A DNA stretch of 64,000 nt, taken from contig JANZZL010000031.1 in the NCBI GenBank assembly GCA_026419405.1, forward strand, positions 1 through 64,000. The letters run 5' to 3'. Positions within the stretch are counted from its first letter, which is position 1. Each line of letters begins with the position of its first letter. This DNA is from Paracoccaceae bacterium. Lineage in GTDB: Bacteria > Pseudomonadota > Alphaproteobacteria > Rhodobacterales > Rhodobacteraceae. Under the pieces are notes generated by a model that searched no databases, was not told where the DNA came from, and worked only from the letters and a program-made list of their open reading frames with translations. The position numbers were made by a program, and so were the translations under genes. This document shows, in pieces, positions 1-64,000 of the stretch.

Positions 1-3000
1 CCCACCGGATCGAGGTGCGCTACTTCGAGAACTACGGCGAGCAGAGCCTGCGGCTCGAGTGGATGGGTCCCGACAGCAACAACGTCCGCCGGGTGATCGA
101 CGGGCCGAGCTTCAGCCACGACGGGCCGATCAACGCCGGGGCCCCCGGCCCCTGCCCGTCGATGGGAACATACGTCTGCCTGTGCAGCGCCGACAACGCA
201 CCCGCCGACCCGGGCGGCTCGAACGGTGGCGTTCCGGGCGATCACGACCACGGCGGCGTCGACCCGGGGAGCTCGACCGGGGGCACGCCGGGCGGCACGA
301 CGGGCGGGACAGCGGGCGGGAGCACCGGAGGCACGACGGGCGGGACGACCGGCGGCACCGCCGGCGGCCACGATCACGGCGGCACCACCGGCGGCAGCAC
401 GGGCGGCAGCACGGGCGGCTCGACCGGCGGGACGACAGGAGGCTCGACCGGGGGAACCACCGGCGGAACGACGGGCGGGACCACCGGCGGCAGCACCGGT
501 GGCTCGACAGGGGGCACCACCGGCGGCAGCACGGGCGGCTCGACCGGCGGGACGACAGGAGGCTCGACCGGGGGAACCACCGGCGGCACCACGGGTGGCA
601 CCACGGGCGGGCACGACCACGGCACCGGCAGCACGCCGATCACCCCGCCGCGGACCGCGGCCGAGATCGAGGCCTTCGTCCGCGCGGTGAAGGCCGCGCC
701 GGAGCCCGCGGCCCACGGCGACAACGCCGCCATGGCGCGGGAGCATGCCGCCGTCCTGAACCTCGTGCCGCGGGCCGAGGCGACCCACATCGCCATCAAC
801 AACGGCGACTGGTTCAATCCCGCCACCTGGTATCAGGGCCGCATCCCCGCCGACGGCGCCAAGGTGCTGATCCCCCAGGGGATCACCGTCACCTACAACG
901 GCCAGAGCAACGCCGAGCTGTTCACGGTGCGCGTCGATGGCGAACTGAGCTTCGCGACCAACGTCAACACCAAGCTGATCCTCGACACGATGGTCGTCTC
1001 GCCGACCGGTCGGCTCGAGATCGGCACCGCCGACAACCCGATCCAGGCCGGCGTGAAGGCCGACATCGTCATCGCCAACAACGGCAACATCAACGTCCGC
1101 TGGGACCCGATGCTGCTGTCGCGCGGCGTGGTCTCGCACGGCGAGGTGGAGATCCACGGCGCCGAGAAGACGGCCTTCGTGCAGGTGGCGACCGCGCCGA
1201 TGGCCGGCGCCCGGACGATCACGCTGAGCGAGATTCCCCAGGGCTGGCGCGTCGGCGACACGATCGTCGTCTCCGGCACCCACAAGCAGGGCTGGACCTG
1301 GGACAACACCCTGCGCCAGGTGGTCTACCGCCAGAGCCAGGACGAGGAGGTGCGGATCACCGGCATCAACGGCAACACCATCACCATCGACCGGCCGCTC
1401 CAGTACAACCACGACACGCCCAGGGCCGACCTCTTCGCCTACGTGGCGAACATGACGCGCAACATCACGTTCCGCAGCGAGGACGGCGAGGCGACGGCCG
1501 TGCATCACCGCGGCCACGTGATGTTCATGCACTCCGACAACGTCGATGTGCGCTATGCCGCCTTCGACGACCTGGGGCGCACCGACAAGTCGAAGCCCGC
1601 CTTCGACCTCTCGGCGCTCTCGACGGTGGCGGCCGACAGCAACATCAAGGGCCGCTACTCGTTCCACTTCCACAAGACGGGCACGGCCGACCAGCAGGAT
1701 CCGGCCATTGCCATCGGCAACACGGTGTCGGGCTCTCCGGGCTGGGGCTTCGTGCACCATTCCTCGCACGCGAACTTCGTCGACAACGTGGCCTTCGACG
1801 TCTTCGGCGCCGCCTTCGCCGCCGAGGACGGCGACGAGACCGGCATCTGGCTGCGCAACATGGCGATCCGGGCGCAGGGCTTCTCCTACGGCGAATCCTC
1901 CGCCAAGCTCGAGGCAGACGTGGCGCGCCACGACAACGGCCGCACCGGCGACGGCTTCTTCTTCGCCGGCCGTCTGGTGGAGGCGGCCGAGAACGTCGCC
2001 ATCAACACGACCCACGGCTATGTCTGGATGCACCGCGACGCGCCGACGAACCCGCTCGCGGCCAACCTCGACCATCCCGAGATCGCGCGCGGATCCGGCA
2101 CGATCCTCGTCAACGAGGCCCCGATCCAGGGCTTCCGCGACAACGAGGCCTTCGGCACCCAGGTCGGCCTGATCGTGATCAAGCGCAGCCCGATCCAGGA
2201 GCACGACGTCCGCTCGATCCTCGACGGGTTCCTCAACTGGGAAACCTCGCAGGGCGTGGATCTCTCCTACACCGCGCACTACACGCTGAAGGATTTCGAC
2301 CTGATCGGCACGCGGAACACGGCACCGGTGGCCAATGCCGGAACCGGGTTCGTCTTCGGCAACAACACCTTCGACATGGTGGTGAACGGGCTGAAGATCC
2401 AGGGCTTCCAGGCGGGGGTCGATCTCGACGGCGACTTCACCTTCCCCATGCCGGCGCGGGACGTGGGCATCATCCTGATCGACGTGTCGATGTCGGGGGT
2501 CGGCCAGCAGTACATCGGCTTCGATCCGGCCGAGCACCGGCTGATGTCCTCCTCGGCGCTCACGCTGGACAGGCTGTCGTTCGTCCAGACCAACGTCGTT
2601 CTCGGGGTCAACCAGGACCTGGTGCTGAACGGCGTCAAGACCGACTCGATCGGCCAGGTCAACCGCGTCTCGGCCGGCGACCCGCAGACGATCTACCGCT
2701 GGGAGGTGCCCGAGCTCTTGAAGTGGACGGGCTACTACACCACCGCGAACGGCCAGAAGATCGCGCTGATCCCCGATCTGGTGGCCGACCGCGCGACGGG
2801 CGAGCTGCACAAGTTCAGCTACATCGTGACGCTGAACATCCCCGACGCGACGCTTGCGTCCTACGGGGCGCGGAACCTCGGGGTCTACACGCCCTCGCGG
2901 CCGCCGATCACCCAGAACGACCGCGCCTCCACCTACGAGGGCACCGACGTGGTGATCAACGTCCTGGCCAACGACCGCGACCCCGAGGGGCGGGCGCTGC

Positions 3001-3176
3001 GGGTGGACGGCTTCACCGATGCGCACCACGGCGAGGTCTTCCAGCGGCCGGACGGAACGCTGCTCTACCGGCCGAACGAAGGCTTCAGCGGCACCGACAG
3101 CTTCCACTACTGGGCCGCCGACGACTCGGGCAACTACACCCGTGCGACCGTGACGATCGACGTCTGGGATCTCTGA
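1..3176 (+). CDS. secreted PA14/G8-domain beta-helix protein, 5' end outside window
   Basis: This is the C-terminal part of a large extracellular protein; the frame is already open at base 3, so the start lies upstream. In order there is the end of a PA14 module (RIEVRYFENYGEQSLRLEW, about bases 6-62), a Gly-Thr-Ser linker of TGG/SGG triplets with interspersed HDHG motifs (about 216-635), a G8 domain (starting near INNGDWFNPATW, about 795-1180), a long parallel beta-helix-like region (about 1430-2700), and a C-terminal cadherin-like or VCBS-type module (NDRASTYEGTDVVINVLAND to the stop). PA14 and G8 occur in surface proteins that bind or process glycans, so adhesion or polysaccharide modification is likely, but no enzyme motif was recognised. 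It lies beside an exopolysaccharide locus and is followed by a strong hairpin terminator, so it is probably transcribed separately. Confidence 0.85.
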   Translation, partial: HRIEVRYFENYGEQSLRLEWMGPDSNNVRRVIDGPSFSHDGPINAGAPGPCPSMGTYVCLCSADNAPADPGGSNGGVPGDHDHGGVDPGSSTGGTPGGTTGGTAGGSTGGTTGGTTGGTAGGHDHGGTTGGSTGGSTGGSTGGTTGGSTGGTTGGTTGGTTGGSTGGSTGGTTGGSTGGSTGGTTGGSTGGTTGGTTGGTTGGHDHGTGSTPITPPRTAAEIEAFVRAVKAAPEPAAHGDNAAMAREHAAVLNLVPRAEATHIAINNGDWFNPATWYQGRIPADGAKVLIPQGITVTYNGQSNAELFTVRVDGELSFATNVNTKLILDTMVVSPTGRLEIGTADNPIQAGVKADIVIANNGNINVRWDPMLLSRGVVSHGEVEIHGAEKTAFVQVATAPMAGARTITLSEIPQGWRVGDTIVVSGTHKQGWTWDNTLRQVVYRQSQDEEVRITGINGNTITIDRPLQYNHDTPRADLFAYVANMTRNITFRSEDGEATAVHHRGHVMFMHSDNVDVRYAAFDDLGRTDKSKPAFDLSALSTVAADSNIKGRYSFHFHKTGTADQQDPAIAIGNTVSGSPGWGFVHHSSHANFVDNVAFDVFGAAFAAEDGDETGIWLRNMAIRAQGFSYGESSAKLEADVARHDNGRTGDGFFFAGRLVEAAENVAINTTHGYVWMHRDAPTNPLAANLDHPEIARGSGTILVNEAPIQGFRDNEAFGTQVGLIVIKRSPIQEHDVRSILDGFLNWETSQGVDLSYTAHYTLKDFDLIGTRNTAPVANAGTGFVFGNNTFDMVVNGLKIQGFQAGVDLDGDFTFPMPARDVGIILIDVSMSGVGQQYIGFDPAEHRLMSSSALTLDRLSFVQTNVVLGVNQDLVLNGVKTDSIGQVNRVSAGDPQTIYRWEVPELLKWTGYYTTANGQKIALIPDLVADRATGELHKFSYIVTLNIPDATLASYGARNLGVYTPSRPPITQNDRASTYEGTDVVINVLANDRDPEGRALRVDGFTDAHHGEVFQRPDGTLLYRPNEGFSGTDSFHYWAADDSGNYTRATVTIDVWDL
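402..586 (+). repeat. in-frame direct repeat inside Gly-Thr linker
   Basis: Bases 402-466 are repeated without change at 522-586, a period of 120 bases (40 codons). Both lie inside a longer low-complexity tract (about 216-635) built from GGC/ACC/GGG-type codons that encode TGG and SGG triplets. The repeat is coding and keeps frame, so unequal exchange could lengthen or shorten the linker. Confidence 0.85.
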
Positions 3177-3208
3177 TCCGCGGCCGCTCGGGCCGAAGGA
3201 GAGCCATC

Positions 3209-3236
3209 GGGGGGCCGCGCTGCGGCCCCCCTTGCT
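3209..3236 (+). terminator. hairpin terminator after the G8-domain gene
   Basis: GGGGGGCCGC at 3209-3218 pairs perfectly with GCGGCCCCCC at 3222-3231 around a 3-base loop, followed by a short TTGCT. It begins 32 bases after the stop codon. The rest of the 286-base gap to the next gene shows no gene or clear promoter. Confidence 0.75.
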
Positions 3237-3462
3237 GCGAACGGCGGCCCCGGAGGGCCGAGATGGCGCGCGGCGCTCAAGATTCCGCATGCAACGGCCG
3301 GCCCCGGTGCTATGCTCGCGCGCGACCTTGTGACCAAGACGGGGCCGATGGTGGCTCGACCCGACGGGAACAATCGTGTCGCAGGGGCGGGGGCCTTGCG
3401 AACCGGGTATTCCTTGCAGAGGGATTGAAATCGCGCTCGCGGCGCGATCAGTTTGCCCCGAG

Positions 3463-4884
3463 ATGATCCTCACCCCGCTCAGTCTGGAACTTGCAGCGCG
3501 CGGCCGCTGGGATGTGGTCGTGGCCGGGACGAGCTTCGCGGCCATGTTCTTCGTGCATGGCCTGGCCCCCGGCAGGCGCGTGCTCTTCGTCGAGAAGGGC
3601 CCTCGCTTCACCCACGAGGAATGGCTGCGCGAGCAACCCAACGCGGGTGAGCACTTCGCCCAGGCGTCGGAATCGCCGGTGGCGAAGCCGTGGGTTGCCA
3701 CCATCCTCTTCGGCGGCGGCTCGAACTGCTGGTGGGGGCAGACGCCGCGGATGCACCCGAACGACTTCCGCCTGCGCGAGCTCTACGGCGTCGGCACGGA
3801 CTGGCCGATCGGCTACGACACGCTCGAGCCGTTCTACGCCGAGGTCGAGGAGGTCATGGAGGTCTCCGGTGGCGGCAGCGATCACATCCTGCCGCGGTCC
3901 CGGCCCTTCCCCTATCCCCCGCATGTGCCGTCGCGCACGGACATTGCGCTGCGGGGCGCGCGGCCGGACATCTGGCATGCGGCGCCGACGGCGCGGTCGA
4001 ACGGCGGCAGCCGGCCGATCTGCTGCGCGAACGGGATCTGCACCACATGCCCGATCGACTCGAAGTTCACGATCACGAATGGCCTGCCGAGGCTCGCCAA
4101 CGGCCTCGAGGCAGGCCTGCTTCTGGAAACCGAGGCGCGCCTTGTCGACATCGAGGGCGGAACGGCCAGGGGCCTCGTCGTGCGGTCGCGCAACGGGGCC
4201 GAGGCGCGGATTGCGGCCGATGTCGTGGCGCTCGCCGCGAACCCGATCGCCAACGCGGCGATCCTGATGCGGTCGGGCCATGTCTGCGATGCGCTGGGGA
4301 GGTATCTGCACGAGCAGGAGAGCCTCTCGCTCACCGTCGACGTGGCGCACCGGAACTACTACGGCGGCACGTCGATCACCGGTCACTGCTACGGCTTCTA
4401 TGACGGGCCGCACCGTGCCGAGGCCGCGGCGGTGCTGGTCGAGAACTTCAACGCCCCGTCGCTGCTGCGGTCGGATCGCGGCCGCTGGACCGAACGGATG
4501 CTCATCAAGCTCATCGGCGAGGATCTGCCCAATCCCGAAAATCGCGTCATCCTTGACGAGACGGGCGAGCCGGCGATCGTCTGGCACGGGCACGACGACT
4601 ACGCGTTCCGCGGCCTCCATCGCGCCCGGGACCGCCTTCAGGAAATCCTTCCCTTCCCGATCGAGGCGATCGTCAACGAGGAACTGATCGAGACCGAGGC
4701 GCATATCCAGGGAACCCACCGGATGGGAACCGATCCGGCCACGTCGGTCGTGGATCCGGCGCTGCGCGTGCACGGGCTTGCCAACGTGCTCGCCCTTGGC
4801 GCGGGTTGCTTCCCTGCCTGCTCGCCGGCGAACCCCACGCTCACCCTTTCGGCGGTGTCGCTGCGGGCGGGGAGGTTGCTGTGA
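3463..4884 (+). CDS. GMC-family FAD-dependent oxidoreductase
   Basis: A 473-residue flavoprotein of the glucose-methanol-choline family, which oxidises alcohol or sugar hydroxyls. The N-terminal dinucleotide-binding stretch WDVVVAGTSFAAMFF (residues 16-30) is a loose version of GxGxxG. The C-terminal domain carries GTHRMGTDP (His419) and CSPANPTLT (Asn457), the His/Asn pair of pyranose oxidase and gluconate dehydrogenase-type members. No signal peptide is visible. A GTG at 3376 would add 29 residues without family character, so the ATG at 3463 is preferred. The stop overlaps the start of a small Tat-signal protein (GTGA), suggesting a co-exported complex as in three-subunit sugar dehydrogenases; a cytochrome subunit is not seen nearby. 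The substrate is unknown. Confidence 0.82.
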   Translation: MILTPLSLELAARGRWDVVVAGTSFAAMFFVHGLAPGRRVLFVEKGPRFTHEEWLREQPNAGEHFAQASESPVAKPWVATILFGGGSNCWWGQTPRMHPNDFRLRELYGVGTDWPIGYDTLEPFYAEVEEVMEVSGGGSDHILPRSRPFPYPPHVPSRTDIALRGARPDIWHAAPTARSNGGSRPICCANGICTTCPIDSKFTITNGLPRLANGLEAGLLLETEARLVDIEGGTARGLVVRSRNGAEARIAADVVALAANPIANAAILMRSGHVCDALGRYLHEQESLSLTVDVAHRNYYGGTSITGHCYGFYDGPHRAEAAAVLVENFNAPSLLRSDRGRWTERMLIKLIGEDLPNPENRVILDETGEPAIVWHGHDDYAFRGLHRARDRLQEILPFPIEAIVNEELIETEAHIQGTHRMGTDPATSVVDPALRVHGLANVLALGAGCFPACSPANPTLTLSAVSLRAGRLL

Positions 4885-5303
4885 GGGGTCTGACCCGCCG
4901 TTCGCTGCTGTCGCTTGCCGCGATCGGCGGCTTTGCCGGCTGGGCGCTGTCCTCCGGCCTGCGGGATCACGTGCTGCGGATGATCGGCGAAAGCTTCGGC
5001 CCCGAGGTCGGCCGGTCGGAGGTCGCACGGGCATTCGCGGCCGACATCCTGGTGCGGCTCGACCAGGAGCACCCCGAGCAGCTGATCGTGGAGCGCGTCT
5101 TCTACCGGTTGCGCCCGATGGCCTTTCCCCGGATCCTTCCGCAGGAAACGAAGCTCGCCGATCATCTGGCCACGGAATTCGTGCTGGCGACCAACGTCCT
5201 CCAGGTGCTCGAGCGGCAGGAGAGCCGGCTGGAATACTTCGGGCTGCACGACCCCGAGAGGTCGCCGTGCCGCAACACTTTGGGGGCGGGCTGGTCCGCG
5301 TGA
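4881..5303 (+). CDS. small twin-arginine signal protein, possible dehydrogenase subunit
   Basis: A 140-residue protein starting at a GTG that overlaps the stop of the GMC gene. The N-terminus has a twin-arginine motif (LTRRSLLSLAAIGGFAGWAL), followed by a short helical domain with no motif recognised. Sugar and gluconate dehydrogenases use a small Tat-signal subunit of this kind to carry the signal-less GMC subunit to the periplasm. That role fits the gene order, but is inference; sequence similarity to the known subunit 3 family could not be tested. It has no cysteine pairs for a cofactor. Confidence 0.6.
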   Translation: MRGLTRRSLLSLAAIGGFAGWALSSGLRDHVLRMIGESFGPEVGRSEVARAFAADILVRLDQEHPEQLIVERVFYRLRPMAFPRILPQETKLADHLATEFVLATNVLQVLERQESRLEYFGLHDPERSPCRNTLGAGWSA

Positions 5304-5313
5304 GGCAAGATGT

Positions 5314-5329
5314 CGCCGCAATTGCGGCG
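5314..5329. promoter_or_regulatory. 16-bp perfect palindrome, candidate operator
   Basis: CGCCGCAATTGCGGCG is perfectly self-complementary and has no loop, so it is a better candidate for a dimer-binding site than for a terminator. It lies 10 bases after the Tat-protein stop and 87 bases before the aminotransferase start that opens the next gene run. The regulator is unknown. Confidence 0.45.
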
Positions 5330-5416
5330 CCATTGCAACCGAGAATCGGGCTAATTCCTGCCCATTGATCAGTGATCTTAGTTTCAGGAGAGGTCCGAAG
5401 GCATTGCCGTGAACTT

Positions 5417-6532
5417 ATGAAGCGCACCCCGATCTTCGTGAACCGGCCGATCCTGCCGCCGCTGTCCGATCTCGAACCGCTGCTCGGCGAGATCTGGCAG
5501 AGCAGGATCCTCACGAACGGGGGGCCGCTCCTGAGGCGTTTCGAGAGGGCGCTTGCCGACTATCTCGAGGTCGCGCACGTCTCGATCGTCAGCAACGCCT
5601 CCCTCGGGCTCGTCCTCGCGCTCCGGCACTTCGGGATCACGGGCGAGGTCGTCACCACGCCCTTCTCCTTCGTCGCCACCAGCCACGCAATCCGCTGGGC
5701 CGGGGCCGAGCCCGTCTTCGCCGATGTCGACGAACGCACGCTGAATCTCGACCCGGCCGCCGTCGAGGCGGCGATCACCGACCGGACGCAGGCGATCCTT
5801 GCGGTGCATTGCTACGGAATCCCCTGCGACACGGCGGCGCTGGCCGACATCGCGCGGCGGCACGGACTGAGGCTGATCTACGACGCGGCCCATGCCTTCG
5901 GAGTCCGGCGCGCCGGGCGGCCGCTGCTGGCCGAGGGCGATCTTTCGGTCCTCAGCCTGCATGCCACCAAGGTCTTCAACACCTTCGAGGGCGGTGCGAT
6001 CATCGCCCCCGACGCCGAGACGAAGGCGGCGCTCGACCGGCTCAGCAACTTCGGGATCGTGGACGAGGTGACCATTACCGGCACCGGGCTCAACACGAAG
6101 ATGAGCGAGCTCCACGCGGCGGTGGGCCTCGCGCTCCTGCCGCAGGCCGATGCGGCGATCGCCGCGCGCAACCGCCTGGCGGCCGGCTACTGGGAGGCGC
6201 TGTCGCAGATCCCGGGGCTGCGCTGCCTCTGTCCACCCGCTCAGGCCGGGCACAACGGCTACGCCTTCCCGATCCTCGTGGGGGATGACTACCCGCTGAC
6301 GCGCGACGGGCTCTATCAGCGGCTGAAGGCCGAGGAGATCCATGCCCGCCGCTACTTCTACCCGCTGATCGCGGATCTGCCCATGTACCGGACGCTGCCC
6401 TCGGCCGCGCCGGGGCGTCTTGCGGTGGCGCGGCGCGCGGCCGATCAGGTCCTGTGCCTGCCGCTCTATCCGGATCTGGCCCCGGCCGACCAGCAGCGCG
6501 TGATCGAGGCGGTGCGCGACCCGCAATGCTGA
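5417..6532 (+). CDS. DegT/DnrJ/EryC1/StrS family sugar aminotransferase
   Basis: A 371-residue PLP enzyme of the family that transaminates keto groups on nucleotide-activated sugars. The N-terminus (VNRPILPPLSDLEPLLGEIW) and the glycine-rich start of the PLP fold are typical; the Schiff-base lysine lies in SLHATKVFNTFEGGAII, and AAHAFG supplies the Asp/His region. The ATG at 5417 is chosen because it matches the usual N-terminus; a GTG at 5372 is possible, and the AGGAGAGG at 5386-5393 would fit neither well. It opens a tight run with GT61 and GT4 glycosyltransferases (overlapping stops and starts), so it probably makes an amino sugar for the polysaccharide. No nucleotide-sugar 4,6-dehydratase is in the window; its substrate must come from elsewhere. 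Confidence 0.85.
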   Translation: MKRTPIFVNRPILPPLSDLEPLLGEIWQSRILTNGGPLLRRFERALADYLEVAHVSIVSNASLGLVLALRHFGITGEVVTTPFSFVATSHAIRWAGAEPVFADVDERTLNLDPAAVEAAITDRTQAILAVHCYGIPCDTAALADIARRHGLRLIYDAAHAFGVRRAGRPLLAEGDLSVLSLHATKVFNTFEGGAIIAPDAETKAALDRLSNFGIVDEVTITGTGLNTKMSELHAAVGLALLPQADAAIAARNRLAAGYWEALSQIPGLRCLCPPAQAGHNGYAFPILVGDDYPLTRDGLYQRLKAEEIHARRYFYPLIADLPMYRTLPSAAPGRLAVARRAADQVLCLPLYPDLAPADQQRVIEAVRDPQC

Positions 6533-7575
6533 ACCTCGCGCTCATCGGTCGGAACCTGCGCCGGCTCGCCGGCGGCAGGCCGGCCGGTCTGCGCGATCTC
6601 GCCGCCGAGACCTGGGAGATCTGGCCGTCCGAGGAGGTGCCCGGCCGCCCCGCGCTCTTTCCAGAGGGCGCGCTCGAGCGCATCCGCGGCCTCTCGCCCT
6701 GGCGCAACCCCGAGACCGAGCAGGCCCTGATCCGCGGCGATCCGGTGCGCCATGCGGCGACGCGGGCGCATCTGGTGCGGGATGCGGTCCTTGCCGGCGC
6801 CTACGTCTACTGCGGCGTCGCCAAGGAGCGCGTCGGGCACGGGGCGCTGCGCTACCTCGACCCGGCGCTGGGAAGCCGCATCCGCCTCGACGAGGCGCAT
6901 CTCGTCTCGACCTGGACGGGCGCCGACTTCTTCGGCAACTTCCTGTGCGACAGCCTGACGCTCGAGATGATCCCGCCGCCGGGCAGTCTCGCGATCGGCG
7001 CCCCCGGAAAGCCCTACCGCCACGAGGACGGCTACCGCCAGATCCTCGGCCTGCCGCGACCGCGGATGCCGGGGCACGCCCGGATCGGCAGGCTGGTCGT
7101 CTACAGCGACCACGGGCAGAACGGCTACAAGCGGCGCCGCTACGACGAGCTCCGCAGTCGGCTGCGCCGGACCGGGGCCGCCCCCGCCGCCGCGCCGGGG
7201 ATCTTCCTGCGCCGCGGCACCGACGGCGAGCCGCGCCATCTCGTGAACGAGGCGGACCTGGCCGAGCGGCTTGCGCTGCGCGGCTTCGACATCCTCGATC
7301 CGTCGCGCCTCGAGCCCGCCGAGATCGTGCGCCGGTCGCTCGATGCCCGGGTCGTGGTCTCGGTCGAGGGCAGCCATCTCTCGCACGCGGTCTATACCCT
7401 GGCCGGCAGCGGCGCCTGGCTCGTGATCCAGCCGCCGGACCGTTTCGCCCTGCCCTACAAGGAATTCGCCGACTGCCTGGGGATGGCTTTCGGCTTCGTC
7501 GTCGCCGAGCCTGCGGGCGCGGGCTTCCGGGTCAACCTCGACGAGATCGAGGGCATGCTGGACCGGCTGTCATGA
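6526..7575 (+). CDS. glycosyltransferase family 61-like (DUF563) protein
   Basis: A 349-residue protein resembling GT61/DUF563 glycosyltransferases of bacterial capsule loci. Recognisable stretches include the mid-domain ADFFGNFLCDSLTLEMIPPP, RLVVYSDHGQNGYKRRRYDE, GIFLRRGTDGEPR and the C-terminal VVVSVEGSHLSHAVYTLAG, with the Glu-Gly-x-x-His segment expected in the nucleotide-binding half. The ATG at 6526 overlaps the aminotransferase stop; its own stop overlaps the next gene start (ATGA). It presumably adds one sugar to the lipid-linked repeat unit. Donor and acceptor cannot be read from sequence. Confidence 0.75.
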   Translation: MLNLALIGRNLRRLAGGRPAGLRDLAAETWEIWPSEEVPGRPALFPEGALERIRGLSPWRNPETEQALIRGDPVRHAATRAHLVRDAVLAGAYVYCGVAKERVGHGALRYLDPALGSRIRLDEAHLVSTWTGADFFGNFLCDSLTLEMIPPPGSLAIGAPGKPYRHEDGYRQILGLPRPRMPGHARIGRLVVYSDHGQNGYKRRRYDELRSRLRRTGAAPAAAPGIFLRRGTDGEPRHLVNEADLAERLALRGFDILDPSRLEPAEIVRRSLDARVVVSVEGSHLSHAVYTLAGSGAWLVIQPPDRFALPYKEFADCLGMAFGFVVAEPAGAGFRVNLDEIEGMLDRLS

Positions 7576-8798
7576 GCAACTCCCCGCCCGCGCCTGACGA
7601 ACTCATCCTGCTGCCCCCGCTGCGCGCCCAGCGCGGCCCGCGGGGCGGGCTCGTGCTCACGCGGAAGTACATGGCCGGGGTGGCGCAGTTTGCCCGCCAC
7701 TGGCCGGGGCCGGTGACGAGCCTGGTCCGGATATCCCGGACGGCGACGACCGACATGGACCATGAGGAGTTTCTTCCCGGCGAGGCGGAAACCGCGCTGG
7801 AGCTCCGGCCCGAGGACGAGGCGGCGCTGGCCGGCCGGCTCGCCGCGGCTGCGGTCGTGCTCGCCTTCCTCGAGCGCGGCGAGGCGCGAACCCTGGAGCT
7901 CTGCGGCCGGATCGGGGTGCCGGTCGTGTTCGTGAGCGAGTATTCGCCGCGGACCGAGCGGCAGATCCTCGCGGCCGAGGTGGCAAATCCGCTGCTGCGG
8001 CTGCGGCGTCTGGTCTGGCTCTGGCGGACCGAGCGCATCCGGCGGTCGATGCTCGCGCGCGCCGCCGCGTTGCAGTGCAGCGGCACGCCGGCATACGAGG
8101 CCTACCGGGGTTTCTGCCGCGACACGCTGCTGTTCTTCGACAACCGCGTGCGCCGCGACGACGTGATCGACGACTCCGGCCTCGCGGCACGGGCGAGGGT
8201 CCTCGGCGAAGGGCGCCCGCTGCGGTTGGTGTTCGGCGGCCGTCTGATCGCGATGAAGGGTGTCCTCGACCTGCCGGCGGTGGCCGAGCGGCTGGCGCGG
8301 GCGGGCGTTCCCTTCACTCTCGACATCTTCGGCTCCGGCCCGCTTGCCGGCGCGCTCGCCTCGCGCATCGCCGCGCTCGGCCTGTCCGACCGCGTGGCGC
8401 TGCGCGGCGTCCTCGACTTCGAGACGGGCTGGATCCCCCATCTGAGGCGGAACGCCGACCTCTTCGTCTGCTGCCATCCCCAGGGGGACCCGTCGAGCAC
8501 CTACCCGGAGGTCATGTCCTGCGGCGTCCCGATCGCGGGTTACGGCAACGAGGCGTTCCGGGGCGTGGTCGAGGCCTCGGGCGCGGGCTGGGTCGTCCCG
8601 GTCTTCGACGCCGCGGCGCTCGCCCGCAGGATCGCCGCGCTCGACCGGGACCGCGCCGCCATCGTCGAGGCCGCCCGGCGCGCCCGCGACTTCGCGGCCC
8701 GGCATGCCTTCGAGACGACCTTCGCGGCCCGCGCGGCGCATCTCCTCCGCCACAGCCGGCTGCCCCCCGACCTGAAGGAAAGGGCGCGGGTCGCCTGA
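7572..8798 (+). CDS. GT4-family glycosyltransferase
   Basis: A 408-residue GT-B fold protein. The C-terminal half has the donor-binding pattern of GT4: LRLVFGGRLIAMKGVLDLP, FGSGPLAGALASRIAALGL and STYPEVMSCGVPIAGYGNEA with the E-x7-E-like region. The N-terminus LILLPPLRAQRGPRGGLVLT is cytosolic. It is translationally coupled to the GT61 gene by an ATGA overlap and ends the aminotransferase operon, facing the convergent polymerase gene. The 45-base gap between them holds no clear terminator. Confidence 0.8.
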   Translation: MSNSPPAPDELILLPPLRAQRGPRGGLVLTRKYMAGVAQFARHWPGPVTSLVRISRTATTDMDHEEFLPGEAETALELRPEDEAALAGRLAAAAVVLAFLERGEARTLELCGRIGVPVVFVSEYSPRTERQILAAEVANPLLRLRRLVWLWRTERIRRSMLARAAALQCSGTPAYEAYRGFCRDTLLFFDNRVRRDDVIDDSGLAARARVLGEGRPLRLVFGGRLIAMKGVLDLPAVAERLARAGVPFTLDIFGSGPLAGALASRIAALGLSDRVALRGVLDFETGWIPHLRRNADLFVCCHPQGDPSSTYPEVMSCGVPIAGYGNEAFRGVVEASGAGWVVPVFDAAALARRIAALDRDRAAIVEAARRARDFAARHAFETTFAARAAHLLRHSRLPPDLKERARVA

Positions 8799-8843
8799 CC
8801 CGCGAGCGCGCACCAGACCGCGCGGAGGGCCTCGCGGAGGGGC

Positions 8844-10373
8844 TCAGGGCCTGACCGGCCCGGCGCTGCGGTCCCGTCGGCGGCGGCCGGAGCGGAGGTC
8901 GGCACCCCCCGGCGCGCCGCCCGCCGGGACCTCGGTCGCCACCTGCCAGGCACGGGCGCGGGGCATGGCCACCTCGGCGGCCGCGGGAACGGCGCCTTCG
9001 GCCGGAACCCGGTAGGCCAGAAGGCCCGCCAGGGCCCCGCCGATCATCCAGGTGACCGGCGTGAGCGTGTCGTTCATGATCATGTCGATCAGGTTCGCGC
9101 ACAGAAGCAGCGCGAGCCCCGCCGTGGCGGGCGTGAGCGGCACCGTCGCCCGCTTCACCGCCAGAAGGATGATCGGCAGGGCCAGCAGACCGAACTGGGC
9201 GATGTAGCCGAGCCAGCCGAAGACGCCGATCACGATGATCCAGGTCCCGTCGGTGATGGTCATGTCGGCGCCCGTCTCGGGATCGTAGACCAGGTTGCGG
9301 CCCCAGGTTCCCCAGCCCGCGAGGGGCTTGAGGTTCGCCTTCTCGAGCAGGGCATCCTCGTTGTCCAGCCGGAATTCGAGCGACTGGGCGCGCTCGGCGC
9401 TGATCGAACGCGCGATCTCCACCGCCCGATCGACCGGGATCAGCCCGGCGCCGCGCAGGGTCGGATAGAGCAGGACAACCCCGGCCACGATGCCGGCCAA
9501 CAGGAGCTGTCCGCGCACCCCGAACAGGATCATTGCCGGCAGGATCGCCATGGCGAGGATGAAGGCGCCGAGGCTGTTCGACAGGAACAGCACCACCGCG
9601 AGGTAGATCGCGGCAAAGAGCCACTGCCCGCCCCGGCGACCTTCCCGCAGCCGGTGCCGCCACAGGGCCGCCGCCGCGAGCACCGCCATGGCAAGCAGGA
9701 TCGCAAGCCACAGGCCGTGGTGCAGGAACACCACCGGGCGGAACCCTCCCGCGCGCATGTGCTGCAGGAACTCGTGCGGGAAGAAGCCGTAGATCATGAC
9801 GTTGAGCTGCGGGCTCATCCGCACCTCGAACAGGATCGGGGCCGAGTAGGCCAGCATCGCCAGGACGATGATGCGGAGCAGCTCGGCGTGGCTCTGCGGC
9901 GAGGCGAAGAGCCTGCGCGCCAGCAGGAACGGAAGCACCGTGATCGCCAGGCCCGCGACGATCGAGCCCATGTCGTGCGGCCGCAGCGCAGGGCGGACGC
10001 CCGGGCCCGCGGGCACCGGCTCGCCGTTCGTCAGCACGGTCACGACCGGCGACAGGAAGAGGACGAGGAGGAGCAGGCCGATCAGCCGGCTTTTCCGCAC
10101 GGCCGCAGGCCCCGGCGCCTCCGCCGGCTGCCAGGCGGCGCGGTTCCGCGCGCCGACCCCGAGCAGCATCATCAGGCCCGCGCTCAGGATCGGCACGGCG
10201 TCCTTGTCGATCGTCGGCACGAGCGGCAGGTCGAAGCCCGCGCGCGTGGGCAGCAGCAGGTAGCCTGCGAGCACCGACCATGCGAGCGCGGGGGCGGCCG
10301 GCAGGGCGCGGAAGAGCAGGAACACGACCAGCGGCCAACTGTAGAGCACGAGGAAGGCGAAGGTGTTCGGCAT
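8844..10373 (-). CDS. Wzy/O-antigen ligase-like polysaccharide polymerase
   Basis: A 509-residue multi-pass inner-membrane protein with about ten to twelve hydrophobic segments, starting with FAFLVLYSWPLVVFLLF. A large periplasmic loop lies about two thirds along (around residues 330-400), and near it is LKPLAGWGTWGRNLVYDPET, the layout of O-antigen polymerases and ligases. The ATG at 10373 begins directly at the first membrane segment; upstream in-frame codons encode low-complexity sequence. With the Wzx-like flippase and the ExoY-like transferase in this locus it would polymerise lipid-linked repeats in the periplasm. It could instead be a WaaL-type ligase; sequence alone does not separate them. 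Confidence 0.75.
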   Translation of the reverse strand: MPNTFAFLVLYSWPLVVFLLFRALPAAPALAWSVLAGYLLLPTRAGFDLPLVPTIDKDAVPILSAGLMMLLGVGARNRAAWQPAEAPGPAAVRKSRLIGLLLLVLFLSPVVTVLTNGEPVPAGPGVRPALRPHDMGSIVAGLAITVLPFLLARRLFASPQSHAELLRIIVLAMLAYSAPILFEVRMSPQLNVMIYGFFPHEFLQHMRAGGFRPVVFLHHGLWLAILLAMAVLAAAALWRHRLREGRRGGQWLFAAIYLAVVLFLSNSLGAFILAMAILPAMILFGVRGQLLLAGIVAGVVLLYPTLRGAGLIPVDRAVEIARSISAERAQSLEFRLDNEDALLEKANLKPLAGWGTWGRNLVYDPETGADMTITDGTWIIVIGVFGWLGYIAQFGLLALPIILLAVKRATVPLTPATAGLALLLCANLIDMIMNDTLTPVTWMIGGALAGLLAYRVPAEGAVPAAAEVAMPRARAWQVATEVPAGGAPGGADLRSGRRRRDRSAGPVRP

Positions 10374-10584
10374 CAGGGCTGCGGTCGGTTCCGGCGGGCG
10401 CTCCTCGCTACCCGCAGTCTCGCACCGATGCCCCTCCGGCGTCCAGCGCGTGCCGCAGGCGCCCGGGCGGGCGGCATGGAGCCCGAAACGATCGCATTCG
10501 GCGCCGGCGCATTGTCGCTGTCGCCCATGCCGGGCCGGCAAGGCATTTGCATCCGCGGCGTCAACGGCGGCATAACGTGTCACA

Positions 10585-10603
10585 CCGAATCCGGGTAATT
10601 CGG
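10585..10603. promoter_or_regulatory. inverted repeat in divergent intergenic region
   Basis: CCGAAT (10585-10590) and ATTCGG (10598-10603) flank a 7-base spacer, in the 266-base gap between the polymerase (minus) and a glycosyltransferase (plus). It lies 37 bases before the latter's ATG. This gap must hold both promoters; no good -35/-10 pair was identified. The operator role is a guess. Confidence 0.25.
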
Positions 10604-10639
10604 ACTACCGTCGGCGGGAATGTGCCGGGAGCTTGCGGA

Positions 10640-11623
10640 ATGCGCTGCGACGTCGCCGTCGTGATCGTGAACTATCGCACCGCCGACATGGTCATCGCGG
10701 CGGTCGACAGCGTGCTCGGCCGCGGCGACGACGGCCTTGCCGTGGAGGTCCACGTGGTGGACAACGCCTCGCCCGGCGACGATGCCGCGGCGCTCAGGCG
10801 GGCCGCCGAGCGCTGGGGGCCGGCGGTGACGCTGTATCTCGAGACGGTCAACCACGGCTTCGGGCGCGGCAACAACCTCGTCCTGCGGGCGCTGGCGGCG
10901 CGGGCCGAGCCGCCGCCCAAGGTGTATCTGCTCAATCCCGACGCGCGCCTCGTCAACAACGCCATCGCCGAGCTTTCGGCCTTCCTCGACGCGCATCCCC
11001 GGGCGGCGGTGGCGGGCAGCCGGATCCTCGACGGCACCGCGGGCGCGCCGGCGGTCTCGGCCTTCCGGTTCCCCGGCCTCGCGTCCGAGTTCGCCGGCGC
11101 GCTGCACTTCGGGCCGGTCAGCCGCCTCGTCGCTCCGTGGATGGTGGCGCTGCCGCCCGAGCTGCCCGAGCATCGGGTCGACTGGGTCTCGGGGGCCTCG
11201 ATGATGGCCCGCCTCGACGCGCTGACCGAGGTCGGTCTCTTCGACCCCGATTTCTTCCTCTACTACGAGGAGGTGGACCTGATGCGCCGCCTCTCGCGGC
11301 AGGGGTGGGAGGTCTGGCATGTCCCGACCGCGGTCGTCGCCCACGTGGGCGGGGCGTCGACGGGCGTGAGCAGCACCAGGCCGGAGCCACCGCCGCTGCC
11401 GTCCTACTGGTTCGACAGCTGGCGGCTCTACTTCGAGAAGGCCTACGGCCGCGGGCGGGCGCGCCTGATCGCGCTGGCGCGGCTTGCAGGCACGGCGCTG
11501 GGCGATCTGCAGTGCCGGCTCCGGGGCAAGCCGCTGCGCAACCCGCGGAACTTCGTCGCGGACTTCCGCCGCCACGTCCTCGCCCCGCTCTTCGGCCGCA
11601 AGGCGGCGGGCGCCGGTCCCTAG
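10640..11623 (+). CDS. GT2-family glycosyltransferase, rhamnosyltransferase WbbL-like
   Basis: A 327-residue GT-A enzyme. It begins with the GT2 signature CDVAVVIVNYRTADMVIAAV and VHVVDNAS, has the acidic metal site in VYLLNPDARLV and a WVSGASMMARLDALTEVGLF segment followed by FFLYYEEVDLMRRLSRQGW, which is typical of rhamnosyltransferases of the WbbL/RfbN group. The ATG at 10640 fits this N-terminus. It is followed after 6 bases by a second GT2 gene. The likely role is inverting transfer of a sugar to the repeat unit on the cytoplasmic face; the sugar is not proven. Confidence 0.82.
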   Translation: MRCDVAVVIVNYRTADMVIAAVDSVLGRGDDGLAVEVHVVDNASPGDDAAALRRAAERWGPAVTLYLETVNHGFGRGNNLVLRALAARAEPPPKVYLLNPDARLVNNAIAELSAFLDAHPRAAVAGSRILDGTAGAPAVSAFRFPGLASEFAGALHFGPVSRLVAPWMVALPPELPEHRVDWVSGASMMARLDALTEVGLFDPDFFLYYEEVDLMRRLSRQGWEVWHVPTAVVAHVGGASTGVSSTRPEPPPLPSYWFDSWRLYFEKAYGRGRARLIALARLAGTALGDLQCRLRGKPLRNPRNFVADFRRHVLAPLFGRKAAGAGP

Positions 11624-11629
11624 GCGTCG

Positions 11630-12592
11630 ATGGCGCAGGCTCCCCCCAGGGTGGCGGCCGTGCTGATCGGGCGCAACGAGGGCGCGCGGCTCGTCGCCGC
11701 CCTCGCCTCGGTTCCGCCCTGGGTCGCGCCTGTCGTCTATGTCGACTCCGGCTCGGCCGACGGTTCGGTGGCCGCGGCCGAGGCGGCGGGGGCGCGGGTG
11801 GTGCGCCTCGACCTCTCCCGCCCCTTCACCGCGGCACGGGCGCGCAACGAGGGCTTCGCCGCGCTCGGCCCGGACCTGCCCGACTACGTGCAGTTCATGG
11901 ACGGCGATTGCAGCCTCGCGCCGGGCTGGATCGAGACCGCGCGCGCCTTCCTCGAGGCGACGCCCCGGGCCGCCGTCGCCTGCGGCCGGCGGCGCGAGCG
12001 CTTCCCGCAAGCCTCGGTCTACAATCGGCTCTGCGACGCCGAGTGGGACACGCCGGTCGGGCGCGCCCGCTCCTGCGGCGGCGATGCGCTCGTCCGCGCC
12101 TCGGCCTTCGCCGCGGTCGGCGGCTTCGACCCCTCGCTGATCGCGGGAGAGGAGCCCGAGCTCTGCGTGCGCCTGCGCGCGGCCGGCTGGGAGATCTGGC
12201 GCCTCGACGCCGAGATGACGCTGCATGACGCGGCCATGCACCGCTTCTCGCAGTGGTGGAAGCGGATGCGGCGGGGCGGCCACGCCTTCGCCGAGGGGGC
12301 GGCCCGGCACGGCGCCCCGCCCGAGCGGCACTTCGTGCGCGAGCTGCGCAGCGCGCTCCTCTGGGGCGCGGCGCTGCCGGCCGTGGCCCTGCTGGGCGCG
12401 GTGGCGGTCAGCCCCTGGATGCTGCTCCTCCTGCTCGCCTGGCCCGCCCAGATCCTGCGGCTCGCCCCGCGCCTGGGGCTGACGCGCGCCGCGTTCCTGA
12501 CGCTCGGCAAGCTGCCCGAGGCGATCGGCATCGCCGAATACTGGCTGCGGCGCGCGCTGCGCCGGCCGGCGGGCCTGATCGAATACAAGTGA
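11630..12592 (+). CDS. GT2-family glycosyltransferase with C-terminal membrane segments
   Basis: A 320-residue GT-A enzyme: RVAAVLIGRNEGARLVAAL, VVYVDSGSADGSVAAAEAAG, then YVQFMDGDCSLAPGWIETA as the DxD-type site, and AGEEPELCVRLRAAGWEIWR. After about residue 240 two hydrophobic segments (LLWGAALPAVALLGAVAV and SPWMLLLLLAWPAQILRLA) anchor it in the inner membrane. It follows the WbbL-like gene by 6 bases, so they form an operon, and it converges on the flippase gene with 16 bases between. Confidence 0.82.
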   Translation: MAQAPPRVAAVLIGRNEGARLVAALASVPPWVAPVVYVDSGSADGSVAAAEAAGARVVRLDLSRPFTAARARNEGFAALGPDLPDYVQFMDGDCSLAPGWIETARAFLEATPRAAVACGRRRERFPQASVYNRLCDAEWDTPVGRARSCGGDALVRASAFAAVGGFDPSLIAGEEPELCVRLRAAGWEIWRLDAEMTLHDAAMHRFSQWWKRMRRGGHAFAEGAARHGAPPERHFVRELRSALLWGAALPAVALLGAVAVSPWMLLLLLAWPAQILRLAPRLGLTRAAFLTLGKLPEAIGIAEYWLRRALRRPAGLIEYK

Positions 12593-12608
12593 GCCCCCGG
12601 CCCGCCCC

Positions 12609-14021
12609 TCAGGCCGCGAGCCGCGCGATCGCCTCCCAGTTCCACCAGATCGCGCCCGCGGTCACGAGGATGCCGACCAGCGCGAAGCCGAAGTCGTGCA
12701 CCGGGTCCCAGGCTCCGACGCGGGAGGAGAGCCAGACCAGCGCGGGATAGGCGGCGAGGACCGCAAGCCCCTGCCCGAGGAGGGCGCCGGTCAGGCCGCC
12801 GGCCTGCACCCCGAGGAAGAGGCCCGTCAGCATCAGAGCGGCCCTGATCGCCGTGACGAAGAAGAACCGCCTCGAATCGCCGGCCGCGAGCGCCGCGTGA
12901 TCGTAGGTCAGGCCGATGATCACCGGAATCTGGGTGCAGGCGACCAGCACGACGACGGCGCCCGCGTCGTGGTAGCGGGCATCGTAGAGGAGATCGACCA
13001 GCCAGACGCCGATCAGCGCGACCACCGCGATCATCAACATCAGCCCTGCCGTGACCGCGACCCGCATCCGGCGCAGCGCGAGGAAGTTCTGCCGCGAGGC
13101 GGCGGGCGGTCGCTCGCGATAGATCGGGATCAGCAGGCGGACGATAGCGGTAGTCCCGAGCATCATGGGGAAGCTGCCGAGGAAATAGCCGATGTTGTAG
13201 ATGCCGAAGGCGTCGAGCGGTAGGAACTTGCCCAGGATCAGCTTGTCGCCCTGGGTCAGCAGGAAGCCGCAGATCGTGCTGAAGAAGATCCACTTGCCGA
13301 AATGCACGAGCTCCAGGGCCGCCTCGCGTTCCAAGCGGAGCCGGTTCTGCGGCCCCGGCAGGAACAGGCTGATCACCACGACCTGCACGATCACGTTGAT
13401 GACGCTGCCGATCACCAGCGCCCAGACCGACCGGAGCCAGAACGCCAGCGCCACCATGATGACGAGCCCGATCGCCTGTGCGACGATCTCGAGGATCGTG
13501 ACGCGGCCGATCATCAGGTGCCGGTTCGCCGTCTCGCGCCGCGTCGGCATCACGCTGCTGACCAGGAACTGGGTCGAGGCGATCAGCAGCATCCCGAACA
13601 GGACGGGTTCGCCGTAGAAGGCCGACACCGGCCAGGCGATGGCGCAGCCGGCGGCGAACAGCATGATCCCGCGCAGGATCTGAAGCGTCCAGGCCGTGTT
13701 CAGGAAGTCGGGCTCGTCGCCCCGCCGGCTCTGCGCGATGGCCTGCGAGATGCCGAGGTCTGAGAACATCATCAGCCCGATCATGAACACCGTCACCAGG
13801 CCCATGAGCCCGAAGGCCTCGGGGAACAGCAGGCGTGTCAGCACCAGGTTCGACAGAAGCCTCAGGCCCTGCGAGACGCCGAAGCTCGTCACCGTCAGCG
13901 CCGAGCTGCGCAGGACGCGCGCGGTCAGGCTCGATCCGCTGAGGAGCCGCCGCAGCCGACCGGCGACCGCGGCATCGGGTCCGGCTCCTGCCGGCGGCTC
14001 GGGCGGGTTGTCGTCGCGCAT
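12609..14021 (-). CDS. Wzx-like polysaccharide flippase (MOP superfamily)
   Basis: A 470-residue membrane protein of the lipopolysaccharide biosynthesis/O-antigen transporter group, with about 12 to 14 hydrophobic segments. Marks are SVTSFGVSQGLRLLSNLVL-like first helix, PEAFGLMGLVTVFMIGLMMF, SVMPTRRETANRHLMIGRV and the second-half FLPLDAFGIYNIGYFLGSFP. It should flip the undecaprenyl-linked repeat unit to the periplasm. It is the last gene of a six- or seven-gene minus-strand run that starts at 18159, with only 6 bases between it and the WavE-like gene. Its linkage to the nucleotidyltransferase set suggests the flippase handles a unit carrying that modification. Confidence 0.85.
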   Translation of the reverse strand: MRDDNPPEPPAGAGPDAAVAGRLRRLLSGSSLTARVLRSSALTVTSFGVSQGLRLLSNLVLTRLLFPEAFGLMGLVTVFMIGLMMFSDLGISQAIAQSRRGDEPDFLNTAWTLQILRGIMLFAAGCAIAWPVSAFYGEPVLFGMLLIASTQFLVSSVMPTRRETANRHLMIGRVTILEIVAQAIGLVIMVALAFWLRSVWALVIGSVINVIVQVVVISLFLPGPQNRLRLEREAALELVHFGKWIFFSTICGFLLTQGDKLILGKFLPLDAFGIYNIGYFLGSFPMMLGTTAIVRLLIPIYRERPPAASRQNFLALRRMRVAVTAGLMLMIAVVALIGVWLVDLLYDARYHDAGAVVVLVACTQIPVIIGLTYDHAALAAGDSRRFFFVTAIRAALMLTGLFLGVQAGGLTGALLGQGLAVLAAYPALVWLSSRVGAWDPVHDFGFALVGILVTAGAIWWNWEAIARLAA

Positions 14022-14027
14022 GTCGTG

Positions 14028-15083
14028 TCAGCCCATCGGCACGGGATCGTTGAAGCGGTCGAGCAGGACCGCCTCGTGCCGGGCGGCGTCGGCGGGCCTG
14101 AGCGCGCCGGAATGGAGGAGCAGCCAGTCGCGGAAGCCCATCTCGGCGCGGTTGGTCAGGGCGTGGTAGGCCACCGCATGCTCCCGCTGGGAATGCATCT
14201 GGCCCTTGACCCAGTAGAGGTCGGTGGCGCAGGTGTCGGCGACGCAGAAGTGGTCGCGCCAGGCCGCCCAGGTGTCGACCAGCGTCCAGTCCAGCCTCCG
14301 CCCCATGCGGAGCAGGAACTGGCTGGTGAGGTAGCTTTCCGCCGCCGCGTGCCGGCAGAGCTCGCCGATCGCGAGGCCGTCGAACAGCGCCTGGGCCGAG
14401 CCCCTGAGGTCGTCGCGCTCCGGCGGCTCGCGCAGCGGCGGAGTCCAGTAGGCAAGCATGTCCTCGGCGGTTCCGAACACCGTCTGGTCGGTCAGATGGT
14501 AGGGCGCGAAGCGGAGCGACCCGAAGCCGGCGCCGATGATCCGCCGGCGCTGACCGGTGCCGGCGGCGGGCGGGAAGGTCTCGGCCAGCGCCACAAGGAA
14601 GGGCAGCACGTCCGGGGCCAGCAGCCGCTGGTCGGTGCGGGTCTTCATCACCCATTCTGCGCCGTCCGCCACCGCCCTGCGGACGCCGGCCGCCGCCGAG
14701 GTGATCTGCATGTTCACGTTGAACGGACCGGGATAGGCCGGCTTTTCGCTCAGCACGACCGTCACGCCGAGGTCGCGGATCGGCTGCAGGACGGCGGGGG
14801 AGGTGTCGGACCAGGTCGAGAGGATGAGCTGCGCCCCCGGCATGTGCCGGGCATAGAGGCGCAGCGTCTCGAGCGTGAAGTCGTGCTCGGCATGGACCGG
14901 CCCCTGCATCACCACCGCCGCCCTCGGCCGGGCGATGGCCGGATTGCTCCAGGTGCCGATCTCGGCGGCGCGACGGGGCCGGAAATGGGCCGTCATGAAG
15001 CTTCTGCCCCTGGTGTTCTGCCAGTCGATCGCCATGCGCGAGAAGCGGTCGAACAGCCGGTCGGCGAGCCGGCGCCGGGTCAT
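14028..15083 (-). CDS. WavE-family lipopolysaccharide synthesis protein
   Basis: A 351-residue protein of the WavE family, first named from the Vibrio cholerae LPS core cluster. The family marks are AAVVMQGPVHAEHDFTLETL near residue 55, ILSTWSDT, NVNMQITSAAAGVRRAVADG and VMKTRTDQRLL, with a conserved later region WVKGQMHSQREHAVAYHALT. WavE proteins are thought to be glycosyl- or phosphoglycosyl-transferases, but the reaction is not settled. The ATG at 15083 overlaps the stop of the nucleotidyltransferase upstream (ATGA), so the two are translationally coupled; this favours a job in transferring the product of that pathway. Confidence 0.78.
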   Translation of the reverse strand: MTRRRLADRLFDRFSRMAIDWQNTRGRSFMTAHFRPRRAAEIGTWSNPAIARPRAAVVMQGPVHAEHDFTLETLRLYARHMPGAQLILSTWSDTSPAVLQPIRDLGVTVVLSEKPAYPGPFNVNMQITSAAAGVRRAVADGAEWVMKTRTDQRLLAPDVLPFLVALAETFPPAAGTGQRRRIIGAGFGSLRFAPYHLTDQTVFGTAEDMLAYWTPPLREPPERDDLRGSAQALFDGLAIGELCRHAAAESYLTSQFLLRMGRRLDWTLVDTWAAWRDHFCVADTCATDLYWVKGQMHSQREHAVAYHALTNRAEMGFRDWLLLHSGALRPADAARHEAVLLDRFNDPVPMG

Positions 15084-15847
15084 GCCCGTGCCTCCCGCGC
15101 GATCCGCGCCACGGCGCGGCGCGAGACATCGGTCGCGAGGAAGTCCTCGAGGTCGCGCGGCGTCCCGATGCCGTGCATTCCCGCGCCGACCCGCCCGATC
15201 GGGAAGCACTCGATCCGCGCCCCCTCCCCGATCAGCGCGTCGTAGGCGGGCGCCACGTAGAACTCGCCGTTCACGCGCCTGTCGGCGGCGATCATCGCCT
15301 CGGCGGCGCGCACGAAGTCGCGCCCGCGGCGGAAGGTGTAGATGCCGACCGTCGCCTCGTTCGAGACGACCTCCTTCTCGACCACCTGCACCACGCGGCC
15401 GGCCGCGTCGCGGCGCACGAAGGACCACTTCGGGTCGTCGGCCCACATCGTCATGATCAGGCCGTCCGCCTCGCCGAGCGCAGCGACATAGGCGTCGATG
15501 TCGGCGTCGATGTACTGGTCGCAGTTGGCAATCATCAGCGGCGCGTCGTTGTCGATCAGCTCGCGCACGAGCAGCACGGTGCATGCCGCGCCCTCGGTCA
15601 CGCCGTCGAGCATGGTCACGGTGCAACCCGGCGCCCACGCCGCCAGCCTCTCGGCCAGACCGTGGGCGCGGTCATGCGCGCGCTGGATCAGGAAGTGGAA
15701 GCGGTGCGGCACGGCGGGCGTCAGGTTGGCGATGACCAGCTCGATCATCGGCACGCCGTGCACCGGGATCAGCGGCTTCGGCAGCGCATAGCCGGCGTCG
15801 GCGAAGCGCGAGCCGCGCCCCGCCATCGGCACCACGATGTTCAGCAT
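15080..15847 (-). CDS. sugar/polyol-phosphate nucleotidyltransferase
   Basis: A 255-residue enzyme of the NTP_transferase superfamily. It begins with the canonical loop NIVVPMAGRGSRFADAGY followed by LPKPLIPVHGVPMIELVI; the metal-binding Asp lies in MIANCDQYIDADIDAYVAAL. The length and pattern match short single-domain nucleotidyltransferases that join NTP to a sugar or polyol phosphate, rather than RmlA or GalU. It overlaps the cupin gene upstream by 7 bases and WavE downstream by 4. A paralogue lies at 16171-16902, so the operon encodes two related activating enzymes. Confidence 0.82.
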   Translation of the reverse strand: MLNIVVPMAGRGSRFADAGYALPKPLIPVHGVPMIELVIANLTPAVPHRFHFLIQRAHDRAHGLAERLAAWAPGCTVTMLDGVTEGAACTVLLVRELIDNDAPLMIANCDQYIDADIDAYVAALGEADGLIMTMWADDPKWSFVRRDAAGRVVQVVEKEVVSNEATVGIYTFRRGRDFVRAAEAMIAADRRVNGEFYVAPAYDALIGEGARIECFPIGRVGAGMHGIGTPRDLEDFLATDVSRRAVARIAREARA

Positions 15848-16161
15848 CCGTACTTGTCCCCCGCCACGCTCGGGGTCTTGACGACCACCGTGGTCACATC
15901 GGTCAGCGCCTCGAAGTCGGTCGCCTCGCCGGGCTCGATCAGCACGATGTCTCCGGGCCCGAGCGTGGCGTCGTTCATCCGCGCCCGGCCCGAGACGATC
16001 ACCGTCACCTCCGAGGCCACCTTGTGCAGGTGCCGGCCTTCGACCGTTCCCGCCGGGTAGGTCTTGACCGCGACCTCCGCGGCCTCGCTGCGCAGGACGA
16101 CGGGCTCGAAGGCTCCCACGAACCAGCCCTTCGTCATGTCCGCAAGCCTGTGGAACCGCAT
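15841..16161 (-). CDS. small cupin-fold protein
   Basis: A 106-residue single cupin domain. The metal-ligand motif region is TVEGRHLHKVASEVTVIVSG (two His and a Glu), followed by GPGDIVLIEPGEATDFEALT as cupin motif 2. The N-terminal MRFHRLADMTKGWFVGAFEP is typical of cupins found in carbohydrate loci. It lies between two paralogous nucleotidyltransferases and overlaps the downstream one by 7 bases. Possible roles are isomerase or epimerase on the phosphorylated precursor, or a small-molecule sensor; no specific activity can be given. Confidence 0.7.
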   Translation of the reverse strand: MRFHRLADMTKGWFVGAFEPVVLRSEAAEVAVKTYPAGTVEGRHLHKVASEVTVIVSGRARMNDATLGPGDIVLIEPGEATDFEALTDVTTVVVKTPSVAGDKYGC

Positions 16162-16170
16162 CGCGCCGCC

Positions 16171-16902
16171 CTAGCCCCGTGCCTTGAGGATCAGTTCGTA
16201 TTCCTCCACCGCCTGCGGCGTGGCCAGCGAGATGTACTGCTCCCGCTCGATCCGTTCCACCCCGACGCGCATCTGCGCCAGCACCAGTTCGTTGAGGCTG
16301 GGGCAGACGAAGAAGCCCCCGTTCACGTTCGCGTCCTTGCGGATCATGCTCTTGGCCGCCTCGACGAAGAACCGGCCCTCGCGGAAGTAGTAGACCCCGG
16401 CGGTCGCGTTGCGGCTGATCGGCCGCTTCTCGGCGGCCTCGATCACCATGCCTTCGGCGTCGGTCTTGACGAAGGACCAGCGAGGGTGGACCGAATCGAA
16501 CACGACCGTGCCGGCGTCGAGCCCGCGCTGGCGGAAGCGCTCCAGGATGGCCCCGATGTCGAAGGCGAGGACCTGGTCGCCGTTGGCGATCAGCAGCTCC
16601 TCGCCGTTGTCGATGTGCTCTATGGCCAGAAGCGCGGTGCAGGCGGCCCCTGCCGTCGGCCCGTCGGCGCGGAGGACGACGGCGCCGGGGTCAAGCAGCT
16701 GCAGCACCTCGCGCAGGTGGAAGCGCTGGTCATCCTCCTTGCGGATGACGAAGACCACCTGCGCCTCCGCGATGCGCTTGAGCGGGTCGAGCACATGCTG
16801 GATCAGCGGCCGCCCCGCGATCTCGATCAGCGGCTTGGCGTAGGCATGGCCGTGCTGACGGAAGGCCTCGTCGCTGCCGCCCATCGGGATCAGGATCTTC
16901 AT
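16171..16902 (-). CDS. variant nucleotidyltransferase with altered NTP loop
   Basis: A 243-residue NTP_transferase superfamily member. The fold is clear from AKPLIEIAGRPLIQHVL and LLIANGDQVLAFDIGAIL, but the N-terminal loop is MKILIPMGGSDEAFRQHGHA, which lacks the GxGxR(F) signature that binds the nucleotide triphosphate in the paralogue at 15080. The second half (DSVHPRWSFVKTDAEGMVIE, NATAGVYYFREGRFFVEAAK) matches sugar nucleotidyltransferases closely. It is coupled to the HAD phosphatase gene by an ATGA overlap. It may use a different nucleotide or substrate, or act as a partner of the other enzyme. Confidence 0.75.
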   Translation of the reverse strand: MKILIPMGGSDEAFRQHGHAYAKPLIEIAGRPLIQHVLDPLKRIAEAQVVFVIRKEDDQRFHLREVLQLLDPGAVVLRADGPTAGAACTALLAIEHIDNGEELLIANGDQVLAFDIGAILERFRQRGLDAGTVVFDSVHPRWSFVKTDAEGMVIEAAEKRPISRNATAGVYYFREGRFFVEAAKSMIRKDANVNGGFFVCPSLNELVLAQMRVGVERIEREQYISLATPQAVEEYELILKARG

Positions 16903-17531
16903 GCCGATGCCCCCTCGGCGAGCCGGATCGCCTGCAGCACCCGGTCGAGCTGCACGTCGAGCACGCTGTTGACCACGAGCAGATGGCAGCCCGCGGCCTC
17001 GGCCGCCCGGATGCCGTTCTGGTTGTCCTCCACCACCAGGCACCGTTCCGGCGCCACGCCGAGCTGCTCGGCGGCCTTGAGGTAGATGTCGGGGTGGGGC
17101 TTCGGCCGCTTCACGTCCTCGTTGCTCACCATCGTGTCGAGGTAGCCGATGAGGTTGCTCTTCCGCATCATCAGCTCGACCGTGGAGCGGATCGAGTTCG
17201 ACCCGAGCCCGAGCTTGTAGCCGCGCGCCTTGAGGTTCGAGAGCGTGTATTCGTGCACGAACATCGGGCGGCACTTCAGGTAGACCTGATCGACCGTGTA
17301 CTGCTGCTTGAGCTCGCTCAGGAACCCGTGCAGCCCGCGCGGCAGGCCGCGCTCCTCCGAGAGCATCTCGAGCTTCCGGCGCGTCGGCAGGCCGTCGTAG
17401 GTCGTCAGGTGATCGGCCCGCGAGATCGTGTAGCCGAAGTAGCCGAGCGCGCGGTTCAGCGCCTCGTAGTGCCACTCCTTGGCGTCGATCAGGACGCCGT
17501 CCATGTCGAAGACGACCGCTTCAATCGCCAC
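16899..17531 (-). CDS. HAD-family phosphatase (beta-phosphoglucomutase-like)
   Basis: A 210-residue HAD hydrolase with all four motifs: VVFDMDGVLIDAKEWHYEAL (nucleophile and acid Asp), GLGSNSIRS (motif II Ser), VKRPKPHPDIYLKAAEQLG (motif III Lys) and CLVVEDNQNGIRAAEAAGC (motif IV). The helical cap after motif I places it in subfamily I, with beta-phosphoglucomutases and sugar phosphatases. It overlaps the variant nucleotidyltransferase gene by 4 bases and the GDPD-like gene by 11. In this setting it likely removes phosphate from, or isomerises, the sugar or polyol precursor before activation. Confidence 0.82.
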   Translation of the reverse strand: MAIEAVVFDMDGVLIDAKEWHYEALNRALGYFGYTISRADHLTTYDGLPTRRKLEMLSEERGLPRGLHGFLSELKQQYTVDQVYLKCRPMFVHEYTLSNLKARGYKLGLGSNSIRSTVELMMRKSNLIGYLDTMVSNEDVKRPKPHPDIYLKAAEQLGVAPERCLVVEDNQNGIRAAEAAGCHLLVVNSVLDVQLDRVLQAIRLAEGASA

Positions 17532-18159
17532 GTCCGAAGAACTCCCGCGCTTGCTGTGGAAAGTCGGTGCACAGCATCACCGCATCCGATTCCATCAGGT
17601 CGGAGGATGCCGCCAGCCGCTCCCAGACCGGCCGGTGGTCGCGCCGGTGCAGGTCGGGCGAGACGATGCAGACCCGCCGGCCCGCGTCGATCTGCCGCGC
17701 GACGGTTCCCGCCTCCCACCAGTCGGAGTGGAACGCATCGAGCCAGATTCCCGCGCAGCGGTCCGCGAGAAGCGGCTCGGGCTCGACGTCGCTCAGCCGG
17801 GTGAAGACGGGCACGTCGGTGCTCAGCCACCGGAGCATGTCGGGCACCGACATGTCGAACACGAATGCCTCCCGCGGCGCGAAGCGCTCGAGCAGCGGCA
17901 CGAGCAGGCCCTGCAGCCCGTCGGCCTTGACGTTGAGCGCAAGCGGCAGCGCCGGGTCCTGCGCCGCATGGCCGGCAAGGAACGCCTCGGCGCCGAGCGC
18001 CCCCTGCCGCGGCGGATCATGGGCGATCACCAGCTTCCCGTCGAGGTCGCGGATGTCGGTCTCGGTTCCGAAGCCGGCTGCGAAGGACCGCGCGAAGGCC
18101 TCGGGGGCGTTCTTCTCGGCAGGCGACAGCCAGAACCCGCGGTGGCTCAGAATGCGCAT
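17521..18159 (-). CDS. GDPD/PI-PLC-fold phosphodiesterase-like protein
   Basis: A 212-residue TIM-barrel protein resembling glycerophosphodiester phosphodiesterases. The active-site pieces are visible: ILSHRGFW with the first His, TETDIRDLDGKLVIAHDP with Glu, Asp and the second His, and LALNVKADGL where a Lys follows the strand that normally carries Glu. It is short and lacks a signal peptide, so it acts in the cytoplasm. The ATG at 18159 is used; a GTG two codons upstream is equally possible. It is the first gene of the nucleotidyltransferase operon, which suggests it frees or handles a phosphodiester-linked precursor such as glycerol phosphate. The true substrate is unknown. Confidence 0.72.
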   Translation of the reverse strand: MRILSHRGFWLSPAEKNAPEAFARSFAAGFGTETDIRDLDGKLVIAHDPPRQGALGAEAFLAGHAAQDPALPLALNVKADGLQGLLVPLLERFAPREAFVFDMSVPDMLRWLSTDVPVFTRLSDVEPEPLLADRCAGIWLDAFHSDWWEAGTVARQIDAGRRVCIVSPDLHRRDHRPVWERLAASSDLMESDAVMLCTDFPQQAREFFGRGD

Positions 18160-18256
18160 GTTCACCGGTCAGGTGTAAAGGGTCGCTCGGCGGCAATCGG
18201 TCGGGCGCGAGGATACGGCCTTCGGCGCGGGGAATACAATCGCATCGTCGCCGCGG

Positions 18257-18277
18257 CTGTTGCCGCAACGGCAACAG
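18257..18277. terminator. 9-bp hairpin between SGNH-like gene and nucleotidyltransferase operon
   Basis: CTGTTGCCG (18257-18265) and CGGCAACAG (18269-18277) pair perfectly around a 3-base loop, 16 bases past the stop of the SGNH-like gene on the minus strand. No T-run follows, so it could also be an operator or attenuator for the operon that starts at 18159. The segment 18166-18256 should hold that operon's promoter; only a weak TTGTAT...GTATCC pair was seen. Confidence 0.45.
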
Positions 18278-18292
18278 ACCGGGGCGCCGGGG

Positions 18293-19210
18293 TCATCCCG
18301 GCGGCACGCCGCTGCGCGGGTAGCCGGTGGCGACCTCCCACGCGATCCTCTTGAAATACTGCGCCTGCGCGCGGCTCAGCCGGTCCTCGGGGGCGAGCCG
18401 GTCCGGCAGTTCGCGCGGGTTGCGCTGGTAGATCACCGCGTAGACGAGGCAGGTGATCGCATACTGACCCAGGCTGTTGAGGTGGATGTCGTCGGCGAAG
18501 ATGTCGCCGATCGAGTCGAGCCCCGGCGCGCGGCCGGCAGCGATGTCGTCGTGGATCCGCATCATCAGGCGATGGCCGGGGATCATGTAGACGGGCGGCA
18601 TGCCCCGGGGGCGGTGGGCGTTCGCGCTGTCCTGCATCCGCTCCCAGCGGGCGCCGTCGATGTCCAGCCGCCGCCGGAACGGGATGTCGGCCTCGTGGTC
18701 GTAGTCCGGCGGCGCGCCGGAATGGCGCCAGTAGGTCCATGTGGAATAGAGCATGACCTCGGCGCCGCGTCCGCGGTTGCCGTTCTGCCAGGCGTGGGCC
18801 ACCCACCGGTCGAGCCAGTCGAGCGTGTCGCTCCGGAACCACGCCTCGTTCGACTTGAGCGGCACGCTCTCGGTGATCACCAGAAGCTCGAACTCGTCGA
18901 TGTTGCGCCGCGCGTCGGGATAGTCCGTGGGATGGTCCCAGCGCCAGAACATCGGCGCGCCGGGGATCGACGAACGGTGGATCGTCTCGTAGGGCCGCGT
19001 CCCCGGCCGGGTTGCGGTCGCCAGGATCAGGCGCCCCGGCCAGGGGTTCGCCCCATAGGCGTCCGACAGGCTGTGCCCGCTGTGGATCTGCCGGACGGTG
19101 AGCGGGCTCGGCTCGCGCGGGGGAAGGGGATCCTGCGCCGAGCCCGCCACCGTCAGCACCATCAGTGCGACGGCGATCGCCGCCGCGGTTCGTCCTGCCC
19201 GTCGTCGCAT
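18293..19210 (-). CDS. secreted SGNH-like hydrolase or esterase
   Basis: A 305-residue protein with a Sec signal peptide (AAAIAVALMVLTVAGSAQD, cleavage near residue 26). SGNH-type blocks can be proposed: HSGHSLSDAYG near residue 45 in the place of the nucleophile motif, and ADDIHLNSLGQYAITCLVYA at about residue 250, a DxxH motif typical of block V. The nucleophile motif is GHS rather than GDS. Family members in polysaccharide loci often are O-acetyl esterases or acetyltransferases acting in the periplasm. The ATG at 19210 is directly before the signal peptide and behind a GGGGCGACGAGG region. The role in trimming acyl groups is inference. Confidence 0.65.
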   Translation of the reverse strand: MRRRAGRTAAAIAVALMVLTVAGSAQDPLPPREPSPLTVRQIHSGHSLSDAYGANPWPGRLILATATRPGTRPYETIHRSSIPGAPMFWRWDHPTDYPDARRNIDEFELLVITESVPLKSNEAWFRSDTLDWLDRWVAHAWQNGNRGRGAEVMLYSTWTYWRHSGAPPDYDHEADIPFRRRLDIDGARWERMQDSANAHRPRGMPPVYMIPGHRLMMRIHDDIAAGRAPGLDSIGDIFADDIHLNSLGQYAITCLVYAVIYQRNPRELPDRLAPEDRLSRAQAQYFKRIAWEVATGYPRSGVPPG

Positions 19211-19256
19211 CCTCGTCGCCCCCCGTTCCCCCTTATGCCGGAAGTTCACGGCAGGG

Positions 19257-20066
19257 TCATGACCCCTGGGGCGGCCTTCCGGTGGGGGCGGGCAGGAACA
19301 GGCGTTCGGCGATCGCCGCCGTGCGCCGCCGGAAGGACGGGCGAGTTCCGAATTCCGCTGCGATCTGGCTGGCATAGTCGGAGGCGGCCGCGATCTTGGC
19401 ATCGACATCGGGCGCAAGCGCGAATTCGTGCACATGCCCTGCGATCAGGCCCCGTGCGCGTCGCGAGAGATCGCGCGGCGCGTTGGCCCACTGGTAGGGG
19501 ATCTCTGCATAGTAGCCCGCAACGACCCCGGCCTGCGCCAGCCAGCCGCCGAGCCGGTCCCTCACCCAGAGGTGGTCACCATGGGCCCCGCACCCGGGCG
19601 GCTGCCGCAGGATGCGGCGCACCAGGCGCATCACCTGCGACAGTTCCGCCCCGGCCCCGAGCGGCAGCAGCACCAGCGTGCGGCCGCCGTCGGGTCGCGG
19701 CTTGAGCGATCGCACCAGTTCCCCGGCCGCCGCGTCGTCAAGCCGCCCGCTTTCCAGGTCCAGATGCTCGAAGGCGGTCCCCAGGCGGGCCATCGCCGCC
19801 TCGTCCTCCCGGCGCCGCGCGGCGAACTCCTCCTCGACATCCGCAAATCCCATCGCCCTTGCATGCGCAGGGTCGGTCGCCGGCCCGGGGCGGGTGAAGA
19901 CAGTCAACACCCGCCGGGGCGGCAGCCCGTCGCGCGCGAGGAACCCGGCCAGCGAGAACACGGCGTCGTCGAGGTGCGGCGAGATGACCCGCACCTCGGC
20001 CACCTGCGCCTCCGCCAGCCATGCGGCAAGCCGCGCCCAGCCGTCTGCTGCCGGCGGCCGGGTCAC
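19257..20066 (-). CDS. PIG-L family N-acetylglucosaminide deacetylase-like protein
   Basis: A 269-residue member of the PIG-L/LmbE zinc hydrolases, which remove N-acetyl groups from GlcNAc-containing small molecules or glycolipids. The zinc motif EVRVISPHLDDAVFSLAGFL (PHxDD) lies near residue 30 and the third ligand is in GCGAHGDHLWVRDRL (HxDH-like). The start is a GTG overlapping the stop of the upstream GT4 gene (GTGA), so the two are coupled; together they could add and then deacetylate a GlcNAc-type residue. No signal peptide, so it acts in the cytoplasm. Confidence 0.8.
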   Translation of the reverse strand: MTRPPAADGWARLAAWLAEAQVAEVRVISPHLDDAVFSLAGFLARDGLPPRRVLTVFTRPGPATDPAHARAMGFADVEEEFAARRREDEAAMARLGTAFEHLDLESGRLDDAAAGELVRSLKPRPDGGRTLVLLPLGAGAELSQVMRLVRRILRQPPGCGAHGDHLWVRDRLGGWLAQAGVVAGYYAEIPYQWANAPRDLSRRARGLIAGHVHEFALAPDVDAKIAAASDYASQIAAEFGTRPSFRRRTAAIAERLFLPAPTGRPPQGS

Positions 20067-21310
20067 GCGGCCCGCTCCCGCAGGTGTCGCTCGACCATCT
20101 GGTGGATGGCCTCGGCACGGCGGCGGTACCACATGTCGGCCGCGTGGTAGAGCCGCGCGGCAAGCGCGCGTTCGGTCACCGGCACGAGCTGGGAGCGATC
20201 GGCATCCAGCCGGGCGATGATCCGGGCCGCCTCCTCGTCGCGGTTCCGGGGAAGGACTATGGCCGCACCCTCGGCATCGCGGCGCTCGAGCACGTAGTCG
20301 ATCCCGTCGGCCACCAGCGGCAGCCCGGCGGCATAGGCATCGAAGAACATCCGGGGGGTTTCCGACATCCGCGGATTGAACAGCAGCGCGTCGCATTGAC
20401 CCAACCGCCGGATCAGTTCCGGCCCGTAGGGCATGCCGCCCACGAACCGGACGTGCTCCTGGATGCCGAGCTCGCGCGCCAGCGCACGCAGGCTCGCCTC
20501 CTCCGGGCCGGTTCCGATGATGTCGAGGCGGACCCTGGCCCCCATCGACCGGGCAGCGGCCAGGATGCGCAGGCTGCGGTCGAGGCCCTTGAGGTGGACC
20601 AGCCTGCCGCAGAAGCCGAACCGCAGCGGCCGCGCGGTGGCGGTCAGCGAGGCCAGCCGCGCGCGAACCTCGGCCTCGGGCACGACCTCGTGGGACAGGT
20701 ACGACGTGTCCTCGATCGGCAGCATCGCCCGGGCAAGCCGTCCGTAGCGGGCTATGGTGCTGCGCCCCTTGAACAGGCACAGGTCGGCGGCGCGGGCCGC
20801 ACGGCGGGTCTGCGCCTCGTGCGCCCAGGCCTGCACCTCGGTGGCAAGTCGGGCGCGCAGCGTGCTGCGGTCGCCGATGTCGCGCATCGAGCGAACAACA
20901 TCCTGGTCCTGCACCAGGATCGTCGGGATACCGGCAATGACCGCCGCCATCAGCGCGCGGTAGCAGAAGGGGCGGAGCGGATCCTCGACCGTGCCGTGAA
21001 GCACCCGGGCCCTGGCGAGCTGCTCGCGGATCAGACCGTCGACCCGCTGTCCGGTTCCCCGCCAAAAGCTGCGCACGCGTTCGTCGCGGGGGAACAGCGG
21101 CAGCGGCTCGATCCCGTCGGAGGCAAGCTCGGCCGGCTCCAGCGGCTGGTCGCTCTCCACTGCCGGAGCGAAGGGCGCGGCGACGACCAGCGGGCCGTAG
21201 CGCCCCCCGAGGGAATCCCGCAGCAGCTCCAGCGCCCGCTTCCAGTCGGTCGCCAGCAACGGACGGGTGCCGTCCATGAAGATCGGAACGGTGATCGGGA
21301 TCAGATACAT
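20063..21310 (-). CDS. GT4-family glycosyltransferase
   Basis: A 415-residue GT-B glycosyltransferase. The N-terminus YLIPITVPIFMDGTRPLLAT precedes an acceptor domain; the donor half shows LRFGFCGRLVHLKGLDRSLR, VRLDIIGTGPEEASLRALA, VRFVGGMPYGPELIRRLGQC and MSETPRMFFDAYAAGLPLVA in place of the E-x7-E motif. The ATG at 21310 was chosen, as upstream in-frame codons encode low-complexity sequence. It is coupled to the PIG-L gene. The pair resembles mycothiol- or GPI-type GT4 plus deacetylase couples, but here sits among polysaccharide genes. Confidence 0.8.
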   Translation of the reverse strand: MYLIPITVPIFMDGTRPLLATDWKRALELLRDSLGGRYGPLVVAAPFAPAVESDQPLEPAELASDGIEPLPLFPRDERVRSFWRGTGQRVDGLIREQLARARVLHGTVEDPLRPFCYRALMAAVIAGIPTILVQDQDVVRSMRDIGDRSTLRARLATEVQAWAHEAQTRRAARAADLCLFKGRSTIARYGRLARAMLPIEDTSYLSHEVVPEAEVRARLASLTATARPLRFGFCGRLVHLKGLDRSLRILAAARSMGARVRLDIIGTGPEEASLRALARELGIQEHVRFVGGMPYGPELIRRLGQCDALLFNPRMSETPRMFFDAYAAGLPLVADGIDYVLERRDAEGAAIVLPRNRDEEAARIIARLDADRSQLVPVTERALAARLYHAADMWYRRRAEAIHQMVERHLRERAA

Positions 21311-21512
21311 GCCGCCATTCGCAGGCCTTCGGTCTCTGCGGTCGCCCGAGCTGTCGGTTCTGCGCGCCTTGCCCCCGACGCTGCCAGCGACGCGCGCCGG
21401 GTTCGTCCGCCTGCGTCCGATCTTGCCCAAGCCTATGGAGATGGCCTAGCTTTTCAAGACCGGCCACAAGTCGCATGCGCAGGCCGTGCCGAACGCTGCA
21501 GCGAGGTGCCGG

Positions 21513-22394
21513 ATGGAGCTCAAGCCTGCGGACTTCGAGCGGTTCAGGGATGCATTTCTTCAGACAGATCTCCCGGCCTTTGCCCGCTACCTGAGCGACC
21601 TCCAGTTCCACCGCAACCCTCGGACGGACGCGCCGCAGGCTCTGGCGGAGGAACTTGGTCTGGTCCGGCCCGGCACACGCGAGCTGACGGAGACCGGCTG
21701 GTTCGTCGCGGATTCCTGTCGCGAATACGTCTTCTGGCTGGAGCGTGACAGGCGCCTGCCCAATGAAGCCGAGGGGCCCTCGCTGTTCGACGAGGCCCTT
21801 GCCGGGCGCTCCGTCCTGGAGATCGGCAGCGGAAGCGGGATGAACCTTCTGTCCCTTGCCGGCCGCGCGGCAGAGGTGGTGGGGCTGGAGCCGGTGGCCA
21901 TCTACCGGCAGATCGGTGCGATCATGGCCGAGGCCGAAGGAATCGGGCCTCTCCAGGTGGTGCCGGGGGCCGCCGAGAACCTGCCGTTCGAGAATGCCCG
22001 TTTCGACACCGTGTTCTGCTTCTCGGCGCACCAGTATTTCGAGATTTTCCCCGCCATGGCCGAGATCGCGCGCGTTCTGCGTCCCGGCGGCCAGGCATTC
22101 CTCATCAGCGGCACCCTGCAGAGCTATGCCCGCGGCTGCGCCGGTGCCCTGATCGGGCGGCAGGGAATTCCCGGCGCGAAGGCCTACATCGTCACCTTGG
22201 TGAACACGCTCGGATACATGATGTTCGGGCGGCGGATCATCGTCCGGCCCAGCAAGTGGACCACCGCCTACCCGGTCTATCCCGGCCCGGCATGGATGCG
22301 GCGGACGATCGCGCGGGCCGGGCTGCAGCCTGCGCCCGAGACGCCCCGGATCGGGACCGAGACCTGTTTCCGGGCGTTCAAGCCCGGGGGCTAG
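21513..22394 (+). CDS. class I SAM-dependent methyltransferase
   Basis: A 293-residue Rossmann methyltransferase. The SAM site is SVLEIGSGSGMNLLSLAG (motif I, near residue 100), with LQVVPGAAENLPFENARFDT (motif II/III) and ARVLRPGGQAFLISGT (post motif). An N-terminal segment of about 90 residues precedes the domain. The ATG at 21513 has GAGGTG upstream at 21503-21508. It points away from the GT4/PIG-L pair and ends at a CTAG that also contains the stop of the convergent GT2 gene. It may O- or N-methylate a sugar or a lipid end; the acceptor is unknown. Confidence 0.8.
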   Translation: MELKPADFERFRDAFLQTDLPAFARYLSDLQFHRNPRTDAPQALAEELGLVRPGTRELTETGWFVADSCREYVFWLERDRRLPNEAEGPSLFDEALAGRSVLEIGSGSGMNLLSLAGRAAEVVGLEPVAIYRQIGAIMAEAEGIGPLQVVPGAAENLPFENARFDTVFCFSAHQYFEIFPAMAEIARVLRPGGQAFLISGTLQSYARGCAGALIGRQGIPGAKAYIVTLVNTLGYMMFGRRIIVRPSKWTTAYPVYPGPAWMRRTIARAGLQPAPETPRIGTETCFRAFKPGG

Positions 22395-23236
22395 CGCCCG
22401 CGTGTCCACTCGCCGGTCTTCCGCTTCAGGCGCACGGCGAGGTGCACCGCCAGGTAGACGGCGAGTCCCGCCGGGTCGGTCGCGCCCAGCCGCGCGAGCA
22501 GCCCCGGTGTCACCGGCGCCTTGCCCTCGTTGCGCATCAGGTCGGGGTAGAGCCGGGCGATCTCGGCCACACCGGCGTCCTGCCGGCGCCGGACGCGCAC
22601 GAGGTTGCCGAAGCCCTCGACCATCGGCCATTGGAAATCCGCCGGCACCTCGACGCGCTCCTGCGGGGTGAAGTGGAGCCGCGCGAAGGTGTCGTCCGAG
22701 ATGATCTCGGGCCACGCGCCCCAGCGCGCCCGCCCGGCGCGGTTCACGGCGAAGAGCCCCGCCCCGACCGCGCCGCCCTGCACGAAGGGCAGCCGCGTCC
22801 AGATCCGGGCGTAGGCGCGCGTGACGGCGGTCTGCGCCGGGGCGACGCGGAGCCGCCCCGTGGCGTAGCGCGGCGCCCCGGTGTCGAGCGCCTCGGCAAG
22901 GCGCGCAAGCAGCGGCGGCTCGCAGACGACATCCGCATCGAGGTAGACGAGCGCCCGGCCCCGTGCCTCGGCCTCGCCGGCGCGGAGCGCGCCGAGCTTG
23001 CCGCCCTGCGCCAGGTCGAGCACCGCGAGCCGCCAGCCGCGCGCGGCGAAGGCCGGCGCCGACCGGCGGGCTGCCGCCACCGTCGAGTCGGTGCAGCCAT
23101 TGGCGGCCACGATCACCTCGACCCCGCCACCGGCCGGCGCCTCCTGCGCCGCCAGCGCCCCGAGGCAGCGCCCGATCAGCGCCTCCTCGTTGCGCGCCGC
23201 GATGATCACGCTCAGGGCCGGGTCGGAAGAGGTCAT
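22391..23236 (-). CDS. GT2-family glycosyltransferase
   Basis: A 281-residue GT-A enzyme. It starts PALSVIIAARNEEALIGRCL, then VEVIVAANGCTDSTVAAARR, the DxD site ALVYLDADVVCEPPLLARL and a C-terminal part with EIISDDTFARLHFTPQER (the ED/QxxRW-like region). The ATG at 23236 fits the family start. The last residues overlap the methyltransferase stop on the other strand. No membrane segments except a possible short hydrophobic stretch near residue 260. Confidence 0.8.
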   Translation of the reverse strand: MTSSDPALSVIIAARNEEALIGRCLGALAAQEAPAGGGVEVIVAANGCTDSTVAAARRSAPAFAARGWRLAVLDLAQGGKLGALRAGEAEARGRALVYLDADVVCEPPLLARLAEALDTGAPRYATGRLRVAPAQTAVTRAYARIWTRLPFVQGGAVGAGLFAVNRAGRARWGAWPEIISDDTFARLHFTPQERVEVPADFQWPMVEGFGNLVRVRRRQDAGVAEIARLYPDLMRNEGKAPVTPGLLARLGATDPAGLAVYLAVHLAVRLKRKTGEWTRGR

Positions 23237-23340
23237 GCAGGCTCGCCTTGGACGACGCGGGCAGCATAGGGATGCGTACAGGCTGGACAAGGGCCGCGCG
23301 GTCGGCCAATCGTGGCTGCGCACCAGGGCCGGAGCAGGTC

Positions 23341-24147
23341 GTGAACGAGCATTCCAGGCAAACCCGCCCCGGGCCGGATCAGCTTGCGGGGCCTGGGGTC
23401 ATCGGGCTGGTCGGCGTGCCGACCGAGGCGGTCTTGCTCCGCGCGATCGAGCAGAGGCTCGACCGCGGCGAGGGCTTCGCCGTGGCGACGCTGAACCTCG
23501 ATCACATCGTGAAGCTGCGCCGTGACGCGGTCTTCCGCAGCGCCTACGCCGCGCAGACCCACGTCGTCGCCGACGGCAATCCCGTGGTCTGGCTGTGCCG
23601 CCTGGCGGGTCGCCCCGAGGTTGCGCTCGTGCCCGGATCCGAGCTGATCCGGCCCCTTGCGGCGCTGGCCGCGCGCAAGGGCGTGGCACTGGCGCTTCTG
23701 GGTTCGACCGAACCGGCGCTGCGGGCCGCGGCCCGACAGCTGGAGGCCGACCATCCCGGACTTGCCGTCGCGGCCTGCCTGGCCCCGCCGATGGGATTCG
23801 ATCCCACGGGGACGGCGGCCGACGCGCTGCTGGATGCAGTCTCCGCCTCGGGCGCCAGGATCTGCCTCCTCGCGCTGGGCGCGCCCAAGCAGGAGATCCT
23901 CGCCGCGCGCGGCCTTGCCCGTCACCTAGGCCTCGGCTTCGTCTCGATCGGGGCCGGGCTCGACTTCATCGCCGGCCGCCAGAGACGCGCGCCGCCCTGG
24001 GTGCGGCGGATCGCGATGGAATGGCTCTGGCGGATGCTTTCCGATCCCCGCCGGCTTGCCCGCCGCTATCTGGACTGCGCGCTCGTCCTGCCGGGGCTTG
24101 TGCGGGCGGCCTACCGGGAGGGCAGGCGGCGGCGCAGCCCGTCCTGA
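23341..24147 (+). CDS. WecG/TagA/CpsF-family glycosyltransferase (GT26)
   Basis: A 268-residue GT26 enzyme; the family transfers N-acetylmannosamine, ManNAcA or related sugars to undecaprenyl-PP-linked acceptors. Signatures: AVATLNLDHIVKLRRDAVFR (start of the domain), THVVADGNPVVWLCRLAG, LLALGAPKQEILAAR and GAGLDFIAGRQRRAPPWVRR followed by EWLWRM. The GTG start at 23341 has GGAGCAGG just upstream and matches family length; an earlier ATG at 23248 would add 31 unlike residues. It likely adds the second sugar of the lipid-linked unit after the ExoY-like priming step. Confidence 0.87.
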   Translation: MNEHSRQTRPGPDQLAGPGVIGLVGVPTEAVLLRAIEQRLDRGEGFAVATLNLDHIVKLRRDAVFRSAYAAQTHVVADGNPVVWLCRLAGRPEVALVPGSELIRPLAALAARKGVALALLGSTEPALRAAARQLEADHPGLAVAACLAPPMGFDPTGTAADALLDAVSASGARICLLALGAPKQEILAARGLARHLGLGFVSIGAGLDFIAGRQRRAPPWVRRIAMEWLWRMLSDPRRLARRYLDCALVLPGLVRAAYREGRRRRSPS

Positions 24148-24152
24148 TCGGG

Positions 24153-25133
24153 TCAGAGCCCGGCCAGCCTGAGGCGGAAACGCCGCGCCGAGTCGTAGCG
24201 GCCGATCGCCAGCCGCGGCAGCGCGAAGAGGTCGGCGCCCGCCCGCCAGAGGCGGTTGTCGAGCGCCGCCGCCGAGCGGAAGCCGAGCCGTGCGGCTGCC
24301 GCGCGCAGCGCGGCGCCGTGGTTGCCGTTCGGCCAGGCGAAATGCGCGACCTCCTGGCCGGTCCACTCCCGCAGCAGCCGGCGCGAGCGCTCCATGCTCG
24401 CCTCGGCCTGCGCCAGCGGGATCTGGTCGAGCAGGTTGTGGCAATGGCTGTGCGCGCCGATGGTCACCCGCGGATCGGCGGCCAGCTCGGCCAGCTCGGC
24501 GCGCGTCATGGGGCCGAGCGGCGGACGCCCCGGCGGCGGCGGGCGGATGCCCGCGATCCGGTCGGCCAGCGCCTCGCGCCGGGCCGGCTCGACGCGCTTG
24601 AGCGCCTCGAGCAGCCCGCCCAGCACCGCCCAGCGGGCGGCGCCCGGTGCGGCGGGCAGGTTCCAGCGGCCGAGCCCCTCGCGCGAGAGGTCGATGACGC
24701 ATGCCCCTTGCGCCAGGGCGCCCATGACGCGGTCGAACCAGTAGGGCCGGCCGGTCTCGATCTGCCCGGTGGCCACGTAGACCGTGACCGGCACGTCGAT
24801 CTCGGGCAGCAGCGGCAGCAGGTGGCGGTGCAGCCCCGCCTCGCCGTCGTCGAAGGTGATGACGGCGCGCGGCCGCCCCCGCCGCCCCGGCCCCTCGGCC
24901 AGGGCGGTGTCGAGCGGCACGATGTCGTGATGCTGCCGCAGCATCGCGACCTGGGCGCGGAAATCGGCGACGCGCAGCGCCGTCCAGGCATCCGGGCCGC
25001 CCGAGTCGGCCGAGAGCGTGTGGTAGCAGAGCACCGTCACCGGGCCGCCGCGCTGCGCCCGGGCCCGCAGCAGGGCCAGCGCGGGCGGCGCGGCGAGCAG
25101 GGCCGTGGCGGCCTGCTTCGCCCTGGCGATCAT
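24153..25133 (-). CDS. polysaccharide deacetylase (CE4 family)
   Basis: A 326-residue NodB-homology enzyme. The catalytic blocks are VTVLCYHTLS near residue 35, RAVITFDDGEAG (TFDDG, metal Asp and base), TIGAHSHCHNLLDQI (HxxxH metal ligands) and HFAWPNGNHGAALRAAAARL. The first hydrophobic stretch ATALLAAPPALALLRA is weak as an export signal. It would remove N-acetyl groups from amino sugars in the glycan or precursor. The ATG overlaps the stop of the GT4 gene upstream (ATGA). A second, unrelated deacetylase (PIG-L) is in the same locus. Confidence 0.85.
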   Translation of the reverse strand: MIARAKQAATALLAAPPALALLRARAQRGGPVTVLCYHTLSADSGGPDAWTALRVADFRAQVAMLRQHHDIVPLDTALAEGPGRRGRPRAVITFDDGEAGLHRHLLPLLPEIDVPVTVYVATGQIETGRPYWFDRVMGALAQGACVIDLSREGLGRWNLPAAPGAARWAVLGGLLEALKRVEPARREALADRIAGIRPPPPGRPPLGPMTRAELAELAADPRVTIGAHSHCHNLLDQIPLAQAEASMERSRRLLREWTGQEVAHFAWPNGNHGAALRAAAARLGFRSAAALDNRLWRAGADLFALPRLAIGRYDSARRFRLRLAGL

Positions 25134-26464
25134 GGCCCCTGCGCCGCCGCGAGCAGCGCGGCGAGCCGCTCGGCCTCGGTGTCGATGTGGTGGCGCTCCC
25201 GCACCCGCAGCGCCCCGGCGCGGCCCATCTGCCTGAGCCGTTCGGGCGGGGCGGCCAGCGCCGCGCGCAGCGCCGCGGTCAGGGCCGCCTCGTTGCCCGC
25301 GGGCACGAGCCAGCCGGTCTGCCCGTCCTGCACCAGTTCCGGGATCCCGGCGATGTAGGTCGAGATCACCGGGCGGCCCTGCGCCATCGCCTCCATGATG
25401 ACGACCGGCAGACCCTCCATCAGGCTCGGCTGGACGACCAGCGTCGCCTCGGCGATCAGCCGGCGCACCTCGGCGCTGCTGATCCAGCCGGTCACGGTGA
25501 CACGGCCCTCGAGCCCGAGCGCGCGGATGCGCTCCTCGATCAGCCCCCGGAATTCGCCGTCGCCGGCGAAGACCAGCCGCGCCACGGGATCGCCCAGCGC
25601 GGCGAGGGCGTCGAGCAGAATCAGGTGCCCCTTCTCGGCGCAGAGTCGGCCGATGCAGATCAGGACTGGTGCCTCGGGCAGGGGCGCGGGCTCGGCCGCG
25701 AAGAAGTCCTCCTCGAGCCCGCAATGCACCACCTTCAGCTTCGGCCAGTGCTCCGGCGACACTTGGCGCATCATCTGGCTGCGGGTGTAGCTGCTGATCA
25801 CAACCACGAAGCGCGCGGCCGCCGTCTTGCGTTGCAGGGACATGCAGTGCGCATTGTCGAACTCGTCGGCGCCGTGCACGGTGAAACTGTAGCCCGGCCC
25901 GCCCAGCAGGTGCAGCAGGTGCGCGACATCGGCCGAGTTCGTGCCGAAATGGGCGTGCAGATGGCCGATGCCAGAGCCCTCGAGCCACAGCCGCAGCCGG
26001 CAGGCATGGGCGAACCAGACGAGGTGGTAGGGCCAGGGCCGGACCGACCGGCGCGACATCGCCAGCGCCGCCCCGAGGGCGCGCAGCGCCTGCCGCGGAC
26101 GTTCGACGAAGGTGCGCGCGACCGCCAGCGCAAGCGGCCCGAGCCCATCCTGGAGGACGTATCGCGTCCGCCCGCGCTCGGCAATGTCGACCGGATCGAC
26201 GACCTCGGCATCCCAGCCGCGGATGGCGAAGCGCTGCACCTCGATGCCGCGGCGCTCCAGCGCGAGGATCTCGCGCCGGATGAAGGTGTGGCTGACCTTG
26301 GGATACTGGTTGACCAGATAGGCCACCCGCAGCGGCCGGGTGCCGCGGGACTCGGGCGCGGCGGCATCCGATGGACCCGCCGCCGTGGCCGCACCGGCCC
26401 CGCCGCCGGCGGCGCCCTGCGGCCGGGCCTCGGCCGTGTCGGCGGCACGCGCCATGCCGGTCAT
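25130..26464 (-). CDS. GT4-family glycosyltransferase
   Basis: A 444-residue GT-B enzyme of the colanic-acid/EPS type. An Ala/Gly-rich leader of about 45 residues precedes LRVAYLVNQYPKVSHTFIRR, the start of the fold; then HLHAHFGTNSADVAHLLHLL, VVISSYTRSQMMRQVSPEHW, PVLICIGRLCAEKGHLILLD and PSLMEGLPVVIMEAMAQGRP as the donor-site E-x7-E motif. The start overlaps the stop of the upstream GT4 gene, and its stop overlaps the CE4 gene, making a three-gene coupled unit. The SHTFIRRE signature is usual for enzymes adding galactose or mannose late in EPS units; the sugar here is not known. Confidence 0.85.
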   Translation of the reverse strand: MTGMARAADTAEARPQGAAGGGAGAATAAGPSDAAAPESRGTRPLRVAYLVNQYPKVSHTFIRREILALERRGIEVQRFAIRGWDAEVVDPVDIAERGRTRYVLQDGLGPLALAVARTFVERPRQALRALGAALAMSRRSVRPWPYHLVWFAHACRLRLWLEGSGIGHLHAHFGTNSADVAHLLHLLGGPGYSFTVHGADEFDNAHCMSLQRKTAAARFVVVISSYTRSQMMRQVSPEHWPKLKVVHCGLEEDFFAAEPAPLPEAPVLICIGRLCAEKGHLILLDALAALGDPVARLVFAGDGEFRGLIEERIRALGLEGRVTVTGWISSAEVRRLIAEATLVVQPSLMEGLPVVIMEAMAQGRPVISTYIAGIPELVQDGQTGWLVPAGNEAALTAALRAALAAPPERLRQMGRAGALRVRERHHIDTEAERLAALLAAAQGP

Positions 26465-27831
26465 GCCCCGGCCGGCGCCGCCACGGTGTCGGCGTCGAAC
26501 GGCCGCGCGCGGCGCAGATGCGTGCGGATCAGCTCGGCCCGGTGGCGGAACACCGTCTCGTCGTCGAACCGCGCCCCGTCGCGCGCCGCCCGCCCGATCA
26601 GATCCGCAAGCTCTTGCCGGTCGCGGGCGAGCCCGGCCACCGCCCCTGCCAGCGCCGGCACCTCGCCCGGAGGGGTCAGGCGGCCGCCGCCGTGCCGTTC
26701 GATCAGCTCGCGCGGGAAGGCGCTGTCATAGCCCACGATCGGCGTTCCGGAAACCAGCGCCTCGATCAGGCAGCGGGGCGACTCGGGCGTCTTGTGGCAG
26801 AACATGAGGAGATGCGCCCCGCGCAGCGCCTCGAGGATCGCACCCCGGTCGCGCACGAAGCCCGGCAGGCGGACCCGCGCGGCCAGCGGCCCGCCCTCCA
26901 CCCGCCTGCGCATCGCGGCAAGTCCGCTGCCGTCGCCGAGCCAGGTGGCCTCGAAGTCGATGCCCTCGCGCTCGAGCGCCTCGAGCACGTCGAGCCAGTC
27001 GCCCGGCCCCTTCATCGGATCGGCGCGCCCGACGTAGCAGATCCGCAGCGGCCCGCTGCCCGCGCCCGCCATCTTCTCGGCGAGGCGGGCCGGGTCGATG
27101 TGGTCGGCCTTGCGGATGTGGATGTCGTGGACGACCTGCGGGTTCCGGCACCAGGGGGCGAAGGCGTCGAACGTCTCGCGCCCGTGAAACAGGCCCAGCT
27201 CCGACCGGCGGATGACGTAGCGCTCCATCCAGGCCATCGGCCGGTGCATCAGCCGGGCAAGGAGCCGCTTGCGCCAGCTGGGCGCGGAGCGGATCGCGGC
27301 GCGCATGACCTCGGATTCGACGCGGTCGGTCCAGACGTAGAAGGGCAGGCCCAGGCGATGCGCGATCACCGCGCCCACCGTTCCCCAGTCGCCCATGAGC
27401 CCGCCGATCGCGAAGCCCAGGTAGTCGGCGCGGCGGATCGCGGGCGTCAGGGCTGCCACGCCTGCGGGAAGCGCCCTGAGGAACCGGTCGGGCCGGTAGG
27501 CGACGGGCAGGGTGAGGAACTCGATCCGCGCCAGCTCGGGGCCCACGTGCGCGGCCACCGGAACCCAGGCCGGCGGCGGCGGCGCGCGGTCGAGCGGGAT
27601 CACCACGATCAGCCGTTCGAAGTGCCGCGCCCAGAGCCGCAGGCCGTTGCAGGCCTGGTCCTCGAGGTAGAACGCGCCCTCCCGTTCGTGCAGGTGCACC
27701 GAGAGGGAGAGCAGGAGGGTCGCGGGCCGCGGGTCGAAGGTCCCGCCGCCGCCGTCGGAATCCGCGACGCGGGCCGCCTCCGGCCCCGCGGGCGGCCACC
27801 CTCGCCGCTTGCCCTCAGACATGCCGGTCAT
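26461..27831 (-). CDS. GT4-family glycosyltransferase
   Basis: A 456-residue GT-B enzyme. After a 35-residue polar leader comes ATLLLSLSVHLHEREGAFYL and ACNGLRLWARHFERLIVVIP; the donor half shows LRICYVGRADPMKGPGDWLD, EATWLGDGSGLAAM and PRCLIEALVSGTPIVGYDSA. The start may be the ATG at 27831 or one three codons later at 27822. The 12 bases ATGACCGGCATG also open the next gene at 26464, which may be a small duplication or chance. It lies 16 bases from the tyrosine kinase gene, so it probably belongs to the chain-length/kinase operon. Confidence 0.82.
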   Translation of the reverse strand: MTGMSEGKRRGWPPAGPEAARVADSDGGGGTFDPRPATLLLSLSVHLHEREGAFYLEDQACNGLRLWARHFERLIVVIPLDRAPPPPAWVPVAAHVGPELARIEFLTLPVAYRPDRFLRALPAGVAALTPAIRRADYLGFAIGGLMGDWGTVGAVIAHRLGLPFYVWTDRVESEVMRAAIRSAPSWRKRLLARLMHRPMAWMERYVIRRSELGLFHGRETFDAFAPWCRNPQVVHDIHIRKADHIDPARLAEKMAGAGSGPLRICYVGRADPMKGPGDWLDVLEALEREGIDFEATWLGDGSGLAAMRRRVEGGPLAARVRLPGFVRDRGAILEALRGAHLLMFCHKTPESPRCLIEALVSGTPIVGYDSAFPRELIERHGGGRLTPPGEVPALAGAVAGLARDRQELADLIGRAARDGARFDDETVFRHRAELIRTHLRRARPFDADTVAAPAGA

Positions 27832-27847
27832 CCGCCGTTCGCTCCGG

Positions 27848-28663
27848 TCAGTCCTCGCCGTAACCTTCGCTCCGGTCCAGGAACCGGCACTTGTTCAGCA
27901 CCACGCCGAGGACCTGCGTATGCCCCGCGAGCAGCTCTCCCGCGCGGTCGATCTCGGCGACCGTGCTTTCCTCGGCGGCCGCAATCAGCAGGGCACAGTC
28001 CACCTGGTCGAGGAACGACAGCGCGTTGTCCCCGACGAGGGCGGGCGAGGTGTCGAACAGCATCACGTCGGGCCTCAGCATCTCCTCGATCTCGTCGACC
28101 GCCGCCGCCGCGCGGGCCGAGGCGAGAAGCTCCGCCGCGTTCGGTACGGGCCGCGCGTTCATCGCCAGCGCGAGGTTCGTGCGATACCGCAGCATCTGGG
28201 CATGCGCCTGACGCTCTCCGGCCAGGACTGCGGCCAGATCACCCGGCGGGCTCAGCCCCAGCAGCGCCGCCATCGACGGCCGCCTCAGGTCCAGCTCCAG
28301 CACGACCACCCTCAGATCGCTCTGCCGGGCGAGGCTGAGGGCCAGGTTCAGGCAGGTCGTCGTCTTGCCGCAGCGGCTGCCGGGAGAGGTGATGGCGACC
28401 CGCGTCCAGCCCCGCTCGCGGAGTTGATGGACAAGCCTGGTGCGGATCATGTCATAGGCGTCGGCATCCGGCCCGGGCCGGTCGGTCACGATCCGGCTCG
28501 CCTCGAGACGGTCGGGATCGAGCCGCACCTCCGTCAGCGCGAGCCAGGGGGAATTGCCGGCGGCGGGGCCGCGCGCGACTTCCGGCGCGGCGCCGCCCGG
28601 TGGCGGCTCCTGCCGCTGCCGGGCCGCGCGGGCCTTGGCGATGGCGGACTGGATGCGTTCCAT
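27848..28663 (-). CDS. CapB/CpsD-type bacterial tyrosine kinase
   Basis: A 271-residue cytoplasmic P-loop protein equal to the kinase half of Wzc. Walker A is SPGSRCGKTTT (93-103), Walker A' is LELDLRRPS (122-130) and Walker B is VMLFDTSPAL with Asp204. The loop before A (YDMIRTRLVHQLRERG) matches BY-kinases. The C-terminus ends with one Tyr (DRSEGYGED) rather than a Tyr cluster, so autophosphorylation may be limited. It is 6 bases from the chain-length protein that should activate it; as a separate polypeptide it resembles exosortase-associated autokinases. It would control chain length through phosphorylation cycling. Confidence 0.85.
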   Translation of the reverse strand: MERIQSAIAKARAARQRQEPPPGGAAPEVARGPAAGNSPWLALTEVRLDPDRLEASRIVTDRPGPDADAYDMIRTRLVHQLRERGWTRVAITSPGSRCGKTTTCLNLALSLARQSDLRVVVLELDLRRPSMAALLGLSPPGDLAAVLAGERQAHAQMLRYRTNLALAMNARPVPNAAELLASARAAAAVDEIEEMLRPDVMLFDTSPALVGDNALSFLDQVDCALLIAAAEESTVAEIDRAGELLAGHTQVLGVVLNKCRFLDRSEGYGED

Positions 28664-28669
28664 CTGGGC

Positions 28670-30232
28670 TCAGCCTGCCCTCGGCGGGAAGAAACGCGCA
28701 AGCTCCGCCTCGAGCCCAAGGCGGGCCGCCACGTCGGCCGCCAGCGCGTCGAGCGGCATCACCGCGACATGCACCGCATAGAGCGCGGCGGGCAGGCCGA
28801 TGAGCAGGAAGGCCGCGATGCCCGAGACCCTGAGATGCCGGCGCCGGATCTCCTGCCGGGTCTCGACGAAGGGAATCGTCCCGAACGGCGTGATCCCGAG
28901 CGTGCTCACCAGTTCCGCCGGGCGCCGGACGGCCGTGTTCAGCACCTCGAGCAGGAACATGAACGCGGCTGCGAGCACGACCCCGGCGCCGAGCCCGGCC
29001 GCCGAGATCAGCTTCCGGTTCGGGGACGATGGCAGTTCGGGCACCGAGGCGGGCTCGATCACCGAGATCCGCTGCCCGCGCGCGGTCACCTCGATGCGGT
29101 CGCCCATCCGCGCCTCGGCGAGGCTCGCCACCGCCTGGTCGTGCTGGACGCGCAGGTTCTCGTAGTCGCTCTCGAGCTGGCCAAGCGCGATGGCGTTCCG
29201 CGGCGTCGCCGCGATCGATTCCTCGAGCTTCTCGATCTCGCGCTGCAATATCGCCTTCTGGTCGGCGAGGAACTCGATCTGCCCGTCGATGTCGGCCATC
29301 TGGAGGTCGAAGGTGGTCAGCGCGCCGTTCCCTCCTCCGGTGCCGAGCTGCTCCTCGACCGCGCGTTCCAGCGCCTGCACCTGGGAGCGCAGCGCCCGCA
29401 CCCGCGGGTTCTCGGGAGAGTAGAGCACCAGCGCCGAGGCCAGCTCCTGCCGGAGCTGCTCGAGCCGGGCCTGCTCGGGCGTGAGGTTCTCGATCGAGGC
29501 GGCCAGGCGGCCGGTCCGGTCGTAGAGGTCGGTCAGCCGCTGGCGCCGGTCGCGCAGCCCGGCCAGCTCGCGGTCCACCTGGAGCAGGCGCTCCTGTTCG
29601 GCCGCCTGCCGCGACCGGCGGTATTCCAGGCTCTCGGGCAGGGCGTCGCGGTTCGCGCTCTTGAACTCCAGGATGCGGGCGTTCTGCGCCGCCATCTCCT
29701 GCGCCAGCCGGTCCACCTCCTGCTTGAAGAAGTCCAGCGTGCTTCCCGAGGCGCTGGTCCTGAGCTCGACGTTCTGCTTCAGGATCTCGGTCACCAGCGC
29801 GTTCGTCACGGCGGCCGAGGACTCCGCGTCGGGCGAGCGGAACGAGACGGTGATCACCCCCGTGCCGCCCTGCAGCGGCGGCATGTCGAACACGATGCGG
29901 CGGTGCATGTCCTCGACGATCTGGTCCGGCGACATCTCGGGGCGGTCGTCGTGCAGGCCGAAGTTGCGCGAGATGTCGAGCAGGTTCTGCCGGGTGAGCA
30001 GGCGCTGCTGCACGGCAAGCAGGATCTCCTCGCCGGTGGAGCGCACGGTGGAGGCCGCGAGGTCGTCGGGGATCTGCGGGCTTTCCACCAGCAGCCGCGC
30101 CTGCGCGCGGTATTGCGGCGGCAGCTTGTATGCCACGATCACCCCGAGCGACGTGCAGAGCAGGATGATCGCGGCGATCCAGGGCAGGCGCCGCAGCAGA
30201 AGGGCAAGGTAGAAGCGGGCGTCGAAGTTCAT
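28670..30232 (-). CDS. Wzz/GumC-type polysaccharide chain-length determinant
   Basis: A 520-residue inner-membrane protein. The first membrane helix is LPWIAAIILLCTSLGVIVAY (16-35), followed by the periplasmic Wzz domain (YKLPPQYRAQARLLVESPQI), a long coiled-coil segment at about 160-330 and the conserved VIEPASVPELPSSPNRKLIS (proline-rich stretch before the second helix), then a second and a third membrane segment (VSGIAAFLLIGLPAALYAV) near the C-terminus. There is no fused kinase; this is on the next gene. The start overlaps the stop of the ATPase gene (ATGA), so ATPase, Wzz and kinase form one transcript. It sets polymer length and supports export. Confidence 0.88.
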   Translation of the reverse strand: MNFDARFYLALLLRRLPWIAAIILLCTSLGVIVAYKLPPQYRAQARLLVESPQIPDDLAASTVRSTGEEILLAVQQRLLTRQNLLDISRNFGLHDDRPEMSPDQIVEDMHRRIVFDMPPLQGGTGVITVSFRSPDAESSAAVTNALVTEILKQNVELRTSASGSTLDFFKQEVDRLAQEMAAQNARILEFKSANRDALPESLEYRRSRQAAEQERLLQVDRELAGLRDRRQRLTDLYDRTGRLAASIENLTPEQARLEQLRQELASALVLYSPENPRVRALRSQVQALERAVEEQLGTGGGNGALTTFDLQMADIDGQIEFLADQKAILQREIEKLEESIAATPRNAIALGQLESDYENLRVQHDQAVASLAEARMGDRIEVTARGQRISVIEPASVPELPSSPNRKLISAAGLGAGVVLAAAFMFLLEVLNTAVRRPAELVSTLGITPFGTIPFVETRQEIRRRHLRVSGIAAFLLIGLPAALYAVHVAVMPLDALAADVAARLGLEAELARFFPPRAG

Positions 30233-31362
30233 GGTGCCGGACCGTCTTCGGAGACCGGGGCCGCCGCCGGCAGGAACGCGCCGTCGTCGAGCACCTGCTG
30301 CACGGTGGTGCGCGTCACCGTCTTGTCACCTTTCGAGAAGGCATAGACCAGACAGAGATCGCAGAGCCGGTTGATCAGCCGCGGAACGCCGCCCGTTGCC
30401 GCGTAGATCAGGTCCAGCGCCTGTCCGCTGAAGGGGTTGCGCTCGCTGCCGGCAACCTTCAGGCGGTGGCGGATGTAGGCGGCTGCGGTGTCGCGGTCCA
30501 TCTCGGCCAGATGGAAGCTCGCCGCCACCCGCTGGGCGAACTGGCGCATGTCGGGGCGCTGGAGCGTGTCGCGCAGCTCCGGCTGGCCGACGAGGACGAG
30601 CTGGAGCAGCTCGTCCCTGCCGACGTTGATGTTGGTGAACATGCGGATCTCTTCCAGCGCCTCGCGGCTGAGGTTCTGCGCCTCGTCGAACACCAGCACC
30701 ACGCGCCGGCCGGCGGCATACTCCGAGATCAGGAAATCCTGGAAGCGCGAGAAGAGGTCCACGTAGGTCTCGTCGGGCCCCGCACCCTGGCCCAGCGCCA
30801 TCAGCACCCAGCGCAGCAGCTCGCCGCGCGAGCCGTGCGCGTTCGAGATCAGCCCGACCCGCACCTCCGGCCCCAGCGTGCGCAGGAGCTGGTGGATCAG
30901 CGTCGTCTTGCCCGCGCCCACCTCGCCGGTGATCAGCGTGATCGGCGCATGGGTGACGATGCCGTATTCCAGCATCGTGAAGGCGCGCTTGTGCGCCGGC
31001 GACCAGAACAGGTAGTCGGGGTCGGGCGCCAGCGCGAAGGGCCGCGACGTGAGGCCGAAGTGCTCGGTGTAGATGTCGAGCGACGTCGCGAACGTCCGCT
31101 CGGGCGGCACGGTCCCCTGCCTGCCGTTCTGCGCCGCGGCGGGCGGCCCCTCGGGCGTCGAGCGGTCGCGGAACCGCTTCTGTCCGTTGAGCGGCGGCAG
31201 CGACGGCGCGCCGCGCGTCCCGGCCTCGGCCTGCGGCGCGCGCAGGGGCGGGATCTCCCGCCGCGGGGCCTCCGGTGCGGCCAGGGGCACCGGAGGGTTC
31301 TCGCGAAAGGCCCGCCGGACCCGTCCGCTGATCACGCTCCATGTCCTGCTTCCCATGGTCAT
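30229..31362 (-). CDS. ExeA-like AAA ATPase of polysaccharide export operon
   Basis: A 377-residue cytoplasmic ATPase. A polar linker of about 95 residues leads to IYTEHFGLTSRPFALAPDPD, then Walker A ITGEVGAGKTTL (GEVGAGKT 146-153), Walker B VVLVFDEAQNLS (Asp227, Glu228), QLVLVGQPELRDTL sensor region and VPRLINRLCDLCLVYAFSKG. This matches the ATPase that accompanies a Wzz and a BY-kinase in exosortase-type EPS operons. The start is at 31362 or 31356. It is the first gene of the run down to at least 24153. It has no membrane segment; a regulatory role in export is inferred from family context. Confidence 0.82.
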   Translation of the reverse strand: MTMGSRTWSVISGRVRRAFRENPPVPLAAPEAPRREIPPLRAPQAEAGTRGAPSLPPLNGQKRFRDRSTPEGPPAAAQNGRQGTVPPERTFATSLDIYTEHFGLTSRPFALAPDPDYLFWSPAHKRAFTMLEYGIVTHAPITLITGEVGAGKTTLIHQLLRTLGPEVRVGLISNAHGSRGELLRWVLMALGQGAGPDETYVDLFSRFQDFLISEYAAGRRVVLVFDEAQNLSREALEEIRMFTNINVGRDELLQLVLVGQPELRDTLQRPDMRQFAQRVAASFHLAEMDRDTAAAYIRHRLKVAGSERNPFSGQALDLIYAATGGVPRLINRLCDLCLVYAFSKGDKTVTRTTVQQVLDDGAFLPAAAPVSEDGPAP

Positions 31363-31659
31363 CACAACCGGCGCACCTTCGAAGGCCCATTCCGTGCCGG
31401 CGCCGCGGAACACCCCGCGGTCGGCTGGCCCGCCGTCCCGCGTCGCACGTCCGCGGCGACCGGCAACATCCACCAAACCACTATCCCATCGCGTCGGGAA
31501 GCGCGACTCATTCCCGCCCCGGTCCCCGGCGACACTGTAGCGCGATCTGCGCAGGCGGGTGCCACGATTGCGCCCCGAAGACTGCCAAACTTCTGCCACG
31601 ACTCGGGGCGACGCTGAAGCTGCCTGCACCGTCGCCGGGACACTTCGGGGATCGTGACC

Positions 31660-31890
31660 ATGATGCCAGCGCTTCTCATCGCCGCAATGTTCGCCGGGGC
31701 CGTCTCGGTGGGGGCCGCCATGGCCGCCTCCGCGCCGCTCTGGCTGGCGCTCCTCGCCTATCCGACGACCGGCTCCGTGCTGCTGCTCTCGGTCGTCCTG
31801 GCCCGGCTCGCGCTCGGCCGGCCCTCCCGCCCGCAGCCCGAACTCGCCATCGTCCCGACCGGGGCCGGCACCACCTGTCCCGGCCACTGA
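31660..31890 (+). CDS. small two-helix membrane protein, copy 1
   Basis: A 76-residue protein with two hydrophobic segments, MMPALLIAAMFAGAVSVGAA and LALLAYPTTGSVLLLSVVLA, and a short polar tail. GGGG at 31647-31650 precedes the ATG by nine bases; a GTG at 31654 is an alternative. It resembles the protein at 32075 in layout and in the shared APxW-(x)4-AYP-(x)2-G core. It points away from the ATPase gene; the 297 bases between them hold no other gene, and should contain divergent promoters. The family is not recognised. A small accessory in the membrane for polysaccharide assembly is a guess. Confidence 0.6.
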   Translation: MMPALLIAAMFAGAVSVGAAMAASAPLWLALLAYPTTGSVLLLSVVLARLALGRPSRPQPELAIVPTGAGTTCPGH

Positions 31891-32008
31891 GCCCCCAGCG
31901 CAGGGCGCGCGGCCGCCGCCGCCCGCCGGCGGGACTGTGCCTTTTCGGCGAAGTCCCGCGCAAAATCCGGCATGTCGCACAACAACTTCTTGCCGGGAGG
32001 CCTTCTGC

Positions 32009-32037
32009 GTTAAAACCTTCGTAACGGATTCGAATCC
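32009..32037. promoter_or_regulatory. CtrA-like half-sites and 12-bp palindrome upstream of small membrane gene
   Basis: TTAA (32010-32013), seven bases, then GTAAC (32021-32025) differs by one base from the CtrA consensus TTAA-N7-TTAAC. It abuts GGATTCGAATCC (32026-32037), a perfect 12-bp palindrome ending 37 bases before the ATG at 32075. The local sequence is clearly more AT-rich than its surroundings, as expected for a promoter zone. Confidence 0.4.
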
Positions 32038-32074
32038 AAGAAGATGGCAAACAGCCATCCGGGAGGACTGCGGG

Positions 32075-32353
32075 ATGATGCTTGGATCGGTCATCGTGGC
32101 CATGGCAATCGGTGGCGCCGCATCGGCGTTTCTCTACGTCAAGGACGCGCCCTTCTGGCAGGTGATCGCAGCCTACCCGCTCAGCGGCATGGTGACCCTG
32201 TTCCTCGCGCTCGCCGCCGGCTGGTGGCGGTCGGTGCCGCGCTCACGGCCGGATGCGCGTGTCCCGGCTCACTTGCCGGTTCCCCGCAACACGACGCCGA
32301 CCGTGGCGGCAAGCACCCTCAGGTCGGTCCAGAGGGACAGGTTCCGCGCGTAG
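32075..32353 (+). CDS. small two-helix membrane protein, copy 2
   Basis: A 92-residue protein with GGGAGG at 32061-32066 eight bases before the ATG. It has two hydrophobic segments: MMLGSVIVAMAIGGAASAFL and FWQVIAAYPLSGMVTLFLAL. It shares with the protein at 31660 the MM start, a Gly/Ala-rich first helix and the APxW...AYP(T/L)xG core, so the two are likely paralogues. The polar tail from about residue 60 overlaps the 3' end of the convergent priming transferase by 85 bases; this suggests either a real antisense overlap or a tail extended by a lost stop. Function unknown. Confidence 0.55.
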   Translation: MMLGSVIVAMAIGGAASAFLYVKDAPFWQVIAAYPLSGMVTLFLALAAGWWRSVPRSRPDARVPAHLPVPRNTTPTVAASTLRSVQRDRFRA

Positions 32354-32955
32354 GCGGCGTCGAATTCCGCGCGCTCGGCGAAGGTCGAGGCATTCCGCTC
32401 CGAGATCTGCCACAGCCCCGTCACGCCCGGACGCAGCTCGAAATAGGCCGTTCCGGGATAGAGCGCGCGCTGCTCGGGCATCATCGGGCGCGGGCCCACC
32501 AGGCTCATGTCGCCCTTCAGCACGTTCCACAGCTGCGGCAGCTCGTCGAGCGAGGTCTTGCGCAGAACCTGCCCGAGCGCCGTGATCCGCGGATCCCGCG
32601 CGAGCTTCTGATAGGCATCCCACTCCGCACGCGCGGCCGGGTCGCCGGCCAGGTAGGCGCGAAGAGAGGCGTCCGCGTCGGGCACCATCGACCGGAGCTT
32701 CCACATGGTGAAGACGCGCCCGCCGCGACCCAGACGCGCCTGTCGGTAGAACGGCGAATGCCCGTCGAGCGAGACCAGAACCGCAAGCACGGCGACGACG
32801 GGAAGGACGATCGGCAGTGCCACCAGCACGAACGCCACGTCGAGCACACGTTTCAGCCCGTTCCGGTAGAACCTTTCGCGCCGCGGGACAACCCAGCCGG
32901 GCCCGGGGATTGCGACGGCCCGCTTGAAATCGGTGCCCCGCCCGTCAACGCGCAT
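32269..32955 (-). CDS. ExoY/WbaP-type priming sugar-phosphate transferase
   Basis: A 228-residue bacterial sugar transferase (monotopic phosphoglycosyl transferase) that moves a sugar-1-phosphate from a nucleotide sugar to undecaprenyl phosphate. After a short leader there is one hydrophobic helix ([20 protein letters not shown], about 39-58), then the catalytic core [20 protein letters not shown] (with the RxG region), [20 protein letters not shown] (DE dyad) and VGPRPMMP, and [16 protein letters not shown] 32955 is preferred to an earlier ATG at 33051 because GGAAG precedes it and the length matches ExoY. It starts the whole Wzx/Wzy assembly; promoter is in the long gap behind it. Confidence 0.9.
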
Positions 32956-33658
32956 AGTCACTTCCCAACCCTCCAGCATGGGCGCACAACTGCCCACTCG
33001 CACCGCCCCGAAAACGGGGTGACGTCCGTCCTCAAATGTTCCGAAGGCCACCAGGTCTGACCTGCTTCGGCAGTGCAGCGGAAGCTATCATCGCTGGCTG
33101 ATGCCGACAATGCGGGTATTCTGACCGTGCAGTCAAAAAGGACGTCATTTCATTGACTTACATCCTATGGTTGTGTCCGGCGGGCCGGTTCGGCTGTGGA
33201 TATCACGGCGCGGAATGACGCAGAGGAAGCCGGCGCGGCCGCCGCCCGATCCGAGATTCCCGCCGGATTTCAACACGGTTATTCCTTGTTTTTGCCTAAT
33301 CCGTGCGACGTCTTGGCGACCGCCGCGAAATTCGTTTCGGTCGCAACGGTAGTGGTGTGGCAATTGTTCAACGGTCGGAAACTGTTCATTTACCGTTAAC
33401 GTCACGCCCTCGCGCCGCGGCGTTGTTCTACCGCAGATTGCAAGACCCACCCCCTCTTCGAATCGAGGTGGAATTCCGGCAGTCCTACGATTCGCGACGG
33501 GCGCAACGCCCCGCGCGCCACATCGGGCCGGATCGGGCCGGCGGGTGCGCAGCGCTCGGCCGGGGCGGTCCGGTCTGCCGCCGAAGAGTCGCATCGACCC
33601 GGGCGGGCACCTTGCGTAAGGAAGGCGGCGTGCCACTCCCGGCGCGGAGGCCCTCCCG
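32956..33658. other. 703-base divergent intergenic region
   Basis: No supported gene. The region is less GC-rich than the rest of the window and separates the priming transferase (minus) from the RTX protein (plus). An imperfect inverted repeat at 33316-33344 has arms GCGACCG and CGGTCGC with an inner AAA-TTCG-TTT. Other AT-rich stretches lie at 33130-33180 and 33280-33400, with a GTTAAC at 33395-33400. A promoter was not resolved. An untranslated leader or small RNA is possible. Confidence 0.5.
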
Positions 33659-35674
33659 ATGTCCCAGCGAAGACCCGAAGGCGCGGCCCGCGGAATCGCG
33701 GCGCCCCTCGCCGCACTCTGGCTCGCGGCGGCGGCTGTCTGTCCGCTGCCGGCGGGCGCGGCCGGGGTCGAGGATCCCACAGTGTCCTTCGGCCTCACGG
33801 CGCTTTCCGACTGGGACACGGCGCTGCCGCTCCTCGACCTCGCCCGGCTGATGCGCCCGTTCTGGGCCTACGAGGGCGACGCCTGGGAGACGATCCCCGC
33901 GGCCGGTCTTGCCGACGCCGGCATTCTCGATCCCGCGGGCTATCCCCGCAGGATCCCGGAGGGTGCGACGGGGCTGCGCACGATCTGGGCCTGGAACGAC
34001 GCGGTCGGCGCCGAGGGTCGGCGCGGCCGCTACGTCCTCACCTACGACGGCGCGGGCACGCTGGCGCCGGGCGGCCCGGTGGTCGTGGTGTCTCAGGAAC
34101 CGGGGCGGATCGTGTTCGAGAACGAGACCGGGGGCGGCTTCTGGCTCGACATCACCGCGACCGACCCCGAGGGCACCGGCGATCACATCCGCAACCTCTC
34201 TCTCGTCCGGGCCGAGCACGAGGATCTCCTCGCCGCCGGCGCGGCCTTCGCGCCCGGATGGATCGAGCTCATCGCCGATGCGCGCGAGCTGCGCTTCAAG
34301 GACTGGATGCTGACCGACATCGAGACCGCGCCGGCAACCTGGGCGGACCGCCCCGAACCCGGCGACGCGACCTGGAGCGAGACCGGCGCGCCGGTCGAGC
34401 TGATGGTCCGGCTTGCGAACGAGGTCGGCGCGGACCCGTGGTTCACCATGCACCACCTCGCCGATCCGGACTACGTGCGCCGCTTCGCCACCTATGTCCG
34501 CGACCATCTCGATCCGCGGCTCAAGGCGCATGTGGAATACTCGAACGAGACCTGGAACGCGGCCTTCCCCCAGTTCCACTGGCTGCGCGAGGCGGCCATC
34601 GCCGACTGGGGTGCGGACGTGGCCGAGAACTGGGGCGCGATCTTCAGCTACCACAGCAAGCGGGCGACCGAAGTAGCGCTGATCTGGCAGGAGGTGTTCG
34701 GCGAGGCCGCCGCCGACCGCCTCGTCAACGTCCTGGCCACCCAGATCGGCCACTTCTGGCTGGCCGAACAGCAGCTCGAGGCGCGGGACTGGGCGCAGCG
34801 CGAGCCCGACCGCTTCGTGCCGCCGCACGAGGTCTTCGAGGAATTCGCCGCGACGACCTACTTCGGCGGCGCCGTGGTGACCGATCCGGCCACCCGTGCC
34901 GAGCTCATCGCGCGGGTCGCGTCGGATCCCGCGGGGGTCAACGCCTGGCTGCACGACCGGATCGCCCAGGCCGGGCCGGTCGAGGATTCGCTTCCCGGCG
35001 TCGAGGCCCGGATCCTTGCCCAGAAGGCGGTCTCCGACCGTTTCGGCCTGCGCTACACCGCCTACGAGGGCGGCCAGCACCTGCATCACAGCTTCGCGGT
35101 CGGCGGCGTCTCCGACGCCGAGTTCGCGGCCATCGACGCGGCCCTCGCGGCCTTCGTCCGCAGCGAGGAGATGGCCGACCTCTACGCCCGCGCCTGGGAT
35201 CTCTGGGCCCGTCTCGGCGACGGGCCCTTCATGCAGTTCACCGAGATGGGGATGCCGAACCGCTACGGCTCCTGGGGCCTGCTCAGCCATCCCGGCGACC
35301 GCTCGCCGCGCGCCGACTTCCTCCGCGCGAGGATGGCCGAGGGCGGCTCCTGGTGGGGCGAGGGCGGCGGGCCGCAGTATCTGCACGGCGTGATCGCCCG
35401 CGGCGGTCCGGGGGCCGACGTGCTGACCGGCACCGACGAGGAGGACTACCTGCTCGGCGGCGACGGCGACGACCGGATCATCGAGAGCCCCGGCGCCGAC
35501 GGGGTGAACGGCGGCGCGGGCCGCGATACCTACGTGCTCGCCGGGCCGCCGGGCGACTACCGCATCGGCCGCGAGGGCCGGGGCCACCGCGTCAGCGGGC
35601 CGGCCGGGTCGGCCTATCTCTTCGCGGTGGAACGGGTGGAGTTCGCCGACGGAACCCTGCGCGCGCTCGACTGA
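33659..35674 (+). CDS. secreted glycan-binding or hydrolase-like protein with RTX repeats
   Basis: A 671-residue extracellular protein. The signal peptide runs through ALWLAAAAVCPLPAGAAG. The body has a TIM-barrel-like look with VRLANEVGADPWFTMHHLAD, HVEYSNETWNAAFPQFHWLR and RYTAYEGGQHLHHSFAVGG; the EYSNETWN segment recurs in proteins annotated as cellulose-binding in alphaproteobacteria and may be a glycosidase-like fold. C-terminal RTX nonapeptides lie at about 35400-35530 (GGPGADVLTG and LLGGDGDDRI plus VNGGAGRDTY), which bind calcium. GGAGG at 33646-33650 supports the ATG. A Sec signal together with RTX repeats is unusual. It probably binds or trims the exopolysaccharide. Confidence 0.75.
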   Translation: MSQRRPEGAARGIAAPLAALWLAAAAVCPLPAGAAGVEDPTVSFGLTALSDWDTALPLLDLARLMRPFWAYEGDAWETIPAAGLADAGILDPAGYPRRIPEGATGLRTIWAWNDAVGAEGRRGRYVLTYDGAGTLAPGGPVVVVSQEPGRIVFENETGGGFWLDITATDPEGTGDHIRNLSLVRAEHEDLLAAGAAFAPGWIELIADARELRFKDWMLTDIETAPATWADRPEPGDATWSETGAPVELMVRLANEVGADPWFTMHHLADPDYVRRFATYVRDHLDPRLKAHVEYSNETWNAAFPQFHWLREAAIADWGADVAENWGAIFSYHSKRATEVALIWQEVFGEAAADRLVNVLATQIGHFWLAEQQLEARDWAQREPDRFVPPHEVFEEFAATTYFGGAVVTDPATRAELIARVASDPAGVNAWLHDRIAQAGPVEDSLPGVEARILAQKAVSDRFGLRYTAYEGGQHLHHSFAVGGVSDAEFAAIDAALAAFVRSEEMADLYARAWDLWARLGDGPFMQFTEMGMPNRYGSWGLLSHPGDRSPRADFLRARMAEGGSWWGEGGGPQYLHGVIARGGPGADVLTGTDEEDYLLGGDGDDRIIESPGADGVNGGAGRDTYVLAGPPGDYRIGREGRGHRVSGPAGSAYLFAVERVEFADGTLRALD

Positions 35675-35680
35675 AGCGCC

Positions 35681-37114
35681 TCAGCCCTTCGCGCCCTGCC
35701 CGCGGGCATAGACATCCTCGTAGCGGATGATGTCGTCCTCGCCGAGATAGGCGCCGGTCTGGATCTCGATCAGCACCATCGGCACCTTGCCGGGGTTCTC
35801 CATCCGGTGGACGGTGCCGAGCGGCACGTAGACCGACTGGTTCTCGGTGACGAGCCGCACCTCCTCGCCGATCGTCACCCGCGCGGTCCCCGAGACCACG
35901 ACCCAGTGCTCGGCACGGTGCACGTGGCTCTGCAGGCTCAGCGCCGCGCCGGGCAGCACCACGATCCGCTTGACCTGGAAGCGGTCGCCCAGCACCAGCG
36001 TCTCGAACCAGCCCCAGGGCCGGTGGTCGCGCGGGAAGATCTCGGCCTGCCGCGCGCCCTCGGCCCTGAGCCGCGCGACCGCCTCCTTCACCTCCTGCGC
36101 GCGCGACCGGTCGGCCACCAGCACCGCGTCCGGCATGGCGACGACGACCGTGTCCTTCAGCCCGATGCCGACGACGCGCAGCCCCTCGGCCTCCGACCGG
36201 ATCAGGCTGCCCGCGCAGTCGATCGCCGTCACCTCGCCATGCGTCGCAAGCCCGCCGGCCTCGCCCGCTCGCCAGACGGCGTTCCAGTCGCCGAGGTCGG
36301 ACCAGGCCCCGAAGAAGGGCACCACGTCGAGGTTCGCGGCGCGCTCCATCACGGCATAGTCCACCGAGACCTCGCGGGCGCGCCGCCAGGGCTCGGGGGC
36401 CAGCCGGAGGAAGCCGAGATCGGGCCGGGCCGCGGCGACGGCCTCGGCCACCGGCCCGGCGAGGTCGGGCGCATGGGCATCGAAGGCCTGCCTCAGCGCC
36501 GCCGCCGACATCAGGAAGATGCCGGCGTTCCACAGATAGCGCCCCTCGGCCAGCATCGCCTCGGCGCGGGCGCGGTCGGGCTTCTCGACGAAGCGGACGA
36601 GCGGCTGCGGCACGCCGCCCTCGGGCGGGGCCGAAAGCTCGAGCCAGCCGTAGCCCGTCTCGGCCCGGTCGGGCCGGATCCCGAAGGTGACGATGCGCCC
36701 CGCCGCGGCCGGGGGAAGCCCCGCCGCCACCGCCGCGCGGAAGGCCGCGGCATCGGGAATCTCGTGGTCGGTCGGCATCACGAGAAGAAGCGCATCCGGC
36801 TCCGCCGCGGCGACATGCAGCGCGGCCGCCAGGATCGCCGGGGCGGTGTTGCGCGCCTCGGGCTCGATCAGGATCGCACCGGGCTCGATCCCCGCCTCGG
36901 CGAGCTGCTCGGTCACGATGAAGCGGAAGTCCGCGTTGGTCACCACGACCGGCGGCGCCAGGTCCGCAAGCCCCGCAAGCCGCGCCGCCGCGGCCTGGAA
37001 CAGCGTGCGCTGCCCCGTCAGCGGCACGAACTGCTTGGGAAAGCTCCTGCGCGACAGCGGCCAGAGCCGCGTGCCCGAGCCGCCGCAGAGCAGGATGGGG
37101 TGAAGGCGTGGCAT
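35681..37114 (-). CDS. manC: mannose-1-phosphate guanylyltransferase / mannose-6-phosphate isomerase
   Basis: A 477-residue bifunctional type II PMI-GMP. The N-terminal nucleotidyltransferase starts PILLCGGSGTRLWPLSRRSF (GxGTRLWP) and has VMPTDHEIPD and RFVEKPDRARAEAML; the C-terminal cupin isomerase domain includes RPWGWFETLVLGDRFQVKRI, LSLQSHVHRAEHWVVVSGTA (metal His) and VPLGTVHRMENPGKVPMVLI. It makes GDP-mannose from mannose-1-phosphate and can supply mannose-6-phosphate. Manganese or zinc is expected at the cupin site. It is divergent from the phosphomannomutase gene, 178 bases away, making a complete route from fructose-6-phosphate. Confidence 0.93.
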   Translation of the reverse strand: MPRLHPILLCGGSGTRLWPLSRRSFPKQFVPLTGQRTLFQAAAARLAGLADLAPPVVVTNADFRFIVTEQLAEAGIEPGAILIEPEARNTAPAILAAALHVAAAEPDALLLVMPTDHEIPDAAAFRAAVAAGLPPAAAGRIVTFGIRPDRAETGYGWLELSAPPEGGVPQPLVRFVEKPDRARAEAMLAEGRYLWNAGIFLMSAAALRQAFDAHAPDLAGPVAEAVAAARPDLGFLRLAPEPWRRAREVSVDYAVMERAANLDVVPFFGAWSDLGDWNAVWRAGEAGGLATHGEVTAIDCAGSLIRSEAEGLRVVGIGLKDTVVVAMPDAVLVADRSRAQEVKEAVARLRAEGARQAEIFPRDHRPWGWFETLVLGDRFQVKRIVVLPGAALSLQSHVHRAEHWVVVSGTARVTIGEEVRLVTENQSVYVPLGTVHRMENPGKVPMVLIEIQTGAYLGEDDIIRYEDVYARGQGAKG

Positions 37115-37292
37115 CGGGCGCAGCTCCGGCTGGGCGAAGGGAATCCGCCGGCAGTGTTATGGGCGGCACCGGGCAAGACAAGGGAGGAAGCGGGGAAGCA
37201 CCGGGGCATCGCGGCCTCCCGGCCGGCCTTGACCGGCGCCGCCGCCCGTGCAGTCTCCCCCGCAGCCGGCTGCCCGGTGCGGAGGACGAGGG

Positions 37293-38666
37293 ATGCGCCC
37301 GATCACCTGCTTCAAGGCCTACGACCTGCGCGGCCGGCTCGGCGAGGAACTCGACGAGGACGTGGCCCGCCGCGTCGGCCGCGGCTTCGCCCAGGCGACG
37401 GGCGCGCGCCGCGTCGTCATCGGGCGCGACTGCCGGCTGTCCTCCGCGGCTCTGGCCGCCGCGCTCGCCGAGGGGCTCGCCGAATGCGGCGTCGAGGTGC
37501 TCGACCTCGGGCTCTGCGGCACCGAGGAGGTCTACTTCGCCACCAGCCATCTCGATGCCGACGGCGGCATCGAGGTCACCGCCTCGCACAACCCGGCCGA
37601 CTACAACGGGATGAAGTTCGTCGGCCGCGGGTCGGCGCCGATCGACCCCGCGGGCCTCGCCGCGATCCGCGCCGCGGCCGAGGCCGAGTCGCCGCCGCCC
37701 CGGCCGGGCGGGCGGATCCTCCCCGCGGCAGAGACCCGCGCGGCCTATGTCGAGCGGGTGCTCTCCTTCGTCGATCCCGCGTTCCTGCCGCCGGTGAAGG
37801 TGCTGGTCAATGCCGGCAACGGCGCGGCAGGCCCCACCTTCGATGCCATCGCCGGGGCGCTCACCGCCCGCGGCGCGCGGCTCGCCTTCGAGCGCATCCT
37901 GCACGCGCCCGACGGGCGCTTCCCGCAGGGCATCCCCAACCCGCTCCTGCCCGGCAACCAGGCGCTCACCGCCGAGGCGGTCCGTGCCGCCGGCGCCGAT
38001 CTCGGCATCGCCTGGGACGGCGACTTCGACCGCTGCTTCCTGTTCGACCACGAGGGCCGCTTCGTTCCCGGCGAATACATCGTGGGCCTGCTCGCCGAGG
38101 TCTTCCTTGCCAGGGAGCCGGGGGCCGTGATCGTGCACGACCCGCGCGTGGTCTGGAACACGCAGGACGTGATCGCCCGCGCCGGCGGCCGCGCCGTGGT
38201 GTCGCGGACGGGGCATGCCTTCCTCAAGGCCGCCCTGCGCGAGACCGGCGCTGTCTACGGCGGCGAGATGAGCGCGCATCACTACTTCCGCGACTTCATG
38301 TGCTGCGACTCGGGCATGATCCCCTGGCTTCTGGTGCTGGAGCTGATGGGCCGCAAGGGCGCCCGCCTCGCCGAGCTCGTGGGCGCCCGGATGGCGGCCT
38401 TCCCCTCCTCGGGCGAGATCAACTTCCGCGTCGCCGACCCCGCCGCCGCCATCGCCCGGATCGAGGCCGCCTTCGCCCCGCTCGGCCCGGCCCGCGACGA
38501 GACCGACGGGCTCAGCCTCGCCTTCGCCGACTGGCGGCTGAACCTGCGCCGGTCGAACACCGAGCCGCTGCTCAGGCTCAACGTCGAGGGGCGCGGCCCC
38601 GGCGTCGATGTCGCCGCCCGCGCGGCCGAGGTCGCGGCGCTGATCGGCGGTGAAGCCGCGGGCTGA
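37293..38666 (+). CDS. manB: phosphomannomutase
   Basis: A 457-residue alpha-D-phosphohexomutase. Conserved parts: FKAYDLRGRLGEELDEDVAR at the start, GGIEVTASHNPADYNGMKFV (active-site Ser in TASHNP), IAWDGDFDRCFLFDHEGRFV (metal loop DGDxDR) and GGEMSAHHYFRD (sugar-binding GEMS). GGAGG at 37281-37285 is seven bases from the ATG, so 37293 is firm. It converts mannose-6-phosphate to mannose-1-phosphate for ManC and could also act on glucose phosphate. The 178-base gap to manC holds no other gene. Confidence 0.93.
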   Translation: MRPITCFKAYDLRGRLGEELDEDVARRVGRGFAQATGARRVVIGRDCRLSSAALAAALAEGLAECGVEVLDLGLCGTEEVYFATSHLDADGGIEVTASHNPADYNGMKFVGRGSAPIDPAGLAAIRAAAEAESPPPRPGGRILPAAETRAAYVERVLSFVDPAFLPPVKVLVNAGNGAAGPTFDAIAGALTARGARLAFERILHAPDGRFPQGIPNPLLPGNQALTAEAVRAAGADLGIAWDGDFDRCFLFDHEGRFVPGEYIVGLLAEVFLAREPGAVIVHDPRVVWNTQDVIARAGGRAVVSRTGHAFLKAALRETGAVYGGEMSAHHYFRDFMCCDSGMIPWLLVLELMGRKGARLAELVGARMAAFPSSGEINFRVADPAAAIARIEAAFAPLGPARDETDGLSLAFADWRLNLRRSNTEPLLRLNVEGRGPGVDVAARAAEVAALIGGEAAG

Positions 38667-38762
38667 GCCGGAGCCGGCCGGGGGACCCGCGATTTCCGCA
38701 TCGACAGGCGCGGCGCAATCCTGTTCGATGCCGTCGGGGGCGCGGTGCCCCGCGGGTCCGGC

Positions 38763-39827
38763 ATGGCGGAGAAGCTCAACATCGGCGTCCTGGGCTGCGG
38801 GCCCATCGCCCAGGCCGCACATCTGGAAAGCTGCACCAAGGCGCGCAACGCCCGCCTCTACGCCGTCTGCGACGTGGCCGACGACCTGCGCGCGCGCATG
38901 GCCGCCGCGCACGGCGCCGAACGCGCCTATGCCGACTACGACGACATGCTCGCCGACCCCGCCGTGCAGGCGGTGATCGTCGCCACCGCCGATGCCTTCC
39001 ACGTCGAGGCCTCGATCCGCGCGCTGCGCGCCGGCAAGCACGTCCTCTGCGAGAAGCCGATGGCGACCGGTCTGGCCGAGGCCGAAAGGCTCGCCGCTGC
39101 GGTGCGCGAGACCGGGCTCGTCTTCCAGGTCGGGCACATGAAGCGCTACGACCTCGGCCTGCAGGAGGCGCGCCGCTTCGTCGCCGGAGGTCTGGGGGAG
39201 ATGGTCTCGTTCAAGGCCTGGTACTGCGACAGCACCCGGCGCTACGCCATGACCGATGCCCTCCAGCCGCAGATCGTGACCTCGGCCCGGGCGAAGCGCC
39301 CGCCCGAGGATCCGAAGGCCGACCGCCGCCGCTACTACATGCTCGCGCACGGCAGCCACCTCGTCGATACCGCGCGCTTCCTCGCGGGCGAGATCGAGGC
39401 GGTCAGCGCGCGGCTCTCCGACCGCCTCGGCATGCACTGCTGGTTCGTCGAGGTCGCCTTCGCGGGCGGCGCGCTCGGCCATCTCGACCTGACCGTCGCG
39501 GTCCGCATGGACTGGCACGAGGGCTTCACGATCCACGGCACCGGCGGCTCGGTGATCGGGCGCACCTTCAACCCCTGGTTCCGCCGCAGCTCCGAGGTGG
39601 AGATCTTCAGCGAGGCCGAGGGCGCCTGGCGCCGCCCGTTCGGCGCCGACGGCCACTTCTGGCGCCGCCAGCTCGAGGGCTTCGCCGACACCGTGCTGAC
39701 CGGCGCGCCGATGACCGGGGCCGGCATCGAGGACGGCCTCGCCTCGGTCCGCGCGATGCTGGCGATCGCCCGCTCGGTCGAGGAGGGCCGCTGGCTGCGG
39801 CTCGCGGATGCCGGGGGCAGCCTCTGA
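38763..39827 (+). CDS. Gfo/Idh/MocA-family NAD(P)-dependent oxidoreductase
   Basis: A 354-residue dehydrogenase. The Rossmann start is LNIGVLGCGPIAQAAHLESC (GxGxxA), then VIVATADAFHVEASIRALRA and HVLCEKPMATGLAEAERLAA (EKP catalytic Lys), and VFQVGHMKRYDLGLQEARRF. ATG 38763 fits best; one six codons earlier is possible. It overlaps the isomerase gene start by one base (TGATG). Such pairs oxidise and isomerise inositols or keto-sugars, but here they may make or break a cyclitol or sugar for the polysaccharide. The substrate is unknown. Confidence 0.83.
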   Translation: MAEKLNIGVLGCGPIAQAAHLESCTKARNARLYAVCDVADDLRARMAAAHGAERAYADYDDMLADPAVQAVIVATADAFHVEASIRALRAGKHVLCEKPMATGLAEAERLAAAVRETGLVFQVGHMKRYDLGLQEARRFVAGGLGEMVSFKAWYCDSTRRYAMTDALQPQIVTSARAKRPPEDPKADRRRYYMLAHGSHLVDTARFLAGEIEAVSARLSDRLGMHCWFVEVAFAGGALGHLDLTVAVRMDWHEGFTIHGTGGSVIGRTFNPWFRRSSEVEIFSEAEGAWRRPFGADGHFWRRQLEGFADTVLTGAPMTGAGIEDGLASVRAMLAIARSVEEGRWLRLADAGGSL

Positions 39828-40660
39828 TGCGGCTCGGCGTCTTCGCGCGAACCTTCCCCGGATCGGATCCGGGCGCGGTGTTCGACGCCGTGCTGGCGGC
39901 CGGCTTCGCGGGGGTGCAGTACAACATGGCCTGTTCGGGTCTGCCGCCGATGCCCGACGCGATCGAGGCGGGGGTCGCGATGGCGGTCGGCGCCGCAGCC
40001 CGCGCGCGCGGGCTGCGCGTCTTCGCCGTCTCGGGCACCTGGAACATGATCCACCCCGACCCCGCCGTGCGTGCCGAGGGTCAGCGCCGGCTCGAGGTGC
40101 TGGCGGCGCGCGCGGCGCTGATCGGCACCGACCTCGTCACCCTCTGCACCGGCACGCGCGATCCCGCCGACCCCTGGCGGCACCATCCGGACAACGCCCG
40201 GCCCGAGGCCTGGGCCGACCTCGCCGCCGAGATGGCGCGCGCCGTCGAGACGGCCGCGCGCCACGACATCCTCCTCGGGATCGAGCCGGAACTCGGCAAT
40301 GTCGTCAACTCGGCCGCGGCCGCGCGGCGGCTGCTCGACGAGATCGGCTCCGACCGGCTCGGGATCGTCCTCGACCCCGCCAACCTCTTCGACATCGCCA
40401 CGCGCGACACCCAGCGCCGTCTCGTGTCGCAGGCGGTTGACCTGCTCGCCGACCGCATCCTGCTGGTTCACGCGAAGGACCGCGCGCCCGACGGCACCCC
40501 CTGCGCCGCCGGAACGGGCGTGATCGACTTCGACCACGTGCTCGGCACGCTGCACCGCGCGGGGTTCGACGGCCCGGTCGTCGCCCATGGCCAGACGGCC
40601 GCCGAGTCGCCCGCCGTGGCCGCCTTCCTCGGCGGCCGGCTCGCGGCGCTCCGGCCCTGA
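39827..40660 (+). CDS. sugar phosphate isomerase/epimerase-like TIM barrel protein
   Basis: A 277-residue AP-endonuclease-2 family (IolE/hydroxypyruvate isomerase-like) TIM barrel. Supporting segments: MRLGVFARTFPGSDPGAVFD, GFAGVQYNMACSGLPPMPDA, VTLCTGTRDPADPW, ILLGIEPELGNVVNSAAAAR with metal Glu, LGIVLDPANLF, and ILLVHAKDRAPDGTPCAAGT (metal His/Asp). It is directly coupled with the Gfo/Idh gene. The pair suggests catabolism of a sugar or inositol derivative. Confidence 0.8.
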   Translation: MRLGVFARTFPGSDPGAVFDAVLAAGFAGVQYNMACSGLPPMPDAIEAGVAMAVGAAARARGLRVFAVSGTWNMIHPDPAVRAEGQRRLEVLAARAALIGTDLVTLCTGTRDPADPWRHHPDNARPEAWADLAAEMARAVETAARHDILLGIEPELGNVVNSAAAARRLLDEIGSDRLGIVLDPANLFDIATRDTQRRLVSQAVDLLADRILLVHAKDRAPDGTPCAAGTGVIDFDHVLGTLHRAGFDGPVVAHGQTAAESPAVAAFLGGRLAALRP

Positions 40661-40816
40661 GGCGCGGCCGCATCCTGCGCGCGAGGCCGCCGCCGCAGAG
40701 CCTGGCCCGCCGGCCGATGTCGCTTTCGCCCGACCAAGCGTCGGGCTGACCTTCCCCGGCGAGCGCGCTTCGGGCATTGATGGGCGCGAATGCACGGCAC
40801 GCGGGAGGTTCGGGCC

Positions 40817-43315
40817 ATGAAGAGCCATGTCAGGGCGCTGGTCGTCGGTGGCGGCGCGGTCGGCACCGGGATCGCCTATCACCTGGCCAGGGCCGGCTGG
40901 GACACGATGCTCGTGGAACGCGACGAGCTGACGGCGGGGTCCACCTGGCATGCCGCGGGCCTTCTGCCCCTGTTCAACATGTCCTACGCCACGACCCACA
41001 TCCACAAGTATTCGGTGGATTTCTACAAGGGGCTCGAGGCGGAAACCGGCCTCAACCCCGGCTTCTACGTCGTCGGCAACCTGCGCATGGCCCAGACGCA
41101 GGACCGGATGGACGAATACATGCTCTATTCCTCGGTGGCCGAGACCGCCGGGGTCTATCACGAGTTCCTGACGCCGAAGGAGATCAAGGACCGCTGGCCG
41201 CTGGTCCGCACCGAGGATCTGGTCGGCGCGCTCTACCACCCACAGGACGGCTACATCAACCCGGCCGACGTGACCCAGGCCATGGCCAAGGGCGCCCGCC
41301 AGCTCGGCGCCACGATCGAGCGCAAGATCCAGGTCGATGGCTTCCGCTGGACCGGCAGCGAATGGATCGTCTCCTGCACCCGGCTCGAGGACAGGGGGGG
41401 CATGCTGATCCCCACCGACGACCGCTTCGAGATCCGCGCCGAGCATGTCGTCACCGCCACCGGCAACCACGCCCAGCGCACCGCGCGGCTTCTGGGCATC
41501 AGGATCCCGGCGATCCCGGTCGAACACCAGTATATCGTGACCGAGCCCGACCCGGCGCTCGTCGAATGGCGCAAGACCAATCCCCAGCACCCGGTCCTGC
41601 GCGATGCCGACGCCAGGTGGTATGTGCGCGAGGAACGCGGCGGCTGGATCCTCGGCCCCTACGAGAAGGGCGCCCCCGCGCGCTTCCAGTATGGCGTGCC
41701 CGACAGCTTCCGCGCCGACCTCTTCCCGCTCGACCTCGAGCGGATCGAGGCGGAATACATGTCCTTCATCCACCGGATCCCGTCCTCGGAGACAGTGGGC
41801 CTCAAGGACGATTTCAACGGCCCGATCTGCTACACGCCCGACGGCAACCCGCTGGTCGGCCCCGCGCCGGGGCTGCGCAACATGTGGCTGGCCGAGGGCT
41901 TCTCCTTCGGCATCACGGCGGCCGGCGGCACCGGCTACTACCTCGCCCAGATGATGACCGAGGGCGAGGCCGAGATCGACATGGCCAGCCTCGACCCCAA
42001 GCGCTACGGCGCGTGGATGACGACCGAATACGCCTCGCGCAAGAACGAGGAGTGCTACGCCCACGTCTTCATCCTGCACCACCCGGACGAGGAACGCGAA
42101 GCCTGCCGCCCGCTGCGCACCGCCCCGGCCTATGACCGGCAGAAGGCGATGGGTGCGCAGTTCGGCCAGGTGAACGGCTGGGAACGGCCCAACTACTACG
42201 GGCCCAAGGACGCGCCCGAAACCTTCGACCACGACGGCCGCAGCTTCCGCCGCGGCACCTGGTGGCCCTATGCGGTGGAAGAGGCGAAGGCGATCCGCAA
42301 CGCGGTCGGCATCATCGACGCCTCCGCCTTCACCAAGCACCTGGTGCGCGGGCCCGGCGCCACGGCCTTCCTCGACCACTTCACCTGCAACAAGCTGCCG
42401 AACGTGGGCCGGATCAACCTGACATATGCCCTGAACGACCACGGCACGACGCGCACCGAATACACCATCGTCCGGCTGAAGGAGAACGAATACTATCTGA
42501 TCTCCGCCGGGGCCTGGACGGACTATGACGCGGATTTCCTGCTGAAATCGGCCGAGGACTGGATGGCCCAGGGCGGCGGGCACATCGACATCCACGACGT
42601 GACGACCCAGTGGGGCGTCTATGCCCTGGCCGGACCCAATTCCCGCGCGCTGTTGAAGGAGATCGTCAAGGACGCCGACCCCGACACGGTGCTGGGCAAC
42701 AAGCGCTTCCCCTGGCTTTCCTGCCGCGACATTGAACTCGGCATGTGCCCGGTCCGCGCCGTCCGCGTCGCCTACACCGGCGAGCTTGGCTGGGAGCTCC
42801 ACCACCCGATCGAATTCGGCCGCTACCTCTGGGACCTGATCTGGTCGGTCGGCGAGAAGCACGGCCTGAAGGGCGTCGGCGCCCGGGCGCAGAACTGGCT
42901 CAGGCAGGAGAAGAGCTACCGCGCCTTCGGCGCCGAACTCGGCCGCGACGCCACCCCGCTGGAAGGCGGGCTCGACCGCTTCGTGGACCTCGCGAAGGAC
43001 TTCCGCGGCAAGGCGAAGATGCTCGAGACCGGCATCCGCTTCAGATGCGTGACGCTGCTGATCGACGGGCCGGAGGACACCGATCCCTGGGGCAAGGAGG
43101 CGATCTTCCACGAGGGCGAGAAGGTCGGCCGGCTGACCTCGGGCGGCTGGTCGGTCGCCTTCGGCAAGCAGATCGGCATGGGCTATGTCCGCCCCGACCT
43201 CGCCACCCCCGGCCAGAGGCTTAAGGTGAAGATCCAGCTTCGGGAATGGGACGCCGTCGTCACCGAAGACAGCCCCTACGACCCGACCAACGCCCGCATC
43301 CGCGTGGACGGCTGA
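40817..43315 (+). CDS. dimethylglycine/sarcosine dehydrogenase-like FAD protein with GcvT domain
   Basis: A 832-residue protein. The N-terminal DAO-type FAD domain has LVVGGGAVGTGIAYHLARAG (residues 8-27) and TAGSTWHAAGLL with His45, where FAD is covalently attached in dimethylglycine dehydrogenase. A FAO_M-type linker and a GcvT folate-binding domain follow (about residues 430-720: INLTYALNDHGTTRTEYTIV, VYALAGPNSRALLKEI, VRVAYTGELGWELHHPIEFG), with a GcvT C-terminal barrel ending near VKIQLREWDAVVTEDSPYDP. It demethylates N-methyl glycine derivatives to formaldehyde or 5,10-methylene-THF. GGGAGG at 40803-40808 precedes the ATG. No folate or glycine genes are adjacent, and codon use shows more GAA and TAT than its neighbours, so it may have come in by transfer. 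Confidence 0.85.
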   Translation: MKSHVRALVVGGGAVGTGIAYHLARAGWDTMLVERDELTAGSTWHAAGLLPLFNMSYATTHIHKYSVDFYKGLEAETGLNPGFYVVGNLRMAQTQDRMDEYMLYSSVAETAGVYHEFLTPKEIKDRWPLVRTEDLVGALYHPQDGYINPADVTQAMAKGARQLGATIERKIQVDGFRWTGSEWIVSCTRLEDRGGMLIPTDDRFEIRAEHVVTATGNHAQRTARLLGIRIPAIPVEHQYIVTEPDPALVEWRKTNPQHPVLRDADARWYVREERGGWILGPYEKGAPARFQYGVPDSFRADLFPLDLERIEAEYMSFIHRIPSSETVGLKDDFNGPICYTPDGNPLVGPAPGLRNMWLAEGFSFGITAAGGTGYYLAQMMTEGEAEIDMASLDPKRYGAWMTTEYASRKNEECYAHVFILHHPDEEREACRPLRTAPAYDRQKAMGAQFGQVNGWERPNYYGPKDAPETFDHDGRSFRRGTWWPYAVEEAKAIRNAVGIIDASAFTKHLVRGPGATAFLDHFTCNKLPNVGRINLTYALNDHGTTRTEYTIVRLKENEYYLISAGAWTDYDADFLLKSAEDWMAQGGGHIDIHDVTTQWGVYALAGPNSRALLKEIVKDADPDTVLGNKRFPWLSCRDIELGMCPVRAVRVAYTGELGWELHHPIEFGRYLWDLIWSVGEKHGLKGVGARAQNWLRQEKSYRAFGAELGRDATPLEGGLDRFVDLAKDFRGKAKMLETGIRFRCVTLLIDGPEDTDPWGKEAIFHEGEKVGRLTSGGWSVAFGKQIGMGYVRPDLATPGQRLKVKIQLREWDAVVTEDSPYDPTNARIRVDG

Positions 43316-43326
43316 GCGCGCCGCGC

Positions 43327-44376
43327 TCAGCCGCCGCAGACGGGGCAGCCGGGCCGGCGCTTCAGCGCGATCGTGCGCGTCTCGCCGTGCAGCGCGTCAT
43401 GGATCAGCATGCGGCCGGCAAGCGGCGTGCCCGCCCCGGCGATCCACTTCACCGCCTCCAGCGCCAGCATCGCCCCGATCACGCCAGGCAGCGGCCCCGC
43501 CACGCCGGCCTCGGCGCAGGTCGGCACCAGGCCCGGCGCCGGATCCTCGGGAAAGACGCAGGCATAGCAGGGTCCGCCCGCGGCCGGGTGGAAGAGGCTG
43601 ACCTGCCCCTCCCACTGGGCGATCGCGGCCGACAGCAGGGGCAGCCCGCGCGCCACGCAGGCCGCATTGGCGACCCGCCGCGTCGCCAGACTGTCGCTGC
43701 CGTCGATCACCAGGTCGTAGTCCGCGAAGAGCTCGCCCGCGATCTCCGCGGTCAGGCGCCGCCGGTAGGGGCGCACCGCCACATGCGGGTTGAGCGCCTT
43801 CATCGCGAGCTCGGCCGAGAACACCTTGGGCATCCCGATGCGCGCCTCGGCATGGATCACCTGCCGCTGGAGGTTCGAGGCCTCCACCACGTCGTCGTCG
43901 ATCACGCCGATGGTGCCGACCCCGGCCGCGGCCAGATACATCAGCGCCGGGCTGCCGAGGCCGCCCGCGCCGATCACCAGCACCCGCGCCGCCGCAAGCC
44001 GCCGCTGCCCGGCGCCGCCGATCTCGCGCAGCATGATGTGGCGGGCGTAGCGCTCGAGCTCCGCCTCGCCGAGCGCCGGCCGGCCTCCCGACCCGGCCGC
44101 GGCAGCGGCGGGGGCAGGCGGCGGCACCCGCGCCCGGAGCGCCCGGATCCACCGCGCATAGACCAGCACCAGCCCCGCCGCGCCACCGAGGATGAGCCAG
44201 GGCGCGGCCGAACCGCCCGTCGCCTCGCGCAGCGGGTGGCCGGCGGGCAGCGCCACCTGCAGCCCCAGCACCGCCACGTAGAGCAGCCCGAGCATCGGCC
44301 AGCGGGCCCGCGCCGGAACCCCCATCAGCGCGCCGATCCCCCAGATCGCGCCGGCCAGGGCGAGGACGGGGATCAT
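43327..44376 (-). CDS. membrane-anchored HesA/MoeB/ThiF-family adenylyltransferase
   Basis: A 349-residue E1-like enzyme. About 85 N-terminal residues hold two to three hydrophobic segments ([53 protein letters not shown]), then the ThiF domain: [39 protein letters not shown] (GxGGxG), [20 protein letters not shown] and [18 protein letters not shown] and CPVC near the end form the zinc site, and [15 protein letters not shown] has the acceptor Cys. It adenylates a sulfur-carrier C-terminus for molybdopterin or thiamin. It is coupled with dut (ATGA). Confidence 0.85.
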
Positions 44377-44840
44377 GCCCGGCCCGTCGAGCCGAACCCG
44401 CCCGACCCGCGCGCGCTCTCCCCCAGCGCCGCCACGCTCCGGAATGCCGCCCGCACGACCGGCGCCACCACCAGCTGCGCGATCCGGTCGCCGTGGCGGA
44501 TCGTGTAGGGCTCCGCCCCGAGGTTCACGAGCAGCACGCCCAGCGGCCCGCGATAGTCGCTGTCGATCGTGCCGGGCGTGTTCGGCAGGGTGATGCCGTG
44601 CCTGAGCGCCAGGCCCGAACGCGGCCGCAGCTGGATCTCGAACCCCTCGGGGATCTCGACCCTGATCCCGGTCGGCACCACGCGCCGCTCCATCGGGGCG
44701 AGAACCATTCCCCCCGCGCGCAGCTCGCGCGGCAGGTTCGCCCGGATGTCGGCGCCTGCCGCCCCGGCGGTCTCGTAGGCCGGCAGGGCCACCTCCGGGT
44801 CGGCCCAGTCCTCGCGCAGGACGCGGATCACCGGAGCCAA
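44373..44840 (-). CDS. dut: dUTP pyrophosphatase
   Basis: A 155-residue trimeric dUTPase. The five motifs can be followed: [11 protein letters not shown] (1), [12 protein letters not shown] (2), [20 protein letters not shown] (3), [11 protein letters not shown] (4) and [11 protein letters not shown] (5, the flexible tail). It hydrolyses dUTP to dUMP. The start is uncertain: TTG at 44840 has GGAAGGGGG at a good distance, while GTG at 44831 is closer to usual length. Its stop overlaps the ThiF gene. Neighbouring coaBC is the usual partner in Rhodobacterales. Confidence 0.9.
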
Positions 44841-44934
44841 GACGCCGCCCCCTTCCTCTTGTCGCAAATACGCCGCGGGGAGCGCGAGGGGTGCGAAACC
44901 CCTCGCCCGGACCCGGCCGCCCCGCGCCACGGCC

Positions 44935-46131
44935 TCACTGCAGCGCCTCGGCGATCCGCCTGGCCAGGCGCGCGGCCACCGCCTCCTTGCTCATCCTTGG
45001 CCAGGTCTCCGCCCCTGCCCCGGTGATCAGCGTCACCGCGTTCTCCGCCCCGCCCATGATCCCGGTCTCCGGCGAGACATCGTTGGCCACGATCCAGTCG
45101 CAGCCCTTGCGGGCGCGCTTGGCGGTCGCGTTCGCCACCACGTCGTCGGTCTCGGCGGCAAAGCCCACGACCAGCGCCGGCCGGCCCTCGGTGCGGCGGC
45201 CCACGGTGGCGAGGATGTCGGGGTTCTCGGCGAATTCCAGCGCCGGCGGCCGGCCCGAGCCGTCCTTCTTCATCTTGGAACCGGCGGCGTTCGCCACCCG
45301 CCAGTCGGCAACGGCGGCGGCGAAGACCGCCGCGTCGGCCGGCAGCGCGGCCTCGACCGCGGCGAGCATCTCGCGCGCGGTCTCGACCCGCACCACCGTC
45401 ACGCCGGGCGGCGGCGGAACCGCGGCCGGGCCGGTCACGAAGGTCACCCGCGCCCCGAGCGCGGCCAGCGCCCGGGCGATCGCGCTGCCCTGCGCGCCCG
45501 AGGAGCGGTTGGCGATGTAGCGCACCGGGTCGATCGGCTCGTGCGTCGGTCCCGAGGTGACGATGACGTGCCGCCCGGCCAGCGGCCCGCCGGCCAGCGC
45601 CGCCTCGATGGCCGCGACGATCGCCTCGGGCTCGGCCATGCGGCCGGGGCCGAACTCGCCGCAGGCCATGGCCCCCTCCTCGGGCCCGACGGTCAGGATC
45701 CCGTCGGCGAGGAGCGTGGCGAGGTTGCGCCGCGTCGCGGGGTGCTGCCACATCCGCACGTTCATCGCCGGCGCGATCAGCACCCGCTTGTCGGTGGCCA
45801 TGAGCAGCGTCGAGGCCAGATCGTCGGCATGCCCGCCCGCCATCTTCGCCATCAGATCGGCGGTGCAGGGGGCGACGACCACAAGATCTGCCGCGCGGGA
45901 CAGCTCGATATGCCCCATCTCGGCCTCGTCGGTCAGGTCGAAGAGGTGGCGGTAGACCTTCTCGGCGGCCAGCGCCGAGGCCGAGAGCGGGGTGACGAAC
46001 TCCTCCGCCGCGCGGGTCAGCACCGGCGTGACCGAGGCGCCGCGGTCGCGCAGGCGGCGGATCAGCTCCAGCGCCTTGTAGGCCGCGATCCCGCCGCCGA
46101 TGATCAGAAGCACCCGCCTGCCCGCCAGCAT
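44935..46131 (-). CDS. coaBC: phosphopantothenoylcysteine decarboxylase/synthetase
   Basis: A 398-residue bifunctional flavoprotein for coenzyme A synthesis. Coa[41 protein letters not shown] (His and FMN site), [18 protein letters not shown] (PAMNxxMW) and the catalytic Cys in [15 protein letters not shown]. Coa[37 protein letters not shown] and [12 protein letters not shown]. The ATG at 46131 starts at the family N-terminus; a GTG eight codons upstream is possible. It joins cysteine to phosphopantothenate and then decarboxylates the product. It is followed by dut. Confidence 0.93.
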
Positions 46132-46231
46132 CCCCGCGCCCCGGCCGCACGTCACCCGCCCTGTCTAGGCCGCGGCGGGCCGGGGCACAACAGGCGGGTG
46201 CGGGGGCCTTCCGGGGCGGCCGGATGGCCCG

Positions 46232-46268
46232 GCACAACCCGTGCACAACCCGTGCACAACCCGTGCAC
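46232..46268 (+). repeat. 11-bp tandem repeat between coaBC and ChaN-like gene
   Basis: GCACAACCCGT occurs three times head to tail (46232-46242, 46243-46253, 46254-46264), with a fourth start GCAC. It sits in the 175-base gap upstream of coaBC on the minus strand and after the ChaN-like stop. Repeats this short can vary in number. Confidence 0.9.
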
Positions 46269-46306
46269 CGCCGGCGCGCCCCGCGAGGGGCGGGGGCGGC
46301 AGCCCC

Positions 46307-47116
46307 TCAGCCGCCGCGGAAGACGGCGCAGGGATCCTCGCGCGCGGCCGGCGGGGTGACGAGCCAGAGGTCGTAGGGCGGCGCCGGCTCCTCGGGCGGC
46401 GCCTCGAACTGGCCGACCGCGAGGATCGTGACCTCGGGCGCGGCCACCGCGAGGTGCCAGGGCATGCCGCGGTCAGTCCGCGCATGGCCGTTGCCGGCGA
46501 TCACCGCGACCGGTCCGCCGGTCTCGGCCAGCGCCTGCAGCGCGGCGCGCGCCAGGCCGGCATCCCGCAGCCGCTGCGCCTCGACCATGCCCGGCAGCAT
46601 CTCGGCCGGAAGGGCGTCGCAATGCGCCTCGGCCTGTTCGGCGAGGCGCGCCGCGAGGTCCTCGGGGGCCAGCGCCCGGTCGAGCCCGAAACGCGCGGCC
46701 TCCGCGCCGAAGACCGACGCCGCCCCCTCGCGCACCGCGCGCGCGACCTCCGCGCGCCCGAAGGCGGCGCCGTAGACCGCCGCCCCCGGCGCGGCGGTGA
46801 AGATCGGGTGATACATGGCGAAGTCGGGCCAGCCCGAGGCCTCCCATTCCAGCGCCGCGCCCAGCGCGGCAGCATCGCCGCGCAGCGCGGGCGTGACGCG
46901 CCCGGCCTGGGCGGGCGTCAGCATCTCGAAGACCAGCGCCGCGGGTGCGAGCGCCGCGACGGCCGCCGCCTGGTTGGCGTGATGGGCCGGGTTGTCGTGC
47001 ACCTCGCCGAGCACGACGACCTCTGCCGGCGGCAGGCGCGCCAGGTCCTCGGGGCCGATCTCGCCGGCCGCCGCCGCGAGGGGCGGGGCCGCCGCGAGGG
47101 CGAGCCCGAGGATCAG
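46307..47116 (-). CDS. ChaN-like (Tiki superfamily) haem-binding protein, unusual start
   Basis: A protein of about 269 residues in the ChaN/DUF399 family. Family marks: PPAEVVVLGEVHDNPAHHAN near residue 33 (GExHDxxxHH), ALVFEMLTPAQA, EWEASGWPDFAMYHPIFTAA and GPVAVIAGNGHARTDRGMPW. The N-terminal LILGLALAAAPPLAAAAGEI is a signal peptide. No ATG, GTG or TTG exists before this peptide in frame outside the sigma gene; the best start is CTG at 47116, overlapping the sigma stop (CTGA). It is cotranscribed with the sigma factor and could serve in haem or iron stress. ChaN proteins bind haem dimers; the activity is otherwise unknown. Confidence 0.72.
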   Translation of the reverse strand: MILGLALAAAPPLAAAAGEIGPEDLARLPPAEVVVLGEVHDNPAHHANQAAAVAALAPAALVFEMLTPAQAGRVTPALRGDAAALGAALEWEASGWPDFAMYHPIFTAAPGAAVYGAAFGRAEVARAVREGAASVFGAEAARFGLDRALAPEDLAARLAEQAEAHCDALPAEMLPGMVEAQRLRDAGLARAALQALAETGGPVAVIAGNGHARTDRGMPWHLAVAAPEVTILAVGQFEAPPEEPAPPYDLWLVTPPAAREDPCAVFRGG

Positions 47117-47991
47117 GTGAGCAGCTGATGCACCTCGCGGCTTTCGGCCTCGAGCACGCGGCGCATCTTCTGGAAGGCCGCCGCCTCGAGCTGGCGCACC
47201 CGTTCCTTGGAAAGGCCGAGCTCCTCGCCCAGGCTCTCCAGCGTGCGCGGCTCCTCGCGCAGCTTGCGCTCGCGCACGATGAAGCGCTCGCGCTCGTTCA
47301 GCGCGGCCAGCGCCTTGGCCAGCCACCCGCGCAGCGTCTCGGTGTCGTGGCGCAGGGCGACCGTGGCCTCCGCCTGCTGCGATTCGTCCTCCAGCGTGTC
47401 GATCCACTCCCGCCCGTCCTCGTCGGTCGATTGCGTCGCGTTCAGCGAGTAGTCCGAGCCCGAGAGCCGGCCCTCCATCATCTCCACGTCGGCCAGCGGC
47501 ACGCCGACCTCGGTCGCGATGAGCTGGCGCAGCTGGTGGCTGTCAAGCACCTCGCCGCGCTTCTGCGCCTCGCGCTCGATCCGGGCCTGGACCCGCCGCA
47601 TGTTGAAGAAGAGCGATTTCTGCGAGGATGTCGAGCCGGTGCGCACCATCGACCAGTTGCGCATCACGTAATCCTGGATCGAGGCCTTGATCCACCAGAC
47701 GGCGTAGGTGGAGAAGCGCACGCCGCGGTCGGGGTCGAACTTGTCGGCCGCCTTCATCAGGCCGAGGCCCGCCTCCTGGATCAGGTCGTTCATCGGCGCG
47801 CCGTAGCGGCGGAACCTCGCGGCCATCGAGATCGCGAGCCGCATGTAGGCGGTGACGAGCCGGTGCAGCGCGGCTTCGTCGCGGCGGTCGCGCCAGGCGT
47901 AGGCGAGCTCCAGCTCGGTCTCGGCGTCCAGAAGCTCGGCCCGCATGGCTTGGCGGGAGAGGGTTCCGGCGCTAAAGCCGTCGAGGGACAT
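47113..47991 (-). CDS. rpoH: RNA polymerase sigma-32-type factor, RpoHII-like
   Basis: A 292-residue group 3 heat-shock sigma factor. Region 2: LISMAARFRRYGAPMNDLIQ-like, DPDRGVRFSTYAVWWIKASI; the RpoH box QKSLFFNMRR (RNA polymerase contact); region 4: EEPRTLESLGEELGLSKERV followed by RQLEAAAFQKMRR. The N-terminus lacks the NRYL...FPML segment of RpoHI, and instead starts SLDGFSAGTLSRQAMRAELL, which points to RpoHII, the sigma used for singlet-oxygen and oxidative stress in Rhodobacter. ATG 47991 is chosen behind GGGGGTGC; an ATG at 48003 gives four more residues. A sigma-E-like promoter lies just upstream. Confidence 0.9.
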   Translation of the reverse strand: MSLDGFSAGTLSRQAMRAELLDAETELELAYAWRDRRDEAALHRLVTAYMRLAISMAARFRRYGAPMNDLIQEAGLGLMKAADKFDPDRGVRFSTYAVWWIKASIQDYVMRNWSMVRTGSTSSQKSLFFNMRRVQARIEREAQKRGEVLDSHQLRQLIATEVGVPLADVEMMEGRLSGSDYSLNATQSTDEDGREWIDTLEDESQQAEATVALRHDTETLRGWLAKALAALNERERFIVRERKLREEPRTLESLGEELGLSKERVRQLEAAAFQKMRRVLEAESREVHQLLT

Positions 47992-48020
47992 CTGCACCCC
48001 CATCCTTTACCTGTCGTGAC

Positions 48021-48050
48021 GCCTTACGCGGCATGCCCGTGACCGGATCA
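48021..48050 (-). promoter_or_regulatory. ECF sigma-E-type promoter of the sigma factor gene
   Basis: On the minus strand TGATCC (48050-48045) and TAAGGC (48026-48021) are separated by 18 bases. This resembles the Rhodobacter RpoE (ECF) promoter, -35 TGATCC and -10 TAAG. Transcription would start near 48014, which leaves a leader that suits the ATG at 47991. The -35 lies inside the first codons of the divergent cobU. Confidence 0.6.
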
Positions 48051-48620
48051 AAAAGAATCCCGCAGCCGGCCGCGCCGGGCCCGCTGCCCCGGCTTTCGCT
48101 GGTGCTGGGCGGCGCGCGATCGGGCAAGTCGCGCCTGGCCGAGGCGCTGGCGGCCCTTGCCCCCGGCCCGCGCAGCTACATCGCCACGGCCGAGCCCGGC
48201 GATGCCGAGATGGCCGCGCGCATCGCCCGGCACCGGGCCGACCGCGCGGGCGGCGGCTGGGTCACGCTCGAGGCGCCGCACGACCTGGCCGGGGCGCTGG
48301 CCGCGGCTCGCGGCGTCGTGCTGATCGACTGCCTGACGCTCTGGCTCTCGAACCGGATGCTGGCGGGGGCCGACCCGGAGGCGGAGGCCGGGGCGCTGCT
48401 CGCCGTGCTCGCCGCGCATCCGGGGCCCGTGGTCGCCGTCTCGAACGAGGTGGGCTGGAGCATCGTGCCGGAGAACGCGCTGGCGCGCGCCTTCCGCGAC
48501 GCGCAGGGGCGGCTCAACCAGGCGCTTGCGGCCGAGGCGGGACTGGTGGTCGCCGCCATCGCCGGACTGCCGCTCGCGCTGAAGGGCGACCTGCCGGAGG
48601 GGTTCGATCGCCGCGCCTGA
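48033..48620 (+). CDS. cobU: adenosylcobinamide kinase / adenosylcobinamide-phosphate guanylyltransferase
   Basis: A 195-residue enzyme of cobalamin assembly that phosphorylates adenosylcobinamide and adds GMP. P-loop LVLGGARSGKSRLAEALA near residue 23, VVLIDCLTLWLSNRML (DxLTxW) and VVAVSNEVGWSIVPENALAR with RAFRDAQGRLNQALA (E-V-G-x-x-IVP) are diagnostic. It is divergent from the sigma gene with 41 bases between starts. No cobalamin riboswitch was seen. The start may be a few codons further on, as the family core begins near residue 18. Confidence 0.9.
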   Translation: MPVTGSKRIPQPAAPGPLPRLSLVLGGARSGKSRLAEALAALAPGPRSYIATAEPGDAEMAARIARHRADRAGGGWVTLEAPHDLAGALAAARGVVLIDCLTLWLSNRMLAGADPEAEAGALLAVLAAHPGPVVAVSNEVGWSIVPENALARAFRDAQGRLNQALAAEAGLVVAAIAGLPLALKGDLPEGFDRRA

Positions 48621-48743
48621 CGGCGCCGCGCGGCAGATCCCGTGGCCGGGCCGGCGCCCCTTTCCCCGCGCGGCGGCTGCGCCGGTGCGCAGCGCAGCCG
48701 CGCCGCAACGGGAGCTGTGCGTCGGGCGCGGCATCCGCTGCCG

Positions 48744-48790
48744 TTAACGAGTCGTAAACCGCCGGGGGATAGGCGTTAACCGAGGTTACC
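48744..48790 (+). promoter_or_regulatory. CtrA-like boxes upstream of comM
   Basis: TTAA (48744-48747), N7, TAAAC (48755-48759) differs by one base from the CtrA consensus TTAA-N7-TTAAC. A second element follows: TTAACC at 48776-48781 and GGTTACC at 48784-48790, with a 5-base inverted repeat TAACC-GA-GGTTA. They lie 15-60 bases before the comM ATG at 48805. In Rhodobacterales CtrA controls competence and gene-transfer-agent genes, including comM. Confidence 0.5.
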
Positions 48791-48804
48791 GGGAGATCGG
48801 CCGG

Positions 48805-50316
48805 ATGGTGGCGCGCGCCTACACGGTGGCGTTCGAGGGAATCGAGGCGCGTCTGGTCGAGGTGCAGTGCGCGCTGACCGCCGGGGTGCCGGGGTTCACG
48901 ATCGTCGGCCTGCCCGACAAGGCGGTGAGCGAGGCGCGCGAGCGGGTGCGCGCCGCGCTTTCGGCGCTGAACCTGGCGCTGCCGTCGAAGAAGATCACGG
49001 TGAACCTCTCGCCCGCCGACCTGCCGAAGGAGGGCTCGCACTTCGACCTGCCGATCGCGCTGTCGCTGCTGGCGGCGATCGACGTGATCCCGCGCGATGC
49101 GGTGGCCGAGACGGTGGCGCTGGGCGAGCTGTCGCTCGACGGCTCGCTGGTGCCGGTGGTTGGCGCGCTGCCCGCGGCGATGGCCGCGGCCGAGGAGGAG
49201 CGGGGGCTGATCTGCCCGCGCGCCTGCGGGGCCGAGGCGGCCTGGGTCGGGGCGACGCAGGTGATCGCGCCCGCGACGCTGCTCGACGCGATCCGGCACT
49301 ATTCGGGGCAGGCGCCGCTCGCCCCGGCCGACCCCGGCGAGGTGACGGAGGGGCCCGCGGTGCGGGACCTCGCCGACGTCAAGGGGCAGGAGCGGGCGAA
49401 GCGCGCGCTCGAGATCGCCGCGGCGGGGAGGCACCACCTGCTGATGGTGGGTCCGCCGGGGTCCGGCAAGTCGATGCTGGCCGCCCGGATGCCGGGGATC
49501 CTGCCGCCGCTCACCGCCGCCGAGGCGCTCGAGACCTCGATGATCCATTCGCTCGCCGGGCTGCTCGACGAGGGTGGCATCTCGCGCGTCCGCCCGTTCC
49601 GCGAGCCGCATCACACCGCCTCGATGGCGGCGATCGTCGGCGGCGGCCGGGGGGCGGGGCCGGGCGAGATCAGCCTGGCGCACAACGGGGTGCTGTTCAT
49701 GGACGAGTTTCCCGAGTTCCCCCGCGCGGTGCTCGAGACCCTGCGCCAGCCGATCGAGACGGGCGAGGTGGTCGTGGCCCGCGCCAATGCGCATGTGCGC
49801 TATCCCTGCCGGTTCCTGCTGGTCGCGGCGGCGAACCCCTGCCGCTGCGGGCAGCTCGCTGACCCGGCGCGCGCCTGCGCCCGGGCGCCGGCCTGCGGCG
49901 AGGACTACCTGGGGCGAATCTCGGGGCCGCTGATGGACCGGTTCGACCTGCGGGTCGAGGTGCCGCCCGTGGGTTATGCCGACCTCGACCTGCCCCAGAC
50001 GGGCGAGCCCTCGGCCGCGGTGGCCGCGCGCGTGGCCGCCGCACGCGCGATGCAGGAGGCGCGCTATGCCGGCGGCCCGGCGCGCGTCAACGCCGATGCC
50101 GAGGGAAGGCTGCTCGAGGAGGTCGCCGCGCCCGATGCCGAGGGCCGCGCGCTGCTCGCCCGGGTGGCCGAGCGCTTCGGGCTGTCGGCGCGGGGCTATC
50201 ACCGGATCCTGCGGGTCGCGCGCACGATCGCCGATCTGGCGGGGTCGGAGACGGTGCGCCGGCCGCATGTGGCCGAGGCGGTCAGCTTCCGCCTGTCGAT
50301 CGGGCCGGCAGGCTGA
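48805..50316 (+). CDS. comM: YifB/ComM-family Mg-chelatase-like AAA ATPase
   Basis: A 503-residue helicase-type AAA+ protein that aids branch migration in natural transformation. N-terminal Lon-like domain: GVPGFTIVGLPDKAVSEARE, HFDLPIALSLLAAIDVIP; AAA core: LLMVGPPGSGKSMLAARMPG (Walker A near 215), FREPHHTASMAAIVGGG, LAHNGVLFMDEFPEFPRAVL (Walker B), NPCRCG zinc-type motif, and GRISGPLMDRFDLRVEVPPV. The C-terminal part includes SARGYHRILRVARTIADLAG. GGGAG lies nine bases before the ATG. Its last 35 bases overlap the esterase gene on the other strand. Confidence 0.92.
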   Translation: MVARAYTVAFEGIEARLVEVQCALTAGVPGFTIVGLPDKAVSEARERVRAALSALNLALPSKKITVNLSPADLPKEGSHFDLPIALSLLAAIDVIPRDAVAETVALGELSLDGSLVPVVGALPAAMAAAEEERGLICPRACGAEAAWVGATQVIAPATLLDAIRHYSGQAPLAPADPGEVTEGPAVRDLADVKGQERAKRALEIAAAGRHHLLMVGPPGSGKSMLAARMPGILPPLTAAEALETSMIHSLAGLLDEGGISRVRPFREPHHTASMAAIVGGGRGAGPGEISLAHNGVLFMDEFPEFPRAVLETLRQPIETGEVVVARANAHVRYPCRFLLVAAANPCRCGQLADPARACARAPACGEDYLGRISGPLMDRFDLRVEVPPVGYADLDLPQTGEPSAAVAARVAAARAMQEARYAGGPARVNADAEGRLLEEVAAPDAEGRALLARVAERFGLSARGYHRILRVARTIADLAGSETVRRPHVAEAVSFRLSIGPAG

Positions 50317-51211
50317 AGGCCCGGCGCAGGAAGGCCGCCGCGGCGGCGAGCGCCGCGCGCGATTCGGGCAGCGCTCCGCCGAGCGCCTGCCAGACATGCG
50401 GCGCGTCGGGCCAGAGCTCGACCTGCGCCGCGCCGCCGGATGCGCGCAGGCGCTCGGCCATGCGCAGCGAATCGTCGCGCAGGATCTCGGTCTGCGAGAC
50501 CTGGAAGAGCACGGGCGGGGGGCTGTGGAAGGTCTCGAACAGCGGCGAGGCGCGCGGGTCATCGGGCGCAAGCCCGCCCAGGACGAGATCCCGCAGCTCG
50601 CCAAGCCGCCCGGCGGGAAGCAGCCGGTCGCGGGCGGCGTTCTCGCGCATCGAGCCGCCGCTGCCGGTGAAGTCGGTCAGCGGCGAGAAGAGGACGGCGG
50701 CGGCCGGGGTCTCGCCGCGCCGGCCGAGCGCCGCCATGAGGCCGAGCGCGAGGCAGCCGCCGGCGCTGTCGCCGCCGAGCGCGATCTCCCCCGGCGCGAG
50801 CCCCTGCGCCCGCAGCGCGTTCCAGGCGGCGGCGCAATCCTCCTGCGGTGCCGGAAACGGGTGTTCGGGCGCCAGCCGGTAATCGGGCAGCACGACGGCG
50901 AGGCCCGAGAGGCGCGCGAGCCAGGCGGCGAGGCCCCGGTGGGTGCGCGGCGAGCCCGAGATGAAGCCGCCGCCGTGGATCCAGAGGACCGTCCGGCGCG
51001 CATCGGCGGCCCCGCAGACGACCCGGACCAGCGGCGGGCAGGGTGGCGGGGCGCGGAGCGGCGCGACCCGCGTGCCGGGCGGGCTGCGGAACAGCAGCGC
51101 CGCGAAGAGCGCGAAGTCGCGCCGCACCTGGGCCGGCGTGGCCACGCGCTCGAGCCGGCGCCGCGCCAGCGCCCGGCAGAGCGCGTTGACGACGGCGAGC
51201 CGCCGGCTCAC
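50282..51211 (-). CDS. alpha/beta hydrolase (HSL-type esterase/lipase)
   Basis: A 309-residue alpha/beta hydrolase of the hormone-sensitive lipase group. [20 protein letters not shown] is the oxyanion HGGG motif, [20 protein letters not shown] holds the nucleophile Ser in GDSAGG, and [11 protein letters not shown] has the catalytic His. The acid Asp is probably in [20 protein letters not shown]. The GTG start at 51211 overlaps the gshB stop (GTGA), so it belongs to the gshB transcript. Its 3' end overlaps comM by 35 bases. It is cytoplasmic; the ester substrate is unknown. Confidence 0.83.
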
Positions 51212-52152
51212 GCCGCGCGCCGGGCCTCGATCACCTCCCAGATCCGCCGGGCGGCGTTGATGCCGTCGAACCGCTCGAGCTCCTGGATCCCGGTGGGCGA
51301 GGTCACGTTGATCTCGGTCAGATAGTCGCCGATCACGTCGATGCCGACGAAGACCTGCCCCTTTTCGCGCAGCACCGGGCCGATGCGGGCGCAGATCTCG
51401 CGGTCGCGGTCGGTCAGCACGGCGGGCTCGGCCCGGCCGCCGACATGCAGGTTCGAGCGCGTCTCGCCCTCGGCCGGGACGCGGTTGATCGCGCCCACCG
51501 GCTCGCCGTCGACGAGGATCACCCGCTTGTCGCCGTTGACCACGGCGGGGACGTATTTCTGCGCGATCAGCGGCTCGCGCGTGAGGCCGAGGAACAGCTC
51601 GTGCAGCGAGGCGAGGTTGCGGTCGTTCGGGTCGAGCCGGAACACGCCCGCGCCGCCGTTGCCGTAGAGCGGCTTGAGGATGATGTCGCCGTGCTCGGCC
51701 TTGAACTTGCGGAGGGTCGCGAGATCGCGCGCGATGGTGGTGGGCGGCGTCAGGTCGGGGAAGCGCAGGACAAGGAGCTTCTCGGGGAGGTTGCGCACCC
51801 AGAAGGGGTCGTTCACGACGAGGGTGCGGGGATGGATCAGATCCAGCAGGTGCGTCGTGGTGATGTAGCCCATGTCGAAGGGCGGATCCTGGCGCAGCCA
51901 GACCACGTCCCATTCGGAGAGGTCGATCTCGGTCTCGGGGCCGTAGCTCACGTGGTCGCCCCTGACGCGGCGCACCTCGATCGGCCAGCCGTGGGCGATG
52001 ACCCGGCCCGAGCGGAACGACAGCCGCTCGGGCGGGTAGTAGAAGAGCGCATGGCCGCGCTCCTGCGCCTCGAGCGCGAGGCGGAAGGTGGAATCGGCGT
52101 CGATGTTGACCCCGCCGATCGGGTCCATCTGGAACGCGACCTTCAGGCCCAT
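51208..52152 (-). CDS. gshB: glutathione synthetase
   Basis: A 314-residue ATP-grasp ligase that joins gamma-glutamylcysteine and glycine. [20 protein letters not shown] at the start, [40 protein letters not shown] (ATP loop, KPLxGNGG), [20 protein letters not shown], and [20 protein letters not shown] (metal-binding INVTSP) fit prokaryotic GshB. ATG 52152 has GGGGAG seven bases upstream. It is followed by the esterase gene by GTGA overlap. Length and motifs match the family well. Confidence 0.93.
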
Positions 52153-52237
52153 CCGGCACTCCCCCGCGTTGGCAGGCCCTTCATGGCCGAGCTGCGCGGG
52201 GGTTGCAACGCCCGCGTCCGGCCGCGGGCGGGCGAGG

Positions 52238-52591
52238 TCAGTCGGGGCAGAGGTTCTCGAGCACGCGCACGCGGCCCGCACCGTCGACGAGCGCCAGATC
52301 GAATCGCGTCTCGGTGAGCTGCCCGCGCGGCTCGCCGGCGAGGAACTCGGCCGCGGTGGCCAGGATCCGCTCGAACTGGCGGCGCGAGAGGCGTTCGGCG
52401 GCGCGGGCGAAATCGCGCGCCCGCTTGACCTCGACGAAGATCAGCGCCGCCCCGTCACGCAGGACGAGGTCGATCTCGCCCAGCGTGCCGCGCCAGCGCC
52501 GGCCGCCGACCGACATGCCCCGGCGCCGGTAGTGCGCGGCGACGGCCTCCTCGGCCGCCAGCCCCGCCAGATGGGAAACCCGTCCGCTCAT
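52238..52591 (-). CDS. YraN/UPF0102-family nuclease-fold protein
   Basis: A 117-residue protein of the UPF0102 family, with a restriction endonuclease-like fold: [40 protein letters not shown] (GEIDL and EVK catalytic-like residues) and RFDLALVDG. It sits 16 bases after rsmI, the usual partner in many bacteria. The cellular job is not firmly known; a role in DNA repair or recombination is suggested by the fold. Confidence 0.88.
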
Positions 52592-52607
52592 CCCTTTCCC
52601 CGTCCTC

Positions 52608-53471
52608 TCATTCCCGCTCGGCGAGCCTGAGCGCCGCCCGGTAGACCTCGCGTCGCGGCAGGCCCAGGGCCGTGGCCACGGTCTCGGCGGCGTCCTTCAC
52701 CGACATCCGGCCGAGCGCATCGCGCAGCGCCTCCTCGACCGTCGCCGGCGCTGCCGGGGGCGCTGCCGCGGGCGGCCCGACGACCACCACGATCTCGCCC
52801 TTCGGCGGCGCACCCGCGAAGCGGGTGGCGAGCCCGGCGAGGGTGCCGCGCGTCGTCTCCTCGAACCGCTTGGTCAGTTCCCGGCATACCACGGCCTCGC
52901 GCGTCTCGCCCAGGGTATGCGCCATCGCGGTTAACAGGCCGCCAACGCGCCTGGGGGATTCGTAGACGACGAGCGTCGCGTCGATCGCGGCGAGGTCCGC
53001 CAGCCAGCGCCGGCGGGCGACCTCCTGCGCAGGGGGGAAGCCCGCGAACAGGAAGCGGTCGGTCGGCAGGCCCGCGACCGCCAGCGCGGCGAGCACGGCG
53101 GAGGCGCCCGGCACCGCGCGCACCGGGTGGCCCGCCGCGATCGCGGCCCGGGCGAGCGCGAAGCCCGGGTCGGACACGAGCGGCGTGCCCGCCTCGGAGG
53201 CGTAGGCCACGCTCCGGCCGGCGGCGAGGTCCGCCAGCAGGCGGGGGCGGACCCTCGGTCCGTTGTGGTCGTGGTAGGCCAGGATGCGTCGCCCCTCGAG
53301 CGCGACGCCGTGGATGTCCATCAGGTGGCGGAGCGTGCGCGTGTCCTCGGCCGCGAGCACGTCCGCCGAGGCGAGCACATCAAGCGCGCGCAGCGTGATG
53401 TCGCGCGCCGCCCCGATCGGGGTGGAGACCAGGTGGAGCCCCGGATCGAGCCGTGTCCTCGGCCAGCCCAT
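52608..53471 (-). CDS. rsmI: 16S rRNA 2'-O-ribose C1402 methyltransferase
   Basis: A 287-residue tetrapyrrole-methylase-fold enzyme. PGLHLVSTPIGAARDITLRA, DVLAAEDTRTLRHLMDIHG, SEAGTPLVSDPGFALARAAI, RAVPGASAVLAALAVAGLPT and RFLFAGFPPAQEVARRRWLA are the family blocks. It methylates the ribose of C1402 in the decoding centre. GGAGG lies six bases before the ATG at 53471. It is divergent from lppC, 98 bases apart. Confidence 0.93.
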   Translation of the reverse strand: MGWPRTRLDPGLHLVSTPIGAARDITLRALDVLASADVLAAEDTRTLRHLMDIHGVALEGRRILAYHDHNGPRVRPRLLADLAAGRSVAYASEAGTPLVSDPGFALARAAIAAGHPVRAVPGASAVLAALAVAGLPTDRFLFAGFPPAQEVARRRWLADLAAIDATLVVYESPRRVGGLLTAMAHTLGETREAVVCRELTKRFEETTRGTLAGLATRFAGAPPKGEIVVVVGPPAAAPPAAPATVEEALRDALGRMSVKDAAETVATALGLPRREVYRAALRLAERE

Positions 53472-53569
53472 CGCCTGCCTCCGCCGTTTACTTGCCCCCG
53501 CGAAGCCCTTAGGCTCCGGCCCGCGCTCGGGGGTCTCGTGCCGCCGCCCCGGACCATGGAGGATGAGGG

Positions 53570-54760
53570 ATGTTTTCGGTTTTCGGTTCGATCCGCAAGG
53601 CGGCCCTGGGCGGGCTCGCAAGGGCTGCGGCGGCGCTCGCCGCGGCGTCGTGGCTGGCGGCCTGCGATCCCGCGGCAGTGGGCGGCGGGGGGCCGGCGAT
53701 CGAGCCCGGCGCGCCGGTCCAGGTGGCGCTCCTGGTGCCGCGCTCCTCGGGGATCGGCGGCGACGACATCCTCTCGCGCGATCTGGAGAACGCCGCGCGG
53801 CTGGCCATCGCCGACCTTCAGGGCGTGCGCATCGACCTCAGGGTCTACGACTCCGGCGGCAGCCCGCAGCAGGCCGCCGCCGCGGCGACGACGGCGGTGA
53901 ACGACGGGGCGCGGATCATCCTCGGCCCGCTCAGGGCCGATGCCGCGAATGCGGCGGGCCTCGCGGTCGCCAGCCGCAACGTCAACGTCCTGAGCTTCTC
54001 GAACAATGCCGACATCGCGGGCGGCAATGTCTACGTGCTCGGCACCACCTTCCAGACGGTGGCCGACCGGCTGGTCTCCTACGCGGCGAGCCGCGGCAAG
54101 GGCCGGATCTATGCCGTCTACGAGCAGACGGCGGCCGGCGAGGTCGGTCGGCGCGCGATCGAGCAGGCGATCGCGCGGTCGAACGCCTCGCTGGCGGGTC
54201 TGCAGAGCTATCCCTTCAGCCAGGCGGGCGTCACGGCGGCCGTGCCGGCGATCGTGAGCGGGGTGCGCGGCTCGGGCGCGCAGACGCTGTTCCTGACCGC
54301 GGGTTCGGTCGATTCGCTGCCGCTGCTGGCGCAGCTCCTGCCCGGCGCGGGGCTGGCCCCCGGCAGCGTGCAGTGGATGGGTCTGACCCGGTGGGACATC
54401 CCGCCGGCCACGCTGGCGCTGCCCGGTATCCAGGGGGGCTGGTTCGCGCTGCCCGACCCGGGGCCGAGCCAGGCCTTCCGCGCCCGCTACCGTGCCGCCT
54501 ACGCGGCGGACCCGAACCCGGTCGCGGGGCTCGCCTACGACGGGATCGCGGCGATCGGCGCGCTGGTGCGCAGCGGCCGGCCGGACGCGCTGTCGTCCTC
54601 GGCGCTGACCCAGTCCTCGGGCTTCGTGGGGGTGAACGGCATCTTCCGCTTCCGCAGCGACGGAACCAGCGAGCGCGCGCTTGCGGTCGCCGAGGTCCGC
54701 AACAACCAGGTCGTCGTGATTGACCCCGCCCCGAGACGCTTCGGCGGCGCTGGCTTCTGA
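53570..54760 (+). CDS. LppC/LpoA-like penicillin-binding protein activator lipoprotein
   Basis: A 396-residue lipoprotein with a type I periplasmic-binding fold. The lipobox is AASWLAACDP (Cys near residue 29). The body has VQVALLVPRSSGIGGDDILS, RVYDSGGSPQQAAAAATTAV-like, RIILGPLRADAANAAGLAVA, VNVLSFSNNADIAGGNVYVL and AAYAADPNPVAGLAYDGIAA. The family activates penicillin-binding proteins in some bacteria; in alphaproteobacteria this is by homology only. The 3' end overlaps glnD by 41 bases. Confidence 0.85.
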   Translation: MFSVFGSIRKAALGGLARAAAALAAASWLAACDPAAVGGGGPAIEPGAPVQVALLVPRSSGIGGDDILSRDLENAARLAIADLQGVRIDLRVYDSGGSPQQAAAAATTAVNDGARIILGPLRADAANAAGLAVASRNVNVLSFSNNADIAGGNVYVLGTTFQTVADRLVSYAASRGKGRIYAVYEQTAAGEVGRRAIEQAIARSNASLAGLQSYPFSQAGVTAAVPAIVSGVRGSGAQTLFLTAGSVDSLPLLAQLLPGAGLAPGSVQWMGLTRWDIPPATLALPGIQGGWFALPDPGPSQAFRARYRAAYAADPNPVAGLAYDGIAAIGALVRSGRPDALSSSALTQSSGFVGVNGIFRFRSDGTSERALAVAEVRNNQVVVIDPAPRRFGGAGF

Positions 54761-57521
54761 GCCGGCGCCCGCCCCCGAACGGCCCATCGCGCCGCCGCCC
54801 GAGACCATCGCCGATCCCTCCGCGATCGAGGCGCTACTCGACATGGCGGCCGAGGGCGCGCGCGATCCCATCGCGCGCCGGGCCGCCGCGGTCGCCGTCC
54901 TGGCCGAGACGCGCCGCGCCGGCGCCGAGGCGATCGCCGCCGCCTTCGCCCGCAGCCCGCGCGAGGCGCACGGGACCATCGCCGCCTATGCCTGGCTGAC
55001 CGACGTGCTCGTGCGCGCCACGCTGCGCTTCGTCACCACCCACCTGCACCCGCTCAACACGCCCACCGAGGCCGAGCGGCTCGCCGTGGTCGCGGTGGGC
55101 GGCTACGGCAGGGCCGAGATGGCGCCGCATTCCGACGTCGACCTGCTGTTCCTCACGCCCTACAAGGTGACGCCCTGGGCCGAGAGCGTCATCGAATCGA
55201 TGCTCTACATCCTGTGGGACCTGCGGCTGAAGGTCGGCCATGCGACGCGCACGGTGAAGGACTGCCTGCGGCTCGGGCGCGAGGACTACACGATCCGCAC
55301 CGCGCTGCTCGAGCACCGCCACATCTGCGGCGACCGGGCGCTTTCGGAGGAGCTCGGCGAGCGGCTCTGGCGCGAGCTGTTCCGCTCGACCGGCCCCGAC
55401 TTCATCGAGGCCAAGCTGGCCGAGCGGGCGGAGCGGCTGAAGAAGCAGGGCGGGCAGCGCTACGTGCTCGAGCCCAACGTCAAGGAGGGCAAGGGCGGGC
55501 TGCGCGACCTCCAGTCGCTGTTCTGGATCGCCAAGTATCTCCACCGGGTCGACTCGAGCCGGGCGCTTCTCTCGCTCGGCTTCTTCCGGCCCGAGGAATG
55601 GGAGGCCTTCGAGCGCGCCGAGGGCTTCCTCTGGGCGGTGCGCTGCCACCTGCACCTGATCGCCGGCCGTGCGGTGGACCAGCTCACCTTCGACATGCAG
55701 GTGGAGGTGGCCCGCCGCATGGGCTACCGCGACGGCGGCGGGCGGCGCGCGGTCGAGCACTTCATGCAGGACTACTTCCGCCACGCCACCCGGGTGGGGG
55801 AGCTGACGCGGATCTTCCTCACCGCGCTCGAGGCGAGCCACGTCAAGCAGGAGCCGGGCCTGCTGCGGATGCTGCGCCGGCCGCGCAAGGCGCGCGCGCC
55901 CTACCGGATCCGGCAGAACCGGCTGGACGTGGCCGACGAGACGGCCTTCCTGGCCGACAAGCTCAACATGATCCGCGTCTTCGAGGAGGCGCTGCGCACC
56001 GGGCTCCTGCTCCACCCCGACACGATGCGGCTGATCGCGGCCAACCTGCACCTGATCGACGACGAGGTGCGCGCCGACCCCGAGGCGCAGCGGCTGTTCC
56101 TCGACCTGCTGCTGAAGCACGGCAACCCCGAGCGGGCGCTCAGGCGGATGAACGAGCTCGGCGTGCTGGCCGCCTTCATCCCCGAGTTCGAGCCGATCGT
56201 GGCGATGATGCAGTTCAACATGTACCACAGCTACACGGTGGACGAACACATCATCCAGTGCATCTCCACCCTCGCCCAGATCGAGCGCGGCGAGCTGGTG
56301 GAGGAGCTGCCGATCGCCAGCCGCATCCTGAAGGAGGGCGTGAACCGCCGGGTGCTCTACGTCGCGCTCCTGCTGCACGACATCGGCAAGGGCCGCCCCG
56401 AGGACCATTCGGCGCTGGGGGCGCAGATCGCGCGGAAGGTGGCGCCGCGGCTCGGGCTGAACCCCGAGGAATGCGAGACGGTGGAGTGGCTGGTGCGCTA
56501 CCACCTCCTGATGTCGGACATGGCGCAGAAGCGCGACATCGCCGACCCGCGCACCGTGCGCGACTTCGCCAAGGCGGTGCGCAACCGCAAGCGGCTCGAC
56601 CTGCTGACGGTCCTGACCGTCTGCGACATCCGCGGCGTGGGCCCGCAGGCCTGGAACAACTGGAAGGCCATGCTGCTGCGCGGCCTCTACCGCCAGACGG
56701 CGGATGCGCTCGAGACCGGGCTCGAGGAGGTCAACCGCGAGAAGCGCGAGGACGAGGCCAAGCGCGCGCTGCGCGAGGCGCTGAAGGACTGGGACGCGAA
56801 GGACCTGCGCCGCGAGACGGCGCGCCACTACGGGCCCTACTGGCAGGGGCTGAGCACCGAGACGCAGGCGGTCTTCGCGCGGCTGCTGCGCGACCTCGGC
56901 CCCGACGAGATCCGCATCGACCTCCAGCCCGAGCCCGACCGCGACGCCACCCGCGCCTGCTTCGCCCTGGCCGACCACCCCGGCATCTTCTCGCGGCTGG
57001 CGGGCGCGCTGGCGCTGGCGGGCGCCAACGTCGTCGATGCGCGCACCTACACCTCGAAGGACGGCTATGCGACCGCGGTCTTCTGGATCCAGGATGCCGA
57101 GGGCGCGCCCTACGAGGAAAGCCGCCTGCCACGGCTGCGCAACATGATCGAGCGGACGCTGAAGGGCGAGGTCGTGGCCCGCGAGGCGCTGAAGTCGAAG
57201 GACAAGATCAAGCGCCGCGAGAAGGAGTTCCAGTTCCCGACCTCGATCACCTTCGACAACGAGGGGTCGGACATCTACACGATCATCGAGGTGGACACCC
57301 GCGACCGGCCGGGGCTGCTCTACGACCTGACGCGGACGCTGGCCAACAGCAACATCTACATTGCCTCGGCCGTGATCGCGACCTACGGAGCGCAGGTGGT
57401 CGATACGTTCTACGTGAAGGACATGTTCGGGCTGAAGCTGCACAGCCGGCAGAAGCGCGATGCGCTGGAGCGCAAGCTGCGCGCGGCGATCGAGCAGGGC
57501 GCCGAGCAGGCCCGGGCATGA
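54720..57521 (+). CDS. glnD: [protein-PII] uridylyltransferase / uridylyl-removing enzyme
   Basis: A 933-residue nitrogen sensor that modifies PII. Nucleotidyltransferase motif VAVGGYGRAEMAPHSDVDLL (GxGxxxR...SDxDL, about residue 121-140), GlnD linker VLEPNVKEGKGGLRDLQSLF, HD domain VALLLHDIGKGRPEDHSALG (about residue 548) and two C-terminal ACT domains (FALADHPGIFSRLAGALALA and VDTRDRPGLLYDLTRTLANS) that bind glutamine. The frame has a stop at 54717, so the start is the TTG at 54720 or the ATG at 54843; the former gives usual length. It overlaps murJ by 4 bases. Confidence 0.93.
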   Translation: MTPPRDASAALASEPAPAPERPIAPPPETIADPSAIEALLDMAAEGARDPIARRAAAVAVLAETRRAGAEAIAAAFARSPREAHGTIAAYAWLTDVLVRATLRFVTTHLHPLNTPTEAERLAVVAVGGYGRAEMAPHSDVDLLFLTPYKVTPWAESVIESMLYILWDLRLKVGHATRTVKDCLRLGREDYTIRTALLEHRHICGDRALSEELGERLWRELFRSTGPDFIEAKLAERAERLKKQGGQRYVLEPNVKEGKGGLRDLQSLFWIAKYLHRVDSSRALLSLGFFRPEEWEAFERAEGFLWAVRCHLHLIAGRAVDQLTFDMQVEVARRMGYRDGGGRRAVEHFMQDYFRHATRVGELTRIFLTALEASHVKQEPGLLRMLRRPRKARAPYRIRQNRLDVADETAFLADKLNMIRVFEEALRTGLLLHPDTMRLIAANLHLIDDEVRADPEAQRLFLDLLLKHGNPERALRRMNELGVLAAFIPEFEPIVAMMQFNMYHSYTVDEHIIQCISTLAQIERGELVEELPIASRILKEGVNRRVLYVALLLHDIGKGRPEDHSALGAQIARKVAPRLGLNPEECETVEWLVRYHLLMSDMAQKRDIADPRTVRDFAKAVRNRKRLDLLTVLTVCDIRGVGPQAWNNWKAMLLRGLYRQTADALETGLEEVNREKREDEAKRALREALKDWDAKDLRRETARHYGPYWQGLSTETQAVFARLLRDLGPDEIRIDLQPEPDRDATRACFALADHPGIFSRLAGALALAGANVVDARTYTSKDGYATAVFWIQDAEGAPYEESRLPRLRNMIERTLKGEVVAREALKSKDKIKRREKEFQFPTSITFDNEGSDIYTIIEVDTRDRPGLLYDLTRTLANSNIYIASAVIATYGAQVVDTFYVKDMFGLKLHSRQKRDALERKLRAAIEQGAEQARA

Positions 57522-59068
57522 TGGCGCCGATCCGCCTCGTGCGCGGCTTCCTCACCGTCGGAAGCTGGACGCTGGTCAGCCGCGGCGTCGGCTTCGTGCG
57601 CGACGTGATGATGGCCGCCTACCTCGGCACCGGGCCGGTGGCCGAGGCCTTCCTGGTCGCCTTCTCGCTGCCCAACATGTTCCGCCGCTTCTTCGCCGAG
57701 GGCGCCTTCAACATGGCCTTCGTGCCGATGTTCGCCAAGAAGCTGGAGCGCGGCGAGGACGCCGAGGGCTTCGCGCGCGAGGCCTTCAGCGGGCTCGGCG
57801 CGGTGCTGCTGGCCTTCACCCTGGCCGGCACGCTGCTGATGCCCTGGCTGGTGCTGGCCATGGCGAGCGGCTTCTGGGGCGACGCGCGCTTCGACCTGGC
57901 CGTGACCTTCGGGCGGATCTCGTTCTCCTACATCCTGTTCATCTCGCTCGTCGCGCTGCTCTCGGGCGTGCTGACGACGCGGGGCCGCTTCACCGAGGCC
58001 TCCTTCGTGCCGGTGCTGATGAACCTGATGTTCATCGCCGCGATGCTGGCCGCCGACCGGCTGGGCTGGGACATGGGGCTGACGCTGGCCTGGACCGTGC
58101 CCCTTACGGGGGTCGCGCAGCTTGCCTTCACCTGGGCCTGGGCGCGGCGGGCGGGCTACCGCTTTCCGCTGACGCGGCCGCGCCTCACCCCCGACCTGCG
58201 CCGGCTTGCCGCGATCGCGGCGCCCGCGGTGCTGGCGGGCGGCGTGGTGCAGATCAACCTGCTGGTCGGCCGGCAGGTGGCGAGCTTCACCGAGGGCGCG
58301 GTGGCCTGGCTTTCCTACGCCGACCGGCTGTATCAGCTGCCGCTCGGGGTGGTGGGGGTCGCCGTGGGCGTGGTGCTCCTGCCCGACCTCTCGCGCCGGC
58401 TGGGCGCGGGCGACACCGCGGGCGGCCGGCATGCCTTCAACCGGGCGGCCGAGTTCAGCCTGCTCCTGACGGTGCCGGCGGCGGTGGCGCTGATGGTGAT
58501 TCCGGTGCCGCTGATCCAGGTGCTGTTCGAACGCGGTGCCTTCGGCCCCGACGACACGGCGGCGACCGCGCTGGCGCTGGCCGTCTACGGCGCGGGGCTG
58601 CCGGCCTTCGTGCTGCAGAAGGTGCTCCAGCCCGCGTTCTACGCCCGCGAGGATACCCGCCGCCCGTTCCGCTACGCGGTCTGGGCGATGGTGATCAACG
58701 CCGCCGCGGCGGTGGGGCTTTCGCTTCCGCTCGGCTTCATCGCCGCGGCGCTGGGCACGACGCTGGCCGGCTGGGCGATGGTCTGGATGCTCTGGGCCGG
58801 CTCGCGCGGCATGGGCGAGGCGGTGATGCTGGATGCGCGCGCGCGCCGGCGCCTGCCGCGGATCGTGGCCGCGGCGCTGGTCATGGGCGCGGTGCTCTGG
58901 GCCGCGAACCTGGCGCTGGCGCCGCTGTTCGTGCCCGGCGGCACCGATGTCGTGGCGCTGGTCCTTCTGGTGCTGGTCGGGATGGCCGCCTATTTCGGCG
59001 CGGGCCTCGCGATCGGGGCCTTCACGATCTCGGACTTCCGCCGGGCGCTGGCGCGTGGGCAGGGCTGA
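57518..59068 (+). CDS. murJ: lipid II flippase MurJ
   Basis: A 516-residue membrane protein with about 14 hydrophobic segments. Family marks: TLVSRGVGFVRDVMMAAYLG, AEAFLVAFSLPNMFRRFFAE, GAFNMAFVPMFAKKLE and the later ALAVYGAGLPAFVLQKVLQP with FYAREDTRRPFRYAV. It flips lipid II to the periplasm for peptidoglycan synthesis. ATG 57518 overlaps the glnD stop (ATGATG), and a second ATG follows directly. It is related to the Wzx-like protein at 12609 only by the MOP fold. Confidence 0.93.
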   Translation: MMAPIRLVRGFLTVGSWTLVSRGVGFVRDVMMAAYLGTGPVAEAFLVAFSLPNMFRRFFAEGAFNMAFVPMFAKKLERGEDAEGFAREAFSGLGAVLLAFTLAGTLLMPWLVLAMASGFWGDARFDLAVTFGRISFSYILFISLVALLSGVLTTRGRFTEASFVPVLMNLMFIAAMLAADRLGWDMGLTLAWTVPLTGVAQLAFTWAWARRAGYRFPLTRPRLTPDLRRLAAIAAPAVLAGGVVQINLLVGRQVASFTEGAVAWLSYADRLYQLPLGVVGVAVGVVLLPDLSRRLGAGDTAGGRHAFNRAAEFSLLLTVPAAVALMVIPVPLIQVLFERGAFGPDDTAATALALAVYGAGLPAFVLQKVLQPAFYAREDTRRPFRYAVWAMVINAAAAVGLSLPLGFIAAALGTTLAGWAMVWMLWAGSRGMGEAVMLDARARRRLPRIVAAALVMGAVLWAANLALAPLFVPGGTDVVALVLLVLVGMAAYFGAGLAIGAFTISDFRRALARGQG

Positions 59069-59080
59069 TCCGCGGCCGGC

Positions 59081-59782
59081 TCAGGGCTGGCGCAGCCGGC
59101 GCAGCGCCGCCTGAAGGCCGCCCGGCCGCACCAGGAACGACAGCGCGAAGCCCGCGCCGAAGCCCGAGAGGTCGGCAAGCCAGCTCCAGTCGGTCCAGCC
59201 CTTGAAGACGAAGTAGATCAGCCCGATGACGAGCTGGAAGGCCATCAGGAAGCCGATCAGCAGGAAGGCGCGGCGCCGGTCGGCGTTGACCGCCCCGAGC
59301 CGCGCCCAGAGGATGTAGGTGAAGGCGCCGATCAGGCCGTAGACCGCCGGGAAGGCCCCGTAGAGCGGCTGGCGCGTGTCGAGGACGAGCCCGTAGGCCA
59401 GCGCCGCCAGCGCCGCCGAGCCGAAGAACACCGCCAGCACCGCCGCGGGGCGGAACACCTCGCCCACGAACTTGCCGAGCGCGAGCAGGAACACCAGCGC
59501 GAAGAGCGCGTGGGTGAAGCTGCCGTGCACGAAGGGATAGGTGACGAGGCGCGCCAGGTCCCAGAGCGGGAAGTGGCGGTTCGCGACCATCCATTCGAAC
59601 ACGGTGTCGAAGAAGGCCCAGTCGGTGATCGCGCCGGTGCGCCAGCCGATCGCCTCGCGCCCTCCGGCAAGCCCGCGCTGGCCGAGGCCGAGCACCGCCT
59701 CGACCGCGACGATGGGCAGCGCGAGCGCCCAGACCACCGGCGGCAGCGGGTTGAGCGGCGGGGCGGCGTGATCGGGGTTCAT
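59081..59782 (-). CDS. rhomboid-like membrane protein without catalytic residues
   Basis: A 233-residue membrane protein of the rhomboid superfamily, with six hydrophobic segments. [20 protein letters not shown] matches the L1/TM2 motif, and [20 protein letters not shown] is where GxSG should be; Phe144-Pro145 replace Ser-Gly. The His of the dyad would be in [10 protein letters not shown], but Asp204 stands in its place. It therefore is likely a pseudoprotease. It is convergent with murJ and divergent from trpS (80 bases). Confidence 0.82.
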
Positions 59783-59862
59783 CGCGCGGGGGCCTTCGGT
59801 TGACGGGGCACCCGCCGAGCGATAAGCGGGCGTGCCACCGAAATCCAGTGCAGGTCCGACGC

Positions 59863-60882
59863 ATGGCGCCGAAATTCACCCCGCGCGTGTTCTCCGGGAT
59901 CCAGCCCTCGGGCGGGCTCACGCTCGGCAACTACCTCGGCGCGCTCAAGCGCTTCGTGCGGATGCAGGACGAGGGCATGGAGACGATCTACTGCATCGTC
60001 GATCTGCACGCGATCACCGTCTGGCAGGAGCCCGCGAAGCTGCGCGCGCAGACCCGCGAGGCGGCGGCGGCCTTCATCGCCGCCGGGATCGACCCGAAGC
60101 GGTCGATCCTGTTCAACCAGTCCCAGGTTCCGGCGCATGCCGAGCTGGCCTGGATCTTCAACTGCGTCGCCCGCGTCGGCTGGATGAACCGGATGACGCA
60201 GTTCAAGGACAAGGCCGGCAGGAACGCCGAGAACGCCTCGCTGGGGCTCTACGCCTACCCCTCGCTGATGGCGGCCGACATCCTCGTCTACCACGCGACC
60301 CATGTTCCCGTGGGCGAGGACCAGAAGCAGCACCTGGAGCTGACGCGCGACATCGCTGCGAAGTTCAACCACGACTACGGGGTGGAGTTCTTCCCGCTGA
60401 CCGAGCCGGTGATCGAGGGCGCCGCGACGCGGGTGATGAGCCTGCGCGACGGCACGGTGAAGATGTCGAAGTCCGATCCCTCGGACCAGAGCCGGATCAA
60501 CCTGACCGACGATGCCGACGCCATCGCCCAGAAGATCCGCAAGGCCAGGACCGACCCCGCGCCGCTGCCCGAGACGCTCGACGGGCTGAAGGACCGGCCC
60601 GAGGCGCGCAACCTCGTGAACATCTACGCCGCGCTTGCCGACCGCGCGCCGGCCGAGGTGCTGGCCGAGTTCGCCGGGCAGGGCTTCGGCGTCTTCAAGC
60701 CGCGGCTGGCCGAGCTGGCGGTGGCGGTCCTCTCGCCGATCTCGGCGGAGATGAAGCGGCTCGCCGCCGATCCGGCGGAGATCGACCGCATCCTCGGCGA
60801 CGGGGCGAACCGCGCCGAGGCCATCGCGCGGCCGATCCTGGAGAGGACGCACGACATCGTGGGCATGATCCGCTCGCGCTGA
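59863..60882 (+). CDS. trpS: tryptophanyl-tRNA synthetase
   Basis: A 339-residue class I aminoacyl-tRNA synthetase. [20 protein letters not shown] is the HIGH-like site, [14 protein letters not shown]-type segment, [19 protein letters not shown] and KMSKSDPSD is the KMSKS loop. The ATG at 59863 starts at the family N-terminus; an ATG 21 codons earlier is unlikely. It charges tRNA-Trp. The 243-base gap that follows has a strong hairpin, and no other gene was seen. Confidence 0.95.
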
Positions 60883-61018
60883 GCGGGCTGTCACGACGCC
60901 GATTCAATCGCCGCCCATGATCCGTCTCGCCGCCCTTCCCCAGGCGGCTTCCGGCAGCGCGGTCCTGTCCAAGCCCCAAGCCGCGGCGCTTCCCCGGCGC
61001 CTTCCGCAGCCTGCCGCG

Positions 61019-61044
61019 CCCCCGGCCGCCCCCGCGGCCGGGGG
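61019..61044. terminator. 11-bp GC hairpin after trpS
   Basis: CCCCCGGCCGC (61019-61029) and GCGGCCGGGGG (61034-61044) pair perfectly around CCCC. It lies 136 bases after the trpS stop and 81 bases before the aminotransferase start. No T-run follows, so termination would be inefficient or need Rho; a mobile or regulatory role cannot be excluded. Confidence 0.45.
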
Positions 61045-61125
61045 CCACCGCCTGGCGCCCCGCGCCGGGTGGACCGTGCCGTCCGCCGTGCCTAGAGTGG
61101 CGGCCGCGGCAGGGGAGGCAGGGCG

Positions 61126-61989
61126 ATGGCGACCGGAACCAACATCCGCACCTTCTTCGGGGGGGCCTGGCACGACGGCGACGTGCCCGTGATGCGGGCG
61201 GCCGATCACGGCGCGTGGCTCGGCACCACGGTGTTCGACGGCGCGCGCTTCTTCGAGGGGGTGGCCCCCGACCTCGACCGGCACTGCGCCCGGGTCAACC
61301 GCTCGGCCGAGGCGCTGATGATCACCCCGACCGTCGGCGTCGAGGAGATGGTGGCGATCATCCGCGACGGGCTCGGCCGCTACCCGAAGGGCGCGGCCGT
61401 CTACATCCGCCCGATGTACTGGGCGCTCGAGGGCGGCGAGCTCGGCGTGGTGCCGAAGCCCGGCGCCACCGGCTTCGCCGTCTGCCTCGAGGAGATCCCG
61501 ATGGCGCCGCCCGAGGCGACGACCACGCTCACCACAACGCGCTTCCGCCGCCCGGTGCTGGAGAGCGCGGTCGTCAACGCCAAGGCGGGCTGCCTCTACC
61601 CAAACAACGCCCGGATGCTGGCCGAGGCGCGGGCGAAGGGCTACGGCAACGCGCTGGTCGCCGACGCGCTGGGCAACGTGGCCGAGACCGCCACCGCCAA
61701 CATCTTCATGGTGAAGGACGGCGAGGTGTTCACCCCGGTCGCGAACGGCACCTTCCTTGCCGGGATCACCCGCGCGCGCCACATCGCGAACCTGCGCGCC
61801 GACGGCTTCCGGGTGCACGAGACGGTGCTGACCTTCGACGACTTCCGCGCCGCCGACGAGGTCTTCATGTCGGGCAACATGTCGAAGGTGACGCCGGTGA
61901 CCGAGTTCGACGGCACGCATTACCAGGTGGGGCCGGTGACGCGACGGGTGCGCGAGCTCTACTGGGACTGGGCGCTTTCGGCCGCCTGA
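61126..61989 (+). CDS. class IV PLP aminotransferase, branched-chain type
   Basis: A 287-residue fold-type IV aminotransferase. HGAWLGTTVFDGARFFEGVA, YIRPMYWALEGGELGVVPK and ESAVVNAKAGCLYPNNARML (Schiff-base Lys) plus NVAETATANIFMVKDGEVFT and TFLAGITRARHIANL are typical of IlvE and related D-amino-acid or ADC-lyase enzymes. Many Rhodobacterales carry this as a branched-chain amino acid aminotransferase. GGGGAGG upstream supports the ATG. It is followed by a membrane protein gene after one base. Confidence 0.83.
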   Translation: MATGTNIRTFFGGAWHDGDVPVMRAADHGAWLGTTVFDGARFFEGVAPDLDRHCARVNRSAEALMITPTVGVEEMVAIIRDGLGRYPKGAAVYIRPMYWALEGGELGVVPKPGATGFAVCLEEIPMAPPEATTTLTTTRFRRPVLESAVVNAKAGCLYPNNARMLAEARAKGYGNALVADALGNVAETATANIFMVKDGEVFTPVANGTFLAGITRARHIANLRADGFRVHETVLTFDDFRAADEVFMSGNMSKVTPVTEFDGTHYQVGPVTRRVRELYWDWALSAA

Positions 61990-61990
61990 G

Positions 61991-63094
61991 ATGCGCCGGC
62001 TCGCGCATGTCTGCCTGGTGCTGGCGGCGCTCGGCAACGGCGCGGCGGCGCTCTGGGCCCTGTCGCGGACCCCCTTCGCGGCCCCGCTCGTCGCGCGGAG
62101 CGAGGCGGAGCTGCGCCTGGCCTTCGAGCGGGCGATGCTGCGCGAGGCGGCGCCCGAGCGGCTGATCCCGCGGCTGGAGGAGGCGGTGGCGGCGGGCGAC
62201 CGCGACCGGACGGAGATGCTCGCGGCCTTCGCGCGGCGGCGGGGCGTTCCGATCCCGCCCGCGACGGCGGCCGCGGCGCATGCGCTGCTCGCGCCGCCCG
62301 GTGTGCTGGAGCAGGCGCTCGACTGCGGCGCCTGCGCCTGGAATCCCGAGACCTGCGACTCGCTTCGGCAGATGGCGGCCTGCGCGCTGCCGGTGGAGCT
62401 CACCCCGGCGGGCGACCTCAACGCGCTGCGCCGGCAGGCAGCGAACTGGCTTGTGGGCGAGGAGGTGGACCGGATCGAGGCCGGGCTTGCGGTCGCCGGC
62501 CTGGGCGCGACCGCGCTCGTCGCCGTCAGCGGGGGGGCGAGCTACATCCTCAAGACGGGCGCGAGCGCGGCGCGGCTGGCCCGCCGCATGGGCACGCTCA
62601 CCCCCGGCCTGACGCGGGTGCTCGGCGAGGCGACCGACGTGCCGGTGGCCTGGAACCGCGTGCTGCCCTACCTCGTCGGGCGCGCCCCGCTCGAGGAGGT
62701 GGCCGACCTCTCGCGCCTGGCGCGCGTCGGAGCGATCGCCGAGGACCTCGGCGCGGTGGCGCGCCACACCTCGCCGGTGGAGACCCTGGCGCTGCTGCGC
62801 CACGTTGACAGTGCCGAGGACGCCGCGCGGCTGCGGCGGCTGTCGGCGGTGGCCGGGGCCGAGACGCGGGTGACGATGGAGCTGCTGGGCAAGGCGCGCG
62901 CGTTCCGCATGCTGGTTCGCCTCGCCGACATCGTGCTGGCCGCGATCGGGCTCGTGGCGCTGTTCCTCGCGCAGGTCGGCTCGGCGCTGGTCTCGCTGCT
63001 CGTTGCCCTGCTGCGCCGGGCGGTGCGGCCGCGCCCCGTTGCGCGCCCGCGAAAGCCGCGCCATGATCGCGCCGCCATGGGAGGCGGCGGATGA
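61991..63094 (+). CDS. uncharacterised membrane protein
   Basis: A 367-residue protein I do not recognise. Hydrophobic segments are at the N-terminus (LAHVCLVLAALGNGAAALWA), in the middle (AGLAVAGLGATALVAVSGGA) and near the C-terminus (IVLAAIGLVALFLAQVGSAL, VSLLVALLRR). The first soluble part has ALDCGACAWNPETCDSL, three Cys in a short stretch, possibly a disulfide in the periplasm; the second soluble part is helical. It begins one base after the aminotransferase and overlaps the universal stress protein gene by 4 bases. No enzyme motif was found. Confidence 0.75.
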   Translation: MRRLAHVCLVLAALGNGAAALWALSRTPFAAPLVARSEAELRLAFERAMLREAAPERLIPRLEEAVAAGDRDRTEMLAAFARRRGVPIPPATAAAAHALLAPPGVLEQALDCGACAWNPETCDSLRQMAACALPVELTPAGDLNALRRQAANWLVGEEVDRIEAGLAVAGLGATALVAVSGGASYILKTGASAARLARRMGTLTPGLTRVLGEATDVPVAWNRVLPYLVGRAPLEEVADLSRLARVGAIAEDLGAVARHTSPVETLALLRHVDSAEDAARLRRLSAVAGAETRVTMELLGKARAFRMLVRLADIVLAAIGLVALFLAQVGSALVSLLVALLRRAVRPRPVARPRKPRHDRAAMGGGG

Positions 63095-63546
63095 GAAAGT
63101 TCCTTGTCGTCCTCGACGACAGCCGGGAATGCCTGAACGCGATGCGCTTTGCGGCGATGCGGGCGGCGAAGACCGGCGGGGGGGTGACGATCCTCTCGGT
63201 CATCCCGCCGGAGGAGCTCCAGCACTGGATCGGCGTGCGCGACATCATGCGCGAGGAGGCGCGCGCGCGGATCGAGGCGCATTTCGAGGTCTTCGCCAAG
63301 TGGATGCGCGACCGGCAGGGGGTGAACCCCGAGCTGGTGATCCGCGAGGGGGAGCCGGTGGCCGAGATCCTGGCGCAGATCCGCGAGGACCCCGAGATCG
63401 GGGTGCTCGTGCTCGGCGCCGGGACCGACAAGTCGGGGCCGGGGCCGCTGGTCACGCAGCTCTCGCGCACCGCCGGCACGCTGCCGGTGCCGATCACCAT
63501 CGTTCCGGGCGAGCTGTCGCGCGAACGGCTCGAGGCCGTGACCTGA
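63091..63546 (+). CDS. universal stress protein UspA family
   Basis: A 151-residue UspA-fold protein. KFLVVLDDSRECLNAMRFAA opens the fold (Asp at the end of strand 1), and EIGVLVLGAGTDKSGPGPLV with TAGTLPVPITIVPGEL resembles the ATP-binding G-2x-G-9x-G motif, although the glycine spacing is only partial. It is translationally coupled to the membrane protein (ATGA). It should be cytoplasmic; the stress signal is unknown. Confidence 0.87.
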   Translation: MRKFLVVLDDSRECLNAMRFAAMRAAKTGGGVTILSVIPPEELQHWIGVRDIMREEARARIEAHFEVFAKWMRDRQGVNPELVIREGEPVAEILAQIREDPEIGVLVLGAGTDKSGPGPLVTQLSRTAGTLPVPITIVPGELSRERLEAVT

Positions 63547-63551
63547 GGGCT

Positions 63552-64000
63552 CGGGGCGCGAGGCGGATCGCGACCGGCGCAAGGCCGGGAAGGTCCGCCC
63601 CGGCGCGCCGGTGCTCGCCTGGCGCCACGGGAAGCGCCCGCGCGAGCGTGCCGGTCGCGGCGGTCCCGCCGATGCCGCCGGGGAGCTCGCCAGGCGTCAT
63701 CCCCGGCCGGGGCGGCGCGGCGGGGCGCAGCACGATCCCGGGCTCGCTGCGCGGCTCGGCGAAGGGCGCGAGGCCCGATGGCCGTCCGTCCGGCGGCCGC
63801 ACGGTGCCGTCGTGGACGAAGCTCCGGATCGGCGCGCGGAGGCCGTGTTCGTCCCGGATCGCGCGGTTGGTGAAGCCGAGCTTGCGGCCGACCGGGCGCT
63901 CGCCCCCGCGCGCGGCGGAGCGCCGCGAGCGCCGCCGCCGCGTGGTAGGCCTCGGGGAGGCCGAAGCCGGGGTCGGCGTCGGTGAAGGGGGCAAGGGGGC
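63552..64000 (-). pseudogene. broken 2-keto-4-pentenoate hydratase/FAH-family gene, runs out of window
   Basis: Minus-strand pieces of a hydratase are recognisable in two frames. PFTDADPGFGLPEAYHAAAA (63988-63930 region) continues, after a shift at the C-run 63903-63907, as PVGRKLGFTNRAIRDEHGLR and APIRSFVHDGTV, then FAEPRSEPGIVL, where the family has EPEI and a Glu metal ligand is now Gly. Next comes PGMTPGEL, followed directly by TGTLARALPVAPGE and LPGL, the family C-terminus; about 100 residues of the middle are missing. Removing one C from the run restores the first frame. No in-frame stop exists before the uspA gene. The 5' end is beyond 64000. Confidence 0.7.

Follow-up and report, generated by a model that had tools for sequence, protein, structure and literature searches.

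A linked gene cassette of bacteria, plasmids and viruses that may make an unusual nucleotide-activated building block for surface glycans

Related systems and the layout of the locus

Pairs of one catalytic and one non-catalytic nucleotidyltransferase are known from GMPPA-GMPPB and similar systems, and an HAD phosphatase lies next to, or is fused with, a nucleotidyltransferase in GmhB-HddC and KdsC-KdsB. The PDB entry 4evw ("nucleoside-diphosphate-sugar pyrophosphorylase"), which we take to be of Vibrio origin and to bear the CDD label GT2_BcE_like, has no substrate known to us. Moreover, capsule-modification clusters of cyanophages and jumbo phages hold NDP-sugar enzymes, cupins, HADs and glycosyltransferases (PMC7824862).

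The locus described here has, as in GMPPA-GMPPB, two homologous and co-inherited nucleotidyltransferases, one with an altered active site; in contrast to that pair, they sit with genes for a GDPD-fold protein, an HAD enzyme and a cupin, and can be one fused protein. As in GmhB-HddC and KdsC-KdsB, the HAD adjoins or is fused to a nucleotidyltransferase, but no equivalog cut-off is reached, and the kinase and isomerase of those routes are not in the cassette. The phage clusters resemble it in the four protein types named above, whereas passages of section 22 of PMC7824862 name HIGH-superfamily nucleotidyltransferases and mention no GDPD and no fused HAD-NTase; the term GDPD is absent from its text. 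Literature titles and abstract openings yielded no description of the gene set (some queries were weakened by the collision of WavE with "wave"), in keeping with the first-pass annotation, to which no known pathway came to mind.

In the window (the whole 64,000-nucleotide stretch of Paracoccaceae DNA that was analysed), which is a glycan locus, glycan genes surround six minus-strand genes at 14028-18165 that overlap or abut. The first gene of the cassette encodes a GDPD-fold protein (P0007, 214 aa; 17521-18165) and overlaps by 11 bases the gene for an HAD-IA phosphatase-type enzyme (P0006, 210 aa; 16899-17531), recognized by Pfam and conserved motifs, which in turn overlaps by 4 bases the gene for NTase1 (P0005, 243 aa; 16171-16902), placed by Pfam and alignment in a nucleotidyltransferase family without the GxGxR loop. 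After a 9-base gap follows a small cupin (P0004, 106 aa; 15841-16161; Pfam), whose gene overlaps by 7 bases that of NTase2 (P0003, 255 aa; 15080-15847), by Pfam a canonical sugar-phosphate-type nucleotidyltransferase with its PMAGRGSRF loop kept. NTase2 overlaps by 4 bases the gene for a WavE family protein (P0002, 351 aa; 14028-15083; Pfam, modelled GT-A fold), an optional partner, and 6 bases further the next gene, also on the minus strand and outside the conserved core, encodes an oligosaccharide flippase (P0001; 12609-14021; PF13440 in Pfam). All of the overlaps and gaps given in the first-pass annotation match the recomputed coordinates, and Pfam bears out the families it named for flippase, WavE, both nucleotidyltransferases, cupin and HAD, with the GDPD fold coming from an AlphaFold2 model.

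Spread and linkage of the cassette

Relatives of the GDPD are encoded by 352 GTDB stretches, and in the 80 that best matched the GDPD profile the five-gene cassette (GDPD-fold, HAD, NTase1, cupin, NTase2) was complete in 67; 7 of the 13 others lay at contig ends and 3 had NTase1 and NTase2 fused. Under a slightly looser rule, 68 loci had all five genes, with a median span of 3.07 kb. The five genes recur together in about ten bacterial phyla, and recurrence of the same genes across phyla and plasmids rules out chance adjacency. Homologs of the core stay linked (67/80), which favors the first-pass annotation, for which finding them apart would have been a refutation. Against this, in 6 of 398 genomes more distant NTase2 relatives (83-163 bits) occur with no GDPD match at all. 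The co-occurrence of all six families envisaged earlier was borne out for the five-gene core but not for WavE, found in 39 of the 80 loci. Thus, a six-gene unit including WavE is too wide, and WavE and the flippase are variable neighbors rather than core members.

The WavE protein scores 55.6 bits against PF07507 (cut-off 27; profile positions 2-212 of 305). Its model (pLDDT 88) has a GT-A fold and aligns best with nucleotide-sugar glycosyltransferases (170-218 residues, Z 12-13); some nucleotidyltransferases sharing this fold class are also among its matches, and Foldseek gives TM-scores of just ~0.3. WavE, an FFG family or a 591-aa type transferase occurs in 53 of the 80 loci, and none of the three types was present, in the DNA examined, in 27, including 17 of the 61 loci of at least 15 kb. 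One locus, L032, has the GDPD and WavE with the other four genes all missing.

Vertical inheritance in the host's family was rejected, as a full-length GDPD (348.7 bits) occurs only in the window's genome among 196 genomes of the order. The 35 other GDPD matches in these genomes cover about 45-65 residues at no more than 25.6 bits and are presumably ordinary GDPDs. We also considered E. coli O-antigen loci of known structure as a route to the product and set them aside, since Pantoea and Tatumella cassette DNA had no match in 5,426 E. coli genomes, a DNA comparison that could miss a diverged copy.

Among 72,556 plasmids, 24 carry close relatives of the GDPD, and the same 24, with no others, carry those of the HAD and of NTase2. 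Roseinatronobacter and Ruegeria plasmids, and outside plasmids Methylovulum miyakonense, are among the carriers of the cassette. An A. pasteurianus plasmid has its cupin gene some 90 kb away from the other cassette genes, and a Scandinavium plasmid had no NTase1 that we could find and its other genes spread over about 7 kb; in both, the NTase1 query matches only the NTase2 gene. In the two plasmids that best match the window, both nucleotidyltransferases are annotated "glycosyltransferase family 2" and the HAD "HAD family phosphatase", with GDPD and cupin as "hypothetical protein".

At least 596 viral stretches encode NTase2 relatives, and many virus contigs carry the cassette as a three-enzyme core (GDPD, HAD, NTase2). 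HAD and NTase2 are fused in one protein in 76 of the 80 best viral loci, and a GDPD gene was present, in the DNA examined, in 65 of the same 80. Of 83 viral loci, a single one had a gene best assigned to NTase1, and scanning viruses with NTase1 by itself gave no confirmed relative. As it was likewise not found in the Scandinavium plasmid, NTase1 is not essential to the core. The comparison of P0007 with named phages gave nothing at E 0.01; the GDPD gene of one cyanophage is shorter and diverged. NTase1 and NTase2 also occur as a single protein (two Rhizobium, one Azospirillum; three GTDB loci), and the two kinds of fusion suggest a single route for the enzymes concerned.

The enzymes and rival readings of their chemistry

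P0007 matches nothing in Pfam, PF03009 included; of 50 relatives, 3 reach PF03009 at an E of 0.1 or lower, the best at 0.0059. Its AlphaFold2 model (mean pLDDT 96) is a GDPD TIM barrel, closest to 2pz0 (Z 20.6, 197 residues aligned, 2.4 Å); the 39 top-ranked structural matches (Z 14.0-20.6) comprise GDPDs, phospholipases D or C and entries that contain a GDPD-like part, and the first beyond such entries are pyruvate kinases, from Z 12.5. Two of the 39 are labelled glucanase and two phage spike. We take two His of GDPDs to be catalytic and a Glu/Asp/Glu set to form the metal site. P0007 shares with that family the fold, both His (H8 and H49) and the Glu and Asp metal ligands (E35 and D37), and its family alignment has the two His in 80/81 and 81/81 rows and the Glu and Asp in 81/81. 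In contrast to PF03009 proteins, the likely third metal-ligand Glu is N78, and Asn in 81/81 rows, although the Glu was matched to this position through a weak HMM segment. The first-pass annotation read the route as starting with release or preparation of a phosphorylated polyol or sugar; plain release of a phosphorylated polyol is unproven because this likely metal-ligand position is changed.

In a polyol-phosphate route close to that of the first-pass annotation, the GDPD would free a polyol phosphate such as glycerol phosphate, NTase2 would make a CDP-polyol and WavE would transfer the polyol phosphate to the glycan. In its favor, the barrel retains both His together with the Glu and Asp of the metal site, and the HAD's better matches include the hexitol phosphatase HxpB and a mannitol-1-phosphate dehydrogenase/phosphatase. 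Nonetheless, we consider this route unlikely, given the invariant Asn, a WavE model of sugar type and no TagD-type cytidylyltransferase (HIGH) domain among the Pfam matches of the eight proteins at E 0.001, just as the first-pass annotation had seen no TagD pattern. Moreover, cells already have glycerol phosphate, which leaves little reason for a GDPD devoted to this route.

The HAD scores 122.6 bits against PF13419 (cut-off 23.8) and its residues D9, D11, S111, K144 and D169 are conserved in 78/78 rows. In NCBIfam it comes closest to the PGMB-YQAB subfamily (TIGR02009), and its top PDB profile match is 3e58, a putative beta-phosphoglucomutase; the enzyme could be a mutase. If so, a beta-phosphomutase would convert a hexose-6-P to a beta-hexose-1-P for a rare NDP-beta-hexose, consistent with the fusion of HAD and NTase2 alone in viral contigs. 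However, the scores fall below TIGR02009 (131.2 of 153.35 bits) and beta-phosphoglucomutase TIGR01990 (97.1 of 189.4 bits), and the GDPD is left unexplained; we regard this reading as quite improbable.

Both nucleotidyltransferases exceed the PF00483 cut-off of 21.2 bits (P0003 41.8, P0005 38.1), but they are not two activating enzymes of equal standing, as first proposed. GxGxR, presumably the triphosphate loop of nucleotidyltransferases, is present in 72 of 73 NTase2 rows (GRGSR in P0003) and within the first 30 residues of 0 of 75 NTase1 rows, 4 of which have an Arg aligned to the loop position; the remaining half of the site retains its E, K and S in 75/75 NTase1 rows. Therefore, the two are not equivalent. 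Each forms one clade at 100/100 in a tree of 42 rows, and distances among the cassette families correlate. The earlier view that RmlA and GalU patterns do not fit holds for the RmlA, GalU and GlmU equivalogs, with cut-offs far from reached (at best 45.7 of 320.25 bits, rmlA_long with P0003), but not for the superfamily, as both proteins belong to PF00483.

The NTase2 profile (positions 4-242 of 250) best matches 4evw at 110 bits and shares with it the PMAG...RF loop and an EK site; in contrast, NTase1 has no loop and the RmlA, GalU and GlmU cut-offs are distant. Most further PDB matches are guanylyltransferases; 7d72, which we associate with the GMPPA-GMPPB type of pair, is among the matches, and two, 5xhw and 6jq8 (34.7 bits), are 6-deoxy-mannoheptose pathway proteins. 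With the HAD beside a nucleotidyltransferase as in GmhB-HddC, these matches would fit ordinary chemistry in a new gene order, a known NDP-sugar pathway such as NDP-heptose with unfamiliar partners. We doubt this strongly: the guanylyltransferase and heptose scores are weak next to that of 4evw, Pfam finds no heptose isomerase or kinase among the cassette proteins, and the invariant GDPD change and degenerate NTase1 are unexplained. A role in making a small molecule or lipid head group, with the place in glycan loci incidental, is very improbable: 27 of 80 loci were without the three transferase types in the DNA examined, but the window is a glycan locus and the largest clusters of recurring neighbors look glycan-related by eye (glycosyltransferases, NAD-dependent sugar epimerases, polysaccharide ABC exporters).

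A proposed route and its meaning

On balance, we think that this is a horizontally spread cassette making one unusual nucleotide-activated building block, X, for a surface glycan. From what is observed (the genes and their linkage, the fusions, the changed residues and the folds of the models), we infer chemical steps in which NTase2 would catalyze the nucleotidyl transfer (NTP + X-phosphate to NDP-X), the HAD would take off or move a phosphate just before or after this step, much as with GmhB and HddC or KdsC and KdsB, and the cupin, barely above its Pfam cut-off (28.1 vs 27.2 bits), may isomerize or epimerize X. NTase1, without the triphosphate loop and with E/K/S kept, would be a degenerate partner, either regulating NTase2 or forming an assembly with it, and the two are a candidate enzyme and pseudoenzyme pair. 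The GDPD-fold enzyme might act on a phosphodiester intermediate of the route itself and not on glycerophosphodiesters at large. The WavE-type GT-A enzyme, or another transferase encoded elsewhere, would attach X, and the flippase would export the unit; that the product decorates a polysaccharide is what we infer from the neighboring genes. The prepare, activate, attach and flip scheme of the first-pass annotation thus remains plausible for a co-inherited gene set, although no kinase that could supply the phosphorylated substrate belongs to the cassette.

The cassette is apparently one shared and undescribed activation route for a surface-polysaccharide building block. More tentatively, the route (HAD, NTase and modified GDPD as core; degenerate NTase and cupin added in the full form) may make a nucleotide-activated residue new to glycobiology, with the GDPD-fold enzyme in a biosynthetic phosphodiester step and phages carrying a condensed HAD-NTase version. 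If the proposed route is right, a whole activation pathway of about ten bacterial phyla and many phages is without an assigned substrate, and solving one member would aid the re-annotation of loci by the hundred, given the 352 GTDB stretches with a GDPD relative and the viral ones, at least 596, with an NTase2 relative.

The cassette and its glycan locus in the window

The first-pass annotation described six genes (minus strand, 14028-18165) as a compact operon and a candidate for an undescribed polysaccharide decoration, and when we re-read the coordinates, all of its positions, overlaps and abutments were as claimed. The encoded proteins are P0007 (GDPD fold), P0006 (HAD), P0005 (NTase1), P0004 (cupin), P0003 (NTase2) and P0002 (WavE), with the flippase P0001 adjoining; the first five are the core genes, and WavE and the flippase are variable neighbours. 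Pfam matches were found for the flippase, WavE, two NTP_transferases, the cupin and the HAD protein. The cassette has a G+C content of 69.6%, with 71.7% and 72.9% in its 10-kb flanks and 72% in the window. Because its neighbours encode glycosyltransferases, a PIG-L deacetylase, a WecG/TagA enzyme, a polysaccharide deacetylase and an O-antigen ligase-like protein (28.6 bits, under the Pfam cut-off of 31.7), this region is a glycan locus. We also noted that the gene upstream of the GDPD gene (18293-19213, minus strand) has no Pfam match but is related to genes of L013-L017, five cassette loci (27-74% identical), and bears motifs that we take to be SGNH-hydrolase-like.

We found no published description of this gene set in the literature, and subscription journals may hold one. 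In PHROGs, the matches of the cassette families were all of "unknown function," except for one HAD-superfamily hydrolase.

Recurrence in cells, plasmids and viruses

We scanned GTDB (84,980 species) with a profile from seven GDPD sequences, those of the window and six plasmid loci, and found 428 stretches that fit a pattern, 352 of which encode a GDPD relative. We examined the best 80 of these 352 with flanks of at most 9 kb, looking for the cassette genes with profiles made from the window's sequences and those of as many as seven annotated loci (L005-L011). GDPD was present in all 80 by construction, HAD in 77, NTase1 in 76, NTase2 in 73, cupin in 70 and WavE in 39, with all five core genes in 67. 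By our own sorting of the 13 incomplete loci into three classes, seven come from short contigs or from the ends of contigs (L013, L024, L031, L037, L040, L067, L090), three have a fused NTase1-NTase2 gene and a third NTase but no cupin (L041, L064, L076), and the true exceptions are L034 (no cupin), L077 (no cupin or NTase2) and L032 (Gastranaerophilales, 7918-9651), in which GDPD and WavE are present and the other four genes are absent within 9 kb. Under a slightly looser rule, 68 of the best 80 are complete; their order is GDPD-HAD-NTase1-cupin-NTase2 in 44, NTase2 comes first in 14 and four other orders account for 10, while the median span is 3.07 kb (4 kb or less in 64/68). By our own phylum assignment from the record titles, which were of no use for five records, the 80 loci span about 11 phyla and the complete set about 10 (Pseudomonadota, Bacteroidota, Cyanobacteria, Planctomycetota, Myxococcota, Verrucomicrobiota, Marinimicrobia, the Desulfo group, Campylobacterota and Nitrospirota).

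Two additional genes were seen in cassette loci. A gene of ~111 aa, called SnoaL-like from the Pfam match of one member, lies between NTase1 and cupin in eight (L033, L042, L045, L051, L060, L063, L082, L083). The other, seen in loci with a fused NTase1-NTase2 gene and no cupin (L007, L008, L010, L041, L064, L076), comes after the fused gene and encodes a third NTase (NT3) that has diverged even further.

Searches of plasmids and of host-phylum genomes tested recurrence without selection by the GDPD profile. Among 72,556 plasmids, P0007 (at least 35% identity), P0006 (at least 52%; next match 35%) and P0003 (at least 43%; next match 37%) identified exactly the same 24 records. P0005, at 34% identity or more, also found these 24, with its best place at the NTase2 gene in four, two of which had no other place. 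The cupin is present in 7 of the 24, and in the A. pasteurianus plasmid it lies ~90 kb from the other cassette genes. Below the identity limits, more distant relatives occur apart: those of P0003 in another 13 records and those of P0005 in another 21, two of which also have a weak GDPD match. Among seven plasmid neighbourhoods examined, those of Ruegeria and Roseinatronobacter have the window's gene order, WavE included. A conjugative-typed plasmid of a Pseudomonas aeruginosa blood isolate (NZ_CP017294.1, 6890-15335) carries the cassette with a GMC oxidoreductase and WavE.

In the host phylum, a strong GDPD match (>200 bits) and a strong NTase2 match (>300 bits) occur in the same two of 398 genomes, the window's own and G519, where the best place of the NTase1 profile is the NTase2 gene. 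Weak GDPD matches (72-83 bits) occur in a further five genomes, of which four encode a two-NTase protein, and six genomes have an NTase2 relative (83-163 bits) without any GDPD match. Among 196 host-order genomes, the cassette GDPD is found in the window's own only. This distribution fits horizontal spread.

An IMG/VR scan with the NTase2 profile matched at least 600 stretches, with at least 596 relatives. In 76 of the best 80, NTase2 and the HAD of the cassette clade are one protein, and GDPD, nearly always in a short form, lies nearby in 65. This fusion occurs in cyanophages S-CAM9 and DSL-LC03, the latter also carrying a gene annotated as a glycerophosphoryl diester phosphodiesterase. The full five-gene form is present in one contig of the collection (L161). 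Thus, HAD, NTase2 and GDPD are the core, with NTase1 and cupin found mainly in the cellular form. When this collection was scanned with the GDPD profile, just three relatives were recovered, since the short form has diverged too far for the profile to match it.

Residue changes and modelled folds

P0007 has no Pfam match, and its structure, predicted with a mean pLDDT of 96, is a GDPD barrel. Of the 81 rows aligned, 80 or all 81 conserve His8, Glu35, Asp37 and His49. All 81 have Asn at position 78; the solved GDPD 1o1z has Glu there ("EIK"), in a stretch where the alignment is weak. This Glu is presumably a metal ligand. The HAD catalytic residues are kept in 78/78 rows, and no HAD match among the 25 of 35 listed is over a functional equivalog cut-off.

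The triphosphate loop motif GxGxR is present in 72/73 NTase2 rows versus 0/75 NTase1 rows, of which four have Arg at the aligned position. In the other half of the NTase1 site, E, K and S are kept in 75/75 rows and Glu195 is not. A tree was built from 42 sequences, namely the NTase pair of the window and the pairs of 20 loci hand-picked for spread. In it, NTase1 and NTase2 fall on either side of one branch with 100/100 support, in a bootstrap not fully settled, which argues that the pair is old. All 15 pairs of family distance matrices correlate (Spearman 0.22-0.61; equalled in at most 1 of 500 permutations), as host relatedness alone would also yield. Against PDB profiles, NTase2 matched 4evw (110 bits), then mostly guanylyltransferases at 34-46 bits, and we lean weakly to a guanylyl-type nucleotide.

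WavE had no PDB relatives by sequence profile at E 0.1, and its predicted structure (pLDDT 88) is a GT-A fold. The top structural matches (Z 12-13) are B4GALNT1, GalNAc transferases, hyaluronan synthase and WrtF; KdsB and IspD, which are nucleotidyltransferases with a fold of this class, match as well. The transferase-like phrog_13607 family (function listed as unknown; for example, L217 7881-8600) occurs in 14/80 cellular and 39/83 viral loci and recurs beside the HAD-NTase2 fusion. Judged by eye, WavE, this family and a 591-aa type are transferases of one kind; one or another is present in 53 of the best 80 of 352 GTDB loci.

A cousin cluster and the proposed route

A related but distinct cluster is present in an E. 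coli plasmid and Azospirillum brasilense (L124, NZ_CP145712.1, 6022-14984; L125, NZ_CP032350.1, 5157-12541). It encodes a GDPD-like protein that shares the Asn change, a two-NTase-domain protein with the loop intact in both domains, a phosphoribulokinase-type protein (by eye, fused to a membrane-like part), a class II aldolase, a HAD of another clade, GtrA and GT2. Among 5,426 E. coli genomes, its DNA was found in two, each time on a plasmid.

What we observed of the mechanism is the gene set, its linkage, the fusions, the residue changes and the modelled folds. HAD and cupin would prepare a building block X, which NTase2 would activate as NDP-X, with NTase1 as a putative degenerate partner; GDPD may handle a phosphodiester intermediate, and a GT-A enzyme would attach X. 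The HAD-NTase2 and NTase1-NTase2 fusions are the strongest evidence that these parts serve one route.
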